64,000 nt of DNA, from NCBI RefSeq assembly GCF_014204495.1, contig NZ_JACHLN010000001.1:1054001-1118000 (forward strand). The letters are read 5' to 3'. The position numbers and the translations under genes were made by a program. The stretch comes from Sphingomonas kyeonggiensis (GTDB lineage: Bacteria; Pseudomonadota; Alphaproteobacteria; Sphingomonadales; Sphingomonadaceae). Below the pieces are notes generated by a model. It had not been told where the DNA came from and searched no databases. It saw nothing but the letters and a program-made list of their open reading frames with translations. This document shows positions 1 through 64,000 of this stretch, one piece after another (within the stretch, counting starts at the first letter, position 1; each line of letters opens with the position of its first letter).

Positions 1-1144
1 ATTCGCGCACCGCATTGGGCAGCTCGATGCCGATCACGCTGCGCCCGGGGATCGTCGCGATGCGCGCCGAGGTGGCGGACATGTTGCGTGCCACGTCGTC
101 GGCGAGCTGGATCACGCGGCTCGCCTTGATGCCCGCGGCCGGCTCGAACTCGTACATGGTGACGACCGGACCCGGCCGCACCTCGACGATCTGGCCCTTC
201 ACGTTGAAATCGTCGAGCACGCTCTCGAGCAGCCGGGCGTTGCGCTCCAGCGCCGCCTTGTCGATTCCCGCATTCTTGTTGACTGGCGGTGCCTTGAGCA
301 GGTCGATCGAGGGCAGCTGGTAGCTGTCCTTGAAGTCGAGGCTGGTCTGGGTCGGCGGCTTGGTCCGCGCCGGCGAGGGCGTGACGTTGCGGTCGGCGAT
401 CACCGGGCCCGGGCGATTGTCGGGCACCACGGTCTTGCGCGGTTCGCGGCCGTCGCGGATCTTCGGCTCGGCGAATTCGCGCTCGTCGAACACTTCCTTC
501 TGCGGCGCGCCGAGCAAGGGCGCCTTGGCCGGGCCCTTCAGGTTCGGGATGCTCGGCAGGATCACCCGCTCGGGCAGCGAGAAGTCGAGGCTACGCCACC
601 AGATGAACAGGCCGATCAGCCCGCAGACCAGCCCGAGCCCGCGCGCCGACCACCAGCTGATCGCCGGATCGCCGGTGAAGCCGATCAGCCAGTTGAAGAA
701 GCTGGCGATGCTCAGGCCGACCACGCCGCCCCAGCCGCCGGTAAGCGACAACAGCGCATCGCTGGAGAAAAAGGCGAGGGCGGTGGCGATGAACACCACG
801 CCGATCGCGACGCCGCGTGTCATCGGCCCCCAATTGCCGACGGGTCGGTCCTTGAGCAGCCGCATCGCGACGATCAGCCCCACCGGGAGGAACAGCCACA
901 CCGCGGGGCCGAGCAGCGCATAGAGCAGATCGGCGATCCACGCGCCGGGATCGCCCATCCAATTGCGCGCGGGCCCTGCCGCGGCAGTGTTCATCGACGG
1001 ATCGGTCGGGTGATAGCTGCCCAGCGCCACGCCGAGCGCCAGCACGCCCAGGAACAGGGCGGCTCCGCCGATAACCGCGCCGCTGCGGCGCGCGCCGGCC
1101 TTCATGGTTTCGCGCCAAAGCGGCGCTTGTGCCCGGGACGCCAT
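1..1144 (-). CDS. ftsK: DNA translocase FtsK, N-terminal part (cut by left edge)
   Basis: FtsK anchors at the division septum and pumps chromosomal DNA during segregation. Reading leftward from the ATG at 1144 gives about 381 codons that stay open to the window edge. Four hydrophobic stretches (about residues 22-42, 66-95, 105-130 and 165-185) form the membrane anchor. A Pro-rich linker follows, and then the start of the motor domain (about residues 295-380) with the family pattern NARLLESVLDDFNVKG and GPVVTMYEFEPAAGIK. The Walker motor and gamma domain lie outside the window. The gene is divergent from the UbiH-like gene, with a palindromic repeat between them. The start is the first ATG before the membrane segments; a second in-frame ATG lies at 1105. 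The identification is firm; only the start is open. Confidence 0.93.
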   Translation of the reverse strand, partial: MASRAQAPLWRETMKAGARRSGAVIGGAALFLGVLALGVALGSYHPTDPSMNTAAAGPARNWMGDPGAWIADLLYALLGPAVWLFLPVGLIVAMRLLKDRPVGNWGPMTRGVAIGVVFIATALAFFSSDALLSLTGGWGGVVGLSIASFFNWLIGFTGDPAISWWSARGLGLVCGLIGLFIWWRSLDFSLPERVILPSIPNLKGPAKAPLLGAPQKEVFDEREFAEPKIRDGREPRKTVVPDNRPGPVIADRNVTPSPARTKPPTQTSLDFKDSYQLPSIDLLKAPPVNKNAGIDKAALERNARLLESVLDDFNVKGQIVEVRPGPVVTMYEFEPAAGIKASRVIQLADDVARNMSATSARIATIPGRSVIGIELPNAVRE

Positions 1145-1254
1145 GCCCAGCCTCCAGATTTTCAGGGGTGCGAGCCGGTTAATCGCGCGAGCGGACTCCG
1201 CCGTCAAGCGTTCCCGCCACGTTCCGCCGCATTGTAAGAGGCGGCGCGCCAATT

Positions 1255-1393
1255 CCCCTCCCTGCAAGGGAGGGGTTAGGGGTGGGTTAGAAAAGGGCGG
1301 GCTCGATGCCCGACCTTTTCTCTTCTCGCCGGCGGACTGGCTGCGCTCGCTTCGCTCGCCACCCACCCCCGGCCCCTCCCTTGCAGGGAGGGG
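1255..1393. repeat. Composite palindromic repeat, family A copy 1
   Basis: Two copies of a 21-nt hairpin (9-bp stem CCCCTCCCT with a 3-nt loop) sit at 1255-1275 and 1373-1393. They are joined by tracts (TTAGGGGTGGGTT on the left, ACCCACCCCC on the right) that also pair with each other. Inside lies a further hairpin of the form AAAAGGGCGGGC-TCGAT-GCCCG-CCTTTT. The same arrangement recurs at 17005-17152 and, with a different centre, at 19782-19902. It fills the gap between ftsK and the UbiH-like gene and looks like a REP/BIME-type element. No protein is encoded. Confidence 0.8.
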
Positions 1394-1449
1394 AGCAGGA
1401 AGGGCGCATCGGGGATGACGCGAACGAAACCACGCGCTACGGCACGCCA

Positions 1450-2667
1450 ATGGATCGCGCAGATGTCCTCATTCTCGGTGGCGGGCTGGTCGGCTCGGCG
1501 CTGGCCACCGCGCTCGATGCGCATGGCATTTCCTCGATCGTGGTCGATCCGGCTGATCCGGAGCAGATCCTCGCCGCCCGGCATGACGGCCGCGCCTCGG
1601 CGATCGCCAGCGCGCCGATGCGCATGTTCGAAGCGATCGGCGTGGCGGAGCGGCTGGCGGGGAAGGGCTGCCCGATCCAGGGCATCCGCGTTTCGGACGG
1701 GCTGGAGCCCGGCAAGCTCGATTTCGCCCCCGGCGAAGGTGACGGCGCGCTCGGCCACATGTTCGAGAACCGCATCCTGCGCACTGCACTCTATGAAGCC
1801 GCGGTCGCCGCGCCCCTCGCCGATGTGCGGATGCAGACCCGGGCGCTTCACGTGGAACGTGGCGAATTCGGCGTCACCGCGACGCTCAGCGACGGCAAGC
1901 AGGTCTCCGCCCAGCTGCTGATCGGTGCCGAGGGCCGCAACTCGCCCACCCGCCAGGCCGCCGGGCTCAACACCGCGCGCTGGAGCTATGACCATGCCGC
2001 GATGGTCGCCACGCTCGGCCACGAGCACAGCCATGAGAATATCGCCTTCGAGATCTTCTATCCCGAGGGTCCCTTCGCGATCCTGCCTTTGCTCGACGAC
2101 GAGAACGGCCATCGCTCGGCGGTGGTCTGGACGGTCAATGCCCGCGACGCTGCCGGCATGATGAAGATCTCCGAGCGCGCCTATCTGGCCGAGGCGGAGA
2201 AGCGGATGGGCGGTTTCCTGGGCAAGCTCGGTCCGCTCACCGCGCGCTTCAGCCACCCGCTCGGCTTCCACCACGCCGCCTGGATCACCAGCGACCGCCT
2301 GGCGCTGGTCGGCGATGCCGCGCACGGCATCCATCCGATCGCGGGGCAGGGCGTCAATGTCGGCTTCCGCGATGTCGCCACGCTGGTCGAGGTGCTGGTG
2401 GATGGCAAAAGGCTCGGGCTCGACATGGGCGATCCCCAGCTGCTCGCGCGCTACCAGCGCTGGCGCGGGCTCGACACCTTCATGGTCGCCGCTGCCACCG
2501 ACGGGCTGACCCGCCTGTTCGGCATCCCCGGCAGGACCGCGAGCGCGGTTCGTCGCTTCGGCCTTTCCGCGGTCGACCGGCTGCCACCATTGAAGCACTG
2601 GTTCATGGCCGAGGCGCGCGGCGAAAGCGGCGATGTGCCGAAGCTGCTGCGGGGGATTCCGGCTTAG
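1450..2667 (+). CDS. FAD-dependent UbiH/UbiF/COQ6-family hydroxylase
   Basis: This is a flavin monooxygenase of the family that hydroxylates the ring of ubiquinone precursors; 405 residues is normal for it. The N-terminus has the FAD dinucleotide-binding motif GGGLVGSALA (residues 9-18). Near residue 295 is the family signature GDAAHGIHPIAGQGVNVGFRD, with the GD that contacts FAD ribose. I chose the ATG at 1450 because it precedes the first beta strand directly; the longer frame from 1306 would translate the palindromic repeat. Alphaproteobacteria carry several paralogs (UbiH, UbiF, UbiL, UbiM) of differing ring position, and I cannot tell from the sequence which carbon this one attacks. It is a single gene followed by a 96-bp palindromic repeat. 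Confidence 0.9.
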   Translation: MDRADVLILGGGLVGSALATALDAHGISSIVVDPADPEQILAARHDGRASAIASAPMRMFEAIGVAERLAGKGCPIQGIRVSDGLEPGKLDFAPGEGDGALGHMFENRILRTALYEAAVAAPLADVRMQTRALHVERGEFGVTATLSDGKQVSAQLLIGAEGRNSPTRQAAGLNTARWSYDHAAMVATLGHEHSHENIAFEIFYPEGPFAILPLLDDENGHRSAVVWTVNARDAAGMMKISERAYLAEAEKRMGGFLGKLGPLTARFSHPLGFHHAAWITSDRLALVGDAAHGIHPIAGQGVNVGFRDVATLVEVLVDGKRLGLDMGDPQLLARYQRWRGLDTFMVAAATDGLTRLFGIPGRTASAVRRFGLSAVDRLPPLKHWFMAEARGESGDVPKLLRGIPA

Positions 2668-2681
2668 CCTGCTGAACCTGC

Positions 2682-2777
2682 TCCCCGGCGAAGGCCGGGG
2701 CCCAGTTGCAATGTCGTTCGAGAGTCTCCTGCGCTATCGATAGTGCGCCGAGCCTGGGCCCCGGCCTTCGCCGGGGA
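2682..2777. repeat. 96-bp palindromic repeat, family B copy 1
   Basis: The ends are inverted arms (TCCCCGGCGAAGGCCGGGG on the left, its reverse complement on the right) of about 23 bp, each itself a small hairpin. The 48-bp centre is not self-complementary, yet it reappears inverted at 19930-20025, with about 10 differences over the whole 96 bp counted by eye. It lies directly after the UbiH-like stop codon and before an unrelated gene. Confidence 0.85.
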
Positions 2778-2797
2778 ACGAGAAGGGTAGAATCACG

Positions 2798-3427
2798 ATG
2801 CCGGTGTTGCCGTTCGCATTGCTGTTGCTGCTCCAGGACGCGCCCGCGCCGATCGATGCCGAACTGGTCGAGGTCGCCCCCGGCCCCAAGCGCTATTTCC
2901 ACGCCGGTGACGAGCGGGAAGGGTGCCCGGCGCCCACCGCCGCCTGCCGGCGCAAGGGCTATGTCGTCGCCGGCGACAGGCTGGTCGCCTGGGAAGCGAA
3001 GGGTGCGCTCACGCGCGTCACCTATCTCGCCCCCGGCAGCACCTTGCCGAGCGAGGGCTGGATCGAAAGCGCTGCGTTGCGCCGGGTAGCGCCCACCCCG
3101 CCCAAGGCCAGTGACTGGTTGGGCGGCTGGAACGTCTGGGAGGCGGAGATCGATATCACCCGGGGCGCGCGGCCGGGCTCGCTCCATTTCAGCGGCAATG
3201 CCACCTGGGGCGCGCGCGATCCCGAGCGGGTGAAGATCGGCGCCATCAACACCGGCGGCTTCGGCGCCGACAGGCCTGTGCCGGCCGGCGACCGGATCGA
3301 AGTGTCCGACGCGGAAGAGCCCGATTGCCGCGTCGCGATGCGACTGCTCGGCCCGTATCTGATCGCGCGCGACAATGGCCAGTGCGGCGGGCTGAACGTG
3401 ACGTTCACAGGCGTCTATCGGCGCTGA
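2798..3427 (+). CDS. Hypothetical exported protein
   Basis: I do not recognise this 209-residue protein. It begins with a short hydrophobic stretch (VLPFALLLLL, residues 3-12), followed by acidic and proline-rich sequence, consistent with a short signal peptide although the basic n-region is missing. Four cysteines lie in the body: a close pair near residues 44 and 51, and two near the C-terminus (about residues 182 and 196). The middle (KGYVVAGDRLVAWEAKG) looks like a small beta-barrel of SH3 type, but that is only an impression. A purine-rich stretch (GAAGGG) lies 11 nt before the ATG. It stands alone between a repeat and the DUF695-RraB gene. Confidence 0.6.
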   Translation: MPVLPFALLLLLQDAPAPIDAELVEVAPGPKRYFHAGDEREGCPAPTAACRRKGYVVAGDRLVAWEAKGALTRVTYLAPGSTLPSEGWIESAALRRVAPTPPKASDWLGGWNVWEAEIDITRGARPGSLHFSGNATWGARDPERVKIGAINTGGFGADRPVPAGDRIEVSDAEEPDCRVAMRLLGPYLIARDNGQCGGLNVTFTGVYRR

Positions 3428-3452
3428 GCGCCGAATGGGGAGGGGTGTTGCG

Positions 3453-4190
3453 ATGCAGGGCAAATGGAACTTCTATGCGTGCCTGATCGAGGACATGCCC
3501 GCCTCGATCTTACTCGACCTGAGTCTGATCGGAGCGGCGCCCCTCCATGGCTTCGATCGCCTGGGCTATCTGCGCCTCTACATGAATGCGCCGCGTCCAG
3601 ACGGCCTGTCGAGCAATGACGAGTTCGACCGTCTTGTCGCGCTGGAGGACCAGCTCCTTGCGCAGCTCGAGCCGGACAGCCGGCTTCGCTATGTCGGGCG
3701 CGATACGGCGAATGGCGCGCGGACCTATTATTTCTACCTGGCGGAATCGATGCCGTTCGAGGATCGCGCGGCGCAGGCGATGGCGGCCCATCCCGAATAT
3801 GCCTTTGATGCCGGGGAGCAGGACGACCCCGATTGGCGCGTCTATCGCGATTTCCTCTATCCCCGTCCGCAGGATCTGCAGGCAATCCGCAATCGTGATG
3901 TGCTGCAGGCGCTGCGCGGGCACGACGATCATCTGGAGTTGCCCCGCCAGATCGACCACTGGGCCTATTTCCCCGATGTGGCGTCGGCTCAAGCCTTTGC
4001 CATGTGGGTGGAAGGAGAGGGCTTCCATCTGTCGCCGCCTCCGCCCGGTTCGGACAGCAGCTTTGGGGTGCGCTTCGATCGAATCGATCAGCCGGACGCA
4101 ATCGATTCGATCAACTTGCCGCTGGTCGAGAAAGCGAAGGCGCTGGGCGGGGATTATGACGGTTGGGAGTGCCAGGTCATCCGGCCCTAA
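3453..4190 (+). CDS. DUF695 / RraB two-domain protein
   Basis: Residues 1 to about 115 resemble DUF695 (opening KWNFYACLIEDMPASI, with a central YLRLYMNAPRPDGLSS). The C-terminal 100 residues resemble RraB, the inhibitor of RNase E, ending in the typical GGDYDGWECQV. The stand-alone gammaproteobacterial RraB binds RNase E; whether this protein does is inference. An upstream in-frame ATG at 3435 exists, but the ATG at 3453 has AGGGG seven bases before it, so I prefer 3453 (245 residues). The linker is acidic, as in RraB. It is transcribed alone and meets the LON-domain gene tail to tail, four bases apart. Confidence 0.75.
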   Translation: MQGKWNFYACLIEDMPASILLDLSLIGAAPLHGFDRLGYLRLYMNAPRPDGLSSNDEFDRLVALEDQLLAQLEPDSRLRYVGRDTANGARTYYFYLAESMPFEDRAAQAMAAHPEYAFDAGEQDDPDWRVYRDFLYPRPQDLQAIRNRDVLQALRGHDDHLELPRQIDHWAYFPDVASAQAFAMWVEGEGFHLSPPPPGSDSSFGVRFDRIDQPDAIDSINLPLVEKAKALGGDYDGWECQVIRP

Positions 4191-4194
4191 GCCG

Positions 4195-4818
4195 CTATTG
4201 CAGCGTGACCTCGTCGTCCCCGTCATGGCGGCCGTAGAACTGCATCAGCTGCACCACCAGCTCACTGCGCTCGGCGAGCGTGTCCGCCTCAAGCAGCGCC
4301 TGCTTCGATGCCGCATCGAACGGGGCGATCTGGGCGATGCCGTTGACCAGCGATTCGTCGTCGAGCCGGCTCACCGATTCCCAGTCGACCGCATAGCCGA
4401 GCACATCGGCGAAGCGGCGCGATTCGATCTCCAGCGCGGCGCGCTCGGCCATGGCGAGCACTTCGATGTCGCCCACCGCCTCCAGCTCGGCCTCGACCTG
4501 GCGGAACGGCGTCGTGACGTCGAGCTCGCGCCGGATGACGAAGCGCGCCAGTCCTTCGAGCACGATGTCGAAGCGCCCGTCGTCGAGCGCTTCCACTTCG
4601 GCGATGCGGCCGACACAGCCGATCTCGAACAGCCCGGGCGGGTTGGCGGCGTCGCGCGGCTGGATCATCCCGATGCGCCGGTCGCGGACCAGCGCGTCGG
4701 AGACCATCGCCCGGTAGCGCGGCTCGAAGATATGCAACGGCAGGTGCATCCGCGGGAAGAGCAGCGCGCCGGCCAGCGGGAACACAGACAGCCGCGTGAT
4801 CTTCCCAGAAGGCGTCAT
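4195..4818 (-). CDS. LON peptidase substrate-binding domain protein
   Basis: This 207-residue protein consists of the LON N-terminal substrate-binding domain alone (PF02190), without ATPase or protease. The start MTPSGKITRLSVFPLAG and the tract PLHIFEPRYRAMVSDAL are the family signature. The chosen start at 4818 overlaps the stop of the upstream thioredoxin gene by four bases (ATGA), so the two are probably translated together. Upstream codons in this frame read through the thioredoxin gene and were ignored. Stand-alone LON domain proteins are thought to bind unfolded or regulatory proteins, which suits a chaperone-like neighbour, but no specific target can be inferred. Confidence 0.9.
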   Translation of the reverse strand: MTPSGKITRLSVFPLAGALLFPRMHLPLHIFEPRYRAMVSDALVRDRRIGMIQPRDAANPPGLFEIGCVGRIAEVEALDDGRFDIVLEGLARFVIRRELDVTTPFRQVEAELEAVGDIEVLAMAERAALEIESRRFADVLGYAVDWESVSRLDDESLVNGIAQIAPFDAASKQALLEADTLAERSELVVQLMQFYGRHDGDDEVTLQ

Positions 4819-5717
4819 CCGAACAGGATCGCCGAAAGCTTGCGGCGCTGGGCGGAGACCCAGGGGTCTTCCAGGCCGACTGCCTCGAACAGCTTGAGCA
4901 GCCGCTGGCGGGCGGCGCCTTCGTTCCATTCGCGGTCGTCGCGCACCATCGCAAGCAGGGTCTCGGCGGCGCCGTCGCGGTCACCCGAGGCCATCTGGCC
5001 GCCGGCGAGCTCGTAGCGCGCTTCCATGTCGCCGGTGGCGGCCTGGGCGGCGAGGCCCGACAGGTCCTCTACCGGCTGGGCTTCCTTCGCCAGCGCGATC
5101 GCGGCGCGGGCCTGCTCGATCTCGGCACCCTTGGCGTCCTCGGGCAGGGCCGCGAGCACCGATTCGGCTTCCTCGGCGCGGCCCAGCGCCAGCAGGGCGC
5201 GGGCGCGGCCGGCGGCGACCACGGGATGCTCGGGCACCAGCTCGGCGATCTGCTCGAAGATCGACAGGGCGCGTTCCGGATCATTCTCGGCCAGCGACTG
5301 CTCGCCCATCTCGATCAGCGGCTCGAGCTCGGCTTCCGCCTGGGCTTCCGTGCTCTGCACCGGCAGCTGGCGCAGCAGCTGGTCGAGCATCGTGCGCAGC
5401 TGCGATTCGGTGCGCGCCGAGCTGAGGTCGGCGACCAGCTGGCCCTGGAACATCGCATAGACGGTCGGGATCGAGCGGACCTGGAACTGGTTGGCGATGA
5501 ACTGGTTCGCGTCGACGTCGACCTTGGCGAGGATCACGCCCTTGCCGGCATAGTCGGTCGCCACCTTTTCCAGGATCGGGGTCAGCGCCTTGCAGGGGCC
5601 GCACCATTCCGCCCAGAAATCGATCATGACGAGGCTGGTCATCGAGGGCTCGACGACGTCCCGGCGGAAGCCGTCCACGGCTTCCTTTTCCGCGGGGGTG
5701 AGTCCAAGCGTGGCCAA
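4815..5717 (-). CDS. cnoX: Thioredoxin-TPR co-chaperone, CnoX/YbbN type
   Basis: Residues 10-120 form a thioredoxin fold with an intact WCGPC redox centre at 38-42 and the cis-proline in RSIPT near 85. The remaining 170 residues are alpha-helical TPR-like repeats rich in Ala, Glu and Leu. This domain order and length (300 residues) match CnoX/YbbN, a holdase that protects proteins against oxidation and hands them to GroEL or DnaK. The E. coli protein lacks the CXXC pair; alphaproteobacterial members such as that of Caulobacter keep it and act as thiol reductases, as expected here. It is first gene of a two-gene operon with the LON-domain gene. Confidence 0.92.
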   Translation of the reverse strand: MATLGLTPAEKEAVDGFRRDVVEPSMTSLVMIDFWAEWCGPCKALTPILEKVATDYAGKGVILAKVDVDANQFIANQFQVRSIPTVYAMFQGQLVADLSSARTESQLRTMLDQLLRQLPVQSTEAQAEAELEPLIEMGEQSLAENDPERALSIFEQIAELVPEHPVVAAGRARALLALGRAEEAESVLAALPEDAKGAEIEQARAAIALAKEAQPVEDLSGLAAQAATGDMEARYELAGGQMASGDRDGAAETLLAMVRDDREWNEGAARQRLLKLFEAVGLEDPWVSAQRRKLSAILFG

Positions 5718-5897
5718 GGTGTCTGCTCCTGAAAAAGATGCGCTTCGGTTCGTCGCGATATGTGGGCTTTCAGGGGCGATGCGCCAAGCCTTTAAAAAAA
5801 CTGTGGCGATAGGGGTTGCGGACCCAAAAAGCCGGTGCTAGTGGCCGCGCCTCACCCAGCCCGGTGGCGCTTCGCTGCCCCGGACTAGAACGCCAGA

Positions 5898-5972
<75 letters not shown>

Positions 5973-6113
5973 GCGTTTCCCACCGGATTTCCGGTGCCTG
6001 GGAAACGAACTTCAGAAAATTTCCAAAGATCCGCCGGCGTTCGATGATTCGATCCGCGCCTACCCTATCGGATGGCTTGCGCGTGCCCGGGGTCGGATGA
6101 CAAAGTGTTGCCG

Positions 6114-6515
6114 ATGATCGCACGGCTCGCTCTGGCGCTTGGCGCCGCCCTTCTCGCTTCCGCCGCTTCCCCGCCCGACGGGATCGAGGGCGTGTGGCGC
6201 AATCCGCACAACAGCGTCCACATCCGCTACGAGCCCTGCGGCAAGGGCGCGATCTGCGGCACCGTCGTCTGGGCCAGCGACAAGGCGATCGCGGATGCGA
6301 AGCGCGGCGGCACCGAGAACCTGATCGGCACCCCGATCTTCCGCAATCTCTACAAGAACGGGCCGAATCGCTGGAAGGGCAGCGTGTTCGTCCCCGATAT
6401 CCGCAAGACCTTCTCGGGCACCGTGACGATCGAGGGCGACCGCATGATCGGCCGCGGCTGCCTGGTGCTCGGCGTCGGCTGCAAGTCGCAGACCTGGTCG
6501 CGAATCACGGAATAA
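6114..6515 (+). CDS. DUF2147 family exported protein, copy 1
   Basis: A 133-residue protein with a signal peptide (MIARLALALGAALLASAAS) and a small beta-rich DUF2147 domain: GVWRNPHNSVHI, CGTVVWASDKAIADAK, VFVPDIRKTFSG and QTWSR at the end. The biochemical role of the family is unknown; some members are annotated as envelope or intracellular-survival proteins. The start at 6114 sits just before the signal peptide; a frame-compatible ATG at 6072 would add a hydrophilic tail and was rejected. A paralog with the same motifs follows 95 bp downstream, so this is a tandem duplication. Cysteines (CGKGAICG; GCLVLGVGC) suggest disulfides in the periplasm. Confidence 0.85.
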   Translation: MIARLALALGAALLASAASPPDGIEGVWRNPHNSVHIRYEPCGKGAICGTVVWASDKAIADAKRGGTENLIGTPIFRNLYKNGPNRWKGSVFVPDIRKTFSGTVTIEGDRMIGRGCLVLGVGCKSQTWSRITE

Positions 6516-6610
6516 ACCCGAACGCTGGGTTTCCGTAAGCGGCCTTGTTCGAGGGACGCGGGCTTTCCACTTCAGCGGGCATACAGGTTCCAACCGCAAG
6601 AAGCCCCGCC

Positions 6611-7030
6611 ATGTTCGGAAAAGTCCTTCGGGCGATTCTGCCCGCATTCGTGCTGTTCTCGCTCGCTGCCCCCGCGTCCGCCTCCCCGCCCGACGCGCCG
6701 ATCGCCAGCGAGTGGCGCAACCCCAGCAACAGCGTGCACATCCGCATCGACAATTGCGGCGGCGCGGTCTGCGGCACGATCACCTGGGCCAGCGACAAGG
6801 CGATCGCCGACGCGAAGCGCGGCGGCACCAACAGCCTGGTCGGCACCCGGTTGTTCCGCGACCTCAAGCCCGCCGGCCAGGGCAAGTGGAGCGGCAAGGT
6901 GTTCGTCCCCGACATCCGCCAGACCTTCTCGGGCACCATCCAGTTCCAGGACGGCGACAAGATGGTCGGCAAGGGATGCGTGCTGTTCGGCATCATCTGC
7001 AAGGCCCAGACCTGGTCGCGCGTGCGCTAG
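6611..7030 (+). CDS. DUF2147 family exported protein, copy 2
   Basis: This 139-residue protein is a paralog of the preceding gene. It has the same domain (EWRNPSNSVHIRI, CGTITWASDKAIADAK, VFVPDIRQTFSG, QTWSRVR) behind a signal peptide (MFGKVLRAILPAFVLFSLAA). The start at 6611 was chosen because it opens the signal peptide. The two domains are clearly alike yet the signal peptides differ, so the duplication is not recent. The gene ends just before a large perfect hairpin. Function unknown. Confidence 0.85.
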   Translation: MFGKVLRAILPAFVLFSLAAPASASPPDAPIASEWRNPSNSVHIRIDNCGGAVCGTITWASDKAIADAKRGGTNSLVGTRLFRDLKPAGQGKWSGKVFVPDIRQTFSGTIQFQDGDKMVGKGCVLFGIICKAQTWSRVR

Positions 7031-7040
7031 GCTTGTTGAG

Positions 7041-7122
7041 GCGGTACCGGCCCGCGCCCCCACCCGGCCACCCATATGATACTGCCGTTGGGTGGCCGGG
7101 TGGGGGCGCGGGCCGGTACCGC
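7041..7122. repeat. Perfect 34-bp inverted repeat (large hairpin)
   Basis: The left arm 7041-7074 starts GCGGTACCGGCCCGCGCC. The right arm 7089-7122 is its exact reverse complement, and the loop is 14 nt (TATGATACTGCCGT). The stem is almost entirely G+C with KpnI-like GGTACC near the base. It starts ten bases after the DUF2147 copy 2 stop. There is no T-run, so it is not a standard terminator, but the RNA would fold very stably and should block 3' exonucleases. Confidence 0.95.
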
Positions 7123-7208
7123 AATGCGCTGACAGGCGCATTCCAAAACCGCGTTTGACCGCCAGCTTCGGGCTGGCGGCAGGCCCCGCACCGGCTAGGG
7201 TGCGGGGC

Positions 7209-8021
7209 ATGACCCAAGCACCCATTCGAGTCGGCATCGGCGGCTGGACCTTCGAGCCCTGGCGCGGGACCTTCTATCCGGAGAAGCTCTCGCAGAAGAA
7301 GGAGCTGGAATACGCTTCCCGCCAGCTCACCGCGATCGAGATCAACGGCACCTATTATTCCAGCTTCAAGCCCGCCACATTCGAAGGCTGGGCGAAGACC
7401 GTGCCCGACGGCTTCGTCTTCGCGGTCAAGGGCTCGCGCTTCTGCACCAATCGCAAGGTGCTGGCCGATGCCGGCGAATCGGTCGCCAAATTCGTCGGCC
7501 AGGGCGTGGTCGAGCTCGGCGACCGGCTCGGCCCGCTGATGTGGCAGTTCATGGCCACCAAGAAGTTCGACGCCCAGGATTTCGGCGCATTCCTCGACCT
7601 GCTCCCGCGCACCCATGAAGGCGTCAAGCTCCGCCACGCCGTCCAGGTGCGGCACGAGAGCTTCGCGGTGCCCGAGTTCGTCGATCTCTGCCGCAGGGCG
7701 GGCGTGGCGATCGTCTATGCCGATTCGCCGCAATATCCGGCGATCGCCGACATCACCGGCGACTTCGTCTATGCCCGGCTCGAGGCGGGCGAGGACGACA
7801 ACCCCCATTGCTATCCCGATGCCGAGCTGCCGCGCTGGACCGAGGCGGCACGGACCTGGGCGTCGGGCGGCCGCCCGGCCGGCCTCCCCTATGTCGAGGA
7901 CAGGGACCCGCCCGCGGCGCGACGCGAAACCTTCATCTTCTTCATCCATGGCGGCAAGATCCGCGCACCGGCGGCGGCGCAGGAGCTGATCCGCCGGCTC
8001 GACGAGTCGAGCCAGGGCTGA
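7209..8021 (+). CDS. DUF72 family protein (YecE-like)
   Basis: A 270-residue TIM-barrel-like DUF72 protein. The opening RVGIGGWTFEPWRGTFYP and the following EYASRQLTAIEINGTYYS are the family signature, and AVKGSRFCTNRK and VYARLEAG follow at the expected spacing. The molecular role of YecE proteins is not known; a nuclease or nucleic-acid role has been suggested only from structure. The start at 7209 was chosen because the domain begins at once; reading from 7092 would include the palindrome arm. The gene is monocistronic between a hairpin and the receptor gene. Confidence 0.9.
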   Translation: MTQAPIRVGIGGWTFEPWRGTFYPEKLSQKKELEYASRQLTAIEINGTYYSSFKPATFEGWAKTVPDGFVFAVKGSRFCTNRKVLADAGESVAKFVGQGVVELGDRLGPLMWQFMATKKFDAQDFGAFLDLLPRTHEGVKLRHAVQVRHESFAVPEFVDLCRRAGVAIVYADSPQYPAIADITGDFVYARLEAGEDDNPHCYPDAELPRWTEAARTWASGGRPAGLPYVEDRDPPAARRETFIFFIHGGKIRAPAAAQELIRRLDESSQG

Positions 8022-8300
8022 CGTCAAACCGTCCGTCCTGGTCGCGAGACTGCCCGAATCCGTCGCAATTCTGCCGTTTTCGGACGAAGCGCGCGCATTT
8101 GCGAAAACTGACGGAAACAATTCAGTAAAAATGCGTGCCTTTCGGGATACAGCCGATTGGCAAAGCGCAACTTTATACCAACGGCCGCTTTACGCGCGAA
8201 ACCCCTGCTCTCATCCAACGCACCGCACATGCCGTTTCAGGCGGTTTGAGCCAGTTCGTACCCACGCAATGTGCGCGTGGGGCAGTATGAAAAGGGTATC

Positions 8301-11252
8301 ATGTTTACGCGTAACATCGCTCGCACGCTGCGTGCAGGCACCGCCTTGTCGGCGCTGACCCTGGCCACCAGCCTCCTCGCCGTCCCCGCCTTCGCGCAGG
8401 ACACCGCTCCCACCCCCACCGCCGACCAGACCGCCCCGGCGGCCGACGAAGCCCCCGAAATCGTCGTCACCGGCTCGCTCTTCGCGACCAAGGTCACCAC
8501 CTCGCCGGTCACCACCGTCACCGCCGACACGCTCGATGCCAAGGGCATCACCACCGTGCAGGACGGCCTGCAGCGCCTCGCCGCCAATAACGGCCCGACG
8601 CTCACCAACAGCTTCTCGGCAAACGGCGCGTTCGCCGGCGGCGCCTCGGCGATCTCGCTGCGCGGCCTGTCGACCAACTCGACGCTGGTGCTGTTCGACG
8701 GCATGCGCGCGGCCTATTATCCGCTCGCCGACGACGCGACCCGCAACTTCGTCGATCTGAACACGATTCCGGACGACATCATCGACCGCGTCGAAGTGCT
8801 CAAGGACGGCGCTTCGTCGAGCTACGGCGCCGATGCGATCGCGGGCGTGGTCAACATCATCACCAAGCGCAGCTTCCAGGGCGTCTCGGCCCGCGCCGAA
8901 GCCGGCGTCTCGCAGGACGGCATCGCCGCCAGCCAGCGCTTCTCGGTCACCGCCGGCACCGGCGATCTCGATCGTGACGGCTTCAACGCGTACATCAGCG
9001 GCTTCTACTTCCACTCGGACGCAGTCTACACCAAGGACCTGCGCGCGCCGTTCAACTCGGACGACCAGACCAGCATCGGCGGACCGAACAACCTGGTGAA
9101 CGGCGACAATTTCGCACCGACCTATGCCGGTTCGAACATCTATGCCGCGCCGGGCTCGGGTGGCCGCTACCAGCTGCTCCAGTCGGGCTGCGCCAATGGC
9201 AACCTGACCCAGACGACCGCTGCCCAGCAGGCGGCCAGCGGCCTGCTGCCGACCTCGATCTGCCAGCAGGACCTGACCAACCAGTATGGCGTGGTCGCGC
9301 CGCAGGTCGATCGCTTCGGGGTCTCGGCGCATGTCGCCAAGACCTTCGGCGATTCGACGGAAGCCTATCTCGAAGTGAACTTCCAGCAGTCGCGCAGCCA
9401 GTATAGCGGCGCTGCTTCGTCGATCTATGCCAACGCGCCGGCCGGCATCTACTATGCGCCGTTCTCGACGCGTGGCACCGGCGCCGCCTTCGCACCTGGC
9501 TCGGGCGCGCTGACCCTCCCGGTCTATGTCTGCGCCGCGCGCGTGAACTGCACCGCGGCCAACGGCACGCTCAACCCGAACAATCCGTTCGCGGCTTCGG
9601 GCCAGACGGCGACGATCATCGGCGCGATGCCGAACCTCACCCGCAATGACGAGACGCGCAGCCGCGTGTTCCGCGCCGCTGCGGGCGTGAAGGGCACGTT
9701 CGGCGACGACTGGAACTACAAGATCGACGCGACGGCGATGCACACCGACCTGCGTCGCACGATGAACGGCTATGTCTATATCCAGCACCTGCTGGATGTG
9801 ATCGCCGACGGTTCGTACAACTTCGTGAACCCGGCGGCGAACAGCCAGGCGACGCTCAACTATCTGGCGCCGGAACTGAACGTCGATGCGTCCTCGGATC
9901 TCTACCAGGTCCAGGCGAGCGTCAACAAGTCGCTGTTCGAGCTGCCGGGTGGCCCGGCCCAGCTCGGCTTCGGCGGTTCGTTCTTCTACGAGGCGGTCGA
10001 TTCGCCCTCGGCGAACAGCGACATCAACGGTCCGACCCAGCGCTACTTCACGATCAACGCGTTCGGCACCAAGGGTAACCGCACGGTCACCTCGGGCTTC
10101 GGCGAACTGAGCCTGCCGGTCCTCAAGCAGGTCGAGCTCAACCTGTCGGGTCGCTATGACCACTACTCGACCGGTCAGGGCTATTTCTCGCCCAAGGTCG
10201 GCGCGAAGATCACTCCGATCGACATGCTGACGGTGCGCGGTACCTGGTCGCGTGGTTTCCGTATCCCGTCCTTCGGCGAGTCGAACGCACTCCCGACGAC
10301 CGGCTACGTGACCAACTCGGCCGGCCTGTTCAACGATGCGTACCTGGCCCAGTATGGCTGCTCGGTCGCGACGTTCAGCACCGCCTGCCCGCAGTATCTG
10401 CGTACCGCGAGCTACGGCCAGACCACGCTCGCTTCGCCGGATCTGAAGCCGGAGAAGTCGCGCAGCATCACGCTGGGCGCGGTGTTCACGCCGATGCGCA
10501 ACGTTTCGCTCTCGGTTGATTACTTCAACATCAAGAAGACCGATGCGATCACCTCGCTGTCGTCGGCCGCGGCCCTCCAGGCCTATTATTCCGGCCAGGC
10601 GATCCCGGCTGGCTACACGGTCATCCCGGATGCGGTGGATCCGGCCAACCCGTCGGCGCTGCCGCGCGTTGCCTATGTCCAGTCGCACTATGTCAACGCC
10701 AACACCCAGAAGGCGGAAGGCATCGACTTCGGAGCGAACGCACGCTTCAACGTCGGCGCGGTGACCTGGACGAGCAACCTCGACGCCACGCTCATGCTCG
10801 AGCTCAGCACCACGCTGGCAGACGGCACGCGCGAGACCTATGTCGACACGCTCGGCAACTACAACCTCACCGCGGGTTCGGGCACCTTCCGCTGGAAGGG
10901 CAGCTGGATGAACAGCTTCGCGATCGGCAACTACACGGTTACCGGTACGGCCAACTACACCTCGGGCTATGACCTCTCGGCCATGGACCAGGGCAATGCG
11001 TACAAGGATTGCGGCCTGGCGCCGTCGCCCGCGTACACCGGTTGCCGCGTGAAGAGCTACTTCACCTTCGACCTCAACATGACCGCCAAGGTCGCGGACA
11101 AGTTCACGATCTACGCGAACGTGCTGAACCTGTTCGACCGCCTGCCGGACTATGATCCGGTCACCTATGGCGCGTATCTCTACAACCCGGTCCAGGCCGG
11201 CGACGGCATCTATGGCCGCCGCTTCTCGGTCGGCGCGAAGGTCAATTTCTGA
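8301..11252 (+). CDS. TonB-dependent receptor (outer membrane)
   Basis: A 983-residue outer-membrane receptor that imports a ligand using TonB energy. Signal peptide at residues 1-32 (ending VPAFAQ), a low-complexity Thr/Ala/Pro spacer, then TonB box-like EIVVTGS (about 53-59). The plug domain follows, with SLRGLSTNSTLVLFDGMR, VEVLKDGASSSYGADAIAGV and VNIITKR. The beta barrel of about 750 residues ends in FSVGAKVNF with C-terminal Phe, as outer-membrane insertion requires. Cysteine pairs in the loops suggest disulfides. The start at 8301 opens the signal peptide; AAGGG lies six bases upstream. No substrate-specific neighbour is present, so the ligand (siderophore, sugar or peptide) is unknown. 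A terminator follows. Confidence 0.95.
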   Translation: MFTRNIARTLRAGTALSALTLATSLLAVPAFAQDTAPTPTADQTAPAADEAPEIVVTGSLFATKVTTSPVTTVTADTLDAKGITTVQDGLQRLAANNGPTLTNSFSANGAFAGGASAISLRGLSTNSTLVLFDGMRAAYYPLADDATRNFVDLNTIPDDIIDRVEVLKDGASSSYGADAIAGVVNIITKRSFQGVSARAEAGVSQDGIAASQRFSVTAGTGDLDRDGFNAYISGFYFHSDAVYTKDLRAPFNSDDQTSIGGPNNLVNGDNFAPTYAGSNIYAAPGSGGRYQLLQSGCANGNLTQTTAAQQAASGLLPTSICQQDLTNQYGVVAPQVDRFGVSAHVAKTFGDSTEAYLEVNFQQSRSQYSGAASSIYANAPAGIYYAPFSTRGTGAAFAPGSGALTLPVYVCAARVNCTAANGTLNPNNPFAASGQTATIIGAMPNLTRNDETRSRVFRAAAGVKGTFGDDWNYKIDATAMHTDLRRTMNGYVYIQHLLDVIADGSYNFVNPAANSQATLNYLAPELNVDASSDLYQVQASVNKSLFELPGGPAQLGFGGSFFYEAVDSPSANSDINGPTQRYFTINAFGTKGNRTVTSGFGELSLPVLKQVELNLSGRYDHYSTGQGYFSPKVGAKITPIDMLTVRGTWSRGFRIPSFGESNALPTTGYVTNSAGLFNDAYLAQYGCSVATFSTACPQYLRTASYGQTTLASPDLKPEKSRSITLGAVFTPMRNVSLSVDYFNIKKTDAITSLSSAAALQAYYSGQAIPAGYTVIPDAVDPANPSALPRVAYVQSHYVNANTQKAEGIDFGANARFNVGAVTWTSNLDATLMLELSTTLADGTRETYVDTLGNYNLTAGSGTFRWKGSWMNSFAIGNYTVTGTANYTSGYDLSAMDQGNAYKDCGLAPSPAYTGCRVKSYFTFDLNMTAKVADKFTIYANVLNLFDRLPDYDPVTYGAYLYNPVQAGDGIYGRRFSVGAKVNF

Positions 11253-11278
11253 TCCTTCGTCAGGACTGAAACGAAAGA

Positions 11279-11311
11279 GGGCGGTCCCGAAAGGGGCCGC
11301 CCTTCTTCTTT
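11279..11311 (+). terminator. Rho-independent terminator of the TonB receptor
   Basis: The 10-bp stem GGGCGGTCCC/GGGGCCGCCC (one G-T pair) closes a GAAA loop and is followed by TTCTTCTTT. It starts 27 bases after the receptor stop codon. Confidence 0.9.
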
Positions 11312-11360
11312 GGGGGCATTGGCCACTCCACGGTCCGCTCCCCGTCGCCTTCTTTACTCC

Positions 11361-11494
11361 GTCATCCCCGCGCAGGCGGGGATCCAGGGTAGTCCGGGAC
11401 AATCGAAGCATCGAGCACCGGCTCACCGGACAGGGTGGAGCGCGCCGCGCCCTCAGGGTGCTTGGCTCTGGATCCCCGCCTGCGCGGGGATGAC
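11361..11494. repeat. Inverted repeat with perfect 27-bp arms (family C)
   Basis: The arms 11361-11387 (starting GTCATCCCCGCGCAGGCG) and 11468-11494 are exact reverse complements, and each is itself a CCCCGC-GCAG-GCGGGG-type hairpin. The 80-bp centre is not self-complementary. It sits between the receptor terminator and the next repeat, in the convergent gap before the CoA-transferase gene. Confidence 0.9.
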
Positions 11495-11520
11495 GATGGA
11501 ATGGTTTTCCAGCTTTACTG

Positions 11521-11597
11521 TTCCCCGGCGAAAGCCGGGACCCAGGGTCACAAGCGGGACGGCAGAGAAACCCTGGGCCCCGGCCTTCGCCGGGGAA
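11521..11597. repeat. Palindromic repeat, family B arms with a different centre
   Basis: The left arm TTCCCCGGCGAAAGCCGGGA and the right arm ending GGCCTTCGCCGGGGAA pair over about 25 bases. These arms match the 96-bp family B element, but the centre is shorter and unrelated. With the terminator at 11279 and the repeat at 11361 it fills the 372-bp gap between two convergent genes; I see no coding sequence there. Confidence 0.85.
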
Positions 11598-11624
11598 CCG
11601 CTAAACCGCGAATATCGATGATTT

Positions 11625-12734
11625 CTAAGGCCGCTTCGGGCTCGCCCGGTCCGCCACCATCCGCTCGCCGTCGATCGTGATCGGCGAGGCGATGCCCGGC
11701 AGCCCGTCGCGGTTGATCTTCATGCCGCGCGCCACCACCTGGGGATCGGCGAACACCTCGCCGACATTGTTGATCGGCCCGGCCGGCACGCCTTCGGCTT
11801 CCAGTGCCTCGTACAGGTCGGCCTTGGCCCATTGCCGGATCGCCGCGTCGAGCAGCGGGATCAGCGTATCGCGATTCATCACCCGCGCCGGATTGGTCGC
11901 GAAGCGCGGGTCGCTGCCATAGTCGAGCCCCAGCACCCCGCAGAGCTTGCGGAACTGCGAGTCGTTGCCCACCGCGATGATCAGCGCGCCGTCGCGCGTG
12001 TCGAACGCCTGATAGGGCACCAGATTGGCGTGGCCGTTGCCCATCCGCCCCGGCACCTTGGCCGGGTTGGCCATCCAGTTGAGCGCCTGGTTGGCGAGCA
12101 CGCCCACCTGGGTGTCGAGCAGCGCCATGTCGATATGCGCACCGTGCCCGGTGGCGTCACGGCGTCGTAGCGCCGCGAGGATCGCCACCGCCGAATAGAC
12201 GCCGGTGAAGATGTCGGCATAGGCGATGCCGGCCTTTTGCGGCGCGCCGTCGGGCTCGCCGGTCAGGCTCATCGCGCCGCCCATCCCCTGGATGATGAAG
12301 TCGTATCCCGCGCGCGGCGCATAGGGGCCGGTCTGGCCGAAGCCGGTGATCGAGCAGACCACCAGCCGCGGGTTGAGCGCGCGCAGGCTCGCCGCATCGA
12401 GCCCGTATTTGACCAGCCCGCCGACCTTGTAGTTCTCGATGACGACGTCCGCCTCGGCCACCAGCGCGCGCACCGCCGCCTGCCCCTCGGGGGTGGCGAT
12501 GTCGATCGCCCGGCTCTCCTTGCCGCGATTGCAGGCATGGAAATAGGCGGCGTCGCGATTCCCGCCTTCGGCGTCGTGCAGGAAGGGTGGGCCCCAATGG
12601 CGGGTATCGTCGCCTTCGCCCGGTCGCTCGATCTTGACCACCTCGGCGCCGAGGTCGGCGAGCAGCTGGCCGCACCAGGGACCCGCGAGGATCCGCGCCA
12701 GCTCGACGACCCTGATCCCCTCCAGCGGCTTCAC
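11625..12734 (-). CDS. Class III CoA-transferase (CaiB/BaiF), probable glutarate CoA-transferase
   Basis: This 369-residue enzyme moves CoA between carboxylic acids through an aspartyl-CoA intermediate. The opening PLEGIRVVELARILAGPWCGQ, then EVVKIERPGEGDDTR, SITGFGQTGPY and AYADIFTGVYSAVAILAAL are family motifs; the Asp of the last (near residue 173) is the expected catalytic one. It is the third gene after gcdH and a GNAT gene, overlapping the GNAT stop by four bases. Class III transferases beside glutaryl-CoA dehydrogenase usually activate glutarate with succinyl-CoA, so that substrate is inferred from context. The length is on the short side (380-400 is common). Confidence 0.85.
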   Translation of the reverse strand: MKPLEGIRVVELARILAGPWCGQLLADLGAEVVKIERPGEGDDTRHWGPPFLHDAEGGNRDAAYFHACNRGKESRAIDIATPEGQAAVRALVAEADVVIENYKVGGLVKYGLDAASLRALNPRLVVCSITGFGQTGPYAPRAGYDFIIQGMGGAMSLTGEPDGAPQKAGIAYADIFTGVYSAVAILAALRRRDATGHGAHIDMALLDTQVGVLANQALNWMANPAKVPGRMGNGHANLVPYQAFDTRDGALIIAVGNDSQFRKLCGVLGLDYGSDPRFATNPARVMNRDTLIPLLDAAIRQWAKADLYEALEAEGVPAGPINNVGEVFADPQVVARGMKINRDGLPGIASPITIDGERMVADRASPKRP

Positions 12735-13249
12735 GGCCGGTGGATCTCGTAGATCAGGTGCGGCTTCATCTCGCCGGCCATCAGCCGGTCGACAATGCCC
12801 GGCCGGGCGGTACCGCCGATCTTCTCCATGGCCTTGCGCGAACGCACATTGTCCACGCCGACGGTGAACACCGCGGTGCGCACATAGCGGTGGATATGGC
12901 CCAGCATCAGCCGCTTGATCTCGCGGTTATAGGCCCCGCCCCAGAATGCGCGGGCGATATAGGTCCAGCCGATCTCGATCTCGTCGGCCTCGGGCTCCCA
13001 ATTGTCGAAGCGCGACGATCCGATCACCTGGCCGCTGGCCTTGTCGATGATCGTCAGCGCGCCGCCGCTGGCGATGCCGGCGTCGAAATAGGCGCGGAAC
13101 ACCGGCTCCTGCCAGCGGTCATGCGCCGGGTGGACTTCCCAGACGAGCGGATCGCTCGCCACCGCATAGAGCGCGTCCCAATCTTCCGGCGTGCTGGGAC
13201 GCAGAGTCACCAGCGCGCCTTCGAGGGTCGGCTGCCGGTCGGGTGTCAT
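12731..13249 (-). CDS. GNAT N-acetyltransferase, RimJ/RimL type
   Basis: A 172-residue acetyl-CoA-dependent acyltransferase of the Acetyltransf_3 group. It opens with LVTLRPSTPEDWDALYAVA, has the beta strands GSSRFDNWEPEADEIEIGWTY, and the acetyl-CoA region is followed by RSRKAMEKIGG, the usual NxxSxxxxxKxGF-like alpha 4. The pyrophosphate loop (Q/RxxGxG/A) is poorly conserved here (AFWGGAYN), as in many family members. It lies between gcdH (TGATG junction) and the CoA-transferase (ATGA overlap), so it is translationally coupled to glutaryl-CoA catabolism. Its substrate is unknown; protein acylation control is one possibility. Confidence 0.85.
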   Translation of the reverse strand: MTPDRQPTLEGALVTLRPSTPEDWDALYAVASDPLVWEVHPAHDRWQEPVFRAYFDAGIASGGALTIIDKASGQVIGSSRFDNWEPEADEIEIGWTYIARAFWGGAYNREIKRLMLGHIHRYVRTAVFTVGVDNVRSRKAMEKIGGTARPGIVDRLMAGEMKPHLIYEIHRP

Positions 13250-14433
13250 CAGAACGCCGCGATCCCGGTGATCGCGCGGCCCAGGATCAGGCCGTGGACG
13301 TCGTGCGTGCCTTCATAGGTGTTGACCGTCTCGAGGTTGATCGCGTGGCGCAGCACATGGAATTCGGCCGAGATGCCATTGCCGCCGTGCATGTCGCGGG
13401 CGATGCGGGCGATGTCGAGCGCCTTGCCGCAATTGTTGCGCTTGATGATGCTGATCGCTTCCGGGGCGAGCGTGCCCTCGTCGAACATGCGTCCGGCCCG
13501 CAGCGCCGCCTGCAGGCCGAGCGCGATCTCGGTCTCCATGTTGGCGAGCTTGAGCTGGACCAGCTGGTTGGCGGCGAGCGGCTTGCCGAACTGGGCGCGG
13601 TCGAGCGTATATTGCCGCGCGGCGTGGAAGCAGGCCTCGGCCGCGCCCATGCTGCCCCAGGCGATGCCGTAGCGCGCGCGGTTGAGGCAGCCGAACGGCC
13701 CTTTGAGCCCCTGCACCTCGGGCAGCAGCGCGTCCTCGCTCACTTCGACGCCGTCCATCACGATCTCGCCGGTGATCGACGCGCGGAGCGACAGCTTGCC
13801 CTCGATCTTCGGCGCGGAGAGGCCCTTCATGCCCTTTTCGAGCACGAAGCCCTTGATCCCGCCGCCATGCGCCTCGCTCTTCGCCCAGACGACGAACACA
13901 TCGGCGATCGGCGAGTTGGTGATCCACATCTTCGAGCCGGTGAGGCGATAGCCGCCGTCGATCTTCGCCGCCCGGGTGCGCATGCCGCCCGGGTCCGAGC
14001 CCGCATCCGGCTCGGTCAGCCCGAAGCAGCCGACCCATTCGCCGGTCGCCAGCTTGGGGAGGTACTTCCGCTTCTGCGCCTCGGTGCCATAGGCGTTGAT
14101 CGGGTGCATCACGAGCGAGCTCTGCACCGACATCGCCGAGCGATAGCCCGAATCGACCCGCTCGACTTCGCGCGCCACCAGCCCGTAGGAGACATAGCCC
14201 AGCCCGGCGCCGCCATAGGCCTCGGGGATCGTCGCGCCGAGCAGCCCCAGCGCGCCCATCTCGGACATGATCTCGCGGTTGAAATGCTCGTCGAGATAGG
14301 CCCGCGTCACCCGCGGCAGCAGCTCGCCCTGCGCATAGTCGCGCGCGACGTCGCGTACCATCCGCTCCTCATCGGTCAGCTGCGCATCGAGCCCGAAGGG
14401 ATCCGCCCAGTCGAACCGGCCCATCTCCGCCAT
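13249..14433 (-). CDS. gcdH: Glutaryl-CoA dehydrogenase
   Basis: FAD enzyme that oxidises and decarboxylates glutaryl-CoA to crotonyl-CoA in lysine and tryptophan breakdown; 394 residues is the usual length. Acyl-CoA dehydrogenase features: [14 protein letters not shown] (about 132-145), [18 protein letters not shown], and [19 protein letters not shown]. Near the C-terminus [20 protein letters not shown] carries the catalytic Glu (in YEGTHD) in the context specific to glutaryl-CoA dehydrogenases, and this separates it from short-chain acyl-CoA dehydrogenases. It is the first gene of a three-gene operon with tightly overlapping genes. The start at 14433 is followed by a second ATG at 14424; either is possible. 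Confidence 0.95.
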
Positions 14434-14520
14434 TTCCTCGTCCTTCTCTAGTTCTCGGCCGTCCTAACGGCTCCGCATCCCGCTGCGTGTCGGGATGGCT
14501 TCATGGGGTATAGGATGCGG

Positions 14521-15339
14521 CTATCCCGCCGGGGGCGCAGGCGGCGGCGTATCCATCGCCGCCCGCTCGATATCGGTGAGCGCCACCCGCGCCGCGACAT
14601 AGCGCCGCGCCGCCGCGGTCCAGCTCTCGGCGCTCGACACGCCCGGCATGTGCGCCACTTCCGCCAGCGCCGCCTCGACATCGCCGCGATCGAGCGCGCG
14701 CCTGGCCCGGCGCAGCCGCTCCGCCGGCAGCGGGCTCGGCGTATCGGCCTGGCGCAGCACCACGAGGTTGCCGAGCATCCGCCGCACCTTGTTCCACAAA
14801 CTGTCGTTGGGATCGTTCGCCAGCCGCACCGCCAGCGTATCGAGCGCGAGCCGCAGGTCCTCCAGCGTCACCGGCTGGCCTGCCGCGCGCAGGATCGCCG
14901 CGACCGATTCGCCGTTCCGCTCGCCGAAGCGCTGCTTGAGCTGCCCCTCGAGCGGCCCCAGCGGCTGGCCGCGCTCGATCGCGCGCCGCGTCGCAAAGGC
15001 GACCAGGATCCGTTCCGCCCGCGTCGCATAGGCCGCGGCCCCCCGCGAGCTCGCCTCCGAATCGCGGATGCGCAGCTCGATCTGGTCGAGCTTGCCCGCC
15101 AGCATCGTCTCGCGCGCCGCCAGCGTCGCCAGGTCGGTGCCCGGCGGCAGCGCCGGCACGGACACGCTGGCAGGTGCGGGCAGCGGCGCGGGCGCCGGCG
15201 CGCGCGGGGAAAATCCGCCGGCCAGGCCGACCGCGCCGATGCTCACGCCGATGCCGGCGGTAAAGGCGATGGTGCCGATCAGGCTGGCGCTCCGCCACCA
15301 CGGCGCGCGCGGCTGGGGCGCGAGGGTCTCGTCGCTCAT
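14521..15339 (-). CDS. Mitofilin/Mic60-like inner membrane protein (COG4223)
   Basis: The 272-residue protein has an N-terminal cytoplasmic stub, one membrane helix (about 18-42, SLIGTIAFTAGIGVSIGAVGL), a Pro/Ala-rich spacer and an alpha-helical periplasmic part. The last 90 residues (WNKVRRMLGNLVVLRQ, RARRALDRGDVEAALAEVAHM, WTAAARRYVAARVALTDIE) are the mitofilin-type C-terminal domain. In Alphaproteobacteria the Mic60/mitofilin homolog sits in the heme operon after hemD, as here (31 bp gap). Mic60 bends membranes in mitochondria and in intracytoplasmic membranes of purple bacteria; a role in this bacterium is inferred. The sequence has drifted, so the family call rests on architecture and context. 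Confidence 0.7.
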   Translation of the reverse strand: MSDETLAPQPRAPWWRSASLIGTIAFTAGIGVSIGAVGLAGGFSPRAPAPAPLPAPASVSVPALPPGTDLATLAARETMLAGKLDQIELRIRDSEASSRGAAAYATRAERILVAFATRRAIERGQPLGPLEGQLKQRFGERNGESVAAILRAAGQPVTLEDLRLALDTLAVRLANDPNDSLWNKVRRMLGNLVVLRQADTPSPLPAERLRRARRALDRGDVEAALAEVAHMPGVSSAESWTAAARRYVAARVALTDIERAAMDTPPPAPPAG

Positions 15340-15370
15340 ATGCCCTTAATCGCCGCCCGGCCCCGCCCGG

Positions 15371-16039
15371 TCAATCGGCGAGGTGCAGCGCAAGCGCGAT
15401 CAGCGTGTCCGGGCGCATGTCGCCGGCGACTTCGACCCGCCGCCAGCCGGTGCCCGCCGCCGCCGCCGCCCGCGCGCTGATCGCGGCGATGCTGGTGATC
15501 GCGCGGTGGTCGGGCGCCACCAGCTCGGCGAGCCGCGCCCCGGCCCGCGCCGACTGGACCAGCGCCACGCATCCGCGCAGCCGCACCGCCTGTCCGGGCG
15601 CCACGTCGAGCGGCGCGCTGGCATAGACGGTGATCGCCCGCGTCACGACGCCGCCCGCCTGCAGGACCGCCTCGCGCCCGCCCAGCCACAGCGCCCGCGT
15701 CACTCCCGCCGCTTCGGCCGCGGCGACCAGCGCGTCCGCGCCGCCTTCGCCGACATGCACCACCCGGAAGCCCGCCCGCGCCGCGGCCTCGGCGGTCACG
15801 CGCCCCACCGCATATACCGGCAGCCCGAGCAGCCCGCCCAGCTGGCCGCCTCCGTGGCGCAGCGCATTGGCGCTGGTCAGCAGCAGCGCGTCGAACCCCG
15901 CCGGATCGGGCGCGTCCCACGCCACCGGCGCCGCCGCGAACAGCGGCAGCCGGATCGCCGTCCGCCCCGCCGCCTCGATCGCCGCCGCGGTCACGCGGTT
16001 GCCGGGCTCGGGCCGGAGCACGGCGATCGGCCGGCTCAT
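15371..16039 (-). CDS. hemD: Uroporphyrinogen-III synthase
   Basis: HemD closes hydroxymethylbilane with inversion of ring D to give uroporphyrinogen III, the branch point for heme and cobalamin. The family is poorly conserved; what can be seen is the opening IAVLRPEPGNRVTAAAIEAAGR, FDALLLTSANALRHGG, LPVYAVGRVTAEAAARAGF and the C-terminal DHRAITSIAAISARAAAAAG. 222 residues fits. The strongest evidence is position: its ATG overlaps the hemC stop by four bases and the Mic60-like gene follows. Very Ala-rich. Confidence 0.9.
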   Translation of the reverse strand: MSRPIAVLRPEPGNRVTAAAIEAAGRTAIRLPLFAAAPVAWDAPDPAGFDALLLTSANALRHGGGQLGGLLGLPVYAVGRVTAEAAARAGFRVVHVGEGGADALVAAAEAAGVTRALWLGGREAVLQAGGVVTRAITVYASAPLDVAPGQAVRLRGCVALVQSARAGARLAELVAPDHRAITSIAAISARAAAAAGTGWRRVEVAGDMRPDTLIALALHLAD

Positions 16040-16950
16040 CCCTCGAACAGGCGGCGCACCGCTTCGGGCGCGCGATCGAGCAGGTCGCGCGCCAGTGCCG
16101 CCGGCAGGTCATGGTCGAGCGGCGCGCCTTCGATCGCGCCGTGGACATGCGCGGCGCCATCCTCGCTCAGCAGCTCGGCCTCGAGCGTCAGGATGCCGCC
16201 CTCGATGGTCGCCAGCGCCGCCACCGGCGAATGGCAATCGGCCTTCAATGCCGCCAGCAAGGCGCGCTCGGCGGAGACGCAGCCATGCGTCACCGCATCG
16301 TCGATCGCGCGCACCAGCTCGCGGGCATGCGCATCATCGGTGCGGATCTCCACGCCCACCGCGCCCTGCGCCGGCGCCGGCAGCATCACATTGGTGGGGA
16401 TCTCGACACCGACGTCATGACGTCCCAGCCGCGCCAGCCCCGCCGCCGCCAGCAGCGTCGCATCGGCCTCGCCGGCGGCCAGCTTGGCCAGCCTTGTGTC
16501 GACATTGCCGCGGAACAGCACCGTCCTCAGGTCCGGCCGCAGCTTCTTCACCTGCGCGGCCCGGCGCGGCGAGCTGGTGCCGAGCACGCCGCCCTGCGGG
16601 ATCGCGTCGATCGATTCGGCCCCCACCAGCCGGTCGCGCACATCGGCGCGCGGCAGCATCGCGGCGATCGCGATCATGTCGGTGCGGAAGGTCTCGACAT
16701 CCTTCATCGAATGGACACAGGCATCGATCTCGCCGGCGAGCAGCGCCCGGTCGAGCTCCTTGGTCCACAGCGCCTTGCCGCCGATCTCGGCGAGCGCGCG
16801 GTCCTGCACCGTGTCGCCGGTGGTCTTGATCACGACGATCTCGAAGGCGCCCTCGGGCAGGCCGTGCGCCGCCATCAGCGCATCGCGCACCATGTTCGCC
16901 TGCGCCAGCGCCAGCGGCGAACCCCGCGTCCCGAGTTTGAAAACGGTCAT
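16036..16950 (-). CDS. hemC: Porphobilinogen deaminase (hydroxymethylbilane synthase)
   Basis: Polymerises four porphobilinogens into hydroxymethylbilane; 304 residues. Family motifs: FKLGTRGSPLALAQANMV at the start, VHSMKDVETFRTD (Lys/Asp of the active site), GTSSPRRAAQVKKLRPDL and RGNVDTRLAKL. Near residue 240 is LKADCHSPVAALA, whose Cys carries the dipyrromethane cofactor. It is first gene of the hemC-hemD-Mic60-like operon and is divergent from tsaD across a 290-bp gap filled mostly by palindromic repeats. Confidence 0.97.
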   Translation of the reverse strand: MTVFKLGTRGSPLALAQANMVRDALMAAHGLPEGAFEIVVIKTTGDTVQDRALAEIGGKALWTKELDRALLAGEIDACVHSMKDVETFRTDMIAIAAMLPRADVRDRLVGAESIDAIPQGGVLGTSSPRRAAQVKKLRPDLRTVLFRGNVDTRLAKLAAGEADATLLAAAGLARLGRHDVGVEIPTNVMLPAPAQGAVGVEIRTDDAHARELVRAIDDAVTHGCVSAERALLAALKADCHSPVAALATIEGGILTLEAELLSEDGAAHVHGAIEGAPLDHDLPAALARDLLDRAPEAVRRLFEG

Positions 16951-17004
16951 GCGGAATGCCTTAGTAGCTCGAACGCCGCTTGTCGAAGCGGGCCTTGCTG
17001 GATT

Positions 17005-17152
17005 CCCCTCCCTGCAAGGGAGGGGCTAGGGGTGGGTGGCGACCCCGGCGAAGGCCGGGGGAGCTCAGCTATCGGCCCGCGATAAAGAAAAGGCCGGGCA
17101 TCGAGCCCGCCCTTTTCTAACCCACCCCCAACCCCTCCCTTGCAGGGAGGGG
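17005..17152. repeat. Composite palindromic repeat, family A copy 2 with a nested family B hairpin
   Basis: The terminal 21-nt hairpins (17005-17025 and 17132-17152) match those at 1255-1393. About 50 bases near 17083-17135 are the reverse complement of the left half of copy 1 with two or three differences by eye, including the AAAAGGCCGGGC-ATCGA-GCCCGCCCTTTT hairpin. A family B hairpin (CCCCGGCGAAGGCCGGGG, about 17043-17060) lies inside. It occupies most of the hemC/tsaD divergent gap. Confidence 0.85.
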
Positions 17153-17240
17153 AGTGGAATTGGCCCAAAATCCCCCACAACTTCGACAATCGCCCCGCGA
17201 CACCCTAGATGCGCAACCAACGGAGTAAGAAACACACATC

Positions 17241-18266
17241 ATGGCCCTGATCCTCGGCCTCGAATCGAGTTGCGATGAAACCGCCGCCGCATTGGTCACC
17301 ACCGATCGGCAGGTGCTGGCGCACAAGCTCGCGCGCCAGGAAGCCGCGCATCGCCCCTATGGCGGCGTCGTCCCCGAAATCGCGGCGCGCGCGCATGTCG
17401 AGGCGATCGGCCCGCTGATCCAGGGTGCGTTCGAGGAAGCCGGCGTCACCCTCGCCGATGTCGATGCGATCGCCGCCACCGCCGGCCCCGGGCTGATCGG
17501 TGGCGTCATGGTTGGCCTGGTCACCGGCAAGGCGCTGGCGCTGGCCGGCAACAAGCCGCTGATCGCGGTCAACCATCTCGAAGGGCACGGCCTGTCGCCG
17601 CGCCTCACCGATCCCGATCTCCACTTCCCCTATCTGCTGCTGCTCGTCTCGGGCGGCCATTGCCAGCTGCTGCTGGTCGAGGGGGTAGGGCGCTACAAGC
17701 GCCTCGCCACCACGATCGACGATGCCGCCGGCGAAGCCTTCGACAAGACCGCCAAGATGCTCGGCCTTGGCTTTCCCGGCGGCCCGGCGGTCGAAGCCGC
17801 GGCGGCGCTCGGCGATCCCAGGGCGGTGCCGCTGCCGCGCCCGCTGCTCGGCTCGGCCGAGCCGCATTTCTCCTTCGCCGGGTTGAAGAGCGACGTCGCC
17901 CGCAAGGTCGGGCTCTACAGCGCCGAGGATATCGCCGCCTCCTTCCAGCAGGCGGTGGTCGATTGCCTGATCGATCGCACCCGCCGCGCCATCGACAAGG
18001 TCGACGCGACCGCGCTGGTCGTCGCCGGCGGTGTCGCCGCCAACAAGGCGGTGCGCGGCGCGCTCGAGCAGCTTGCCGCCGAATCCAACCTCCGCTTCGT
18101 CGCGCCGCCGCTCTGGCTGTGCACCGATAATGCGGCGATGATCGGCTGGGCGGGAGCCGAACGCTTCCTCGCCGGTTTCACCGATCCGCTCGATGTGGCG
18201 GCGCGGCCGCGCTGGCCGCTCGATCCGGATGCGGAAAAGGTCCGTGGTGCGGGAGTGAAGGCATGA
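17241..18266 (+). CDS. tsaD: tRNA N6-adenosine threonylcarbamoyltransferase
   Basis: TsaD transfers the threonylcarbamoyl group to A37 of ANN-decoding tRNAs, working with TsaB and TsaE. The 341-residue sequence opens with [16 protein letters not shown] and keeps the metal-binding pair in NHLEGH (His about 112 and 116). [47 protein letters not shown] and the C-terminal [11 protein letters not shown] are all family motifs of the ASKHA fold. It is divergent from hemC and overlaps gpsA by four bases (ATGA). The tsaD-gpsA order is common in Alphaproteobacteria. Confidence 0.97.
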
Positions 18267-19240
18267 AGATTGGCGTCATCGGCGGCGGTGCCTGGGGCAC
18301 GGCGCTCGCCCAGGTCGCGGCACGCGGCGAGCAGGATGTGCTGCTCTGGGCGCGCGAGCCCGAAGTGGTCGAGAGCATCAACGCCCGCCACGGCAACGAT
18401 CTGTTCCTGGCCAACGTCCCGCTCAGCACCAGCATCCGCGCCACGGGCAACCTCGCCGATCTCGCCGGCATGGAAGCGCTGCTGGTCGTCGCGCCTGCCC
18501 AGCATGTCCGCGCGGTCCTCTCCGAAACCCCGGTCGGCAACACGCTGCTGGTGCTCTGCGCCAAGGGGATCGAGGCCGGCACCAAGCTGCTGGTCGGCGA
18601 AGTCGCGCACCAGGTCGCGCCCGATGCCCCGCTCGCGGTGCTCTCCGGCCCCACCTTCGCGCACGAGGTCGCCGCCGGTAAGCCGACCGCCGTCACGCTC
18701 GCCTGCGAGCATGAGGGGCTGCGCACGCGCCTGTCCGATCGCCTGGCCGGGCCTGCCTTCCGCACCTATGGTTCGGACGATGTCGTCGGCGCGGAGATCG
18801 GTGGCGCGGTCAAGAACGTGCTCGCCATCGCCTGCGGCGTGGTCGAGGGTGCCGGGCTCGGGCTCAACGCCCGCGCCGCGCTGATCGCGCGCGGCTTTGC
18901 CGAGATGACGCGCTTCGGCATGGCCCGCGGCGCCCAGGCGGAAACGCTCACCGGCCTGTCGGGCCTGGGCGATCTCGTCCTCACCTGCTCCTCCACCAAT
19001 TCGCGCAACTTCTCGCTGGGCCTCGGGCTGGGGCAGGGCCGTAGCGCCGCCGAGCTGATGGCCGATCGCAAGACCGTGGCCGAAGGCGCCTTCACCGCGC
19101 CCGTCCTCCGCGAAGCCGCCCGCGATGCCGGAGTCGACATGCCGGTCACCGAAGCGGTCAACGCGCTGCTCGAAGGCGCGCCGGTGGCCAAGGTGATCGA
19201 GGCGCTGCTCAGCCGCCCCTTGCGGGAAGAAAAACTGTGA
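18263..19240 (+). CDS. gpsA: Glycerol-3-phosphate dehydrogenase [NAD(P)+]
   Basis: Makes sn-glycerol 3-phosphate from dihydroxyacetone phosphate for phospholipid synthesis, in the cytoplasm; 325 residues. The N-terminal Rossmann motif [11 protein letters not shown] (residues 7-17) is intact, followed by [27 protein letters not shown] (family signature), and [15 protein letters not shown] with the catalytic Lys. The C-terminal helical domain contains [19 protein letters not shown]. It overlaps tsaD upstream and the DUF1697 gene downstream by four bases each. Confidence 0.97.
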
Positions 19241-19773
19241 AATGGGCGGCGATGCTGCGGGGGATCAACCTCGGCAAGCGCCAGCTCAAATCGGCGGAAC
19301 TGAAGGCCGTGGTCGAGGGGATGGGCTTCACCGAGGTCAAGACGATCCTCGCCTCGGGCAATGTCGTGTTCGAAGCGGGCGACGCCAGCCCGGAAGCGCT
19401 GGAGCGCGACCTCCATGCCGCGCTCGAAAAGGCGACCGGGCTCAAGTCCGATGTCTATGTCCGCAATCGCGCCGATCTGGAGAAGCTGGTCGCGGCCAAT
19501 CCCTTCCCGAAGGAAGCCGAGGAGCGCCCGAGCTTCCTCCTCGTCACCTTCCACCGCGAACCGCCGAGCCAGGCGGCGATCGACAAGCTCCTCGAAAGCC
19601 ATGACGGCCCCGAGCGGATGGTGATTCTCGGCCGCGAGCTGTTCACCGATTTCCCCGAAGGCCAGGCCCGCTCGACCCTGATCCCCGCGATGCAGAAGGC
19701 GAAACTCGCCCACGCCAATACCGGCCGCAACTGGAACACGGTCCTCAAGCTGCTGGCGGCGCTGGGGGAGTAG
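19237..19773 (+). CDS. DUF1697 family protein
   Basis: This 178-residue cytoplasmic protein opens with WAAMLRGINLGKRQLKSAEL, the DUF1697 signature, and has VKTILASGNVVFEAG and FPEGQARSTL further on. The family is found across bacteria with no established function. The start is the GTG at 19237, which overlaps the gpsA stop (GTGA); an internal ATG at 19252 would cut into the conserved opening. It is the last gene of the tsaD-gpsA group, followed by palindromic repeats. Confidence 0.88.
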   Translation: MKWAAMLRGINLGKRQLKSAELKAVVEGMGFTEVKTILASGNVVFEAGDASPEALERDLHAALEKATGLKSDVYVRNRADLEKLVAANPFPKEAEERPSFLLVTFHREPPSQAAIDKLLESHDGPERMVILGRELFTDFPEGQARSTLIPAMQKAKLAHANTGRNWNTVLKLLAALGE

Positions 19774-19781
19774 AACACATT

Positions 19782-19902
19782 CCCCTCCCTGGAAGGGAGG
19801 GGCTAGGGGTGGGTGGAATGCTCGCCTACGGTGACCGCTCGGGTCGAATTGGCCGTAACACCAAGACGCGACCCACCCCAACCCCTCCCTTCCAGGGAGG
19901 GG
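19782..19902. repeat. Composite palindromic repeat, family A copy 3
   Basis: The terminal hairpins CCCCTCCCT-GGA-AGGGAGGGG (19782-19802) and CCCCTCCCT-TCC-AGGGAGGGG (19882-19902) lie around GGGGTGGGTGG and ACCCACCCCA tracts. Loop bases differ from copies 1 and 2 and the centre is unrelated to theirs. It follows the DUF1697 stop codon. Confidence 0.8.
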
Positions 19903-19929
19903 AGAACAAGCGGATCACCACCACCCAGT

Positions 19930-20025
19930 TCCCCGGCGAAGGCCGGGGCCCAGTCTCGGCGCACTATCGACGGCACGGGAACCTCTCGAACGACATCGCA
20001 GCTGGACCCCGGCCTTCGCCGGGGA
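19930..20025. repeat. 96-bp palindromic repeat, family B copy 2 (inverted relative to copy 1)
   Basis: It has the same length as the element at 2682-2777. Read on the opposite strand it agrees at all but about 10 of 96 positions by eye, including the non-palindromic centre (CTCGGCGCACTATCGA and CTCTCGAACGACAT). It lies between family A copy 3 and the SDHAF4-like gene. Confidence 0.85.
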
Positions 20026-20043
20026 GCAGCTATGCGGGCGCCG

Positions 20044-20196
20044 TCAGAAGTCGACGGCGATACCCTTGCGCTCCCAATCCCCATACCGAGTCGGGTCCAG
20101 CGCATCGGGCTCCTTCTCCGCCGGCGCGGGCTTGGGCACGGGGGGGCTGGGCGTCAGATACGCGGGCGGTTTCACATTTGCGGGGCGCTGGGCCAT
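20044..20196 (-). CDS. DUF1674 protein, succinate dehydrogenase assembly factor 4-like
   Basis: This is a 50-residue protein whose C-terminus DPTRYGDWERKGIAVDF is the conserved DUF1674/SDHAF4 tail. In mitochondria SDHAF4 binds the flavinylated SdhA subunit and promotes succinate dehydrogenase assembly. A Pro/Lys/Glu-rich disordered region precedes the tail, as in the family. I chose the ATG at 20196; an in-frame ATG at 20244 would add 16 residues but would overlap the rsmB start on the other strand. No sdh gene is nearby. The family call is firm for the tail, while bacterial function is inferred from the mitochondrial protein. Confidence 0.8.
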   Translation of the reverse strand: MAQRPANVKPPAYLTPSPPVPKPAPAEKEPDALDPTRYGDWERKGIAVDF

Positions 20197-20231
20197 AGGC
20201 TGCAGATCGTCCTTCCAATCCACGAGGTCAA

Positions 20232-21518
20232 GTGAAGCCCCCACGTCGCCCCAATCCCCGCCAGTCCGCGCCCGATGGCCCCGGCGTCCCCACCCGTCGC
20301 GCGGCGCTGAAGCTGCTCGATGCGGTGCTCCGGCGCGGGCTGGCGCTGGAGCAGGCGCTCGATTCGGCGGCGCAGGGTCTCGCGCCCAATGATCGCGGGC
20401 TTGCCCATGCGATTGCCGCCGAAGTGCTGCGCCGCTTGCCCGATCTCGATGCGCTGATCGATTCGGCGACCAAGCAGACGCTGCCCGAGGATGCCAAGGC
20501 GCGCTTCGCCTTGCGCATCGCTTTGGTGCAGGCGCTGGCGCTCGGCACGCCGGGCCATGCCGCGATCTCCACCGTGCTGCCCTTGGTCGATGGCGGTCCG
20601 CGCAAGCTGGTCCATGGCGTGTTCGGCACTTTGGTCCGCCAGGGCGTGACCCTGCCCGAGCCGCCGGCGCTGCCCGATGCGGTGGCGCTGCGCTGGCACG
20701 CCGCCTGGGGCGACCAGATGATCGAGGATGCCGAGCGCGCGATCGCGGTGCCGCCGCCGCTCGACCTGACCTTGCGCGATCCGTCGGTGGTGCCCGATCT
20801 GCCCGGCACCAGCCTGGTCGCCGGTAATCTTCGCCTCGACGAGAAGGGGCCGGTGGCGATGCTGCCGGGCTATGCCGAGGGCGAATGGTGGGTGCAGGAT
20901 CTCGCCGCCTCGATGCCGGCGCGGCTGCTCGGCAAGGGCGCGGGGACGGCGCTCGATCTGTGCGCGGCGCCGGGGGGCAAGACGCTCCAATTGGCGGCGG
21001 CCGGCTGGCAGGTGACGTCGGTGGACGTGTCGGAAAGTCGTCTGGCGCGACTTCACGAGAATCTCGAGCGCACGGGGCTTGAAGCGACGGTGGTCGAGGC
21101 CGATCTGCTCCAGTGGCAGCCTTCGGGGCCGGTCGATGCGATCCTGCTCGATGCGCCGTGCAGCGCGACGGGCATCTTCCGCCGCCACCCCGATGTGCTC
21201 CACCGGGTGCGGCCCAGCCTGATCCGCGAGATGGCCGAGCTGCAGGGCAAGCTGCTCGCCCGCGCGGCCGAGTGGGTAAAGCCCGGCGGCACGCTGGTAT
21301 ACGCGACTTGCTCGCTGGAACCGGCGGAGGGCGAAGAGCAGCTCGAATCCTTCCTCCAGCGCGACCCGCGATATAAAATTGCGCCGATCGCGCCGGAGGA
21401 GCTGCCGGAAGGGGTGCAGGTGCGGGCGGATGGCACGCTGCGGTTGTTGCCGGGAATGCTGGCGGATGCCGGCGGGCTCGACGGGTTCTTCATCGCAAGG
21501 CTCGTCCGCAAGGCCTAA
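20232..21518 (+). CDS. rsmB: 16S rRNA m5C methyltransferase RsmB/NOP2 family
   Basis: SAM-dependent enzyme that methylates C967 of 16S rRNA. The N-terminal 150 residues are the NusB-like helical domain (RRAALKLLDAVLRRGLALEQ). The Rossmann methyltransferase follows, with the SAM motif LDLCAAPGGKTLQLAAAG, DAPCSATGIFRRHPD (about 315) and YATCSLEPAEGEEQ (about 358), whose two cysteines are the catalytic and product-release residues. The start is GTG at 20232 and the length is 428. It is first of a run with rpe, a heparinase family gene, a small protein and purH. Confidence 0.93.
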   Translation: MKPPRRPNPRQSAPDGPGVPTRRAALKLLDAVLRRGLALEQALDSAAQGLAPNDRGLAHAIAAEVLRRLPDLDALIDSATKQTLPEDAKARFALRIALVQALALGTPGHAAISTVLPLVDGGPRKLVHGVFGTLVRQGVTLPEPPALPDAVALRWHAAWGDQMIEDAERAIAVPPPLDLTLRDPSVVPDLPGTSLVAGNLRLDEKGPVAMLPGYAEGEWWVQDLAASMPARLLGKGAGTALDLCAAPGGKTLQLAAAGWQVTSVDVSESRLARLHENLERTGLEATVVEADLLQWQPSGPVDAILLDAPCSATGIFRRHPDVLHRVRPSLIREMAELQGKLLARAAEWVKPGGTLVYATCSLEPAEGEEQLESFLQRDPRYKIAPIAPEELPEGVQVRADGTLRLLPGMLADAGGLDGFFIARLVRKA

Positions 21519-21558
21519 GCCGGTTGCGTGTGATTCGCGGGGTGCCTAAGGCTTTGTC

Positions 21559-22215
21559 ATGGCCGTCCGCATCGCACCTTCGATCCTCTCCGCCGATTTC
21601 GCCAAATTGGGCGAGGAAGTCCGCGCCATCGACGCCGCCGGCGCCGACTGGATCCATGTCGACGTGATGGACGGGCATTTCGTCCCCAACATCACGATCG
21701 GCCCGGCGGTGATCAAGGCGCTCCGCCCGCACACCGCCAAGCCGTTCGACGTCCACCTGATGATCGCGCCGGTCGATCCGATGCTCCAGGCCTTCGCCGA
21801 CGCCGGCGCGGACTGCATCTCGGTCCACCCCGAATCCGGCCCGCACCTTCACCGCACGCTCCAGACCATCAAGGGCTTGGGCAAGCGCGCCGGCGTGGTG
21901 CTCAATCCGTCCACGCCAGTGGAGTCGGTCGACTATGTCATGGACATGATCGACCTGATCCTGGTGATGAGCGTGAACCCCGGTTTCGGCGGACAGAAAT
22001 TCATCGAGAGCCAGCTCGGCAAGATCGCCGAGCTGCGCAAGCGGATCGATGCCAGCGGCCGCGCGATCGATCTCGAAGTCGATGGCGGCATCGATCGCGA
22101 GACCGCACCGCGCGCGATCGCGGCCGGCGCCGACGCACTCGTCGCCGGCACCGCCACCTTCACCGGCGGGCCGAGCCAGTACGCGGCGAACATCGCCGCG
22201 CTACGAGGCGGGTGA
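21559..22215 (+). CDS. rpe: Ribulose-phosphate 3-epimerase
   Basis: Interconverts ribulose 5-phosphate and xylulose 5-phosphate in the pentose phosphate pathway. The 218-residue TIM barrel has [35 protein letters not shown] (metal ligands and catalytic Asp), [22 protein letters not shown] and DLEVDGGID with the second catalytic Asp. All expected residues are present. The gene ends in a GTGA overlap with the heparinase-family gene. Confidence 0.97.
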
Positions 22216-23945
22216 ATGACCAACCGATCGACTCCGGGGCCGACGGAGTCGAGCAGGGCAAGCGGCTCATCCGCACCGGCGGCGAGCGCGGCCTCAGCCT
22301 CGCCGAGCGGCTGTCCGAACATTTCCAGCGCCTCGCCTGGCGGAGCCCGCTCCACAATATGCGCCTGAAGGGCCGGCACCCCCTCAAGCTGATCGCGGTC
22401 GGCGAAGACCCGTTCTTCGGCGATGTCGAGCGCGGCAATGCCCTGCTCGACGGCGCCGTCTGCTTCCGCGGCGAGCAGCGTTCGATCGCCAGTCTCGACT
22501 TCGCCCGGCCGGACTGGTCGGTGGCGATGGGCGAGTATCTCCACGGCTTTGGCTGGCTGCGCGACCTGTCGAGCGTCACCACCCGCGTCACCGCCGCGCC
22601 GATCGCCGAGGCGCTGATGCAGCGCTGGCTGTCGGCCCATGGCGACAAGGTTTCCGAGCCCGCCTGGCGCGCCGATCTGGTCGGCCGGCGCATCCTCGCC
22701 TGGACGGCGCATGCCCCGCTGATCCTCTCGGCCAACGACCTCGTCTATCGCTCCTCGGTGCTCCACGCGCTCGCCAAGGGCGCCCGCCACCTCGACCGCG
22801 CCGCCGATCGTGTCGCCCCTGGGCCGGGACGGATCGCGGCCTGGTGCGGCGTGCTTGTCGCCGGGCTGATGATCCCGGGCGGCGATCCGCGCCGCTCCTT
22901 CGGCGAGACCGGGCTCAAGCGCGCGCTCGAACAGTCGATGTTCGACGATGGCGGCACCGTCGGCCGCTCGCCCTGGGGCCAGCTCGACGCGGTGCAGCTG
23001 CTGGCGATCCTGGCCAACGCCTATGAAGCGCGCCGGCTCGAGCCGCCCGCCTTTGTCGCCTCGGCGCTCAACCGCATGGTCACGGCGCTGCTCGGTGTCT
23101 GCCATGGCGACAGGGGGTTGGGCAGCTGGCAGGGCTGCGCCCCGGTTTCCGGCGCGATGATCGAGCAGGTCGTGGAGGCGACGGGCGTGCGCACCCGCCC
23201 GCTCAAGCAGGCGCGCGAATGGGGCTATCAGCGGCTGAACGCCGGCAGCACCGTGCTGATCATCGATGCCGCCCCGCCGCCGCTCGCCCGGCTGGCCGCC
23301 GGCGGTTGCGCCTCGACGCTTGCCTTCGAGCTTTCCGACGGACCGCACCGGATCGTGGTCAATTGCGGCGGCGCGAACATGGCGACGGCTTCGTTGCCGA
23401 ATGCACTCACCGAAGGGCTGCGGACAACTGCCGCGCACTCCACGCTGGTGCTCGCCGACAGCAACTCCACCGCGATTCATCCTGATGGCTCGCTTGGCCG
23501 CGGCGTCGTCGAAGTCGAGCTGGCGCGTACCGAGAGCGAGAATGGTAGCCGGGTCGAAGCCAGCCATGACGGCTATGTCCGCCGCCTCGGCTTCACCCAT
23601 CGCCGGTTGATCGCGCTGGGCGGCGACGGGCGCGACGTGCGCGGCGAGGACATGCTGCTCCCCGCCGACAAGCGGAAGCGCAAGGCCAACACGCCCTTCG
23701 CGATCCGCTTCCACCTCGCCCCCCAGGTTGAGATCTCGCCGACTGCGGACGGCCAGGCCGCGATCCTGCGCCTGCCGAGCGGCCATCTCTGGCAGTTCCG
23801 CTGCAAGGGCGGTTCGCTGGCGTTCGAGGATTCGATCTGGATCGACGGCGCCGGCAAGCCGATGGCGACCAAGCAGCTCGTCATTACCGGCGAATCGCTG
23901 GCGGGTGGCGCCAATGTGAGCTGGCTGTTTCACCGGGCGAAATAG
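22212..23945 (+). CDS. Heparinase II/III family protein
   Basis: A 577-residue protein with an alpha-helical toroid of about 300 residues ([39 protein letters not shown]) followed by a beta-sandwich domain ([39 protein letters not shown]), the heparinase II/III layout. Known members are polysaccharide lyases, but this sphingomonad version shows no signal peptide and sits in an operon with rpe and purH, so the substrate is uncertain. The start is the GTG at 22212 overlapping the rpe stop. A small gene begins directly after its stop codon. Confidence 0.82.
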
Positions 23946-24152
23946 GTGGCGCGGGTCGAGATATTCCGCGGCAAGGACGACCTTGAGCCCTTCCTCACCA
24001 GCGAATTCGGCTTTCTTCCCCGCATCGGCGAATATCTGGCGATCGAGGCCGATGGCTATTTCCACCACTATAACGTCGTCGAGATCTGGCACCGGCGCGA
24101 CGAGGGCGGGGGCGACTTTATCCCCTGCATCCGCGTCGAACTCGACGACTAG
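23946..24152 (+). CDS. Small conserved-looking protein, unknown function
   Basis: This is a 68-residue acidic protein ([20 protein letters not shown] and a tail rich in Asp, with [20 protein letters not shown]). The GTG start abuts the heparinase stop (TAG GTG), and the frame is open for 207 bases in the direction of the operon, which supports translation. I do not recognise a family. It could be a small regulatory or fold-completing partner of the heparinase-like protein, but nothing in the sequence proves this. Confidence 0.6.
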
Positions 24153-24193
24153 GGGTTGCCAGCGGCGCCCCGATCCGTAGAGGGGCATGCCGC

Positions 24194-25765
24194 ATGGACC
24201 AGATCAAGATCAGCCGTGCGCTACTCTCCGTCTCCGACAAGACCGGGATCGTCGAACTCGCAACCGCGCTTGCCGCACAGGGAGTGGAGCTCGTCTCGAC
24301 CGGCGGCACTGCCACCGCGCTGCGTGACGCGGGGCTGAGCGTCCGCGACATCTCGGATCTCACCGGCTTTCCCGAGATGATGGACGGCCGCGTGAAGACG
24401 TTGCACCCCAAGGTCCATGGCGGCCTGCTCGCGGTGCGCGGCAATGCCGAGCACGAGGCTTCGATGGCCGAGCATGAAATCGGCGCGATCGATCTCGTCG
24501 TGGTGAACCTCTATCCCTTCGCCCAGACGGTGGCGCGCGGCGCCGATCGCGAGACGATCATCGAGAATATCGACATCGGCGGCCCGTCGATGGTTCGCTC
24601 GGCGGCGAAGAACCATGAGAGCGTCGTGATCCTCACCGATCCGGCCGATTATCCGCTGGTGCACGGTGCCACCACCACGCTCGAGCAGCGCCGCCTGTTC
24701 GCAGCCAAGGCCTATGCCGCCACCGCGGCCTATGACTCGATGATCTCGAGCTGGTTCGCCTTCGCCGATCAGGGCGAAGCCTTCCCCGAGACGCTCAACC
24801 TCAGCCTCAAGCGCGGCGCGGCGCTCCGCTATGGCGAGAACCCGCACCAGTCGGCCGCCTTCTATGCGGCGACCGGCCCGGCGGCGCAGGGCATCGGCCA
24901 GGCCCGGCAGGTGCAGGGCAAGGAACTGAGCTACAACAACTATAACGACGCCGATGCGGCGCTAGAGCTGATCAGCGAATTCCGCGACGGCCCGCCGAGC
25001 GTGGTGATCGTCAAGCACGCCAATCCCTGCGGCGTGGCGAGCGCGGATACGCTGGCCGAGGCCTATGCGGCCGCCTTTGCCTGCGACACCGTTTCGGCGT
25101 TCGGCGGCATCATCGCGGTCAACCGCCCGCTCGATCGCGCCACGGCCGAGCAGATCACCTCGATCTTCACCGAAGTCGTGGTCGCGCCGGGGGCGGACGA
25201 GGAAGCGCTGGCGCTGTTCGCCGCCAAGAAGAACCTGCGCCTGCTGCTCACCGACGGCCTGCCCGATCCGAAGCGGCCGGGCCTGATGGCCAAGTCGATC
25301 ACCGGCGGCTGGCTGGTGCAGAGCCGCGACAATGGCGGGATCGACGCGGGTGACCTCAAGGTCGTTACCAAGCGCCAGCCGACCGAGCAGGAACTTGCCG
25401 ACTGCCTGTTCGCCTGGACGGTGGCCAAGCACGTCAAGTCGAACGCGATCGTCTATGCCAAGGGCGGCAGCACGGCAGGCGTGGGCGCCGGCCAGATGAA
25501 CCGTCTGGAAAGCGCCCGCATCGCAGCCTGGAAGGCCAAGGATGCCGCCGAGAAGGCCGGCTGGGACGAAACCCGCACGATCGGCTCGGCCGTGGCTTCG
25601 GACGCCTTCTTCCCCTTCGCCGATGGCCTGCTGGCCGCGGTGGAAGCGGGTGCCACCGCGGTGATCCAGCCGGGCGGCTCGATCCGCGACGACGAAGTGA
25701 TCGCCGCTGCCGACGAAGCTGGCCTGGCGATGATCTTCACCGGCATGCGCCACTTCCGGCACTAA
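24194..25765 (+). CDS. purH: Bifunctional AICAR formyltransferase / IMP cyclohydrolase
   Basis: Catalyses the last two steps of IMP synthesis. The N-terminal 200 residues are the MGS-like IMP cyclohydrolase ([62 protein letters not shown]). The rest is the AICAR transformylase ([46 protein letters not shown] with catalytic Lys-His, [20 protein letters not shown]). The length 523 is standard and it ends in FTGMRHFRH as usual. It is the last gene of the rsmB-rpe run and is followed by a repeat. Confidence 0.98.
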
Positions 25766-25776
25766 GACGCAAGGCC

Positions 25777-25853
25777 GTCACCCCGGCGAAAGCCGGGGTC
25801 TCAGGCGAAGGCGGGAAAGAACCACACGAGATCCCGGCTTTCGCCGGGATGAC
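25777..25853. repeat. Palindromic repeat, family B-like arms (convergent gap)
   Basis: The left arm GTCACCCCGGCGAAAGCCGG (25777-25796) pairs with CCGGCTTTCGCCGGGATGAC (25834-25853) with one mismatch; the centre of about 37 bases is unpaired. It lies between the convergent purH and flippase genes and may end transcription from both sides, although no T-run is present. Confidence 0.85.
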
Positions 25854-25863
25854 GGCTTATTCG

Positions 25864-27393
25864 TCAGATCTTCTCTTCGATCGGCAGCGTGGCTTCGCCC
25901 GCGCGCGGCATCTTGCGGAACAGGGCCTTGTCCTCGGGGCCGAAGCCGAACTTGATGATCACGAACAGATAGGTGATCAGGATCGCCGGCATGCCGAAGC
26001 TCAGCTCGGCCCATTCGGCGCTCTTGGGCAGCGACGTGAACGCGCCGCCGACCAGGCAGGCAATCGCGATCGCCGCGAAGAAGCTCGGCCGGATCGAGAC
26101 GACCGGTGCGCCGGTAAGCCGGTAGAGCAGGGCGGCCTTCACCGCCGATCCGATGGTCAAGGATACCGCCAGCGCCAGTGCGGGACCGGCGGCCTGGATC
26201 GGCTCGGACCAGCCCTCTTCGCGGGCCACCACCACGAACACGAAGCTCAGCACGATCTGCAGCAGCAGCACGCAGACCGAGATGGCCAGGTTCTTGTGCC
26301 GGGCGATATAGACCAGCCCGGTCTCGCAGACCGCGCCGGTCGAGGCGAGCACTTCGGCGACGAGCAGGATGCACAAGGCGCCCGCGCCGATCACGAACTC
26401 CTTGCCGATCAGCCCCATCACGCCCTCGGCGGGGATCGAGAACATCACGGCGAGCGCCGCCTGCGCGCTGGTCACCCAGAAGCCGACCTGGCGGACCTGT
26501 TTGGCGACCGCCACCTTGTCGTCCTCGGCCAGCGCCTTGGTGACCACCGGGCCCAGGATCGGATCGAAGCTCGACTTGAGTCGCTGCGGCACCGAGGCGA
26601 CCTGCTGTGCCATGTAATAGACGCCGACCACCGCCGGGCTGAACAGCAGCGCCAGGATGAAGCGATCGACATTGCGTGTCGCCCATTCGATCGCGTCGGC
26701 GCCAGCGAGCGGGGCGTTGGCGCGCGCCAGCCCCCAGATCGCGCTCGGATGCGGCCGCCAGCCGCGCGGCAGGCCGTAATCCTTGACGAACGGCACGATC
26801 GAAGCGGCAAGCGCGGCGATCATCGACAGGGCATAGGCGTAAAGCAGCCCGTCGCGCGCCGAGACATAGGAGAAGCCCCAGGCAGCGATGCTGATCGTCC
26901 AGGGCTCGATGATCGCCCGTGCGGTCACCGCGGCGCCGATATTGTGGCGATAGGCGCAAGCCGAAAGCGCGACGTCGGACAGGGCCGGACACAGCACCAC
27001 CAGCGCGAGCAGCGGCTCGAGCCCGGTCACCGGGCTGTTGGGGAACATCGCCTGGGGGAAGAGGACCAGCACGCCGCTCGCGACCAGCGAGGCGATCAGC
27101 GCGACCACCATCGCGTCCCAGACGACATGGGCATGCGGCCGGTCGGTCTTGGCCAGCGCCTGGGCCAGCCCGCGCTTGAGCCCGAGGGTGGCGAGCAGCG
27201 CGGCGACTTCGATCACCAGCACCGCGATCGCATAGCGGCCGACAATGTCCGGGCCATAGGCGCGGCCGGCGATGAACAGGAAGGGCAGCCGGGCGACAAG
27301 CCGGATGATGAAGCCCAGCATATTGGTCCGCCCGCCCTTGGCGAGCGCGTTGATATCCTCACCGCCCGAAGGCGCGGTCACGGCCTCGCTCAA
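25864..27393 (-). CDS. Polysaccharide flippase-like membrane protein (MOP/MATE superfamily)
   Basis: This 509-residue integral membrane protein has about 12-14 helices and resembles Wzx-type lipid-linked oligosaccharide flippases. It opens with GGRTNMLGFIIRLVARLPFLF and has a Wzx-like half-way segment IWGLARANAPLAGADAIEWATRNVDRFILALLF. Its ATG overlaps the polA stop (ATGA), so it is cotranscribed with polA. There are no polysaccharide genes next to it, and the cargo cannot be deduced. The acidic cytoplasmic tail (GEATLPIEEKI) is unremarkable. Confidence 0.8.
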   Translation of the reverse strand: MSEAVTAPSGGEDINALAKGGRTNMLGFIIRLVARLPFLFIAGRAYGPDIVGRYAIAVLVIEVAALLATLGLKRGLAQALAKTDRPHAHVVWDAMVVALIASLVASGVLVLFPQAMFPNSPVTGLEPLLALVVLCPALSDVALSACAYRHNIGAAVTARAIIEPWTISIAAWGFSYVSARDGLLYAYALSMIAALAASIVPFVKDYGLPRGWRPHPSAIWGLARANAPLAGADAIEWATRNVDRFILALLFSPAVVGVYYMAQQVASVPQRLKSSFDPILGPVVTKALAEDDKVAVAKQVRQVGFWVTSAQAALAVMFSIPAEGVMGLIGKEFVIGAGALCILLVAEVLASTGAVCETGLVYIARHKNLAISVCVLLLQIVLSFVFVVVAREEGWSEPIQAAGPALALAVSLTIGSAVKAALLYRLTGAPVVSIRPSFFAAIAIACLVGGAFTSLPKSAEWAELSFGMPAILITYLFVIIKFGFGPEDKALFRKMPRAGEATLPIEEKI

Positions 27394-30146
27394 TGCGCTG
27401 CGCCCCAGCTCGGGCCCACGCCGATCTCGACGCCGAGCGGCACGGTCAGCTTCACCGCCGGCTCGGCCGCGGTCGCCATCACCCGCTGGATGACCGGCTT
27501 GGCGGCCTCCACATCCCCCTCGGGCAGCTCGAACACCAGTTCGTCATGCACCTGGAGCAGCATCTTGACGTTGGGCAGCCCCGCTTCGAGCAGGGCCGGG
27601 CCCATCCGCGCCATGGCGCGCTTGATGATGTCGGCGCTGGTGCCCTGGATCGGTGCATTGATCGCCGCGCGCTCGCTGCCGGCGCGCTCGTTCGGGTTGG
27701 AGGCCTTGAGGCGCGGGAAGTGGGTCTTCCGGCCGAACAGCGTGGTGGTGTAGCCGCGTTCCTTGGCGAGGCTCAGCGTGTCGGCGATGTAGCGGTTTAT
27801 GCCCGGGAAGCGTTCGAAATAGCGGTTGATCATCGCCTGCGCCTCGTCGGGCGTCACGTCGAGCCGCCCGGCCAGGCCCCAGCGCGAGATGCCGTAGAGG
27901 ATCGCGAAGTTGATGGTCTTGGCGCGGCCGCGGGTGTCGCGGTTCACTTCGCCGAACAGCTCCATCGCGGTGCGATTGTGGATGTCCTCGCCCTGCTCGA
28001 AGGCTTCGCGCAGCGCGGGCACGTCGGCGATATGCGCGGCCAGCCGCAGTTCGATCTGCGAATAGTCGGCCGAGAGGATGACATTGCCCGGCTCCGCCAC
28101 AAAGGCATCGCGGATCTGCCGCCCGGTCTCGGTGCGGATCGGGATGTTCTGGAGATTGGGGTCGGTCGAGCTCAATCGCCCGGTCTGCGCGCCGGTGAGC
28201 GAATAGCTCGTATGCACGCGGCCGGTCGCCGGATTGATCTGCGCCTGCAGCGCATCGGTGTAGGTCGACTTGAGCTTGGTGAGCTGGCGCCAGTCGAGCA
28301 CCTTGAGCACCATCTCGCGGCCCGGCGAATCCTTGTCCGCCGCGATCCGCTCGAGCTCGTTGACATCCGTCGAATAGACGCCGGACTTGCCCTTGCGCCC
28401 GCCCTTGATCCCCATCTTGTCGAAGAGGACGTCGCCGAGCTGCTTGGGGCTGCCGATGGTGAACTTGAACCCGGCAATGCCGTGGATCTCTTCCTCCAGC
28501 GCCGCGATCTGGTGCGAGAAGTCGGTCGAGAGCTTGTGGAGGACCTGCGCATCCACCTTGATGCCCTCGCGCTCCATGCCGGCGATCACCGAGACCAGCG
28601 GCCGGTCGACCATCTCATAGACGCGGGTCGAGCCTTCATAGGCCAGCCGCGGCTTGAAGCGCCGCCACAGCCGCAGCGTGACGTCGGCATCCTCGGCGGC
28701 GTAGCGGGTGGCGGCCTTGAGATCGACCTGGCCGAAGCCGAGCTGGTTCTTCCCCGTGCCGACCACGTCCTTGTAGGCGATGCAGCTGTGCGATAGGTGC
28801 GTCGCCGCCAGTTCGTCCATGCCGTGGCCGTGCAGGCCGGCATCGAGGTCGAAGCTCATCACGATCGTGTCGTCATAGGGCGCGACATCGATCCCGACAC
28901 GGCCCAGCACGATCATGTCGTACTTCAGATTGTGCCCGATCTTGAGGACCGCGGGGTCCTCGAGCAGCGGCTTCAGCCTGGCGATCGCCACCGAGCGATC
29001 GATCTGCACCGGCTTCTCGGCGAACATGTCGGTACCGCCATGGCCGAGCGGAATATAGCAGGCGAGGTTGGGGTGCAGCGCCATCGACACGCCGACCAGC
29101 TCGGCGCGCGTCGCATCGACGCCGGTCGTCTCGGTATCGATCGCGACCCAGCCCTGATGCCTGGCGATGGTGATCCAGCGATCGAGCGCGGTCTCGTCGG
29201 TGACCGTCTCATAGCCGTCGTGATTGCAGGGCGGGTCTTCCTCCAGCCCCGGCGTCTCATGCGTCTCGACCGGCGCCTCGGCCACCGCCGACAGCCGGTT
29301 GAGCAGGGTGCGGAAGCCGTGATGCTCGAGGAAGGCGCGCAGCGGCGCATCCGGGATGCCCTGCAGCGCGAAATCCTCGAGCGGCTCGGGCAGCGGCACG
29401 TCGCTCGCGAGCTGCACCAGCTGGTGCGACAGCCGCGCCATATCGGCATGCTCGATCAGATTGTCGCGCATCTTGGACGGCTTCATCGCCGGTGCCGCCT
29501 CCAGCACCGCCTCGACCGTGCCGAACTCCTGGATTAGCTTGGCGGCGGTCTTGGGGCCGATGCCCTTCACGCCGGGAACATTGTCGACACTGTCGCCCAT
29601 CAGCGCCAGCACTTCGCCCAGCTTCTCGGGGCCGACGCCGAACTTCTCCTCGGTGTCCGCCGGGCCCAGCCGCCGGTTGTTCATCGTGTCGAGCATGTCG
29701 ACCGACGGATCGGTCATCAGCTGCATCAGGTCCTTGTCGGAGCTGACGATGGTCACCTGCCAGCCCTGGGCCAGCGCCGCCTTGGTATAGCTGGCGATCA
29801 AATCGTCGGCTTCCCAGCCGGCTTCCTCGATGCAGGGCAGCGAGAAGGCGCGCGTCGCGTCGCGGATCATCGGGAACTGGGGCACCAGATCCTCGGGCGC
29901 CGGCGGGCGGTGCGCCTTGTACTGGTCGTACAGCTCGTTGCGGAAGGTGTGCTCGCTCTTGTCGAGCACCACCGCCATGTGAGTCGGGCCGTCGGCCTTG
30001 TTCAGCGTGTCGACCAGCTTCCACAGCATGGTCGTATAGCCATAGACGGCACCCACCGGCTCGCCATGCTTGTTGGTGAGCGGCGGCAGCCGATGATAGG
30101 CGCGGAAGATATAGCCGGAGCCATCGACGAGATAGAGATGAGGCAT
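27390..30146 (-). CDS. polA: DNA polymerase I
   Basis: Repair and Okazaki-fragment polymerase, 918 residues with all three domains. The 5'-3' flap nuclease covers 1 to about 260 (LVDGSGYIFRAYHRLPP, EADDLIASYTKAAL, SDKDLMQLM, GIGPKTAAKLIQEFG). The 3'-5' proofreading domain begins at DTETTGVD (about 336), with the acidic residues kept. The polymerase domain carries motif A SADYSQIELRLAAHI (about 690), motif B INFAILYGISRWGL and motif C LQVHDELVFELP (about 867). The proofreading acids suggest an active exonuclease. It is followed by the overlapping flippase gene. Confidence 0.98.
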   Translation of the reverse strand: MPHLYLVDGSGYIFRAYHRLPPLTNKHGEPVGAVYGYTTMLWKLVDTLNKADGPTHMAVVLDKSEHTFRNELYDQYKAHRPPAPEDLVPQFPMIRDATRAFSLPCIEEAGWEADDLIASYTKAALAQGWQVTIVSSDKDLMQLMTDPSVDMLDTMNNRRLGPADTEEKFGVGPEKLGEVLALMGDSVDNVPGVKGIGPKTAAKLIQEFGTVEAVLEAAPAMKPSKMRDNLIEHADMARLSHQLVQLASDVPLPEPLEDFALQGIPDAPLRAFLEHHGFRTLLNRLSAVAEAPVETHETPGLEEDPPCNHDGYETVTDETALDRWITIARHQGWVAIDTETTGVDATRAELVGVSMALHPNLACYIPLGHGGTDMFAEKPVQIDRSVAIARLKPLLEDPAVLKIGHNLKYDMIVLGRVGIDVAPYDDTIVMSFDLDAGLHGHGMDELAATHLSHSCIAYKDVVGTGKNQLGFGQVDLKAATRYAAEDADVTLRLWRRFKPRLAYEGSTRVYEMVDRPLVSVIAGMEREGIKVDAQVLHKLSTDFSHQIAALEEEIHGIAGFKFTIGSPKQLGDVLFDKMGIKGGRKGKSGVYSTDVNELERIAADKDSPGREMVLKVLDWRQLTKLKSTYTDALQAQINPATGRVHTSYSLTGAQTGRLSSTDPNLQNIPIRTETGRQIRDAFVAEPGNVILSADYSQIELRLAAHIADVPALREAFEQGEDIHNRTAMELFGEVNRDTRGRAKTINFAILYGISRWGLAGRLDVTPDEAQAMINRYFERFPGINRYIADTLSLAKERGYTTTLFGRKTHFPRLKASNPNERAGSERAAINAPIQGTSADIIKRAMARMGPALLEAGLPNVKMLLQVHDELVFELPEGDVEAAKPVIQRVMATAAEPAVKLTVPLGVEIGVGPSWGAAH

Positions 30147-30189
30147 TGCCGCGCCGGGATAGCCGAGCCGGTGCGCCGAACAAAGCCCC

Positions 30190-30807
30190 TCAGGCCATTA
30201 CGATATTTTGCAGGGTGAACTGGAAGGGCGAGGACTCGTCGCCCGGGCCGTTGCCGGTCATCACGATATCGGCGCTGGCGATGCCGAGCAGCGAGATCTC
30301 GCTATTGTCCTGCGCCACGCTGATCGGAACCGGCGAATCCGCCGGTGTCATCTGGGAGAAGGTGCCGACCCAGAGCCGGGGCTCCAGCACGAACTCGGCC
30401 CTCGCCCCCGGATGGATGACGGCACCGCCCGAATAGAGCCTGCTGTCCTTGTAGATCTGCGCGGTGATCGCCCCGCTCGGGAGGGTATTGATCAGCTCGA
30501 TTGCCCGGGGGTTGCTCGCCGGACCGGTCATCTGGATCGTGTCGCCGGCATTGGTGAAGGTCGCCGCGAAGCGCTGGCCCGCTTCGGCCGGCAGGCGCGG
30601 CGTGTAATTGCCGTCGCTGTCGAGATAGCTGATCTGCGAAGCCGCCGGATAGGTGAAGGGGTGATTGCTGCCCGGCCCGCAATTGCGAATCACCTTCCAG
30701 GCTGCTGCGGGACCTGCCTGGGGAGGCGGCAGGTTCTCCGAATAGAACAGCACCTGCGTGTTGTGGGTGTCGTTCGATCTGTTGATGAAGTTGAGCCGGA
30801 TATCCAC
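30190..30807 (-). CDS. Conserved-type beta-rich protein, unknown function
   Basis: I cannot assign a function to this 205-residue protein. It lacks a signal peptide and membrane helix, is poor in charged helices and rich in Thr/Ser/Pro/Asn, so a beta-sandwich is likely. It opens with MDIRLNFINRSNDTHNTQVL and closes with ISLLGIASADIVMTGNGPG and PFQFTLQNIV. From memory, proteins with this opening and closing occur scattered in bacteria without assigned function, but I could not check this. A 2OG-Fe(II) oxygenase gene lies 63 bp upstream on the same strand, so the pair may form an operon. Confidence 0.65.
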   Translation of the reverse strand: MDIRLNFINRSNDTHNTQVLFYSENLPPPQAGPAAAWKVIRNCGPGSNHPFTYPAASQISYLDSDGNYTPRLPAEAGQRFAATFTNAGDTIQMTGPASNPRAIELINTLPSGAITAQIYKDSRLYSGGAVIHPGARAEFVLEPRLWVGTFSQMTPADSPVPISVAQDNSEISLLGIASADIVMTGNGPGDESSPFQFTLQNIVMA

Positions 30808-30870
30808 GCGACTAGCTCCCCGGAAGTTTCGGCGACTATCCGGGGTTTTCGTTTCGGGTGCGAGTCGAGA

Positions 30871-31563
30871 TTACACCGAATCATGGAATATCACGCCGAG
30901 TACATGGCGCCGTCCGCTGCGCACTTCGCTGACGCCATGACGCATGTTCACCCGGTAGTCGCCCCGGCTGCCGCGCACCGGGCGTTGATGCACGGCGAAG
31001 ACCACGGCATCGCCCTGGCTCAGCGGCACTACCGAAGCGCGCGACTGCATGCGCGGGCGCTGCTCGGTCAGCACGAACTCGCCGCCGGTGAAGCCTTCGC
31101 CCGGCGCGGAGAGCAGCACCGCCAGCTGGAGCGGGAAGACATGCGCGCCGTACAGGTCCTGGTGGAGGCAGTTGTAATCGCCCGGGCCGTAGCGAAGCAG
31201 CAGCGGGGTCGGGCGTAGCTGGCCCGCCGCATGGCAGTGCGCGAGGAAGTCGCCATGCGCGGGCGGGAAGCGCTGCTCGATCCCCATCCGATGGTTCCAG
31301 AGATTGGCAAGTGCCGCGAGCGGCGGATAGAGGCCGGTCCGCAGCCGTGCCACGATGCCCGGCAGCGGATAGGCGAAATAGCGATATTCGCCGCGGCCAA
31401 AGCCGTGCCGCGCCATCACCACCCGGCTGCGAAATCCGGCTTCCGCATCATAGAGCGCGGCGGTTCCGGCGCATTCGGCGGGAGAGAGCAGGCCGGGCAG
31501 CACGGCCCAGCCCTGCGTGTCGAGCGATACGGCGATCGCGGTCCAGTCGAAACGGTCAAGCAT
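30871..31563 (-). CDS. 2-oxoglutarate/Fe(II)-dependent dioxygenase
   Basis: A 230-residue double-stranded beta-helix oxygenase. The iron triad is visible: HQD in YNCLHQDLYGAHVF (about 135-137) and the second His in VNMRHGVSEV (about 209). The Arg that binds 2-oxoglutarate would be one of the two in SGRRHVLGVIFHD, close behind. FPLQLAVLLSAPGEGFTGGEFVLTEQ is the typical major sheet. It resembles prolyl-4-hydroxylase-like proteins (COG3826); the substrate is unknown. The unknown 205-residue protein follows 63 bp downstream and could be a substrate or partner, which is speculative. Confidence 0.87.
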   Translation of the reverse strand: MLDRFDWTAIAVSLDTQGWAVLPGLLSPAECAGTAALYDAEAGFRSRVVMARHGFGRGEYRYFAYPLPGIVARLRTGLYPPLAALANLWNHRMGIEQRFPPAHGDFLAHCHAAGQLRPTPLLLRYGPGDYNCLHQDLYGAHVFPLQLAVLLSAPGEGFTGGEFVLTEQRPRMQSRASVVPLSQGDAVVFAVHQRPVRGSRGDYRVNMRHGVSEVRSGRRHVLGVIFHDSV

Positions 31564-31618
31564 GGCGCCGGGCTAGCGGGTTGCTGCCTCGCGCGCCTTC
31601 CGCTGCTTGCGCCCGAAC

Positions 31619-32806
31619 TCACTTGCCGCTGGTGAAGGCCTTCCACGCCGGATCGGCAGTGTCCTGCACCGGCGGCGTGCTGCCATGATGCGCGACGATC
31701 GCCTGCGCCACCTGCTGCATCAGCATCTGGCGCTCGCGGATCGGGCGGCGGGTGTCGCCGATCATCACGGCCAGCGCATAGGAAGTGCCGTCCGGCGCGG
31801 TGAGGATGCCGACGTCGTTGAAGCCCGCGGTGCGCGAACCAAGGTCCTGGCCGGTCCCGGTCTTGTGGCCATAGACCCAGCCGGCAGGGACCGCGCCATG
31901 CACGCGGTAGCGCCCGGTCTTGGCACCATCCATCGTCCGGATCAGCCAGGCGGTCGAGGTCGGCGACAGCAGCTCGCCGCGCTTCAGCCGGGCAAGTGCC
32001 ACCGAGATGCCGGCAGCGGCCGCGCCGTCGGGCGGGTTCTTCACATAGGATTCGTACGCCGCGAGGCGAACCGCGGGCGACAGCCGCGAGCGGGCGACCA
32101 TGAAGGCGTTGCCCATCGAATATTCCTGCTTCCACTCCAGCCCGGCGGTGCCCGCCTGGAGCAATCGCTCGCCGGGGCCGAAGCGCACGCCGGTGATGCC
32201 CTTGCGCGCCAGGAAGGCGCGGATCGCGTCGGGCCCGCCGACCAGCCGGAGCAGCTTGTCGTTGCAGGTGTTGTCGCTCATCTGCATCGCCCGGCGGACG
32301 ATCTCGCCGACCGTGGTGGTATAGCCCTGGTCGCCCTTCACCAGCGCGGCGATCGGCTGGTGGAACAGGGTGAAGTCGGCCTTGGTGATGGTGATCGGGT
32401 CTTCGAGGCGGATCTTGCCCTGGTCGATCTGGTCGAGCACCGTCATGGTGACCCAGAGCTTCGACACGCTCTGCTGCGGCATCGGCCGCGCGGCGTCGTT
32501 CGAGGTGACGATCCAGCCGTCCCGCACATTGGTCACCGCCACGCCGACCAGGCCGTCGAAATTGCGGGTGATGCCGTCGATCGCGCTGACCAGCCCCTGC
32601 GGTGCGGGCCTGCTCGGCTTCCAGGTGGCTGCGGTCGGCTTGGCGCTGCCTTCCCAGGGGAAGGCCAGGCTCACGCCGTAGCTGGCGGGCGCGAAGGTGG
32701 CGAGCGAGGGATCCCCGTGCACCGTGCAGCCGACCAGCATCGCCGGGCCGAGGCCCGCGATCGTCACTGCCCGTTGAAATCTCGAGAAGTCCTCGAACTT
32801 AAACAC
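31619..32806 (-). CDS. Class A beta-lactamase-like serine hydrolase, probable lipoprotein
   Basis: A 395-residue protein with a lipobox-like MLVGC (Cys27) after an unusual acidic start. It carries the class A catalytic set: SVSK (Ser113, Lys116), SDN (177-179), a Glu at about 213 spaced 36 residues after the SDN serine as in standard Glu166, and HKTGTG (Lys about 315). Between Glu213 and KTG there is roughly 35 residues more than in standard class A enzymes, with the usual TxxxMAxAL-like and RTMDGAKTG helices still visible, so the omega-loop region is enlarged. Beta-lactam hydrolysis is likely but unproven; a penicillin-recognising hydrolase of other function is the alternative. Monocistronic, no ampR-like neighbour. 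Confidence 0.82.
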   Translation of the reverse strand: MFKFEDFSRFQRAVTIAGLGPAMLVGCTVHGDPSLATFAPASYGVSLAFPWEGSAKPTAATWKPSRPAPQGLVSAIDGITRNFDGLVGVAVTNVRDGWIVTSNDAARPMPQQSVSKLWVTMTVLDQIDQGKIRLEDPITITKADFTLFHQPIAALVKGDQGYTTTVGEIVRRAMQMSDNTCNDKLLRLVGGPDAIRAFLARKGITGVRFGPGERLLQAGTAGLEWKQEYSMGNAFMVARSRLSPAVRLAAYESYVKNPPDGAAAAGISVALARLKRGELLSPTSTAWLIRTMDGAKTGRYRVHGAVPAGWVYGHKTGTGQDLGSRTAGFNDVGILTAPDGTSYALAVMIGDTRRPIRERQMLMQQVAQAIVAHHGSTPPVQDTADPAWKAFTSGK

Positions 32807-32972
32807 TTTTACCCGACCCTTTACCCGTTCGGAATCATGTAGCGGATGTGCGTATCGCGAAAGGCCGCGCTATCCCGGGTTGCGACGAATGCCAGTCTTG
32901 TAGCGGTGAAGCGTGAACATCGCGGAAACCGGACGCGCTTTTTGGCCAGAACGCAGGGAAAATCCTGAGGTT

Positions 32973-34406
32973 TCAATTGCCGCTGGCGGCGAGCCAGGCG
33001 TTGAGGCTGGTCGCGGTCGGATCCGGCGTGCAGCTGCCGATGCGCCGCGCGACGCAGCCCGGCGCATCGGTGATGCCCGGCGCGGCACAGCTTTCGAGGC
33101 GATATTGCCGGGGCAGCTCGGCGACATGCGCACGCGGTGCAACCAACACATCGAATGCATCGGCGCGGCGCCGGGCTTCCTCCGGCGTCCCGATCACATA
33201 GATCGGGGTATCGCGGCGATAGAGCGCATAGGCGCCGGCGACTGTGTCGCGCGGGCGATAGAGCGCGAGGCCGCAGGTCCCGGGCGGGCGGCCGGCGCGC
33301 TCCAGTGCAGCGGCGAGATCGGCTTCCATCGTCCAGTTCGGCCGGAAATGCTCCATGGCCAGAGCCGTCGAGGTCCCGCCCCACAGCAAAAGCGTGCCGG
33401 CAGTGGCCAGCGCCAGCCGGCGGCGGGGCACGCGGCGCAACAGGTCGGCACTGCCGATCGCCGCCAGGATCACCAGCAGCGCGGTGCTCGCCAGCACGAA
33501 GCGATATTCCTTGTGGCCGATCAGCGAATGGAAACCGAGATGGACCAGCGCGATCCAGAGCAGCGCCGGGTAGCGCTTCGCCCCGATCCATGCGAGCAGC
33601 AGGATCGGCGCCATCGCCAGATACCAGTACCAGGCGATCAGCTGCAGATAGCCGGTGATCGGCATGACGCCATAGGCCTTGGCGCGCCCTTCGATAATGT
33701 TGATCCGCGCCGCCTCGATCATCCAGCGGAAGGGGACGGCGCCCATGGCGATATTGGCCAGCGCATCCACCGCCAGCGCCCCGCATCCGCCCGCGATCAT
33801 CGGCAGCCAGGCGCCGCGCCAGTCCGCGCGCGCGGTCAGGATCGCCAGGGTGAGCAGGGCGGGGGCGTATTGGATGCGCGCGACGAAGCAGAGCCCCATC
33901 AGCAGCCCGGCAAGGGCGAACCGGCGCGGTCCCGGCCGGTCCCGTGCGAGCAGCAGCCAGACCGCGCCCATCAGCAGCGCCAGCCCGATCGGCTCCGAGA
34001 GCGCGCGCGGGGCGAAGAAGACCAGCTCGAACCAGGTCGCCGCGACGAACCCCGCGACGATCCCGTGCAATCGCGACAGCCTGAGCCCGAGCGCCACCGC
34101 CGCGCCCACGATCACCAGCGAAAGCGCAGCCAGGGTGAGCCGCACGAGCAGCAGGTGCAGCGTCGTATCGGGGGACAGCGCGTGCCCCAGCCCCATCGGC
34201 AGGCTGAGCAGTTCGGGGATCAGCCAGCTGCGAAGGCCCGCGCGATAGTCCCAGGTCTGCACCCAGGGCCCGGCGACCAGGTGCCAGGCCGGCTCGAGAT
34301 ATTGCCAAATCTCGTCGAACCAGCCGACCATGAAGGGAAGGGCGGCGACGGCACGCAGCAGCGCCGCCAGCGCGATCGCCCCCCAGAAGATCCTTTTGGC
34401 GCTCAG
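32973..34406 (-). CDS. GT22-like mannosyltransferase (GT-C membrane glycosyltransferase)
   Basis: A multi-pass enzyme of the ALG9/ALG12/PIG-B type that would transfer a sugar from a lipid-linked donor. The hallmark HKEYRF lies near residue 296, and the N-terminal acidic motif is GWFDEIWQYLEPAWHL. From the first ATG (34331) the frame gives 452 residues but lacks the first membrane helix. Reading further upstream recovers RIFWGAIALAALLRAVAALPF immediately before the motif, with no ATG, GTG or TTG; CTG at 34406 overlaps the nadB stop (CTGA) and is the most plausible start (477 residues). No Shine-Dalgarno is evident, so coupling to nadB translation is likely. Substrate unknown. Confidence 0.75.
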   Translation of the reverse strand: MSAKRIFWGAIALAALLRAVAALPFMVGWFDEIWQYLEPAWHLVAGPWVQTWDYRAGLRSWLIPELLSLPMGLGHALSPDTTLHLLLVRLTLAALSLVIVGAAVALGLRLSRLHGIVAGFVAATWFELVFFAPRALSEPIGLALLMGAVWLLLARDRPGPRRFALAGLLMGLCFVARIQYAPALLTLAILTARADWRGAWLPMIAGGCGALAVDALANIAMGAVPFRWMIEAARINIIEGRAKAYGVMPITGYLQLIAWYWYLAMAPILLLAWIGAKRYPALLWIALVHLGFHSLIGHKEYRFVLASTALLVILAAIGSADLLRRVPRRRLALATAGTLLLWGGTSTALAMEHFRPNWTMEADLAAALERAGRPPGTCGLALYRPRDTVAGAYALYRRDTPIYVIGTPEEARRRADAFDVLVAPRAHVAELPRQYRLESCAAPGITDAPGCVARRIGSCTPDPTATSLNAWLAASGN

Positions 34407-36007
34407 GGCACCAGCACCGTGTCGACCGCCTGCGGCAGCGTCTCGGGATAGTCGAGATTGTAGTGCAGCCCGCGGCTCTCCTTGCGGTGGAGCGCCGAGC
34501 GCACGATCAGGTCGGCGCTTTCCAGCAGGTTGCGCAGCTCGATCAGGTCGGGCGTCACCCGGAAATGGCCGTAATAGTCCGCCACTTCCTCGCGCAGCAT
34601 CTTGATCCGGTGCGCCGCGCGCTCAAGCCGCTTGGTGGTGCGCACGATGCCGACATAGTTCCACATGAAGCGCCGGATCTCGGTCCAGTTCTGCTTGATC
34701 ACCACTTCCTCGTCGGAATCGGTGACGCGGCTCTCGTCCCAGGGCCGGATCGCCGGCACCGGGTGCAGCGCGTCCCAGTGCGCGGTGATGTGGCGCGCCA
34801 CTGCCTCGCCGAACACGAAGCATTCGAGCAGGCTGTTCGACGCCAGGCGGTTGGCGCCGTGCAGGCCGGACTGGGTGACTTCGCCCGCCGCATAGAGATT
34901 GGGCAGGTCGGTGCGCCCGTCGCGGTCCACCATCACGCCGCCGCACGTATAATGCTGGGCGGGCACGACCGGGATCGGCTCGCGGGTCATGTCGATGTCG
35001 AGGTCGAGCAGCCGGGCATGGATCGTCGGGAAGTGATGCTTCACGAACTCGGCGCCCATATGGCTGATGTCGAGATGGACATAGTCGAGGCCGAGCCGCT
35101 TGATCTCATGGTCGATCGCCCGCGCCACGATGTCGCGCGGCGCCAGCTCGGCTCTGGAATCGAACTCCGGCATGAAGCGCTTGCCCGCTTCCTCGCCGGC
35201 ATCGGGCGGCAGCAGCAGCCGCCCGCCCTCGCCGCGCACCGCCTCGGTGATCAGGAAGTTCTTGACCTCGAGATTGTAGAGGCAGGTCGGGTGGAACTGC
35301 ATCATCTCCATGTTCGAGATGCGGCAGCCCGCGCGCCACGCCATCGCGATGCCGTCGCCGGTCGCGCCCCTCGGTGCGGTGGAGAACAGATAGGTCCGCC
35401 CCGCGCCGCCCGTCGCCAGCACCGTCGCCCGCGCGGTGAACAGCTCCACGCGGTTCGTCGCCCGGTTGAAGGCATAGACGCCCCAGACATTGCCCGCGCC
35501 CGAATAGCGCTCCTCGTGCCGGCTGGTCGCCAGGTCGATCACCACCTGGTCGGGCACCAGGGTGATGTTCGGATGGGCCTGCGCCGCCTTGAGCAGGGCC
35601 GTCTGCACCGCCAGGCCGGTGGCGTCGTCGACATGGACGATGCGGCGATGGCTGTGCCCACCCTCGCGAGTCAAATGCAGCGCGCCGCCCTCGGTGTTGA
35701 ACGGCACGCCCAGCTCGGCCAGCCGCGCGATCGCAGCCGGCGCATTCTCGACCACCATCTCCACCGTGGCGCGGTCGTTCAGCCCCGCGCCGGCGATCAT
35801 CGTGTCCTCGATATGGCTCTCGAAGGTGTCGCCGGGCTCGAGCACCGCGGCGATCCCGCCCTGCGCCCAGGCGGTCGAGCCCTCGGCGAACCCGCCCTTG
35901 GCGAGCACGGTAACCTTGAAGCGCTGGGCCAGGTTGAGCGCGGCGGTGAGCCCCGCCGCACCCGATCCGATCACAAGAACGTCGCTGCTATGGGGATCGT
36001 CCGACAT
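34403..36007 (-). CDS. nadB: L-aspartate oxidase
   Basis: FAD enzyme of the fumarate reductase/succinate dehydrogenase family that makes iminoaspartate for NAD synthesis; 534 residues. FAD-binding GSGAAGLTAALNLA (residues 13-26), GSTAWAQGGIAA, TREGGHSHRRIVHVDD, HPTCLY and PAQHYTCGGVMVD are family motifs, and GANRLASNSLLECFVFGE near residue 390 is typical. The C-terminal helical domain is complete. nadA and nadC are not in the window. Its stop codon overlaps the likely CTG start of the GT22 gene. Confidence 0.95.
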   Translation of the reverse strand: MSDDPHSSDVLVIGSGAAGLTAALNLAQRFKVTVLAKGGFAEGSTAWAQGGIAAVLEPGDTFESHIEDTMIAGAGLNDRATVEMVVENAPAAIARLAELGVPFNTEGGALHLTREGGHSHRRIVHVDDATGLAVQTALLKAAQAHPNITLVPDQVVIDLATSRHEERYSGAGNVWGVYAFNRATNRVELFTARATVLATGGAGRTYLFSTAPRGATGDGIAMAWRAGCRISNMEMMQFHPTCLYNLEVKNFLITEAVRGEGGRLLLPPDAGEEAGKRFMPEFDSRAELAPRDIVARAIDHEIKRLGLDYVHLDISHMGAEFVKHHFPTIHARLLDLDIDMTREPIPVVPAQHYTCGGVMVDRDGRTDLPNLYAAGEVTQSGLHGANRLASNSLLECFVFGEAVARHITAHWDALHPVPAIRPWDESRVTDSDEEVVIKQNWTEIRRFMWNYVGIVRTTKRLERAAHRIKMLREEVADYYGHFRVTPDLIELRNLLESADLIVRSALHRKESRGLHYNLDYPETLPQAVDTVLVP

Positions 36008-36071
36008 GTCTCTTCCGCTGGTTCATGCCCGGACTAGGCGTTAGGCAGGAGTGCTGCAACGGGAGAGAGAG

Positions 36072-36980
36072 ATGCGCCGCCAAAGCCTGGGTTTAGTCAT
36101 GGCGATGATCGCTGCCTTCTGGGCCGTTCCGGCTGCCGCCAAGGGCTGCACGCTCGGCGCTGTCGGCCAGACCGTCCAGCTCCGCATCGGGGACACCGGC
36201 CGCGCCGCGATGCTCCATCTCCCCGCCGGCTTCTCCCGCGCCCGCCCGGCGCCGCTGGTCCTGCTGCTCCATGGCAGCGGCGGTACCGGCGCCGCGATGC
36301 TGGAGAATTCCAGGCTCGCCAAGGCCGCGGACGATCACGGGTTCATCGTCCTCGCCCCCGATGCCGGCATCCCGCTGGAAAAGGGCTATGTCTGGAACAT
36401 CCCCGGCGTCCCCACCGTCTCAGGCAGGATCCCCGGCCCCGGCGATGCCGATGACGTCGCCTTTCTCGGCAAGGCGATCGACTGGCTGGCCGCCAATCGC
36501 TGCATCGATACCAGCCGCGTCTATGCCACCGGCCTGTCGGGCGGCGGGCGGATGACCAGCTGGCTCGGCTGCGTCGCCACCGATCGCTTCGCCGCGATCG
36601 CCCCGGTCGTCGGCCTGCGCGCCGGCAACCCGCTGGCGAGCGACAAGCGCGTCCCCGATCCCGCCACCTGCCGGCCCTCCAGGCCCCTGCCGGTGATCGC
36701 CTTTGCCGGCGATGCCGACGGCACCAATCCGATCCAGGGCGGCGGCGCAGGCTATTGGCAATATACGATGGCGACCGCGCTGCGCCGCTGGGCCGATCTC
36801 GACCTGTGCCGCACCGGCCCGGTCCAGCGCGACCTCACCGACAAGCTCTACGAGGTCCGCTATGCGAGCTGCCGCGCCGGCACCGAAGTCACCGGCCGGA
36901 TCACGCGCGGCGCCGGCCATGTCTGGGCGGCGGACAATGACGCGATGTGGACCTTCTTCGCCCGGTACCGGCGGCGCTGA
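36072..36980 (+). CDS. Exported alpha/beta hydrolase, PHB depolymerase/esterase (LpqC) family
   Basis: 302 residues with a signal peptide (LGLVMAMIAAFWAVPAAA, after two arginines). The alpha/beta hydrolase core has VLLLHGSGGTGAAM (oxyanion region) and the nucleophile motif ATGLSGGGRMTSW (Ser near residue 161). FAGDADGTNPIQGG supplies the acid, and GAGHVWAADN near the end supplies the His. This pattern is that of the PF10503 esterase/polyhydroxybutyrate depolymerase group, which also includes feruloyl and acetyl xylan esterases. Six or more cysteines suggest disulfides. The start at 36072 has GGGAGAGAGAG just before it. It overlaps the next gene by one base (TGATG). Confidence 0.85.
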   Translation: MRRQSLGLVMAMIAAFWAVPAAAKGCTLGAVGQTVQLRIGDTGRAAMLHLPAGFSRARPAPLVLLLHGSGGTGAAMLENSRLAKAADDHGFIVLAPDAGIPLEKGYVWNIPGVPTVSGRIPGPGDADDVAFLGKAIDWLAANRCIDTSRVYATGLSGGGRMTSWLGCVATDRFAAIAPVVGLRAGNPLASDKRVPDPATCRPSRPLPVIAFAGDADGTNPIQGGGAGYWQYTMATALRRWADLDLCRTGPVQRDLTDKLYEVRYASCRAGTEVTGRITRGAGHVWAADNDAMWTFFARYRRR

Positions 36981-37453
36981 TGGACGAGGCGAAGCGCCGC
37001 GAGATCGCCGCCCGGCGCGAAGCGATGCGCGGGCGGATCGGCCGCGAGGAACAGCGCGCCGCGCTCTGGGGGGACGACGAGAAGCTCGCCGCCGCCGGCA
37101 CCCCCTTCCGCCTGCGCTACCGCGACGAGGAAGACCGGCCAGACTGGCGTGGCGGCCTCGTCCCCGCCGGCCTGTTCCATCTCGAATGGGACAGCGTCGC
37201 GCACGCGCATGAAACCGTGTTCGAGAATGAACGCCCCGCTTTCGCCCGCGCCGCGCTGGCCGCGCGGATCGGCCCCGACGACCTGTTCTGGGTCGTCCCC
37301 GGCAACGGCCTCGCCCCGATCATCGAGATCAGCCGCGCCGGCTTCGATCTTCATGCCGAAATGCTGATGGAGCTGGGCTCGGAGATGTGGCTGTCCGGCG
37401 CGCCGGACTGGCTGATCGAGTTCCGGAAGTGGGACGTGCGGATCGCCGGCTAG
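36980..37453 (+). CDS. Hypothetical protein coupled to the esterase gene
   Basis: A 157-residue soluble protein I do not recognise. A charged helical start (MDEAKRREIAARREAMRGR) is followed by FRLRYRDEEDRPDWRGGLVPAGLFHLEWDS and a C-terminal WLIEFRKWDVRIAG. There is no signal peptide, unlike its neighbour. Its ATG shares the last base of the esterase stop (TGATG), so it is translated from the same mRNA. A purine-rich RBS is absent, fitting coupled translation. A short hairpin repeat follows. Confidence 0.6.
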   Translation: MDEAKRREIAARREAMRGRIGREEQRAALWGDDEKLAAAGTPFRLRYRDEEDRPDWRGGLVPAGLFHLEWDSVAHAHETVFENERPAFARAALAARIGPDDLFWVVPGNGLAPIIEISRAGFDLHAEMLMELGSEMWLSGAPDWLIEFRKWDVRIAG

Positions 37454-37487
37454 AAGCAACCCCGCTCCCCGGCGATAGCATTACGCT

Positions 37488-37510
37488 TCCCCGGCGAACG
37501 CCGGGGAACA
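37488..37510. repeat. Single family B hairpin
   Basis: A short TTCCCCGG-CGAACG-CCGGGGAA hairpin lies in the 69-bp convergent gap between the hypothetical gene and the YadG-like ABC gene. A partial half-copy (CTCCCCGGCGA) lies about 20 bases before it. No T-run, but it may act as a bidirectional 3'-end structure. Confidence 0.75.
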
Positions 37511-37522
37511 GGAAGGGAGAAC

Positions 37523-38446
37523 TCAGCCGTTCGCCGCCCGGGTCAGGTTCAGGAACACATCCTCCAGGTCCGCCTCGCGCGTGGACACATCGACGATGCC
37601 CAGCCCCGCGCCCTGCACCGCGCCCAGCACCTCGCCGGCATTCGCCTGGTCCTTGCGATAGGTGATGACCAGGGTGCGCTCACCCTTCATCTCCACCTTC
37701 TGGAAACAGGCATTGTCCGGCACCGTTGCCACGTCGCGGTCAACGGTGACCTCGACCACCTTTTCCTGCGCCATGCCCACCAGCTCGCGGGTCGGCTTGT
37801 TGGCGATCAGCTTGCCATGGTTGATGATCGCGATCCGGTCGCACAGCTGCTCGGCTTCCTCGAGATAATGGGTGGTCAGCACCACCGTAACGCCGCGCTG
37901 GTTGAGCTCGCGGACATAGGCCCAGAGCTGCTGGCGCAGTTCCACGTCCACGCCGGCGGTCGGCTCGTCGAGGACGAGCACGGGCGGCGAATGCACCATC
38001 GCCTTGGCGACCATCAGCCGGCGCTTCATCCCGCCCGAGAGCGTGCGCGAATAGGCGTCCGCCTTGTCCTCGAGGTGGACGGCGCGCAGCAGCGCCATCG
38101 CGTTGAACCGGTCCTTCGGCACGCCGTAGAGCCCGGCCTGGATCTCCAGCGTCTCCTTCGGCGTGAAGAAGGGATCGAAGATGATCTCCTGGTTGACGAT
38201 GCCGATGCTCGCCTTGGCGTTGCGCGGATGGGCGTCGATGTCGAAGCCCCAGATCGAAACGTTGCCGCCGGTCTTGTTGACCAGCCCGGCCAGGATGTTG
38301 ATCAGCGTCGACTTGCCCGCGCCATTGGGGCCGAGCAGCCCGAAGATCTGCCCGCGCGGCACGTCGAAGGTCACGCCGTCGAGCGCGCGCTTGCCTCCCT
38401 GATAGGTCTTGCAGAGAGAGTCGATCGCAATGGCCGCCTGAGTCAT
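37523..38446 (-). CDS. ABC transporter ATP-binding protein, YadG-like
   Basis: This 307-residue ATPase has Walker A GPNGAGKSTLIN (about 39-50), the signature LSGGMKRRLMVAKAMVH, Walker B VLVLDEPTAGVDVELR, and the H-loop LTTHYLEEAEQL. The length and layout closely match E. coli YadG, which pairs with an ABC-2 permease YadH; no permease is found in the window. The C-terminal part (RTLVITYRKDQANAGEVL) fits the DUF4162-like tail. The start at 38446 was chosen as the family opening AIAIDSLCKTYQGGKRALDG follows directly. Its upstream neighbour on the same strand, 37 bp away, is a histidine kinase. Confidence 0.88.
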   Translation of the reverse strand: MTQAAIAIDSLCKTYQGGKRALDGVTFDVPRGQIFGLLGPNGAGKSTLINILAGLVNKTGGNVSIWGFDIDAHPRNAKASIGIVNQEIIFDPFFTPKETLEIQAGLYGVPKDRFNAMALLRAVHLEDKADAYSRTLSGGMKRRLMVAKAMVHSPPVLVLDEPTAGVDVELRQQLWAYVRELNQRGVTVVLTTHYLEEAEQLCDRIAIINHGKLIANKPTRELVGMAQEKVVEVTVDRDVATVPDNACFQKVEMKGERTLVITYRKDQANAGEVLGAVQGAGLGIVDVSTREADLEDVFLNLTRAANG

Positions 38447-38483
38447 GCCCGCCGCATAGACGCTTGCGCGCCCGCGGCAAAGG

Positions 38484-39575
38484 TCAGGCGGCGTGGACCG
38501 CTGCGTTTGCCTCGGCCAGCGGCAGCCGGATCGTCGCGCGATAGCCTTGTTCGATCGGCGCCCCGTCCAGCCGCGCGGCGGCGCCGTAGAGCATGCCCAG
38601 CCGCGCCCTGGTGTTGGCCAGGCCGATGCCATGGCCGGGGCGGGAAGGGGGGCGTCGGGGTCCGGCGCCGCGATTCTCCACGATCAGCAGCAGCGCATCG
38701 CCCTCGCGCCGCGCCGCGATGTCGAGCGTCGAATCGCCGGCGGTGGCTTCCACCCCGTGCTTGATCGCATTCTCGACCAGCGGCTGGAGCAGGAAGCTCG
38801 GCACCTGCTGGCCGAGCATCCCCGGCTCGGCGGCGATCGACACCTGCAGCCGGCTGCCGAAGCGCGCGCCTTCGAGCTCCAGATAGCGTTCCACCGTCTC
38901 CAGCTCGTCGGCCAGCGCCACCATGCCGGTATCGAGGTCCATCGTCGCGCGCAGGAAGCCGCTCAGTCCCTCCACCATCTGGTTCGCCTCGGCGATTCGC
39001 TCGGTGAGGATCAGGCTGGAGATGGCGTTGAGCGAGTTGCACAGGAAATGCGGGTTGAGCTGCAGGCGCAGCAGGTTGAGCTCGCTTTCCAGCCCGGCGA
39101 CGCGGGCGGCGGCGAGCTCTTGCTCGCGCAGCCGGATGCGGCGCACCGTGCCCAGGATCACGAACAGCGCGGCGGTGCAGCCGTCGATCAGGAAATAGAT
39201 CACCGTCACCAGCAGCAGCGATTGCGGCGAATGGTCGGGCACGCGCGTGTCCATGAAGGCATGGACGAAGAACTGGCCGCCGAAGTCGGCCGCCATCTGG
39301 AGCAGCGCGGTCACCAGCAAGGCGGCGAGGCCCAGCGGCAGCGCGATCCACAGGGGCCGGCCGCTCGCCCAGCGCAGCGCGAGATAGATCAGCGATGCGA
39401 GCAGGATCGCCGCCAGCGTGCCCCAGATCAGCGTGATCCACTCGCCCAGGCCCGCCATCTGGCCGGAAACCGCGATGCCGGGCACGATCACCGACAGCGC
39501 GGCGGCCCAGAGCACGATGGTAAGCTGCGCCGCCTCGCGGGGCGCGGGCGCGACGATCTCCAGGGTAGGCGACAT
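38484..39575 (-). CDS. LytS-type sensor histidine kinase
   Basis: 363 residues with about 5 membrane helices in the first half (AAALSVIVPGIAVSGQMAGL to LLLVTVIYFLIDGCTAALFVIL), then the His_kinase domain with LNPHFLCNSLNAISSL, whose His is the phosphoacceptor. The C-terminal HATPase_c domain has the N-box VENAIKHGVEATAG and GIGLANTRARLGMLYG. Kinases of this type normally signal to LytTR response regulators, but none is adjacent. The YadG-like ABC ATPase gene lies directly downstream on the same strand. The start at 39575 is the first ATG before the first helix. Confidence 0.88.
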   Translation of the reverse strand: MSPTLEIVAPAPREAAQLTIVLWAAALSVIVPGIAVSGQMAGLGEWITLIWGTLAAILLASLIYLALRWASGRPLWIALPLGLAALLVTALLQMAADFGGQFFVHAFMDTRVPDHSPQSLLLVTVIYFLIDGCTAALFVILGTVRRIRLREQELAAARVAGLESELNLLRLQLNPHFLCNSLNAISSLILTERIAEANQMVEGLSGFLRATMDLDTGMVALADELETVERYLELEGARFGSRLQVSIAAEPGMLGQQVPSFLLQPLVENAIKHGVEATAGDSTLDIAARREGDALLLIVENRGAGPRRPPSRPGHGIGLANTRARLGMLYGAAARLDGAPIEQGYRATIRLPLAEANAAVHAA

Positions 39576-39689
39576 ACCTCTTCCGTTTCTCGACGCGGGG
39601 GTGCCTATAGGGGATAAGCCACCGGGCTGTCATCCCGCCCGGTCATGCTGTGCGTTGCGAGCGGCGATGCGCGGCGTTATAGGCGCGGC

Positions 39690-39923
39690 ATGACCGCGCA
39701 CCTGCCCGAGCTTATCCGCACCGCTTCCGCCCGCGTCGCCTGTGACGGCACCGGCCCCGGCCTGCCCGCCGCCCTGGGTCATCCGCGCGTGTTCCTGCAG
39801 ATCGACGAGCATGGCTATGTCGATTGCGGCTATTGTGATCGCCGCTTCGTGCTGATCGGCGGCCCGGCCGACGGCGCCGACCAGAGCCAGCTTCCCGATC
39901 ATCCGGCTGGCGCCAGCATTTAA
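39690..39923 (+). CDS. CHCC-type zinc-finger protein, NDUFS6-like
   Basis: A 77-residue protein with the metal pattern Cys-x11-His-x14-Cys-x2-Cys (C18, H30, C45, C48), of zf-CHCC type (PF10276), the family of the mitochondrial complex I subunit NDUFS6. The alphaproteobacterial version is known as an accessory protein of complex I. The start at 39690 begins TAHLPELIRTASARVACDG; the longer frame from 39645 has no RBS. It sits 18 bp before tldD and is probably on the same transcript; the nuo operon is not in the window. Confidence 0.85.
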   Translation: MTAHLPELIRTASARVACDGTGPGLPAALGHPRVFLQIDEHGYVDCGYCDRRFVLIGGPADGADQSQLPDHPAGASI

Positions 39924-39941
39924 GCGTCCTATATCGGGGGT

Positions 39942-41369
39942 ATGAGCATTCCCTCCGATCCGCGCAGCTACATCTATCGCGCCTCGCTCGACCCCGAGAC
40001 GGCCGCGAAGCTCACCGCCGAGGCGCTGGCCAGCGCCGAGGATGGCGAGCTCTATCTCCAGTACCGCAAGACCGAGGCGTTCGGCTTCGACGACGGCCGG
40101 CTGAAGACCGCCTCGTTCGATACCCAGTCGGGCTTCGGCCTGCGCGCGGTGTCGGGTGAGACCACGGCCTTTGCGCACGCCAACGAGATCACGCCCGCCG
40201 CGATCCGCCGCGCGGCGGAGACGATGGCGCTGATCGAGCCGGGCAAGGCCGGCAAGGCGCCGCCGCCCCAGGGCAATAACCGCCATCTCTACACGCATCA
40301 GGATCCGCTCGATCTGGTGCCGTTCGCCGACAAGGTGAATCTCTGCCAGTCGATCGACGCGGCGGCGCGGGCGCGCGATCCGCGGGTGCAGCAGGTCTCG
40401 GTCGGGCTCACCGGTTCGTGGAGCGTGGTCGAGATCGTCCGGCCGGACGGCTTCATCGCCACCGATATCCGTCCGCTGGTGCGCCTGAACGTGTCGATCG
40501 TGGTCGAGCAGAATGGCCGGCGCGAGACGGGCAGCTTCGGGCTGGGCGGGCGCACGCTCTACGACAACCTCTTCCAGCCGGAGACCTGGAACCGCGCGAT
40601 CGACGAGGCGCTGGCCCAGGCGCTGGTCAATCTCGACGCGGTTGATGCGCCGGCGGGCGACATGACCGTGCTGTGCGGTCCCGGCTGGCCGGGCGTGCTG
40701 CTGCACGAGGCGGTCGGGCACGGGCTCGAGGGCGATTTCAACCGCAAGGGCACTTCGGCCTTCTCCGGCCGGATCGGCGAGCGGGTTGCCGCGCCGGGGG
40801 TGACCGTGGTCGATGACGGTTCGCTGACGGACCGCCGCGGCTCGCTGTCGATCGACGACGAGGGCACGCCGACGCGCGAGACGATCCTGATCGAGGACGG
40901 CATCCTCAAAGGCTATATGCAGGACCGTTTGAACGCGCGTTTGATGGGGGTTTCGCCCACCGGCAACGGGCGTCGTGAATCCTTCCAGCACGCCCCGATG
41001 CCCCGCATGACCAACACGTTCATGAAGGGCGGCAAGGACGATCCCGCCGAACTTTTGAGCCGCGTGAAGAAGGGCATCTTCGCCAAGTCGTTCGGCGGCG
41101 GGCAGGTCGATATCGTCTCGGGCAAGTTCGTCTTCTCCTGCACCGAGGCCTATCTGATCGAGAACGGCAAGCTGGGTGCCCCGATCAAGGGCGCGACGCT
41201 GATCGGCGACGGCCCGACCGTGCTCAACAAGGTCACCGGCATCGGCAACGACTTTGCGCTCGATGAAGGCGTCGGCATGTGCGGCAAGGGCGGGCAGAGC
41301 GTTCCGGCCGGCGTCGGCCAGCCGACGCTGCTGGTGGACGGGCTGACGGTGGGCGGCACCGCGGCGTGA
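39942..41369 (+). CDS. tldD: Metalloprotease TldD
   Basis: TldD works with TldE/PmbA as a zinc protease that trims unfolded peptides, including microcin B17 precursors and the CcdA antitoxin. The 475-residue sequence contains the HExxxH zinc motif LLHEAVGHGLEGD (about 254-266), followed by GTSAFSGRIGERVAAPG, LSIDDEGTPTRETILIEDG and the C-terminal GIGNDFALDEGVGMCGKGGQ. The opening YIYRASLDPETAAKLTAEAL fits the DUF-like N-domain. tldE is not in the window. Its stop codon overlaps a CPBP protease gene (GTGA). Confidence 0.96.
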   Translation: MSIPSDPRSYIYRASLDPETAAKLTAEALASAEDGELYLQYRKTEAFGFDDGRLKTASFDTQSGFGLRAVSGETTAFAHANEITPAAIRRAAETMALIEPGKAGKAPPPQGNNRHLYTHQDPLDLVPFADKVNLCQSIDAAARARDPRVQQVSVGLTGSWSVVEIVRPDGFIATDIRPLVRLNVSIVVEQNGRRETGSFGLGGRTLYDNLFQPETWNRAIDEALAQALVNLDAVDAPAGDMTVLCGPGWPGVLLHEAVGHGLEGDFNRKGTSAFSGRIGERVAAPGVTVVDDGSLTDRRGSLSIDDEGTPTRETILIEDGILKGYMQDRLNARLMGVSPTGNGRRESFQHAPMPRMTNTFMKGGKDDPAELLSRVKKGIFAKSFGGGQVDIVSGKFVFSCTEAYLIENGKLGAPIKGATLIGDGPTVLNKVTGIGNDFALDEGVGMCGKGGQSVPAGVGQPTLLVDGLTVGGTAA

Positions 41370-41869
41370 TCCGGGCCGGGCGTCGCCTCCATGCGGCGCT
41401 CGTCACCTGGCCGGATGCGCGTGGCTGGCGTGCAATGGGGCGCGAGTTGCTCTGGGGGCTGCCCCTCATCGCACTGCTCGCCTTCGCCACCAGCCTCGCC
41501 CATTTCGATCCGATGCCCTTTGGCTTTCATTGGCTGGGCGTCTTCTTCACGCTGATGCTCGTTCCCGCATTGGGCGAGGAGCTGGTCTTCCGCGGCCTGA
41601 TCGTCCCGCCGCCGGATCGCCCTTTCCCGCCATGGCAGGCGGCACTGGCGGTCGGCATGTTCGTCCTATGGCACCCCTTCCAGGCAGGGACCTTCGGCCC
41701 GCCCTGGTCGGCGATATTCCTCGACTGGCGCTTCCTGATGATCGTCACGGTGCTCGGCGCCCTGCTCGTCCGCCTCTATCGCGCGACCGGCAGCATCTGG
41801 CCCTGCGTCTGCACGCATTGGCTTATCGTCGCGGGGTGGAAGCTGTTGTTCGCCGGGCCGATCGGATAG
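41366..41869 (+). CDS. CPBP-family intramembrane metalloprotease
   Basis: A 167-residue membrane protein with 4 hydrophobic segments. The CPBP (CAAX/Abi) motif GEELVFRGL lies near 70-78 with the paired glutamates and Arg; metal-binding His residues follow in VLWHPFQAG and CTHWLIVAGWK. Family members are glutamic-type intramembrane proteases or immunity proteins. The start is the GTG at 41366 overlapping the tldD stop (GTGA); an ATG at 41432 is an alternative. It lies between two proteases/enzymes with unknown client. Confidence 0.85.
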   Translation: MIRAGRRLHAALVTWPDARGWRAMGRELLWGLPLIALLAFATSLAHFDPMPFGFHWLGVFFTLMLVPALGEELVFRGLIVPPPDRPFPPWQAALAVGMFVLWHPFQAGTFGPPWSAIFLDWRFLMIVTVLGALLVRLYRATGSIWPCVCTHWLIVAGWKLLFAGPIG

Positions 41870-41878
41870 GAAATGGGC

Positions 41879-42811
41879 ATGAACCAGGCGCTTCCCGAAC
41901 TCGACTGGACCGGCTGGCGCGGTACCGCGCAGCACCTTCACCTGATCACCCAGATCATCGGCAAGGTCCGCCTCGCGCATACCCCCTGGCTCAACCATAG
42001 CTGGCATGTCGTGCTCTATCCGATGGCCTGGGGTCTGACGACCGGGCCGATCCCGTGCGACGATGCCACGCTGCAGCTCGATCTCGACCTGCTCGAGAGC
42101 GAGCTCCGGCTTACGACCGACGGCGGCGGCGAGGCGAGCATCCCGCTCGGGCCCGGCAGCATCGCCGGTTTCCACGCCGCGCTGGTCGCCGCGCTGGCCG
42201 CGCTGGGCACGGCGGTAGCGTTCAACGGCGTCCCGAGCGAAGTCCCCGATCCGGTGCCCTTTGTCGAGGACACCGCCGAGCGCCCCTGGGATGGCGAAGC
42301 GGTACGCGACTTCCATCGGGCGCTGCTCTGGATCGACCGGGTCTTCCGGCAGTTCCGCACCGGCTTCCTCGGCAAGGCCAGCCCGGTCCATTTCTTCTGG
42401 GGCAGCTTCGACCTCGCGGTCACCCGCTTCTCGGGCCGCACCGCGCCGAAGCACCCGGGCGGATTCCCCGGCCTGCCCGATGCGGTGACCTGCGAAGCCT
42501 ATAGCCATGAGGAAGCCAGCGCCGGCTTCTGGCCGGGGAGCGACGCATTCCCGAGACCTGCCTTCTACGCCTATGGCTATCCCGCGCCCGGGGGTTATGC
42601 CGATGCCGAAGTGGCCGCCCCGGCCTATTTCGACACCGGCCTCGGCGAATGGCTGCTCGACTATGACGCCGTCCGCACCGCGGAGGACCCGCGTGCGATG
42701 CTGCTCGGCTTTCTCCAGTCGACCTATGATGCCGCGGCCGATCTCGGCAAATGGGATCGTGCGCATCTGGAATGCTCGCCGGGTGTTCCCCGCAAACCGC
42801 GCATCGTCTAG
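41879..42811 (+). CDS. DUF5996 family protein
   Basis: A soluble protein of about 310 residues that begins NQALPELDWTGWRGTAQHLHLITQIIGKV and continues with LNHSWHVVLYPMAWGLTTG, as in DUF5996. The segment KASPVHFFWGSFDLAVTRFSG and the PDAVTCEAYSHEEASAGFWPG region are family features. Function is unknown. Two ATGs, 41873 and 41879, compete; TAGGA sits eight bases before 41879 and only two before 41873, so 41879 is better. It starts 9 bp after the CPBP gene and precedes a flavin-binding PPOX-fold gene. Confidence 0.82.
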   Translation: MNQALPELDWTGWRGTAQHLHLITQIIGKVRLAHTPWLNHSWHVVLYPMAWGLTTGPIPCDDATLQLDLDLLESELRLTTDGGGEASIPLGPGSIAGFHAALVAALAALGTAVAFNGVPSEVPDPVPFVEDTAERPWDGEAVRDFHRALLWIDRVFRQFRTGFLGKASPVHFFWGSFDLAVTRFSGRTAPKHPGGFPGLPDAVTCEAYSHEEASAGFWPGSDAFPRPAFYAYGYPAPGGYADAEVAAPAYFDTGLGEWLLDYDAVRTAEDPRAMLLGFLQSTYDAAADLGKWDRAHLECSPGVPRKPRIV

Positions 42812-42820
42812 AAACGCGGC

Positions 42821-43372
42821 ATGGCCGAGTTCTTCGATGCGCTCACCGACGATCACCGCGCCTTCATCGCGCGCCAGCCGATGTTCTTCGTCGCGACGGC
42901 GGCGCCCGAAAGCCGGGTGAACCTCAGCCCCAAGGGCATGGACTGTTTCCGCGTGCTGGGACCCAACCGCGTTGCCTATCTCGACGTCGCCGGCTCGGGC
43001 AACGAGACGCATGCGCACCTGATCGCCGACGGGCGCATCACCATCATGTTCTGCGCCTTTGACAGTCCCGCGCTGATCCTGCGCCTCTATGGCCATGGCA
43101 AGCCCGTGCTGCCCCAGGATCCGGAATGGGCCGAGCTGGCCCCGCATTTCACGCTGCTGCCCGGTACCCGCCAGATCTTCGATGTAAGCGTGGACAGCGC
43201 GCAGAGCAGCTGCGGCTGGGCGGTGCCGCACATGACGTTCGATCGGGAGCGTGAGACGCTCAGCAAATATCATGTCAAGCACGGCGCCTCGGCGCGCTTC
43301 GCCAAATATGCGGTGCGCACCCACAGCATCGATGGCCTGCCCGTGCGCAATCCCAGCGAGGAACCCGCCTGA
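42821..43372 (+). CDS. Pyridoxamine 5'-phosphate oxidase-fold (FMN-binding) protein
   Basis: A 183-residue split-barrel protein. PMFFVATAAPESRVNLSPKGMDCFRVL is the typical first part of the fold, followed by VAYLDVAGSGNETHAHLIADGRITIMFCAFDSPALILRLYG. The tail QSSCGWAVPHMTFDRERETL matches a common PPOX subgroup whose members are often annotated as pyridoxamine 5'-phosphate oxidases, but an FMN- or heme-binding role is just as likely. It ends with TGATG into the DUF2007 gene. Confidence 0.85.
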   Translation: MAEFFDALTDDHRAFIARQPMFFVATAAPESRVNLSPKGMDCFRVLGPNRVAYLDVAGSGNETHAHLIADGRITIMFCAFDSPALILRLYGHGKPVLPQDPEWAELAPHFTLLPGTRQIFDVSVDSAQSSCGWAVPHMTFDRERETLSKYHVKHGASARFAKYAVRTHSIDGLPVRNPSEEPA

Positions 43373-43575
43373 TGGCGCTTGTCGAGATCGGCCGGTTCGA
43401 CCGGCAGGAAGCTTTTATCGTCCAGGGGCGGCTGGAGGACGAGGACATCCCCAGCTTCGTGTTCGATGCCGGCACCAGCATCGCCGATGGCTCGTACCTG
43501 CTGATCCCGGTTCGGGTGATGGTCGATGACGAGGACGTCGAGCGCGCTCGCGCGATTCTGGATGCCGCAGCCTAG
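43372..43575 (+). CDS. DUF2007 domain protein
   Basis: A 67-residue cytoplasmic protein of the putative signal-transducing DUF2007 type: MALVEIGRFDRQEAFIVQGRLE at the start, then IPSFVFDAGTSIADGS and an acidic tail DDEDVERARAILDAA. Members are often found as fusions with zinc ribbons or kinases. It shares its stop codon CTAG with the convergent TetR gene, and its start overlaps the PPOX-fold gene by one base. Confidence 0.82.
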   Translation: MALVEIGRFDRQEAFIVQGRLEDEDIPSFVFDAGTSIADGSYLLIPVRVMVDDEDVERARAILDAAA

Positions 43576-44171
43576 CCGAGCAGCAGTGCCGTTGCCTTCT
43601 TGGCGATCCGGATCAGCTCCTCGCGCGGCGTGCCGGCGCGGGCGCGGGTGCTCAGCGAATGGATCACCGAGGAGGCGATCTGCGCATCGCCGAGCGGATC
43701 CGCGCTGCCGGCCTGCACCATCAGCTTCTCGATCCAGCCATCCTGCAACGCGACGAACGCCGCCAGCGCCGCGCGGATGTCGGGGTCGGTCACCGCCTCG
43801 GTCGCGGCGGTATTCACCGCGATGCAGCCCGAGGGGCCGTCCTCACCGGTCAGGAAGCCCTCGATCGCGCCGATGAACAGTGCCTTGAGCATCTTCTCGG
43901 GCGGATAGGCCGCTTCATGGAGCGCCCGGAAGGTCGCATCGACGCTGGCATGCGTCCGCGCCAGCCCGGCGAGATACAGCGCCTTCTTGTCGCCGAACGT
44001 GGCGTAGAGGCTCGGCCGGTTCACCCCCGTCGCCTCGGCCAGGTCGTCGAGCGATGTGTTCGAATAGCCGAGCGTGCGGAAGCGCTGGAGCGCGGCACGC
44101 AGCACCGCTTCCTCGTCGAACTTGCGCGGCCTTCCACGGCCCCGGCTGGCTATTTTTGTATCGGTTCGCAT
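43572..44171 (-). CDS. TetR/AcrR family transcriptional regulator
   Basis: This 199-residue repressor has the TetR_N helix-turn-helix EAVLRAALQRFRTLGYSNTS and LDDLAEATGVNRPSLYATFG (about 17-57). The C-terminal ligand-binding domain has FLTGEDGPSGCIAVNTAATE, as in TetR_C regulators of oxidoreductase/GST genes. The Arg/Gly/Lys-rich start (SRGRGRPRKFDE) is typical. The start at 44171 avoids the operator. It is divergent from a GST gene across 61 bp holding a palindromic operator, so it very likely represses GST and itself. Inducer unknown. Confidence 0.9.
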   Translation of the reverse strand: MRTDTKIASRGRGRPRKFDEEAVLRAALQRFRTLGYSNTSLDDLAEATGVNRPSLYATFGDKKALYLAGLARTHASVDATFRALHEAAYPPEKMLKALFIGAIEGFLTGEDGPSGCIAVNTAATEAVTDPDIRAALAAFVALQDGWIEKLMVQAGSADPLGDAQIASSVIHSLSTRARAGTPREELIRIAKKATALLLG

Positions 44172-44190
44172 TAAATTCCTTGACCCGGTT

Positions 44191-44216
44191 ATTTTTGTGC
44201 GAGATCGTACAAAAAT
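44191..44216. promoter_or_regulatory. Palindromic operator between tetR-type and GST genes
   Basis: The near-perfect 26-bp inverted repeat ATTTTTGTGC-GAGATCGTAC-AAAAAT sits in the 61-bp divergent gap. The outer 8 bases on each side are exact complements and the centre differs at a few positions. A further TATTTTTGTATC lies inside the tetR start (about 44150-44161). A TTGACC box (44180-44185) overlaps it as a possible -35 for GST. Binding by the adjacent TetR protein is inferred from position. Confidence 0.8.
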
Positions 44217-44232
44217 ACAAGGGAGACTCGTC

Positions 44233-44847
44233 ATGAAGCTCTATTTCACCCCCTTCGCCTGTTCGCTGGCGGCGCGCATCGCGCTGGAGGAGGCCGGGCT
44301 CGACGCCGATTATGTCCAGGTGCCCAGGGATCTGCGCCTGGCCGATGGCAGGGACTTCACCGAGATTTCGCCGATGGGCTATGTGCCGGCGATCGAGACC
44401 GGCACCGGCTTCGTCCTTACCGAAGGGCCCGCGGTGCTCACCTATATCGCCGAGTTGGCGCCCGAGGGCGCGCTCAGCTTCACCGGCTTTTCCGATGCGC
44501 ATTACCGGATGCTCGCCTGGCTGAACTTCGTCAGCACCGAGCTGCACAAGGCCGTCTACATGCCGATCCTCGGCAAGGGTTACTCGGAAGCCGAGGAGAT
44601 CGCGGCCCGCGCCCGCCATGCCCGGCCCTTCACCGTGCTGTCGAAGCATCTGGACGGGCGCGAATTCCTCCAGGACCGCTTCACCGTCGCCGATGCCTAT
44701 CTAGTCGCGGTGCTCAACTGGTCCGAATTCAGCAAGGTGCCGCTCGCCGACTGGCCGGTACTCGCCGCCTATCGCGAACGGCTGCGAGCACGACCTTCGG
44801 TCGCCCGTGCGATGGCTGCCGAATGGCCGCTGCTCAAGGCCGCCTGA
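44233..44847 (+). CDS. Glutathione S-transferase
   Basis: A 204-residue GST. The thioredoxin-like N-domain opens with MKLYFTPFACSLAARIALEEAG and has the GSH site motif SPMGYVPAIETG followed by TEGPAVLTYIAELAP. The C-domain is helical (DRFTVADAYLVAVLNWSEF is the conserved GST C-terminal motif). GSTA-type, beta-class-like with Cys10 near the active site. AAGGGAGA lies upstream. Regulated probably by the divergent TetR gene; a terminator follows. Confidence 0.92.
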   Translation: MKLYFTPFACSLAARIALEEAGLDADYVQVPRDLRLADGRDFTEISPMGYVPAIETGTGFVLTEGPAVLTYIAELAPEGALSFTGFSDAHYRMLAWLNFVSTELHKAVYMPILGKGYSEAEEIAARARHARPFTVLSKHLDGREFLQDRFTVADAYLVAVLNWSEFSKVPLADWPVLAAYRERLRARPSVARAMAAEWPLLKAA

Positions 44848-44898
44848 TACCCTCCCGAGCTCCGGGCGTGGCCGCATCGCGGTCGCTCCCACCACACC

Positions 44899-44932
44899 TG
44901 CCCCTTCCGTCTCGCGCGGGAGGGGCATTTTT
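44899..44932 (+). terminator. Rho-independent terminator after GST
   Basis: The stem TGCCCCTTCCG/CGGGAGGGGCA (one G-T pair) with a short loop is followed by TTTTT. It starts 51 bases after the GST stop and separates it from crtY. Confidence 0.92.
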
Positions 44933-44969
44933 GTTGGAATCGCGCGAATCGCTGGGTTAGGCCTGTGCC

Positions 44970-46133
44970 ATGCCCGCAACGATCAACTGCGACGTGGCGA
45001 TTGTCGGCGGGGGACTTGCCGGCGGCCTGATCGCGCTCGCGCTGCGCCGGCGACGGCCCGATGTCGATGTCCGCATCGTCGAGGGCGGCAGCCGGATCGG
45101 GGGCAACCATCTCTGGTCCTTCTTCGCCAGCGATGTCGCGCCAGCCGATCGCTGGCTGACTGCGCCGCTGATCTGCCATGGCTGGCGCAGCTATGACGTC
45201 GCCTTTCCCACGGTCTCGCGGACGCTGCGCACCGGCTATTATTCGATCGAATCGCGCCGGTTCGACCAGGTTGTCCGCGGTGACCTGCCCGAGCAGGCGG
45301 TGATGACCCGGCGCGAAGTCGCTGAAGTCACGCCTACCACCATCCTCCTCGCCGATGGCGACCGGATCGAGGCCAAAGGGGTGATCGATTGCCGTGGCCC
45401 CGGCGACCTCTCGATGCTCGATTGCGGCTGGCAGAAATTCTACGGTCGCGAGCTGGAATTGCGCGGCGAGCATCATCTCGAGCGCCCGGTGGTGATGGAC
45501 GCGACGGTCGAGCAGCTCGACGGCTATCGTTTCCTTTATGCGCTGCCCTTCTCGACCACCGGTGTCTTCGCCGAGGATACCTATTACAGCGACACGCCCG
45601 ATCTCGATCCGGTGCTGCTCGGCAGCCGGCTCGATGCCTATGCGGAGGGGCGCGGCTGGAAGGTCGATCGTGTCGTCCGGGAGGAAGGCGGCGTGCTGCC
45701 GGTGGTGATGGGCGGTAGTTTCGAGGCCTATTGGCGCGCTGGGGGCGAGAAGGTCGCCAAGGCGGGCTCGCGAGCGGGTCTTTTCCACCCGCTGACAAGC
45801 TACACCCTGCCCGATGCGGTGCGCACCGCCACGCTGGTAGCGGCCGCCAGCGACCTTGGCGGTGCCGCACTGCACAATCTTATGCATGATTTCGCGCGAT
45901 CGACATGGCGCCGCCGCCATTTCTACCGCATGCTGGCCGCCATGTTGTTCAAGGCCGCCGAACCCGAGGAGCGCTACCGCGTGCTGCAGCGCTTCTATCG
46001 CCTCGATCCCCAGCTGATCGGCCGCTTCTATGCCGGCCATTCGACCTTGCTCGATCGGCTGCGCGTCGTCTCGGGCAAGCCGCCGGTACCGGTCGGCCGC
46101 GCACTTTCGGCGATCCGGGAATCATACCGGTGA
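44970..46133 (+). CDS. crtY: Lycopene beta-cyclase
   Basis: Converts lycopene to beta-carotene, 387 residues. The FAD/NAD motif VAIVGGGLAGGLIALALRRR (about 7-27) is followed by RIGGNHLWSFFASDV and the CrtY-type VIDCRGPG. TSYTLPDAVRTATLVAA is the conserved C-terminal segment. Membrane-associated. It is the first gene of the carotenoid operon; crtI starts within its stop codon (GTGA). Confidence 0.95.
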   Translation: MPATINCDVAIVGGGLAGGLIALALRRRRPDVDVRIVEGGSRIGGNHLWSFFASDVAPADRWLTAPLICHGWRSYDVAFPTVSRTLRTGYYSIESRRFDQVVRGDLPEQAVMTRREVAEVTPTTILLADGDRIEAKGVIDCRGPGDLSMLDCGWQKFYGRELELRGEHHLERPVVMDATVEQLDGYRFLYALPFSTTGVFAEDTYYSDTPDLDPVLLGSRLDAYAEGRGWKVDRVVREEGGVLPVVMGGSFEAYWRAGGEKVAKAGSRAGLFHPLTSYTLPDAVRTATLVAAASDLGGAALHNLMHDFARSTWRRRHFYRMLAAMLFKAAEPEERYRVLQRFYRLDPQLIGRFYAGHSTLLDRLRVVSGKPPVPVGRALSAIRESYR

Positions 46134-47608
46134 AGCGCGCCGCGGTGGTGGGTGCCGGGCTCGGCGGGCTGGCGCTGGCGATCCGGCTGCAATCGGCGGG
46201 TGTCGAGACCGTGGTGCTCGAAGCCCGCGACAAGCCCGGTGGCCGCGCCTATTTCTGGGAGCGTGACGGGTTCACCTTCGATGCGGGACCCACCGTCATC
46301 ACCGCGCCAGAAGTGCTCGAGGAACTCTGGCAGCTCTCCGGTCGCCGCATGGCCGATGACGTCAGGCTCATGCCGGTCACGCCTTTCTACCGGCTGTTCT
46401 GGCCCGATGGCACGCGCTTCGACTATTCAAATGACGATCATGCGCTTGCCGCCGAGATCGCCCGGCTCGAGCCGCAGGATGTCGCCGGCTATGGCCGTTT
46501 CCTCGAATATTCCGCCGGCGTGTACGAGGAAGGCTATGTGAAGCTCGGCCATGTCGCGTTCCAGGACTTCATGTCGATGGTCCGCGCCGCGCCTGCGCTC
46601 GCCAAATACGGCGCCTGGCGATCGGTTTACGCCAAGGTCGCGAGCTTCATCCGCAACGAGAAGCTGCGCCAGGCCTTTTCCTTCCACACGCTGCTCGTCG
46701 GCGGCAATCCGATGACCGCCAGCTCGATTTACGCGCTGATCCACCAGCTGGAGCGCAAGAGCGGGGTCTGGTGGGCCGAAGGCGGCACCAACCAGCTGGT
46801 CGCCGCGATGGTCCGCCATTTCGAACGGTTGGGCGGAACGATCCGGCTCGGCGATCCGGTCGAGCGCATTGAGACGCTCGGCGATCTCGTCACCGGTGTG
46901 CGGACGATGGGCGGGCATGAGCTGCAGGTCGATGCCGTCGCCTGCAATGCCGACGTGGTCCACAGCTATCGCGACCTGCTCAAGGGCTCGCGCTCCAGCC
47001 AGCGCGCGGCGCAGCGCCTGCAGCGCAAGCGATTCTCGCCGTCGCTGTTCGTCGTCCATTTCGGGGTACGCGGGACCTTTCCGGACATCCCGCACCACTC
47101 GATCCTGTTCGGCCCGCGCTACCAGGGGCTGCTCGAGGATATTTTCGAGCATGGCGTGCTGAGCGAGGACTTTTCGCTCTATCTCCACCATCCCAGTGCC
47201 AGCGACGCCTCGATGGCGCCCGAAGGCCATTCGACCTTCTATGCGCTCGCCCCGGTGCCGCATCTCGGCAAGTTCCCCGCCAATTGGGACGAGATCACGC
47301 CGATCCTCGAGGAGCGCATCCTCACCGAGATCCAGCGCCGGCTGATCCCCGATCTCAAGGATCGGATCGTGACGAAGTTCAGCTACGCGCCTCCCGATTT
47401 CCGCGACGATCTCGGTGCGCATATGGGCTCGGCTTTCAGCCTCGAGCCGATCCTTACCCAGAGCGCCTGGTTCCGCACCCACAATCGCGACGATGCGATC
47501 CACAACCTCTTCTTCGTCGGCGCCGGTACCCATCCGGGCGCGGGCATCCCCGGCGTGGTCGGCAGCGCCAAGGCAACCGCGGCGCTGATGCTGGGGGACG
47601 GCAAGTGA
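46130..47608 (+). CDS. crtI: Phytoene desaturase
   Basis: Introduces four double bonds into phytoene to give lycopene (FAD-dependent); 492 residues. The FAD motif VVGAGLGGLALAIRLQSAG lies at residues 6-24, with DKPGGRAYFWERDGFTFDAGP next, and the C-terminal DAIHNLFFVGAGTHPGAGIPG and VVGSAKATAALML are the CrtI signature. The start is the GTG at 46130, overlapping crtY by four bases. A 67-bp gap leads to the LOG-family gene. Confidence 0.96.
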   Translation: MKRAAVVGAGLGGLALAIRLQSAGVETVVLEARDKPGGRAYFWERDGFTFDAGPTVITAPEVLEELWQLSGRRMADDVRLMPVTPFYRLFWPDGTRFDYSNDDHALAAEIARLEPQDVAGYGRFLEYSAGVYEEGYVKLGHVAFQDFMSMVRAAPALAKYGAWRSVYAKVASFIRNEKLRQAFSFHTLLVGGNPMTASSIYALIHQLERKSGVWWAEGGTNQLVAAMVRHFERLGGTIRLGDPVERIETLGDLVTGVRTMGGHELQVDAVACNADVVHSYRDLLKGSRSSQRAAQRLQRKRFSPSLFVVHFGVRGTFPDIPHHSILFGPRYQGLLEDIFEHGVLSEDFSLYLHHPSASDASMAPEGHSTFYALAPVPHLGKFPANWDEITPILEERILTEIQRRLIPDLKDRIVTKFSYAPPDFRDDLGAHMGSAFSLEPILTQSAWFRTHNRDDAIHNLFFVGAGTHPGAGIPGVVGSAKATAALMLGDGK

Positions 47609-47675
47609 TCGACTTGCCCCAAAGCGCGTTCTGGCCGAATGCGGGGCGATCCATGACTTTCGGAAAGACCAGAAT

Positions 47676-48257
47676 ATGAAGCGCGTCGCAGTCTATTGCG
47701 GTTCGGCCAGCCCGGCCGATCCTGTCTATATCGAGGCCGCGCGCCATGTCGGGCGCACGCTGGCGGAGCGGAACATCGGCATCGTCTATGGCGGCGGCAA
47801 GCTCGGCCTGATGGGCGCGGTGGCGGATTCGGCGCTGGAGGCCGGCGGCGAGGTGATCGGCGTGATCCCCGAGTTGCTGGTCAATGCCGAAGTCGCGCAT
47901 CGCGGCTGCACCGAGCTGCACGTCGTCGGCACGATGCACGAACGCAAGGCGCGCTTCACCGATATCGCCGACGGCTTCATCAACCTGCCCGGCGGCACAG
48001 GCACGATGGACGAGCTGTGGGAAGCGCTGAGCTGGGCCCAGCTCGGCTATCACACCGATCCGGTCGGCCTGCTCAACATCGCCGGCTATTATGACAAGCT
48101 CGTCGAGTTCTGGGAGCATATGGGCCAGGTCGGTTTCGTCCGCCCGCAGCACCAGAACATGCTGATCGTCGACACCACGCTCGAAGGGCTGCTCGACAAG
48201 ATGGTCGCGGCCAAGCCGGTCGAGACGATCGTGCAGATGCGACGCGGCGATCTGTGA
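47676..48257 (+). CDS. LOG-family protein (nucleotide 5'-monophosphate phosphoribohydrolase)
   Basis: This 193-residue Rossmann-fold protein has the LOG signature PGGTGTMDELWEALSWAQLG (about 108-127), with GIVYGGGKLGLMGAVADSAL and THERK-like MHERKARF (Arg of the active site). LOG/YgdH-type enzymes cleave nucleotide or cytokinin ribotides. It sits between crtI and crtB and overlaps crtB by four bases (GTG at 48254), so it is translated with the carotenoid genes. Any link to carotenoids is unknown. Confidence 0.93.
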   Translation: MKRVAVYCGSASPADPVYIEAARHVGRTLAERNIGIVYGGGKLGLMGAVADSALEAGGEVIGVIPELLVNAEVAHRGCTELHVVGTMHERKARFTDIADGFINLPGGTGTMDELWEALSWAQLGYHTDPVGLLNIAGYYDKLVEFWEHMGQVGFVRPQHQNMLIVDTTLEGLLDKMVAAKPVETIVQMRRGDL

Positions 48258-49204
48258 GCGCCTCGCTTCCTTCGCGTGCCGCGTTCGTCGCGACCGCGCA
48301 GGAATCGATCGCGCGCGGTTCGGGCAGCTTCTCGGCGGCCAGCCGGCTGTTCGACCGCAAGACGCGTGAGCGCGCCTGGCTGCTCTATGCCTGGTGCCGC
48401 GCCTGTGACGATCTCGCCGACGGGCAGGATCATGGCCACGGCGCGAGCGAGAGCGACAGGCAGGCGGGGCTCGCCCGCATCCGCCTGCTCACGCAAGCAG
48501 CGCTGGATGGACAATGGATCGGTGATCCGGCGTTCGACGCGCTGCGCATCGTCGTGGCCGAGGCCGGTATTCCGCACCGTTTCGTCTGGGACCTGGTCGA
48601 AGGTTTCGCGCTCGACGCCGACGAGTGGCATCCCCGGCACGAGGTGGATCTCTATCGCTATTGCTATCATGTCGCCGGCTCCGTCGGCTGCATGATGGCG
48701 GTCATCATGGGCGTGTCGCCGGACGACGACGCGACGCTCGATCGCGCCTGTGATCTCGGCATTGCCTTCCAGCTCGCCAATATCGCCCGCGACATCGAGG
48801 CGGACGACCGGATGGCGCGCTGCTATCTGCCCGATGACTGGCTGGTCGAGATGGATATCCCGCCCGGCCAGCACATGAAGCCGCCGTTCCGCCAGCGCCT
48901 TGCCGTGCTGGCCGGGCGGCTGGCGCGGGGGGCGGAGGACTATGCCGCGAGCGCCCGGGTCGGTACCCCGAAGCTCGGCTTTCGCTCGGCCTGGGCGGTG
49001 CTCGCCGCGACCGGTATCTATGGCGCGATTGCCGAGAAGGTCGCCGCACGCGGTGAACACGCATGGGATCACCGGGTCTCCACCTCGGGATTCGAGAAGC
49101 TCGGCTGGATCGGCCGGTCCTGGTGGCAGGCGCTGCACCGCCGGGATCTCTATCCCGCGGCCCCGCGCGATCCCGATCTCTGGACCCGCCCCCGTCCGGA
49201 TTGA
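48254..49204 (+). CDS. crtB: Phytoene synthase
   Basis: Condenses two geranylgeranyl diphosphates to phytoene; 316 residues. The two Asp-rich Mg-binding motifs are CRACDDLADGQ (about 46-56) and NIARDIEADDRMARCYLPDDW (about 176-196). EGFALDADEW and YCYHVAGSVGCMMAVIMGV are squalene/phytoene synthase features. The start is GTG at 48254. crtE and ring-modifying genes (crtZ, crtG) are not in the window, so GGPP comes from elsewhere in the genome. Confidence 0.95.
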   Translation: MSASLPSRAAFVATAQESIARGSGSFSAASRLFDRKTRERAWLLYAWCRACDDLADGQDHGHGASESDRQAGLARIRLLTQAALDGQWIGDPAFDALRIVVAEAGIPHRFVWDLVEGFALDADEWHPRHEVDLYRYCYHVAGSVGCMMAVIMGVSPDDDATLDRACDLGIAFQLANIARDIEADDRMARCYLPDDWLVEMDIPPGQHMKPPFRQRLAVLAGRLARGAEDYAASARVGTPKLGFRSAWAVLAATGIYGAIAEKVAARGEHAWDHRVSTSGFEKLGWIGRSWWQALHRRDLYPAAPRDPDLWTRPRPD

Positions 49205-49272
49205 ACGCAGCGTGCACCGGCTCGGTCGCGGGACGGAAGACGAACGCCCGCGGATGGGGGAACCCGCTCGGC

Positions 49273-49827
49273 ATGCGTATCCTCCTTTTCCCGCTCGCTT
49301 GCCTGGCGCTTGTCGCTGCGCAGGATGCGCCCCAGGGTGCCGCCGAACTGGCCGGGCAATGGGATCAGACATCCACGCGCACCCAGCTGGTGCGCGTGCC
49401 GGTGCTCCGCGATCGGCCGACTGCTTCGCTTGCCGGCCGCGGCATGGTCACCGGACGGGGGCCGGTGACCAGCACCGTGCTGCGCGACGAGGAAGTGCCG
49501 ATGCAGGTTCACTATATGGTCAGCCTGCGCATCCAGCCCGATGGCCGCTTCAAGTGGATCACCGAGAAGCGCCGCACCGCTTCGCCGACCAATGACTGCG
49601 AAATCCGCGAAGGCACGCGCCGCGACGGCATGGCCGGCTACGCCGATGGCCGGCTGGTGCTGAAGAGCGAGTCCGTCCGCGCGCTCAGCCTCGATTGCGA
49701 TGGCACGGGCGACGAGACGCGCGAAGCCGGACGTGTCGATGTCTATGCGGTGCGCCGCCAGGGCAATATGCTGGTCCTCCAGTCCGCTGATGGCGAGGTC
49801 TGGCAGTTCCAGCGAGCCGGGGGCTAG
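49273..49827 (+). CDS. Hypothetical exported protein
   Basis: A 184-residue protein with a signal peptide (MRILLFPLACLALVAAQDAP). The remainder is polar and probably beta-rich; VHYMVSLRIQPDGRFKWITEK and LKSESVRALSLDC are the only regular tracts. No family recognised. The upstream frame from 49063 overlaps crtB and was rejected. Its stop codon shares CTAG with the convergent small membrane protein gene. Confidence 0.65.
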   Translation: MRILLFPLACLALVAAQDAPQGAAELAGQWDQTSTRTQLVRVPVLRDRPTASLAGRGMVTGRGPVTSTVLRDEEVPMQVHYMVSLRIQPDGRFKWITEKRRTASPTNDCEIREGTRRDGMAGYADGRLVLKSESVRALSLDCDGTGDETREAGRVDVYAVRRQGNMLVLQSADGEVWQFQRAGG

Positions 49828-50180
49828 GCCGGCCGCGCGATCCCCGAGACGACGACGCCCGCCAGCAGCGGTGCGACCACCGCTGCGATCTGCATCGACA
49901 GGGGGTGCGGATGGATCAGGACTTGGGTGATTGCGAAGCCGGTCGCCAGCAGCACGATGATCCAGCCGCTTGCTGGCCAGTTGCCTATCCGTACTGCCGC
50001 AACGCCACCCACAAGAGCGCCGAGCGTCCAGGCGCCTATGGTGGTAACACCCTCCAGAGTGTCCAGTCCTGGGGGCAGGCAATCGGGTGGCAGGGAAACA
50101 TTCTGTCCGATGAAGAGCACGCCCAATATGGTGCCGAACCCCGCGGTGATCCCGATCACCAAACCAAGCAGCTGCTTCAT
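49824..50180 (-). CDS. Small four-helix membrane protein, unknown function
   Basis: A 118-residue protein with about four hydrophobic segments (LLGLVIGITAGFGTILGVLF, TTIGAWTLGALVGGVAAVRI, GWIIVLLATGFAITQVLI and IAAVVAPLLAGVVVSGI) and a two-cysteine-free loop apart from PPDCLPPG. No family recognised; the pattern is that of a generic small membrane protein. The start at 50180 opens the first helix; upstream codons to 50216 add a hydrophilic tail. Convergent with the preceding gene. Confidence 0.65.
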   Translation of the reverse strand: MKQLLGLVIGITAGFGTILGVLFIGQNVSLPPDCLPPGLDTLEGVTTIGAWTLGALVGGVAAVRIGNWPASGWIIVLLATGFAITQVLIHPHPLSMQIAAVVAPLLAGVVVSGIARPA

Positions 50181-50237
50181 TCCGTTTCCCCCGAAACAGT
50201 TTCGCATCTGCAACATAAATGAAACGAGACGGCGGTG

Positions 50238-50477
50238 CTAGCGGCCTTTGCCGTCCAGTTTCGGGGCGCCCTGGCGTGCCATTTCCGGCGTTTGGCGCTG
50301 GCAGGCGCCGGCGATCACCGGAAAATCTAGATCGGTATTGCGGCGCAACGCATCGGCCACAGCCTCCTGGCAACGCGCATAGCTGGTGTAGCGCGCCGGC
50401 TCGATCCGCGCCTGCCGGCAGTCGAGATTGTCGTCGCTGCAGCCCATGATCGCGAGCAGATAGAAGACCTGGTCCAT
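50238..50477 (-). CDS. Small cysteine-patterned protein
   Basis: A 79-residue protein with a short hydrophobic start (VFYLLAIMG) and four cysteines at 13, 20, 36 and 59, a spacing that recurs in small sphingomonad proteins from memory. AAGGAGG lies six bases before the ATG, one of the best ribosome sites in the window, so the gene is real. It is not in a clear operon; it is divergent from the Atm1-type exporter, with 81 bp between starts. Function unknown. Confidence 0.75.
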   Translation of the reverse strand: MDQVFYLLAIMGCSDDNLDCRQARIEPARYTSYARCQEAVADALRRNTDLDFPVIAGACQRQTPEMARQGAPKLDGKGR

Positions 50478-50558
50478 CGCCGCCTCCTTCAAAGGCCAAC
50501 AACGGCTCGCGCGTCCAACCGTTGCATCCCGGAGCCGAGCGCCCCAAATTCGCGGGCG

Positions 50559-52382
<1,824 letters not shown>

Positions 52383-52390
52383 GAGGGGCA

Positions 52391-53308
52391 ATGATCTGGT
52401 TCCTGGTTGCGCTGGCGGTAGTGATCGCGGCGCTCATTCTCTGGTCCGCCTATGTCGCGCGCGGGGTCGAGCGCTGGGTGCCGATGGACGGCCGCCAGGT
52501 CGAAGTGCCCGGCGTGCGCATGCATGTCGTCGAGATGGGCCCGGCCGATGCCCCGGCGATCGTGATGATCCACGGCATCATGAGCCAGCTGCGCGTCTTC
52601 ACCTATGCGCTCGCCGGCCGCCTCGCTGCCGATCACCGCGTCATTGTGATGGATCGTCCGGGCTGGGGCTATTCCACGCTCACCGGTCCGCGCCTCGACC
52701 TGAACGCACAGGCCGATGCCGTCGCCGCGGCGATCGCGAAGCTCGGGCTGGAAAAGCCCTTGCTGGTCGGCCATTCAATGGGCGGTGCGGTCAGCCTGGC
52801 GCTGGCGCTGCGCCATCCGCAGGCGGTGCGTGGCCTCGGCCTGATCGCCCCGCTCACCCAGCCGATCGACGAAGCACCCGCGCCGCTCAAGGGGCTGGTG
52901 ATACCTGGGCCGCTTCGCCCGCTGATCGCCTGGACGATCGCGGTGCCGCTCTCGATGCGCACCGGCAAGGCCAAGACGACTGCCGTTTTCGCCCCTGATC
53001 CGCTGCCCGAGGATTTCCCTGTCAAGGCCGGCGGCGCACTCGCCATCCGCCCGGCGAGCTTCGAGATGGGGTGCTTCGAGATCGACCATGCCCCTGGGGC
53101 GATGAAGGTCCAGGCGCCGCGCTATGGCGAAATCGCGATACCGGTCTCGATCCTTTATGGCCGGCAGGATGCGCTGCTCGATCCCGAGTTGCATGGCCGC
53201 AAGACCGCGTCGGACGTGCAGAATGGTACGGTCGCGCTGCTCGACGGCGGTCATATGCTCCCGGTGACGCATGTCGACGCAACCGAAGCCTGGCTGCGCG
53301 GTCTCTAG
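52391..53308 (+). CDS. Membrane-anchored alpha/beta hydrolase
   Basis: 305 residues with an N-terminal membrane helix (FLVALAVVIAALILWSAYVA) and an alpha/beta-hydrolase domain. The oxyanion region is MIHGIMSQLR, the nucleophile lies in VGHSMGGAVSLALALRHP (Ser near residue 126), the acid in YGRQDALLDPE and the His in GGHMLPVTHVD. AGGAGGGG stands just before the ATG at 52391, which fixes the start. Its stop shares CTAG with the convergent HerA-like gene. Substrate unknown. Confidence 0.87.
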   Translation: MIWFLVALAVVIAALILWSAYVARGVERWVPMDGRQVEVPGVRMHVVEMGPADAPAIVMIHGIMSQLRVFTYALAGRLAADHRVIVMDRPGWGYSTLTGPRLDLNAQADAVAAAIAKLGLEKPLLVGHSMGGAVSLALALRHPQAVRGLGLIAPLTQPIDEAPAPLKGLVIPGPLRPLIAWTIAVPLSMRTGKAKTTAVFAPDPLPEDFPVKAGGALAIRPASFEMGCFEIDHAPGAMKVQAPRYGEIAIPVSILYGRQDALLDPELHGRKTASDVQNGTVALLDGGHMLPVTHVDATEAWLRGL

Positions 53309-54768
53309 CTGCTGCCGATCTCCGCTGGCTGCGTGGTCCAGCCCAGCCGCGGGATGGTGATCGAGCGCTTGCCGGACAGGTCGGTGCGCGTCACGAACAG
53401 CTCCTTGCTCTCGATATATTGCAGGAGCCGGCGCACGCGGCCGAGCGAACTGGTGCCATAGGTCGCGGCGATCTCGGTGTCGCTCGGGCAGGGCGCGCCT
53501 TCGCGGGCGGCGCGCGCCACCAGCAGGAACGGCCCGAGCATGTCGTCGGGCAGTGCCCGTGCCGCTTCGAGCGCCTGCGCCCAGTCGTCGTCGGGGTCGC
53601 CGTGAATGCCGGCCCGTGCCGCCGAGAGCCGGCGCACGAAGCTGGACAGATCGAGCGGCGGCCGCGCGAGCCCGACCATCCGGCAGCGGACCAGGAAGTC
53701 CTGGTAGAGCACCGAAGGCGAACGATAGGTGCTTTCCTCGTCGGCGGTGATGTCGCGCAGCACCTCGGCGATCTTCTGCGCCGCTTCCTCGGGATCGACG
53801 TCCGGGATTTCCTCGCGCGCCGGCGTCGATCGGGCGAGCGCCTCGAGCAGCCGGTCGCTGGCGAGCTGGGGCGGGGCGGAGGGAGCCGGGGGTGCCGGCG
53901 GCGTCCATTCGGGCTCGGCGGGCGCGAGCAGCAGGTCCTTGAGCTCGGCCGAGGGGGCCTCGGGCAGCGGAGTCAGCTTGGGGCTGCCGCTGCGCGCGCT
54001 GGTCTCGACCGCGCCGATCTGCACCGAGATCGGCCGGCGCGACACGGCCGGGCCAAGCGCCAGGAAATGGCCGCGCGCCAGGTCGCGGATCGCCTCGGCC
54101 TGGCGGCGCTCCATGCCGAGCAGGTCGGCGGCGCGCGCCATGTCGATGTCGAGGAAGGTGCGACCCATCAGGAAGTTCGAGGCTTCGGCGGCGACGTTCT
54201 TGGCGAGCTTGGCGAGGCGCTGGGTGGCGATCACGCCGGCAAGGCCGCGCTTGCGCCCGCGACACATCAGGTTGGTCATCGCGCTCAGCGAGGCGCGGCG
54301 GACATCCTCGGCAACCTCGCCGCCGCCCGAAGGGGCGAACAGCTGCGCTTCGTCGACCACCACCAGCGCCGGGTACCAATGGTCGCGCGGGGCATCGAAC
54401 ATCGCGTTGAGGAAGGCCGCGGCGCATTTCATCTGCCCCTCGGCTTCCAGCCCCTCCAGGCTTAGCACCACCGATGCGCGATGCTCGCGGATGCGGGTGG
54501 CGAAGCGGGCGATCTCGCGCTCGCTATAGTCGGCCGCCTCGATCGAGATATGGCCGTATCGGTCGCTCAGGGTGACGAAATCACCTTCGGGATCGATGAT
54601 CACCTGCTGGACATGGCCGGCGCTTTTCTCGAGCAGGCGGCGCAGCAGGTGCGACTTGCCCGACCCCGAGTTGCCCTGGACGAGCAATCGCGTCGCCAGC
54701 AGCTCCTCGAGATCCATGGCGACGGCATCACCCTTGCCGTCCTGCCCCATGTCCACGCGTACCGTCAT
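53305..54768 (-). CDS. HerA/DUF87-like ATP-binding protein
   Basis: A 487-residue P-loop ATPase of the HerA/FtsK superfamily: Walker A VQGNSGSGKSHLLRRLLEK (about 29-47), Walker B ALVVVDEAQLFAP, and MCRGRKRGLAGVIATQRLAKL, whose sensor-like region is typical. The N-terminal beta strand and the C-terminal winged-helix-like region (SLGRVRRLLQYIESKELFV) flank a long Pro-rich linker. HerA usually pairs with NurA nuclease, which is absent here; it may be a stand-alone AAA-type helicase. The start at 54768 fits the fold; a longer frame from 54849 is unlikely. Confidence 0.82.
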   Translation of the reverse strand: MTVRVDMGQDGKGDAVAMDLEELLATRLLVQGNSGSGKSHLLRRLLEKSAGHVQQVIIDPEGDFVTLSDRYGHISIEAADYSEREIARFATRIREHRASVVLSLEGLEAEGQMKCAAAFLNAMFDAPRDHWYPALVVVDEAQLFAPSGGGEVAEDVRRASLSAMTNLMCRGRKRGLAGVIATQRLAKLAKNVAAEASNFLMGRTFLDIDMARAADLLGMERRQAEAIRDLARGHFLALGPAVSRRPISVQIGAVETSARSGSPKLTPLPEAPSAELKDLLLAPAEPEWTPPAPPAPSAPPQLASDRLLEALARSTPAREEIPDVDPEEAAQKIAEVLRDITADEESTYRSPSVLYQDFLVRCRMVGLARPPLDLSSFVRRLSAARAGIHGDPDDDWAQALEAARALPDDMLGPFLLVARAAREGAPCPSDTEIAATYGTSSLGRVRRLLQYIESKELFVTRTDLSGKRSITIPRLGWTTQPAEIGSS

Positions 54769-54851
54769 CCCATCCGCTTTGGCGCATGGAGAGGGATGGG
54801 GGCAAGCGGCATCGGTGGAAAAGCTGTGAGCGATACGCCTGCGTCCCAATC

Positions 54852-54878
54852 GTCACCCCGGGCCAGGCCCGGGGTGAC
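54852..54878. repeat. Perfect hairpin after the GH47 gene
   Basis: GTCACCCCGGGCC and its reverse complement form a 13-bp stem with a single A in the loop. It lies 12 bases past the GH47 stop on the minus strand and 84 bases before the HerA-like start. No T-run on either side. Confidence 0.85.
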
Positions 54879-54890
54879 GAGGCAAAAGGT

Positions 54891-56261
54891 TCAGCGCCTG
54901 AACCCCAGCAGCACATTCCCCTCGGTCGACAGATAGTTCTTCCGGTAATCGAAGCGGCGGCAATCGGAGAAGATCAGCCAGTAATATTTCATCTGCTCCG
55001 ACCACCAATAGCCCGGACAATGATCCGCCTGCGCCTTGGTGGTGACATCCGCCATGGTCGCATAGCCGAACGCGGCCTTGTTCCACTGCTGCATCGCCCG
55101 GAAATGCCGGGCGACCAGCGCGCGCCATTCCTCCTTGCGATCGAGCAGCCAGTGGTTGAACGCGGCATCGGCCAGCTCGGGGCGCAGCGCGTTGGTCTTG
55201 TAGGTCGGGGTGCCCTTTTCGGCGTCATAGCCTTCGGGCAGGATGCCGTACTTCGCCTGCACCTTGTCCCAGCTGCGGGTATAGGCTTCGCCCGCCGCCG
55301 TATCGCCGCCCTGGGCGAGCAACCCGCCATAAAAGGACGAAAGCTCGTCCTGCTCCCAGTTGATCCGCTTGCCGGTCTCGAAATCGACATCGACGAACCA
55401 GGTGTCGCCGTTCAGCTCGACCTTCTGGTTCTCCAGGATCGCCGCGGTGCAGCTCTTGTACATCACCAGGAACTCGCGGTCGCCGAACAGCTGCCAGCCG
55501 TCCCAGAGATATTCGTAGTAGCTGTCCGAAGGCGGGCCGATCGTCGCGCGGCGGCTCTTCCACTCGCCGGTCATGCAGTCGAACGAATCCGGCATCAGCC
55601 CGATCTCCGATCGCCGACCGAACAGCGCGACCATCGCGCGCTTGGCCGCCTTGTGGTAGCGCGGATCTCCGGTAAGCCGGCTCAGCGTGCCGAACTCGGT
55701 GATGCAACTGCCCACTTCGGCCGGATTGGTGATGGGATCGCGCAGCGCACCCGTCTTCAGGTTGATGAAGCGGTGCGGCAGCCCGATCGGCGAATGGTCG
55801 AAGCTCGGCATCAGCCGGTCGGCCAGGTCCTTGGCCTTGGCGAGCAGCAGCTTGTCGCCGCTGGCGAGATGCGCCGAGAGCAGCCCGCCGACCAGCCGGA
55901 TGATCGTCTCGAACACCGAGACTTCGCCGTCCACGTCGAAATCGAGATTGGCGTGGATCCAGTCCACCCCGTCCTTGAACTCGGCATCCAGCTCCATCAG
56001 CCACAGCGTATCGAGTGCCTCGATCAGGCTGAGGCCGAGATGATGCCCCTTGATCGAGAAGCTCTCCGATCCACCCGAGACCGGCATGATCTGGTCCTTG
56101 CCCCAGGCCTTCTCGCGATAGTTCCGCCAGGCCCAGCGCATGCTTTCGCGCACTTCGCCGGCAAGTTCGCGCCAGTCCTCCTTCGCCGTGGCGGGCAGGG
56201 GAAGCAGCGCGGCGGCGCCACCGGCGATCAGGCCGCGACGGCCGATGCGAAAGCTGGACAT
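54891..56261 (-). CDS. Tat-exported GH47-type alpha-mannosidase
   Basis: A 456-residue protein with a twin-arginine signal (IGRRGLIAGGAAALLPLPAT). The rest is the (alpha/alpha)7 barrel of glycoside hydrolase family 47 (class I alpha-1,2-mannosidase): GHHLGLSLIEALDTLWLM, VSVFETIIRLVGGLLSAH, GSCITEFGTLSRLTGDPRY, SYYEYLWDGWQLFGD, NALRPELADAAFNHW and YLSTEGNVLLGF; acidic residues in these blocks fit the GH47 catalytic acids. GH47 is mainly eukaryotic; a Caulobacter member has been shown to be an active mannosidase. The nearby GT22-like mannosyltransferase is 20 kb away, so no operon link can be drawn. Confidence 0.85.
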   Translation of the reverse strand: MSSFRIGRRGLIAGGAAALLPLPATAKEDWRELAGEVRESMRWAWRNYREKAWGKDQIMPVSGGSESFSIKGHHLGLSLIEALDTLWLMELDAEFKDGVDWIHANLDFDVDGEVSVFETIIRLVGGLLSAHLASGDKLLLAKAKDLADRLMPSFDHSPIGLPHRFINLKTGALRDPITNPAEVGSCITEFGTLSRLTGDPRYHKAAKRAMVALFGRRSEIGLMPDSFDCMTGEWKSRRATIGPPSDSYYEYLWDGWQLFGDREFLVMYKSCTAAILENQKVELNGDTWFVDVDFETGKRINWEQDELSSFYGGLLAQGGDTAAGEAYTRSWDKVQAKYGILPEGYDAEKGTPTYKTNALRPELADAAFNHWLLDRKEEWRALVARHFRAMQQWNKAAFGYATMADVTTKAQADHCPGYWWSEQMKYYWLIFSDCRRFDYRKNYLSTEGNVLLGFRR

Positions 56262-56357
56262 GGCGTCAGGCTAGCGCGCGTCCGCGCTGGTGCAAACCCT
56301 GCTTGCCGGTGCCCGGCGGCTGACGGATAGTTGCGTGGAACAGGGGGAGACGGGGCG

Positions 56358-56888
56358 ATGCGCGGCAAGACATGGATATTGGGCGCTGCAATGATGGCGG
56401 TGGCGGGCCCCGCCGCGGCGCAGGGCGTAAAGCTTGCCATCGGCGACGAAGTCACCTTCACGCTCGACAGCGGCAAGCCGGTTGCGCTCCGGAAGGCACC
56501 GGCGATACCCACCCGGTTCGAAACCGCGGTCGGCGCGCATTTCCTGGGGCTGGAGCCGCCCAAGGCGCCCGTCACCGAAGGCCAGGCATTCCCGAAAGAT
56601 CTCGAACTGCCTGCCCCGCCGGTGCCGGATGCCGGCAAGATCCGTTTCCGTTTCCTGGGCGTGGCCGGCTCCGACCATGCGATGCTGGTCATCCAGAACG
56701 GCTATGCGCAGGCGCTCGTCTATCGCGCCAGGATCACCGCCAGGGGCCAGGCCGCTCCCACCGATGTCTGCCTGGTGATGCCGGGCAAGCCGAGCATCGA
56801 GCATTGGCCCTATGCGATCAGCGCGATCGAAGTGAGCGACTTCACGCTGGTCCCCTGGAAGCCCGAGGACGGAGTTCCGTGCGAATAG
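56358..56888 (+). CDS. Hypothetical exported protein
   Basis: A 176-residue protein with a signal peptide (TWILGAAMMAVAGPAAAQ). The remainder (VKLAIGDEVTFTLDSGKPVALRK, GKIRFRFLGVAGSDHAMLVI and PYAISAIEVSDFTLVPW) looks beta-rich; no family recognised. GGGGGAGACGGGG precedes the ATG at 56358, and an in-frame ATG at 56331 was rejected because the signal peptide starts at 56358. It stands alone between the divergent GH47 gene and recQ. Confidence 0.7.
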   Translation: MRGKTWILGAAMMAVAGPAAAQGVKLAIGDEVTFTLDSGKPVALRKAPAIPTRFETAVGAHFLGLEPPKAPVTEGQAFPKDLELPAPPVPDAGKIRFRFLGVAGSDHAMLVIQNGYAQALVYRARITARGQAAPTDVCLVMPGKPSIEHWPYAISAIEVSDFTLVPWKPEDGVPCE

Positions 56889-56926
56889 CCTCGACTTTCC
56901 GGGCCCTCGCCCGCTAACCGGGCGCG

Positions 56927-58699
56927 ATGGTCCCCACCGATACGCTCCGCCGGATCTTCGGCTTCGACGCCTTTCGCGGCGTGCAGGAGCAGGTGGTCGC
57001 CCGCGTTCTCGCCGGCGAACGCACCCTGGCGGTGATGCCCACCGGTGCGGGCAAGTCGCTCACCTATCAGCTGCCCTCGGTGATGCTGGAGGGCACCTGC
57101 GTCGTCGTCAGTCCGCTGATCGCGCTGATGCACGACCAGCTGCGCGCCGCCGAAGCGGTGGGCATCCGCGCCGCCACGCTGACCAGCGTCGACGAGAACC
57201 GCGCCGAGACGATCGAGCGTTTCCGCGCCGGCGAGCTCGATCTGCTCTACGTCGCGCCGGAGCGCGCCTCGAACGAATATTTCCGCAACCTGCTCACCCA
57301 GGCGAAGCTCAGCCTGTTCGCGATCGACGAGGCGCATTGCGTCTCCGAATGGGGGCATGATTTCCGCCCCGATTACCGGCTGCTCCGCCCGCTGCTCGAT
57401 CGCTTCCCGGAGGTGCCGCGCCTCGCGCTCACCGCGACGGCCGATGCGCATACCCGCGCCGATATCCTCGATCAGCTCGGGCTGCCGCAGGACGGGCTGA
57501 TCGTCGCCGGCTTCGACCGGCCGAACATCCGCTATGCGATCGCCCCGCGCGAGAACACCACGCGCCAGGTGATCGACCTGATCGCCGAGACGCCCGGACC
57601 CGGCATCGTCTATGCCCAGACGCGCGCCGGAGTGGAGAAGCTCGCCGAGAAGCTCGCCGCCGAGACCGGCCGCCCGGTGCTGCCCTATCATGCCGGGCTC
57701 GATCCCGATGTCCGCCGTCGCAACCAGGCGGCGTTCGTGGCGAGCGAGGACATGGTGGTGGTCGCCACCGTCGCTTTCGGCATGGGCATCGACAAGCCGG
57801 ACGTGCGCTTCGTCGCCCATGCCGGCCTGCCCAAGTCGATCGAGGCCTATTACCAGGAAACCGGCCGTGCGGGCCGCGACGGCGATCCGGCGGTGGCGCA
57901 TCTCTTCTGGGGCGCCGACGATTTCGCCCGGGCCCGCCAGCGGATCGGCGAAGTCGAGCCCTCGCGCCAGCCCGGCGAGCGTACCCGGCTCACCGCGCTC
58001 GGTGCATTGGTCGAGACCGCCACCTGCCGCCGCCGCATCCTGCTCAAGCATTTCGGCGAGAACGACGCGCCGGAGAACTGCGGCAATTGCGACAATTGCC
58101 TGAGCCCGCCCGCCGCGGTCGACGTGACGGTGACCGCGCAGAAGTTCCTCTCGGCGGTGTTCCGCACCGGCATGTTGTTCGGGGTCGGCTATATCGAGAG
58201 CATCCTGCTCGGCCAGTCGAGCGACCGCAGCATCTCCAACGGGCATGAGAGCCTGTCGGTGTTCGGCATCGTCGATGGCGAGGAAGCGGCATTGATCAAG
58301 CCGGTCGCCCGTGCGCTGCTGCTGCGCGACGCATTGCGCGCCAATGACTATGGCGGACTGGAGTTCGGGCCCGAAGCGCGCGCGATCCTCAAGGGCGGCG
58401 CCAAGGTGGAGCTGGTGCTTCCCCCGAAGCGCGAGCGCCGCCGGCGCGGTGGCAGCCGGGCGGGCGGGGACAATCCGGTCGGCAATCCGCTGTTCGAGGC
58501 ACTGCGCGCCAAGCGTCGCGAGATCGCGCAGGAAACCGGGCTGCCGCCCTATGTCATCTTCCACGATTCAGTGCTGCGCGACATGGCGCTGCTGCGGCCG
58601 GAAAGCATCTCCGCGATGGGCAACATCTCGGGCGTTGGCGCGCGCAAGCTCGATGCCTATGGTGATGCCTTCCTGCAAGTGATCCGCGAGGCTGCGTGA
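56927..58699 (+). CDS. recQ: ATP-dependent DNA helicase RecQ
   Basis: 3'-5' helicase of recombination, 590 residues. Walker A MPTGAGKSLTYQLP (about 45-58), DEAH box FAIDEAHCVSEWGHDFRPDY (about 133-152), helicase motif VATVAFGMGIDKPDVRF, motif VI YYQETGRAGRDGDP and zinc-binding Cys set TCRRRILLKHFGE plus NCGNCDNC (about 366-392). The winged helix follows and the C-terminal HRDC domain is LRDMALLRPESISAMGNISG. It is first of four overlapping genes. Confidence 0.97.
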   Translation: MVPTDTLRRIFGFDAFRGVQEQVVARVLAGERTLAVMPTGAGKSLTYQLPSVMLEGTCVVVSPLIALMHDQLRAAEAVGIRAATLTSVDENRAETIERFRAGELDLLYVAPERASNEYFRNLLTQAKLSLFAIDEAHCVSEWGHDFRPDYRLLRPLLDRFPEVPRLALTATADAHTRADILDQLGLPQDGLIVAGFDRPNIRYAIAPRENTTRQVIDLIAETPGPGIVYAQTRAGVEKLAEKLAAETGRPVLPYHAGLDPDVRRRNQAAFVASEDMVVVATVAFGMGIDKPDVRFVAHAGLPKSIEAYYQETGRAGRDGDPAVAHLFWGADDFARARQRIGEVEPSRQPGERTRLTALGALVETATCRRRILLKHFGENDAPENCGNCDNCLSPPAAVDVTVTAQKFLSAVFRTGMLFGVGYIESILLGQSSDRSISNGHESLSVFGIVDGEEAALIKPVARALLLRDALRANDYGGLEFGPEARAILKGGAKVELVLPPKRERRRRGGSRAGGDNPVGNPLFEALRAKRREIAQETGLPPYVIFHDSVLRDMALLRPESISAMGNISGVGARKLDAYGDAFLQVIREAA

Positions 58700-59181
58700 G
58701 ACTGTTCTTCGCCCTTCCGCTGTCGCTCGCCGCCTGTGCCCCGGCGGCGCCGGTCGTGGCACCCGCGCCTGCGGTTTCGAGCATCGCGATGGATCGCAGC
58801 AGCTGGGGCCGCCCGGTCTCGCGCTGGACGATCGATGCGGCGGGCAAGGGCAGCTACACCGTGCCCGAGCCCGATGTGTTCAATGCCGAGCGGCTGGTGA
58901 CGCGCGGCTTTGCCACGGGGCCCGAGGGTTTCGCCGAGATCCGCAAGCTGCTCGCCATCGGTGAAGCGCGTGCCGGGCGCGAGCTGGTCTGCGGTGCGCG
59001 GATCACCGATCAATATTATGGCACCGTCCGCTGGGGCGACGTGCACCTGGTCTATGACATGGGCTGCCAGGACAAGGCGACCGAGGAAGTGCTCAAGGGC
59101 ATCACTGCCGCCGAGCGCAAGGTCGCAGCCTGGGCCGCCAACCAACCGATCCTCGAAACCCAGAAGGTGGAACGCCAATGA
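58696..59181 (+). CDS. Putative lipoprotein
   Basis: A 161-residue protein with lipobox SLAACAPAA at residues 10-18 (Cys near 14) after a short hydrophobic start. The mature part is polar; TIDAAGKGSYTVPEPD and ICGARITDQYY-like CGARITDQYYG show no family I know. The start is the GTG at 58696 overlapping recQ (GTGA), and its stop overlaps the next ATG. Probably translated from the recQ mRNA, but the role is unrelated as far as sequence shows. Confidence 0.7.
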   Translation: MRLFFALPLSLAACAPAAPVVAPAPAVSSIAMDRSSWGRPVSRWTIDAAGKGSYTVPEPDVFNAERLVTRGFATGPEGFAEIRKLLAIGEARAGRELVCGARITDQYYGTVRWGDVHLVYDMGCQDKATEEVLKGITAAERKVAAWAANQPILETQKVERQ

Positions 59182-59609
59182 ACCTGCGCCGCGTCGACGA
59201 GAGCATCTCGGTCGCCCCCCAGATCGCCGCCGAGGACATCCCCCTGCTCGCCGAGCAGGGCTTCAGCTTCGTGGTCAACAATCGCCCCGACGAGGAAGAG
59301 ATGGGCCAGCCCGAGGGTGAGGCGATCCGCGTCGCGGCCGAGGCCGCCGGGCTCGGCTATGCCGCGATCCCGGTGACGCATGCCGGCTTCTCCTCGGCCC
59401 AGGTCGAGGCGATGGCGGCGGCGCTGGCGGAGGCCAAGGGCCCGGTGCTCGCCTATTGCCGCTCGGGCACGCGCTCCTGCAATCTCTGGGCACTCGCCGA
59501 GGCCTCGCGCGGCGGCGACCCCGTGGAGATCACCGCCAAGGCTGCCCAGGCTGGCTACGACATCTCGGGTATCCGCCCGCTGCTCGACCAGCTCTCGGGC
59601 AGGGCGTGA
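59178..59609 (+). CDS. TIGR01244/DUF442 sulfur-transfer or phosphatase-like protein
   Basis: A 143-residue protein with the tyrosine-phosphatase-like loop AYCRSGTRSCNLWAL (Cys near residue 96, CX5R form), a start NLRRVDESISVAPQIAAEDI, and FVVNNRPDEEEMGQPEG, as in the DUF442/beta-lactamase hydrolase-like (Blh) family. Such domains are fused to or near persulfide dioxygenase-type hydrolases in sulfide metabolism (BigR/Blh systems), but no such partner is here. Overlaps both neighbours by four bases. Confidence 0.85.
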   Translation: MNLRRVDESISVAPQIAAEDIPLLAEQGFSFVVNNRPDEEEMGQPEGEAIRVAAEAAGLGYAAIPVTHAGFSSAQVEAMAAALAEAKGPVLAYCRSGTRSCNLWALAEASRGGDPVEITAKAAQAGYDISGIRPLLDQLSGRA

Positions 59610-59968
59610 ACCAGCTTTACGTCTCCCTGGGCTCGATCGGCGCGATCCTGGTGATGACGCTAGTGGCCTGGGCGCTGGGGCTCGGTCGTGGCGCCGCGAT
59701 CGCCAGCGCCGAGGAAGCGCGGGAGACGGCGGAGGGGATGATCTCCGGCTTCGATGCCGGAGAGGCACTGCTCGGCAGCGACGGCAAGGCCGCGCTCGTC
59801 CATGGCAAGGCCGGCGATGTCGCGCTGCTGAAAATGCACGGCGCCCGTGTTGCGGCGCGGCATCTGCGGTTGCCGCTCGCCAGCCAGGCGACCCCCGATG
59901 GCCTCCGTGTCGACAGCGGCGACAAGCGCTTCGGGATCGTGCTGCTGCGCGGCGTGACAGGCTACTGA
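59606..59968 (+). CDS. Small single-helix membrane protein
   Basis: A 120-residue protein with one N-terminal helix (LYVSLGSIGAILVMTLVAWALG) and a small charged C-terminal domain (EEARETAEGMISGFDAG, RVDSGDKRFGIVLLRGV). The start is the GTG at 59606 in a GTGA overlap. No family recognised; it may anchor an envelope-facing or cytoplasmic domain depending on topology. Last gene of the recQ run. Confidence 0.65.
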   Translation: MNQLYVSLGSIGAILVMTLVAWALGLGRGAAIASAEEARETAEGMISGFDAGEALLGSDGKAALVHGKAGDVALLKMHGARVAARHLRLPLASQATPDGLRVDSGDKRFGIVLLRGVTGY

Positions 59969-59988
59969 CAACAGGGTAAGCAAGCGCC

Positions 59989-60960
59989 ATGCTGGTGCCC
60001 CATCTCCCCGATCCGGTGACCTATGCCATTCCCGGCTTCGTCATCCTGATCCTGGCGGAGATGGTCATTGCCCGTATCCGCGATCGCCGCCGCTTCTGCC
60101 CGAAGGACACGCTGACCAGCCTCGCGCTCGGCTTCGGCAGCACCGTGGCCGGGCTGCTCACCACCGGCCTGGTCTATGCGCTGTCGATGTGGCTCTACCA
60201 GTATCGCCTCTTCACCATCGGCTTCGCCTGGTACTGGTTCGTCCTCGCCTTCCTGCTCGACGACCTGGCCTATTACGCCTTCCACCGCGCCGCTCACCGC
60301 GTGCGCTGGTTCTGGGCGAGCCATGTCATCCACCATTCGAGCCAGCATTATAACCTGACCACGGCGCTGCGGCAGACCTGGACCGGCTTTGTCAGCATCA
60401 GCTTCGCCTTCCGGCTGCCGCTGTTCCTGATCGGCTTCCACCCGGCGATGATCTTCTTCTGCGCCGGGCTCAACCTGATCTACCAGTTCTGGATCCATAC
60501 CGAGATGGTCGGCCGCATGCCGCGCTGGTTCGAGGCGGTGATGAACACGCCGTCGCACCACCGCGTCCACCACGCGACCAACCCGCGCTATCTCGACAAG
60601 AATTATGCCGGGGTCTTCATCATCTGGGACCGCATGTTCGGCACCTTCGTGGAAGAGCGCGCCGACGACCGGCCGCGCTACGGGATCGTCAAGGACCTCG
60701 GCAGCTTCAACGTCCTCTGGGCCGCCTTCCACGAGTGGGTCGGCATCGCCAAAGACGTGTGGGCGGCGCCGGACTGGAAGTCCCGAATTGGCTATATGAT
60801 CGCGCCGCCGGGCTGGAGCCACGATGGCAGCCGCGATACATCCGAGACCATAAAGGCGCGCTGGGAGGCGCGGGAGCAGCTACGGGGGGATTCGTGGAAG
60901 CAGCCGATATCGTCGTCATCGGTGGGGGATCCGGCGGGAGCGCCGTCGCGGGCCGCCTGA
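59989..60960 (+). CDS. Sterol desaturase/fatty acid hydroxylase superfamily membrane protein
   Basis: A 323-residue di-iron membrane hydroxylase. Helices fill the N-terminal half (GFVILILAEMVIARI, LGFGSTVAGLLTTGLVYALS and WYWFVLAFLLDDLAYYAFHR). The His-box set is HRAAHR (about 100), HVIHHSSQH (about 114-122) and HHRVHHATN (about 189-197). Substrates in the family include sterols, lipids and carotenoids, so a carotenoid or lipid role is possible. Its 3' end overlaps the GMC oxidoreductase gene by 67 bases. Confidence 0.88.
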   Translation: MLVPHLPDPVTYAIPGFVILILAEMVIARIRDRRRFCPKDTLTSLALGFGSTVAGLLTTGLVYALSMWLYQYRLFTIGFAWYWFVLAFLLDDLAYYAFHRAAHRVRWFWASHVIHHSSQHYNLTTALRQTWTGFVSISFAFRLPLFLIGFHPAMIFFCAGLNLIYQFWIHTEMVGRMPRWFEAVMNTPSHHRVHHATNPRYLDKNYAGVFIIWDRMFGTFVEERADDRPRYGIVKDLGSFNVLWAAFHEWVGIAKDVWAAPDWKSRIGYMIAPPGWSHDGSRDTSETIKARWEAREQLRGDSWKQPISSSSVGDPAGAPSRAA

Positions 60961-62474
60961 GCGAAGGCGGCAAGTACAGCGTCGCGGTGCTCGAGGCGGG
61001 TGGCCGCAACACCAGCATCAAGACCCGCATGCCCGGGATGATGCCGTTCCAGCGCCCCGGCGCCAACTGGGCGTTCGAGACGGTGCCGCAGCGCGGGCTC
61101 AACGGCCGGCGCGGCTACCAGCCGCGCGGGCGCGGCCTTGGCGGCTCGAGCGCGATCAACGCGATGCTCTATGTCCGCGGCCACCATAGGGACTATGATG
61201 AGTGGCGCGACCTCGGCTGCCCCGGCTGGGGCTGGGACGACATGCTGCCCTGGTTCAAAAAGGCCGAGCACAATGTCCGCGGCGCCAGCGACTATCATGG
61301 CGACAAGGGTCCGCTCTGGGTCAGCGACCAGCTCTGGGCGCACCCGGGCTCCGAGGCGTTCATCGACGCGTGCGGCGAGCTCCAGATCCCGCGCAACCAG
61401 GATTTCAACGGCGCCGAGCAATCGGGCGCCGGCCTGTTCCAGGTCACGCAAAGGAATGGCGAGCGCTGGACCGCCGCGCGCGCCTATCTCGATCGCCGCG
61501 ACAATCTCGAGATCATCACCGATGCGATGGTCGAGCGCGTGCTGTTCGAGGAGGGCCGCGTCTGGGGCGTCGCCTATCAGCGCGACGGCCAGGCCCGCGA
61601 GATCCGCGCCCGCCGCGCCGTGGTCCTCGCCGCCGGTGCCTTCCAGACCCCGCAGCTGCTGATGCTCTCGGGCATCGGCCCGGGCGAGCATCTGCGCGAG
61701 ATGGGCCTGTCGGTGCGGATCGATCGTCCCGCGGTCGGCGGCAACCTCCAGGACCATGTCGACTATGTCGCCGCCTTCGAGACCGAGGGCAGCTTCTTCC
61801 TCGGCCGTTCGCTACCCGGCACGCTCAAGTCGCTCGGGTCGATCGGCCGCTGGATGGTCAGCCGCAAGGGGCGGATGACCACGCCCTATGCCGAGGCCGG
61901 TGCATTCCTGCGCAGCGATCCGGCGCTGGAGCGGCCCGACCTCCAGCTCCATTTCCTGATCGCCATCGTCGAGGATCATGGCCGCACCGCCGTGCCCGGG
62001 CACGGCTTCAGCTGCCATGCCTGCGTGCTGCGGCCGGAAAGCCGGGGCACCGTCCGCCTCCAGTCGCTCGATCCCCGCGCCGCGCCGCTGATCGATCCGG
62101 ACTTCCTCGGCGATCCGCGTGACCTTGAGCTGCTCAAGAAGGGCACGCGGGCGATGTACCGCGTGCTCGAGGCCCCCCAGCTCGCCCAGTACAGGGGCCG
62201 TGATCGCTATCCGATCGACCTGGACGACGATGCCGCGCTCGAGCGGCTGATCCGCGCCCGCGCCGACACGATCTACCATCCGGTCGGCACCGCGCGCATG
62301 GGCTCGGACGAAGGCGCGGTGGTCACCCCGCGGCTCAAGGTCCGCGGGGTCGAGGGGCTCTATATCGCCGACGCCTCGATCATGCCCCGGCTGGTCGGCG
62401 GCAACACCAATGCCCCCAGCATCGTGATCGGCGAACGCTGCGCCCAGTTCATCAAGGAAGATCTGGCCTCCTAA
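60894..62474 (+). CDS. GMC-family FAD oxidoreductase (choline dehydrogenase-like)
   Basis: A 526-residue flavoprotein. The FAD motif DIVVIGGGSGGSAVAGRL is at residues 5-22; RGRGLGGSSAINAMLYVRG and GAFQTPQLLMLSGIGPGEHL are GMC signature 1 and 2. At the C-terminus IYHPVGTARMG and RLVGGNTNAPSIVIGE carry the catalytic His and Asn. It resembles choline/alcohol dehydrogenases; substrate unknown. The start is the GTG at 60894 with GGGGGA upstream, so it overlaps the preceding hydroxylase gene by 67 bases. A hairpin follows its stop. Confidence 0.9.
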   Translation: MEAADIVVIGGGSGGSAVAGRLSEGGKYSVAVLEAGGRNTSIKTRMPGMMPFQRPGANWAFETVPQRGLNGRRGYQPRGRGLGGSSAINAMLYVRGHHRDYDEWRDLGCPGWGWDDMLPWFKKAEHNVRGASDYHGDKGPLWVSDQLWAHPGSEAFIDACGELQIPRNQDFNGAEQSGAGLFQVTQRNGERWTAARAYLDRRDNLEIITDAMVERVLFEEGRVWGVAYQRDGQAREIRARRAVVLAAGAFQTPQLLMLSGIGPGEHLREMGLSVRIDRPAVGGNLQDHVDYVAAFETEGSFFLGRSLPGTLKSLGSIGRWMVSRKGRMTTPYAEAGAFLRSDPALERPDLQLHFLIAIVEDHGRTAVPGHGFSCHACVLRPESRGTVRLQSLDPRAAPLIDPDFLGDPRDLELLKKGTRAMYRVLEAPQLAQYRGRDRYPIDLDDDAALERLIRARADTIYHPVGTARMGSDEGAVVTPRLKVRGVEGLYIADASIMPRLVGGNTNAPSIVIGERCAQFIKEDLAS

Positions 62475-62476
62475 TT

Positions 62477-62502
62477 CCCTCTACCGCAGAAGCGGTAGAG
62501 GG
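62477..62502 (+). terminator. Hairpin after the GMC gene (terminator candidate)
   Basis: CCCTCTACCGC-AGAA-GCGGTAGAGGG is a perfect 11-bp stem three bases after the GMC stop codon. It has no T-run (CGATGATT follows), so termination may be incomplete. Confidence 0.65.
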
Positions 62503-62518
62503 CGATGATTCCGCACAT

Positions 62519-62550
62519 AAAAAAGGGCCGATGGTCGAAACCACCGGCCC
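62519..62550 (-). terminator. Rho-independent terminator of amtB
   Basis: Read on the minus strand: GGGCCGGTGGT-TTCG-ACCATCGGCCC (one G-A mismatch or G-T-like position near the middle) followed by six T. It lies about 70 bases after the amtB stop, exactly where the transporter message should end. Confidence 0.93.
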
Positions 62551-62618
62551 AGTCGTCCGCAGGAGGAACCTCGGTTGGGCGCCGCGCTAAGGAGAGGTGT
62601 GCGCGGCGCCCGATCTCG

Positions 62619-64000
<1,382 letters not shown>

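Follow-up and report, generated by a model that had tools for sequence, protein, structure and literature searches.

Hairpin-repeat doublets in Sphingomonas kyeonggiensis and a proposed partnership with small GIY-YIG nucleases

Two copies of a 96-bp inverted-repeat element lie in the window, the 64,000-nucleotide stretch of Sphingomonas kyeonggiensis DNA analyzed here, and each is a head-to-head dimer of REP hairpins, REPIN-like in architecture. We think it probable that these dimers are the non-autonomous half of a system completed by a small GIY-YIG nuclease. Several observations underlie this reading: most of the sampled nuclease genes are tightly bracketed by inverted arms, the type of arm follows the type of nuclease, the hairpins outlast changes in their sequence, sampled dimers lie mainly in intergenic DNA and lack target duplications, and the site of copy 2 is polymorphic between species.

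Copy 1 occupies 2682-2777 on the plus strand. Its left arm (2682-2705, plus) is the hairpin CCCCGGC-GAAG-GCCGGGG with an inner tail, CCCAG, its non-palindromic centre spans 48 bp (2706-2753, plus), and its right arm (2754-2777, minus) is the left arm inverted. Its neighbors are a ubiH-like FAD monooxygenase gene (1306-2667, FAD_binding_3) on one side and, on the other, an ORF spanning 2798-3427. Copy 2 (19930-20025, minus) sits where a DUF1697 gene, ending at 19773, converges with a DUF1674 gene on the minus strand, with its stop at 20044. The initial annotation had described the pair as equal in length and alike at about 86 of 96 positions after reverse complementation, and this description holds: both are 96 bp long, in opposite orientation, with 86 of 96 alignment columns identical. 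The 24-bp arms, separated by 48 nt, are 100% complementary in copy 1 and 96% in copy 2, and each copy carries the 7-bp stem CCCCGGC and the loop GAAG. That the centre does not pair with itself is borne out by the consensus of 30 genome copies, which, set against its reverse complement, agrees at 14 of 48 positions. The predicted fold of the element is very stable. Among 46 copies (92 ends), bases outside the arms are also conserved, with G at -2 in 88, T at -1 in 74 and C at -4 in 67, and the unit is therefore some 4 bp longer on each side, about 104 bp in total; with its 4-nt tags, copy 1 spans about 2678-2781.

The element recurs in this genome far beyond chance. At least 40 full-length copies are present in 4.96 Mb, a lower bound since 40 were scored among 261 candidates, and exact arm hairpins number 289 in one count and 145 + 156 in another, the latter against 0 for the reversed pattern. 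The genome search called for by the initial annotation thus shows that the window pair is not alone, and the view of a REP-type unit in many copies is sustained. In a 464-kb sample, two main centre types sit on common arms: L, with a 48-bp centre as in the window pair, and S, with a shorter one (CCCAGGGT...ACCCTGGG). Both have ends with a CNGT-like outer tag and a CCCAG inner tail (46 copies). The same sample also holds CGTC-tagged doublets and solo hairpins. Arms with other centres had been noted at 11521, 17043, 25777 and 37488; all four sites are real, but they turn out to be of four different kinds. They comprise an S-type relative at 11520-11598, a doublet with similar arms and a shorter, different centre; a single arm hairpin at 17043-17060 (plus) within another inverted-repeat element, 17004-17153; a CGTC-tagged doublet at 25774-25856 (GCCGTCACCCCGGCGAAAGCCGGGGTCTC ... 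GAGATCCCGGCTTTCGCCGGGATGACGGC); and a solo hairpin at 37487-37508 (TTCCCCGGCGAACGCCGGGGAA), which would be the form expected after deletion of a doublet between its GCCGGGG repeats.

Other inverted repeats share the window. A second family, with arms TCCCCTCCCTGCAAGGGAGGGG..., has copies at 1254-1394, 17004-17153 and 19781-19903, one of which carries a single hairpin of the L/S arm kind in its centre, and matches to this family are present in several relatives. A CGTC-tagged doublet at 11360-11495 has CGTCATCCCCGCGCAGGCGGGGATCCAG arms, 100% complementary and 80 nt apart, and the perfect palindromic hairpin TCGTCACCCCGGGCCAGGCCCGGGGTGACGA at 54850-54880 resembles a solo arm of the CGTC type. 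A perfect 34-bp inverted repeat with a 14-nt loop, at 7041-7122, is not arm sequence.

Within the genome, the copies of the element differ from one another. Agreement with the consensus across 30 L copies is 0.978 in the arms and 0.871 in the centre, a figure that favors the arms because the copies were found partly through them. The closest pair of the 30 is identical at 91 of 96 positions and the mean is 84.4 of 96, giving no sign of a recent burst. Target-site duplications, examined in 46 copies, do not exceed expectation. Recent mobilization, suggested by the initial annotation, is therefore not what these copies indicate. Nor is the conserved centre the anomaly it had seemed, as conserved spacers in head-to-head REP dimers are a rule of thumb in the survey of Di Nocera et al. 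(2013, PMC3733652).

Of the 24 doublets in the 464 kb, 23 are intergenic by the gene calls, including 13 that lie where two genes converge and 1 where two diverge, and the remaining doublet is inside a called gene; these settings come from a simple gene caller, which missed the DUF1674 gene and so scored the context of copy 2 as 'tandem'. Comparison of orthologous sites, as had been proposed, reveals that the copy-2 site varies between species. The element is missing in 15 of 18 relatives, in which anchors in the two convergent genes are no more than 32 bp apart, and in 2 of the 18 the left anchor could not be placed. The remaining relative, S. kyeonggiensis DS2008, carries at this site an L-type element whose centre has diverged. 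The scan yielded 38 named relatives, all Sphingomonas except for a single Sphingomonadales MAG.

The link to a nuclease comes from the relatives. At three loci of named Sphingomonas (L066, L069 and L097), the ubiH-like gene is followed by an arm, an ORF of about 98 codons' worth of protein (~98 aa) and the arm inverted. The arm is that of copy 1, and the same ubiH-like gene precedes copy 1. The ORF encodes a GIY-YIG nuclease (PF01541, E 1.7e-12); three nuclease proteins matched this domain at E 1.7e-12 to 1.1e-14, and the motif residues Y9, Y20, R30, H34, E67 and N86 are at least 98% conserved among 159 proteins. PADLOC returned no match for one nuclease protein, and none of three scored above the cut-off in NCBIfam. 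The right neighbor at L066 corresponds to window positions 4196-4877, past further ORFs; as the left neighbor is the only one directly common to copy 1 and the three relatives, copy 1 and the nuclease unit may have been inserted independently. Between the neighbors found at these three loci, L064 has a solo hairpin only, with left flanks 90-92% and right flanks 87-89% identical, and L091 has no hairpin.

This arrangement holds for most of the nuclease loci sampled in the genus. Inverted arms, defined by a local score of at least 16, bracket 83 of 94 nuclease loci, or 80 of 91 distinct ones, because three sequences are represented twice (L066 and L117, L069 and L118, L097 and L116). The fit is close, with the arm at a median distance of 11 bp upstream of the domain and 7 bp downstream of the stop. 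Random sites were bracketed in 0 of 3,000 trials (3 of 3,000 with a slightly different search window), shifted sites in 3 of 170 and ordinary genes of our genome in 1 of 304. In a first run, which dropped minus-strand loci, all 20 of the 20 loci read scored at least 16, L119 among them; the 94-locus count includes the minus-strand loci and excludes L119 as a duplicate of L114. Most nucleases in the sample were the top-scoring hits of a profile derived from five arm-flanked proteins, which biases the bracketing rate upward. Homologs occur in 269 of 295 genus genomes and 146 of 398 phylum genomes, and some genus negatives may be false, as at most 17 candidates per genome were scored, at E <= 1e-8.

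Outside the genus, but within the phylum, inverted arms enclose 42 of 66 nuclease loci, compared with 1 of 100 shifted sites; three genus loci were excluded to reach this set, 40 members of which were hand-picked from the listed matches. Pairing arms across loci gave 74 of 1,500 at a score of at least 16, a consequence of the similarity of arms from different loci. A CGTC-like tag, GTCA(T/C), is found inside the arm or no more than 6 nt from it in 32 of the 42 bracketed units (for example CGTCATTCCCGCGAAGGCGGGAATCCA).

Arm and nuclease also vary together. With proteins at least 90% identical collapsed, arm similarity and protein similarity are correlated across 61 Sphingomonas units (Mantel r 0.70, 0 of 5,000 permutations) and across 42 units outside the genus (r 0.36, 0 of 5,000 permutations). 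Paired changes keep the stem: the third pair from the loop is G-C in 65, C-G in 7 and T-A in 4 of 76 genus arms, counted in perfect hairpins with stems of at least 6, which 4 of 86 genus units and 13 of 42 others lack. Any exact arm is present in 232 of 269 nuclease-positive genus genomes as against 9 of 26 nuclease-negative ones (p=2.5e-8, uncorrected for kinship), 6 of the 26 having been assigned by eye as present in the arm count and absent from the nuclease matches. In two L-rich relatives, L-type arms flank the nuclease itself (L121 in Sphingomonas sp. R-74633, genome G323; L315 in S. kyeonggiensis DS2008, genome G301; both matched to these strains by identical coordinates), and an S-armed nuclease is found at L124 (genome G473).

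Two observations speak against a simple dose relation: our genome has 289 arms, and no L- or S-armed nuclease was found in it, whereas G445, G452 and G458 have the best-scoring nuclease units and only 4-10 arms. The two small GIY-YIG genes that our genome does possess are each enclosed by inverted palindromes of a different type, and its third GIY-YIG match, in a 664-aa frame, is taken as uvrC. In the absence of a matching nuclease, the L and S elements of our genome have probably been orphaned and are decaying slowly, although one of the two resident small nucleases might still act on them. At the locus corresponding to L121 and L124, an S-type doublet stands in our genome and we recognized no nuclease relic; the best tblastn match there (E 2.7e-5, to the last 24 residues of the L121 frame) falls on a hairpin of the doublet. 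Near-identical copies, expected in nuclease-bearing genomes if the system were recently active, were not seen. Inspection by eye of two such genomes, G244 and G338, shows constant arms around centres that vary widely from copy to copy, which is unlike recent copying of whole units and fits maintenance of the arms at least as well.

How L- and S-armed nucleases are controlled may be glimpsed upstream of their genes. A GTTC-N7-GTTC motif, which we take to resemble the alphaproteobacterial LexA box, lies 35-39 bp upstream of where the domain begins in L121 and L124, and by eye in L315 also. This LexA-like box suggests SOS control of these nucleases. We rejected it as a general feature of the family, since within 150 bp upstream it occurs at 2 of 97 genus loci (L121 and L124) and at 0 of 65 others.

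In the model that we propose, a small GIY-YIG nuclease would recognize the arm hairpin, and the autonomous member would be a nuclease gene lying between two inverted copies of its own arm. The nuclease may bind or nick arms in single-stranded or extruded form, as could arise during replication or in DNA entering by transformation. Host repair or gene conversion would then spread, convert or remove the unit, and deletion between the GCCGGGG repeats would leave solo hairpins. Both the cutting of the arm and the nuclease-driven spread are steps that we infer.

The rival reading that weighs most is a control role without mobility, in which single-stranded DNA that carries arms, for example during transformation, would be cut by the nuclease, and the repeats persist for that purpose. 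It is helped by a precedent, Ssn of Neisseria with its NTS repeats, by the greater conservation of arms than of centres among the 30 copies in our genome and by the varied centres of nuclease-bearing genomes, and yet the presence or absence of copy 2 between species, like the enclosure of a nuclease gene by arms of its own, has the appearance of a mobile unit; we hold this account to be unlikely, if by some way the strongest of the alternatives. Distinctly less probable is that the arms act in RNA, as hairpins at the 3' ends of genes that serve in mRNA protection or termination, such that bracketing of the nuclease is ordinary. The stable fold and the intergenic, often convergent placement of the doublets would suit such a role, but ordinary genes are hardly ever bracketed, arm sequence tracks nuclease sequence and, by reading, no T run follows the hairpin of copy 1. 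We give almost no credence to the doublets being MITEs of a DDE insertion sequence: short, with inverted ends and in many copies as they are, they lack target duplications above expectation and each of their arms is itself a hairpin.

The initial annotation had offered spread by a RAYT as one possibility, and classical REPINs moved by such a Y1 HuH transposase do share the inverted REP doublet, the mostly extragenic location and the high copy number. Y1 genes are also present in 31 of 199 family genomes. But PF01797 has 0 matches in our genome (3 candidates scored), and the element's tag is not GTAG. Arms occur in 37 of the 199 family genomes, no association with the Y1 genes is visible by eye, and the arm-rich members G168 and G149 are outside the 31. 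None of 12 Y1 loci of relatives (2.4-3.4 kb each) has an intact arm, the closest sequence being 'CCCCGGCTTTAGCCGGGA' in L054. We therefore rejected a RAYT partner for this genome and regard the classical REPIN explanation as very improbable. At another Y1 locus in the family, L061, a weaker-scoring and longer Y1 gene lies amid repeated TAGTGTCCCCGGAAT, a different repeat system.

Beyond the nuclease partnership that we favor for the doublets of this genome, it is tempting to speculate that small GIY-YIG nucleases are the dedicated partners of a large proteobacterial superfamily of hairpin repeats, CGTC REPs included, and form a second REPIN-like mobile system, evolved separately from RAYTs, in which each clade reads its own arm. 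We are nearly evenly divided on this broader claim, leaning slightly against it. The association itself suggests a partner for repeats that had lacked a dedicated enzyme, and covariation of arm and nuclease predicts which enzyme belongs with which repeat. If true, there would be a non-HuH route by which palindromic repeats spread.

The layout itself is already known from REPINs (PMC3116915) and CGTC REPs (PMC3733652), and the latter paper also describes conserved spacers. Like the REPINs of Bertels and Rainey (2011, PMC3116915), our elements are spaced inverted REP doublets, mainly extragenic, high in copy number and non-autonomous, and they are tied to a partner gene through their own repeat type; unlike them, the partner is a GIY-YIG nuclease in place of a Y1 transposase, no cognate RAYT was found and the outer tag is not GTAG. 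CGTC REPs, as set out by Di Nocera et al. (PMC3733652), have a CGTC (or TGTC, CCTC) outer tag, an 8-9 bp stem that almost always starts with AT, a 4-5 nt loop, a CCA tail and head-to-head dimers. The L and S elements share with them an alphaproteobacterial host, a 4-nt loop, a CCA-like tail, head-to-head dimers and conserved spacers, and differ in their CNGT-like tag and 7-bp CCCCGGC stem without an AT start; the element at 25774 and the arms at L113 and L114 do have CGTC ends. That 2013 survey reports no dedicated transposase for CGTC REPs and equates Neisseria dRS3 with CGTC-1.

Among solved sequences, the nuclease profile matched only UPF0213 GIY-YIG proteins (PDB 1zg2 and 1ywl, E 3.9e-8 and 1e-5), deposited as hypothetical proteins. 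We found no earlier link between GIY-YIG proteins and such repeats in the literature searched, which covered few subscription journals. A 2025 report on Neisseria reportedly ties a small GIY-YIG nuclease, Ssn, to the NTS repeat, present in hundreds of copies, and is said to give it a control role in transformation; that paper may already make part of the link. By analogy, Ssn would be the nearest precedent for pairing a nuclease with a repeat, from which the system described here differs in its paired doublets and in a nuclease gene held inside inverted arms.
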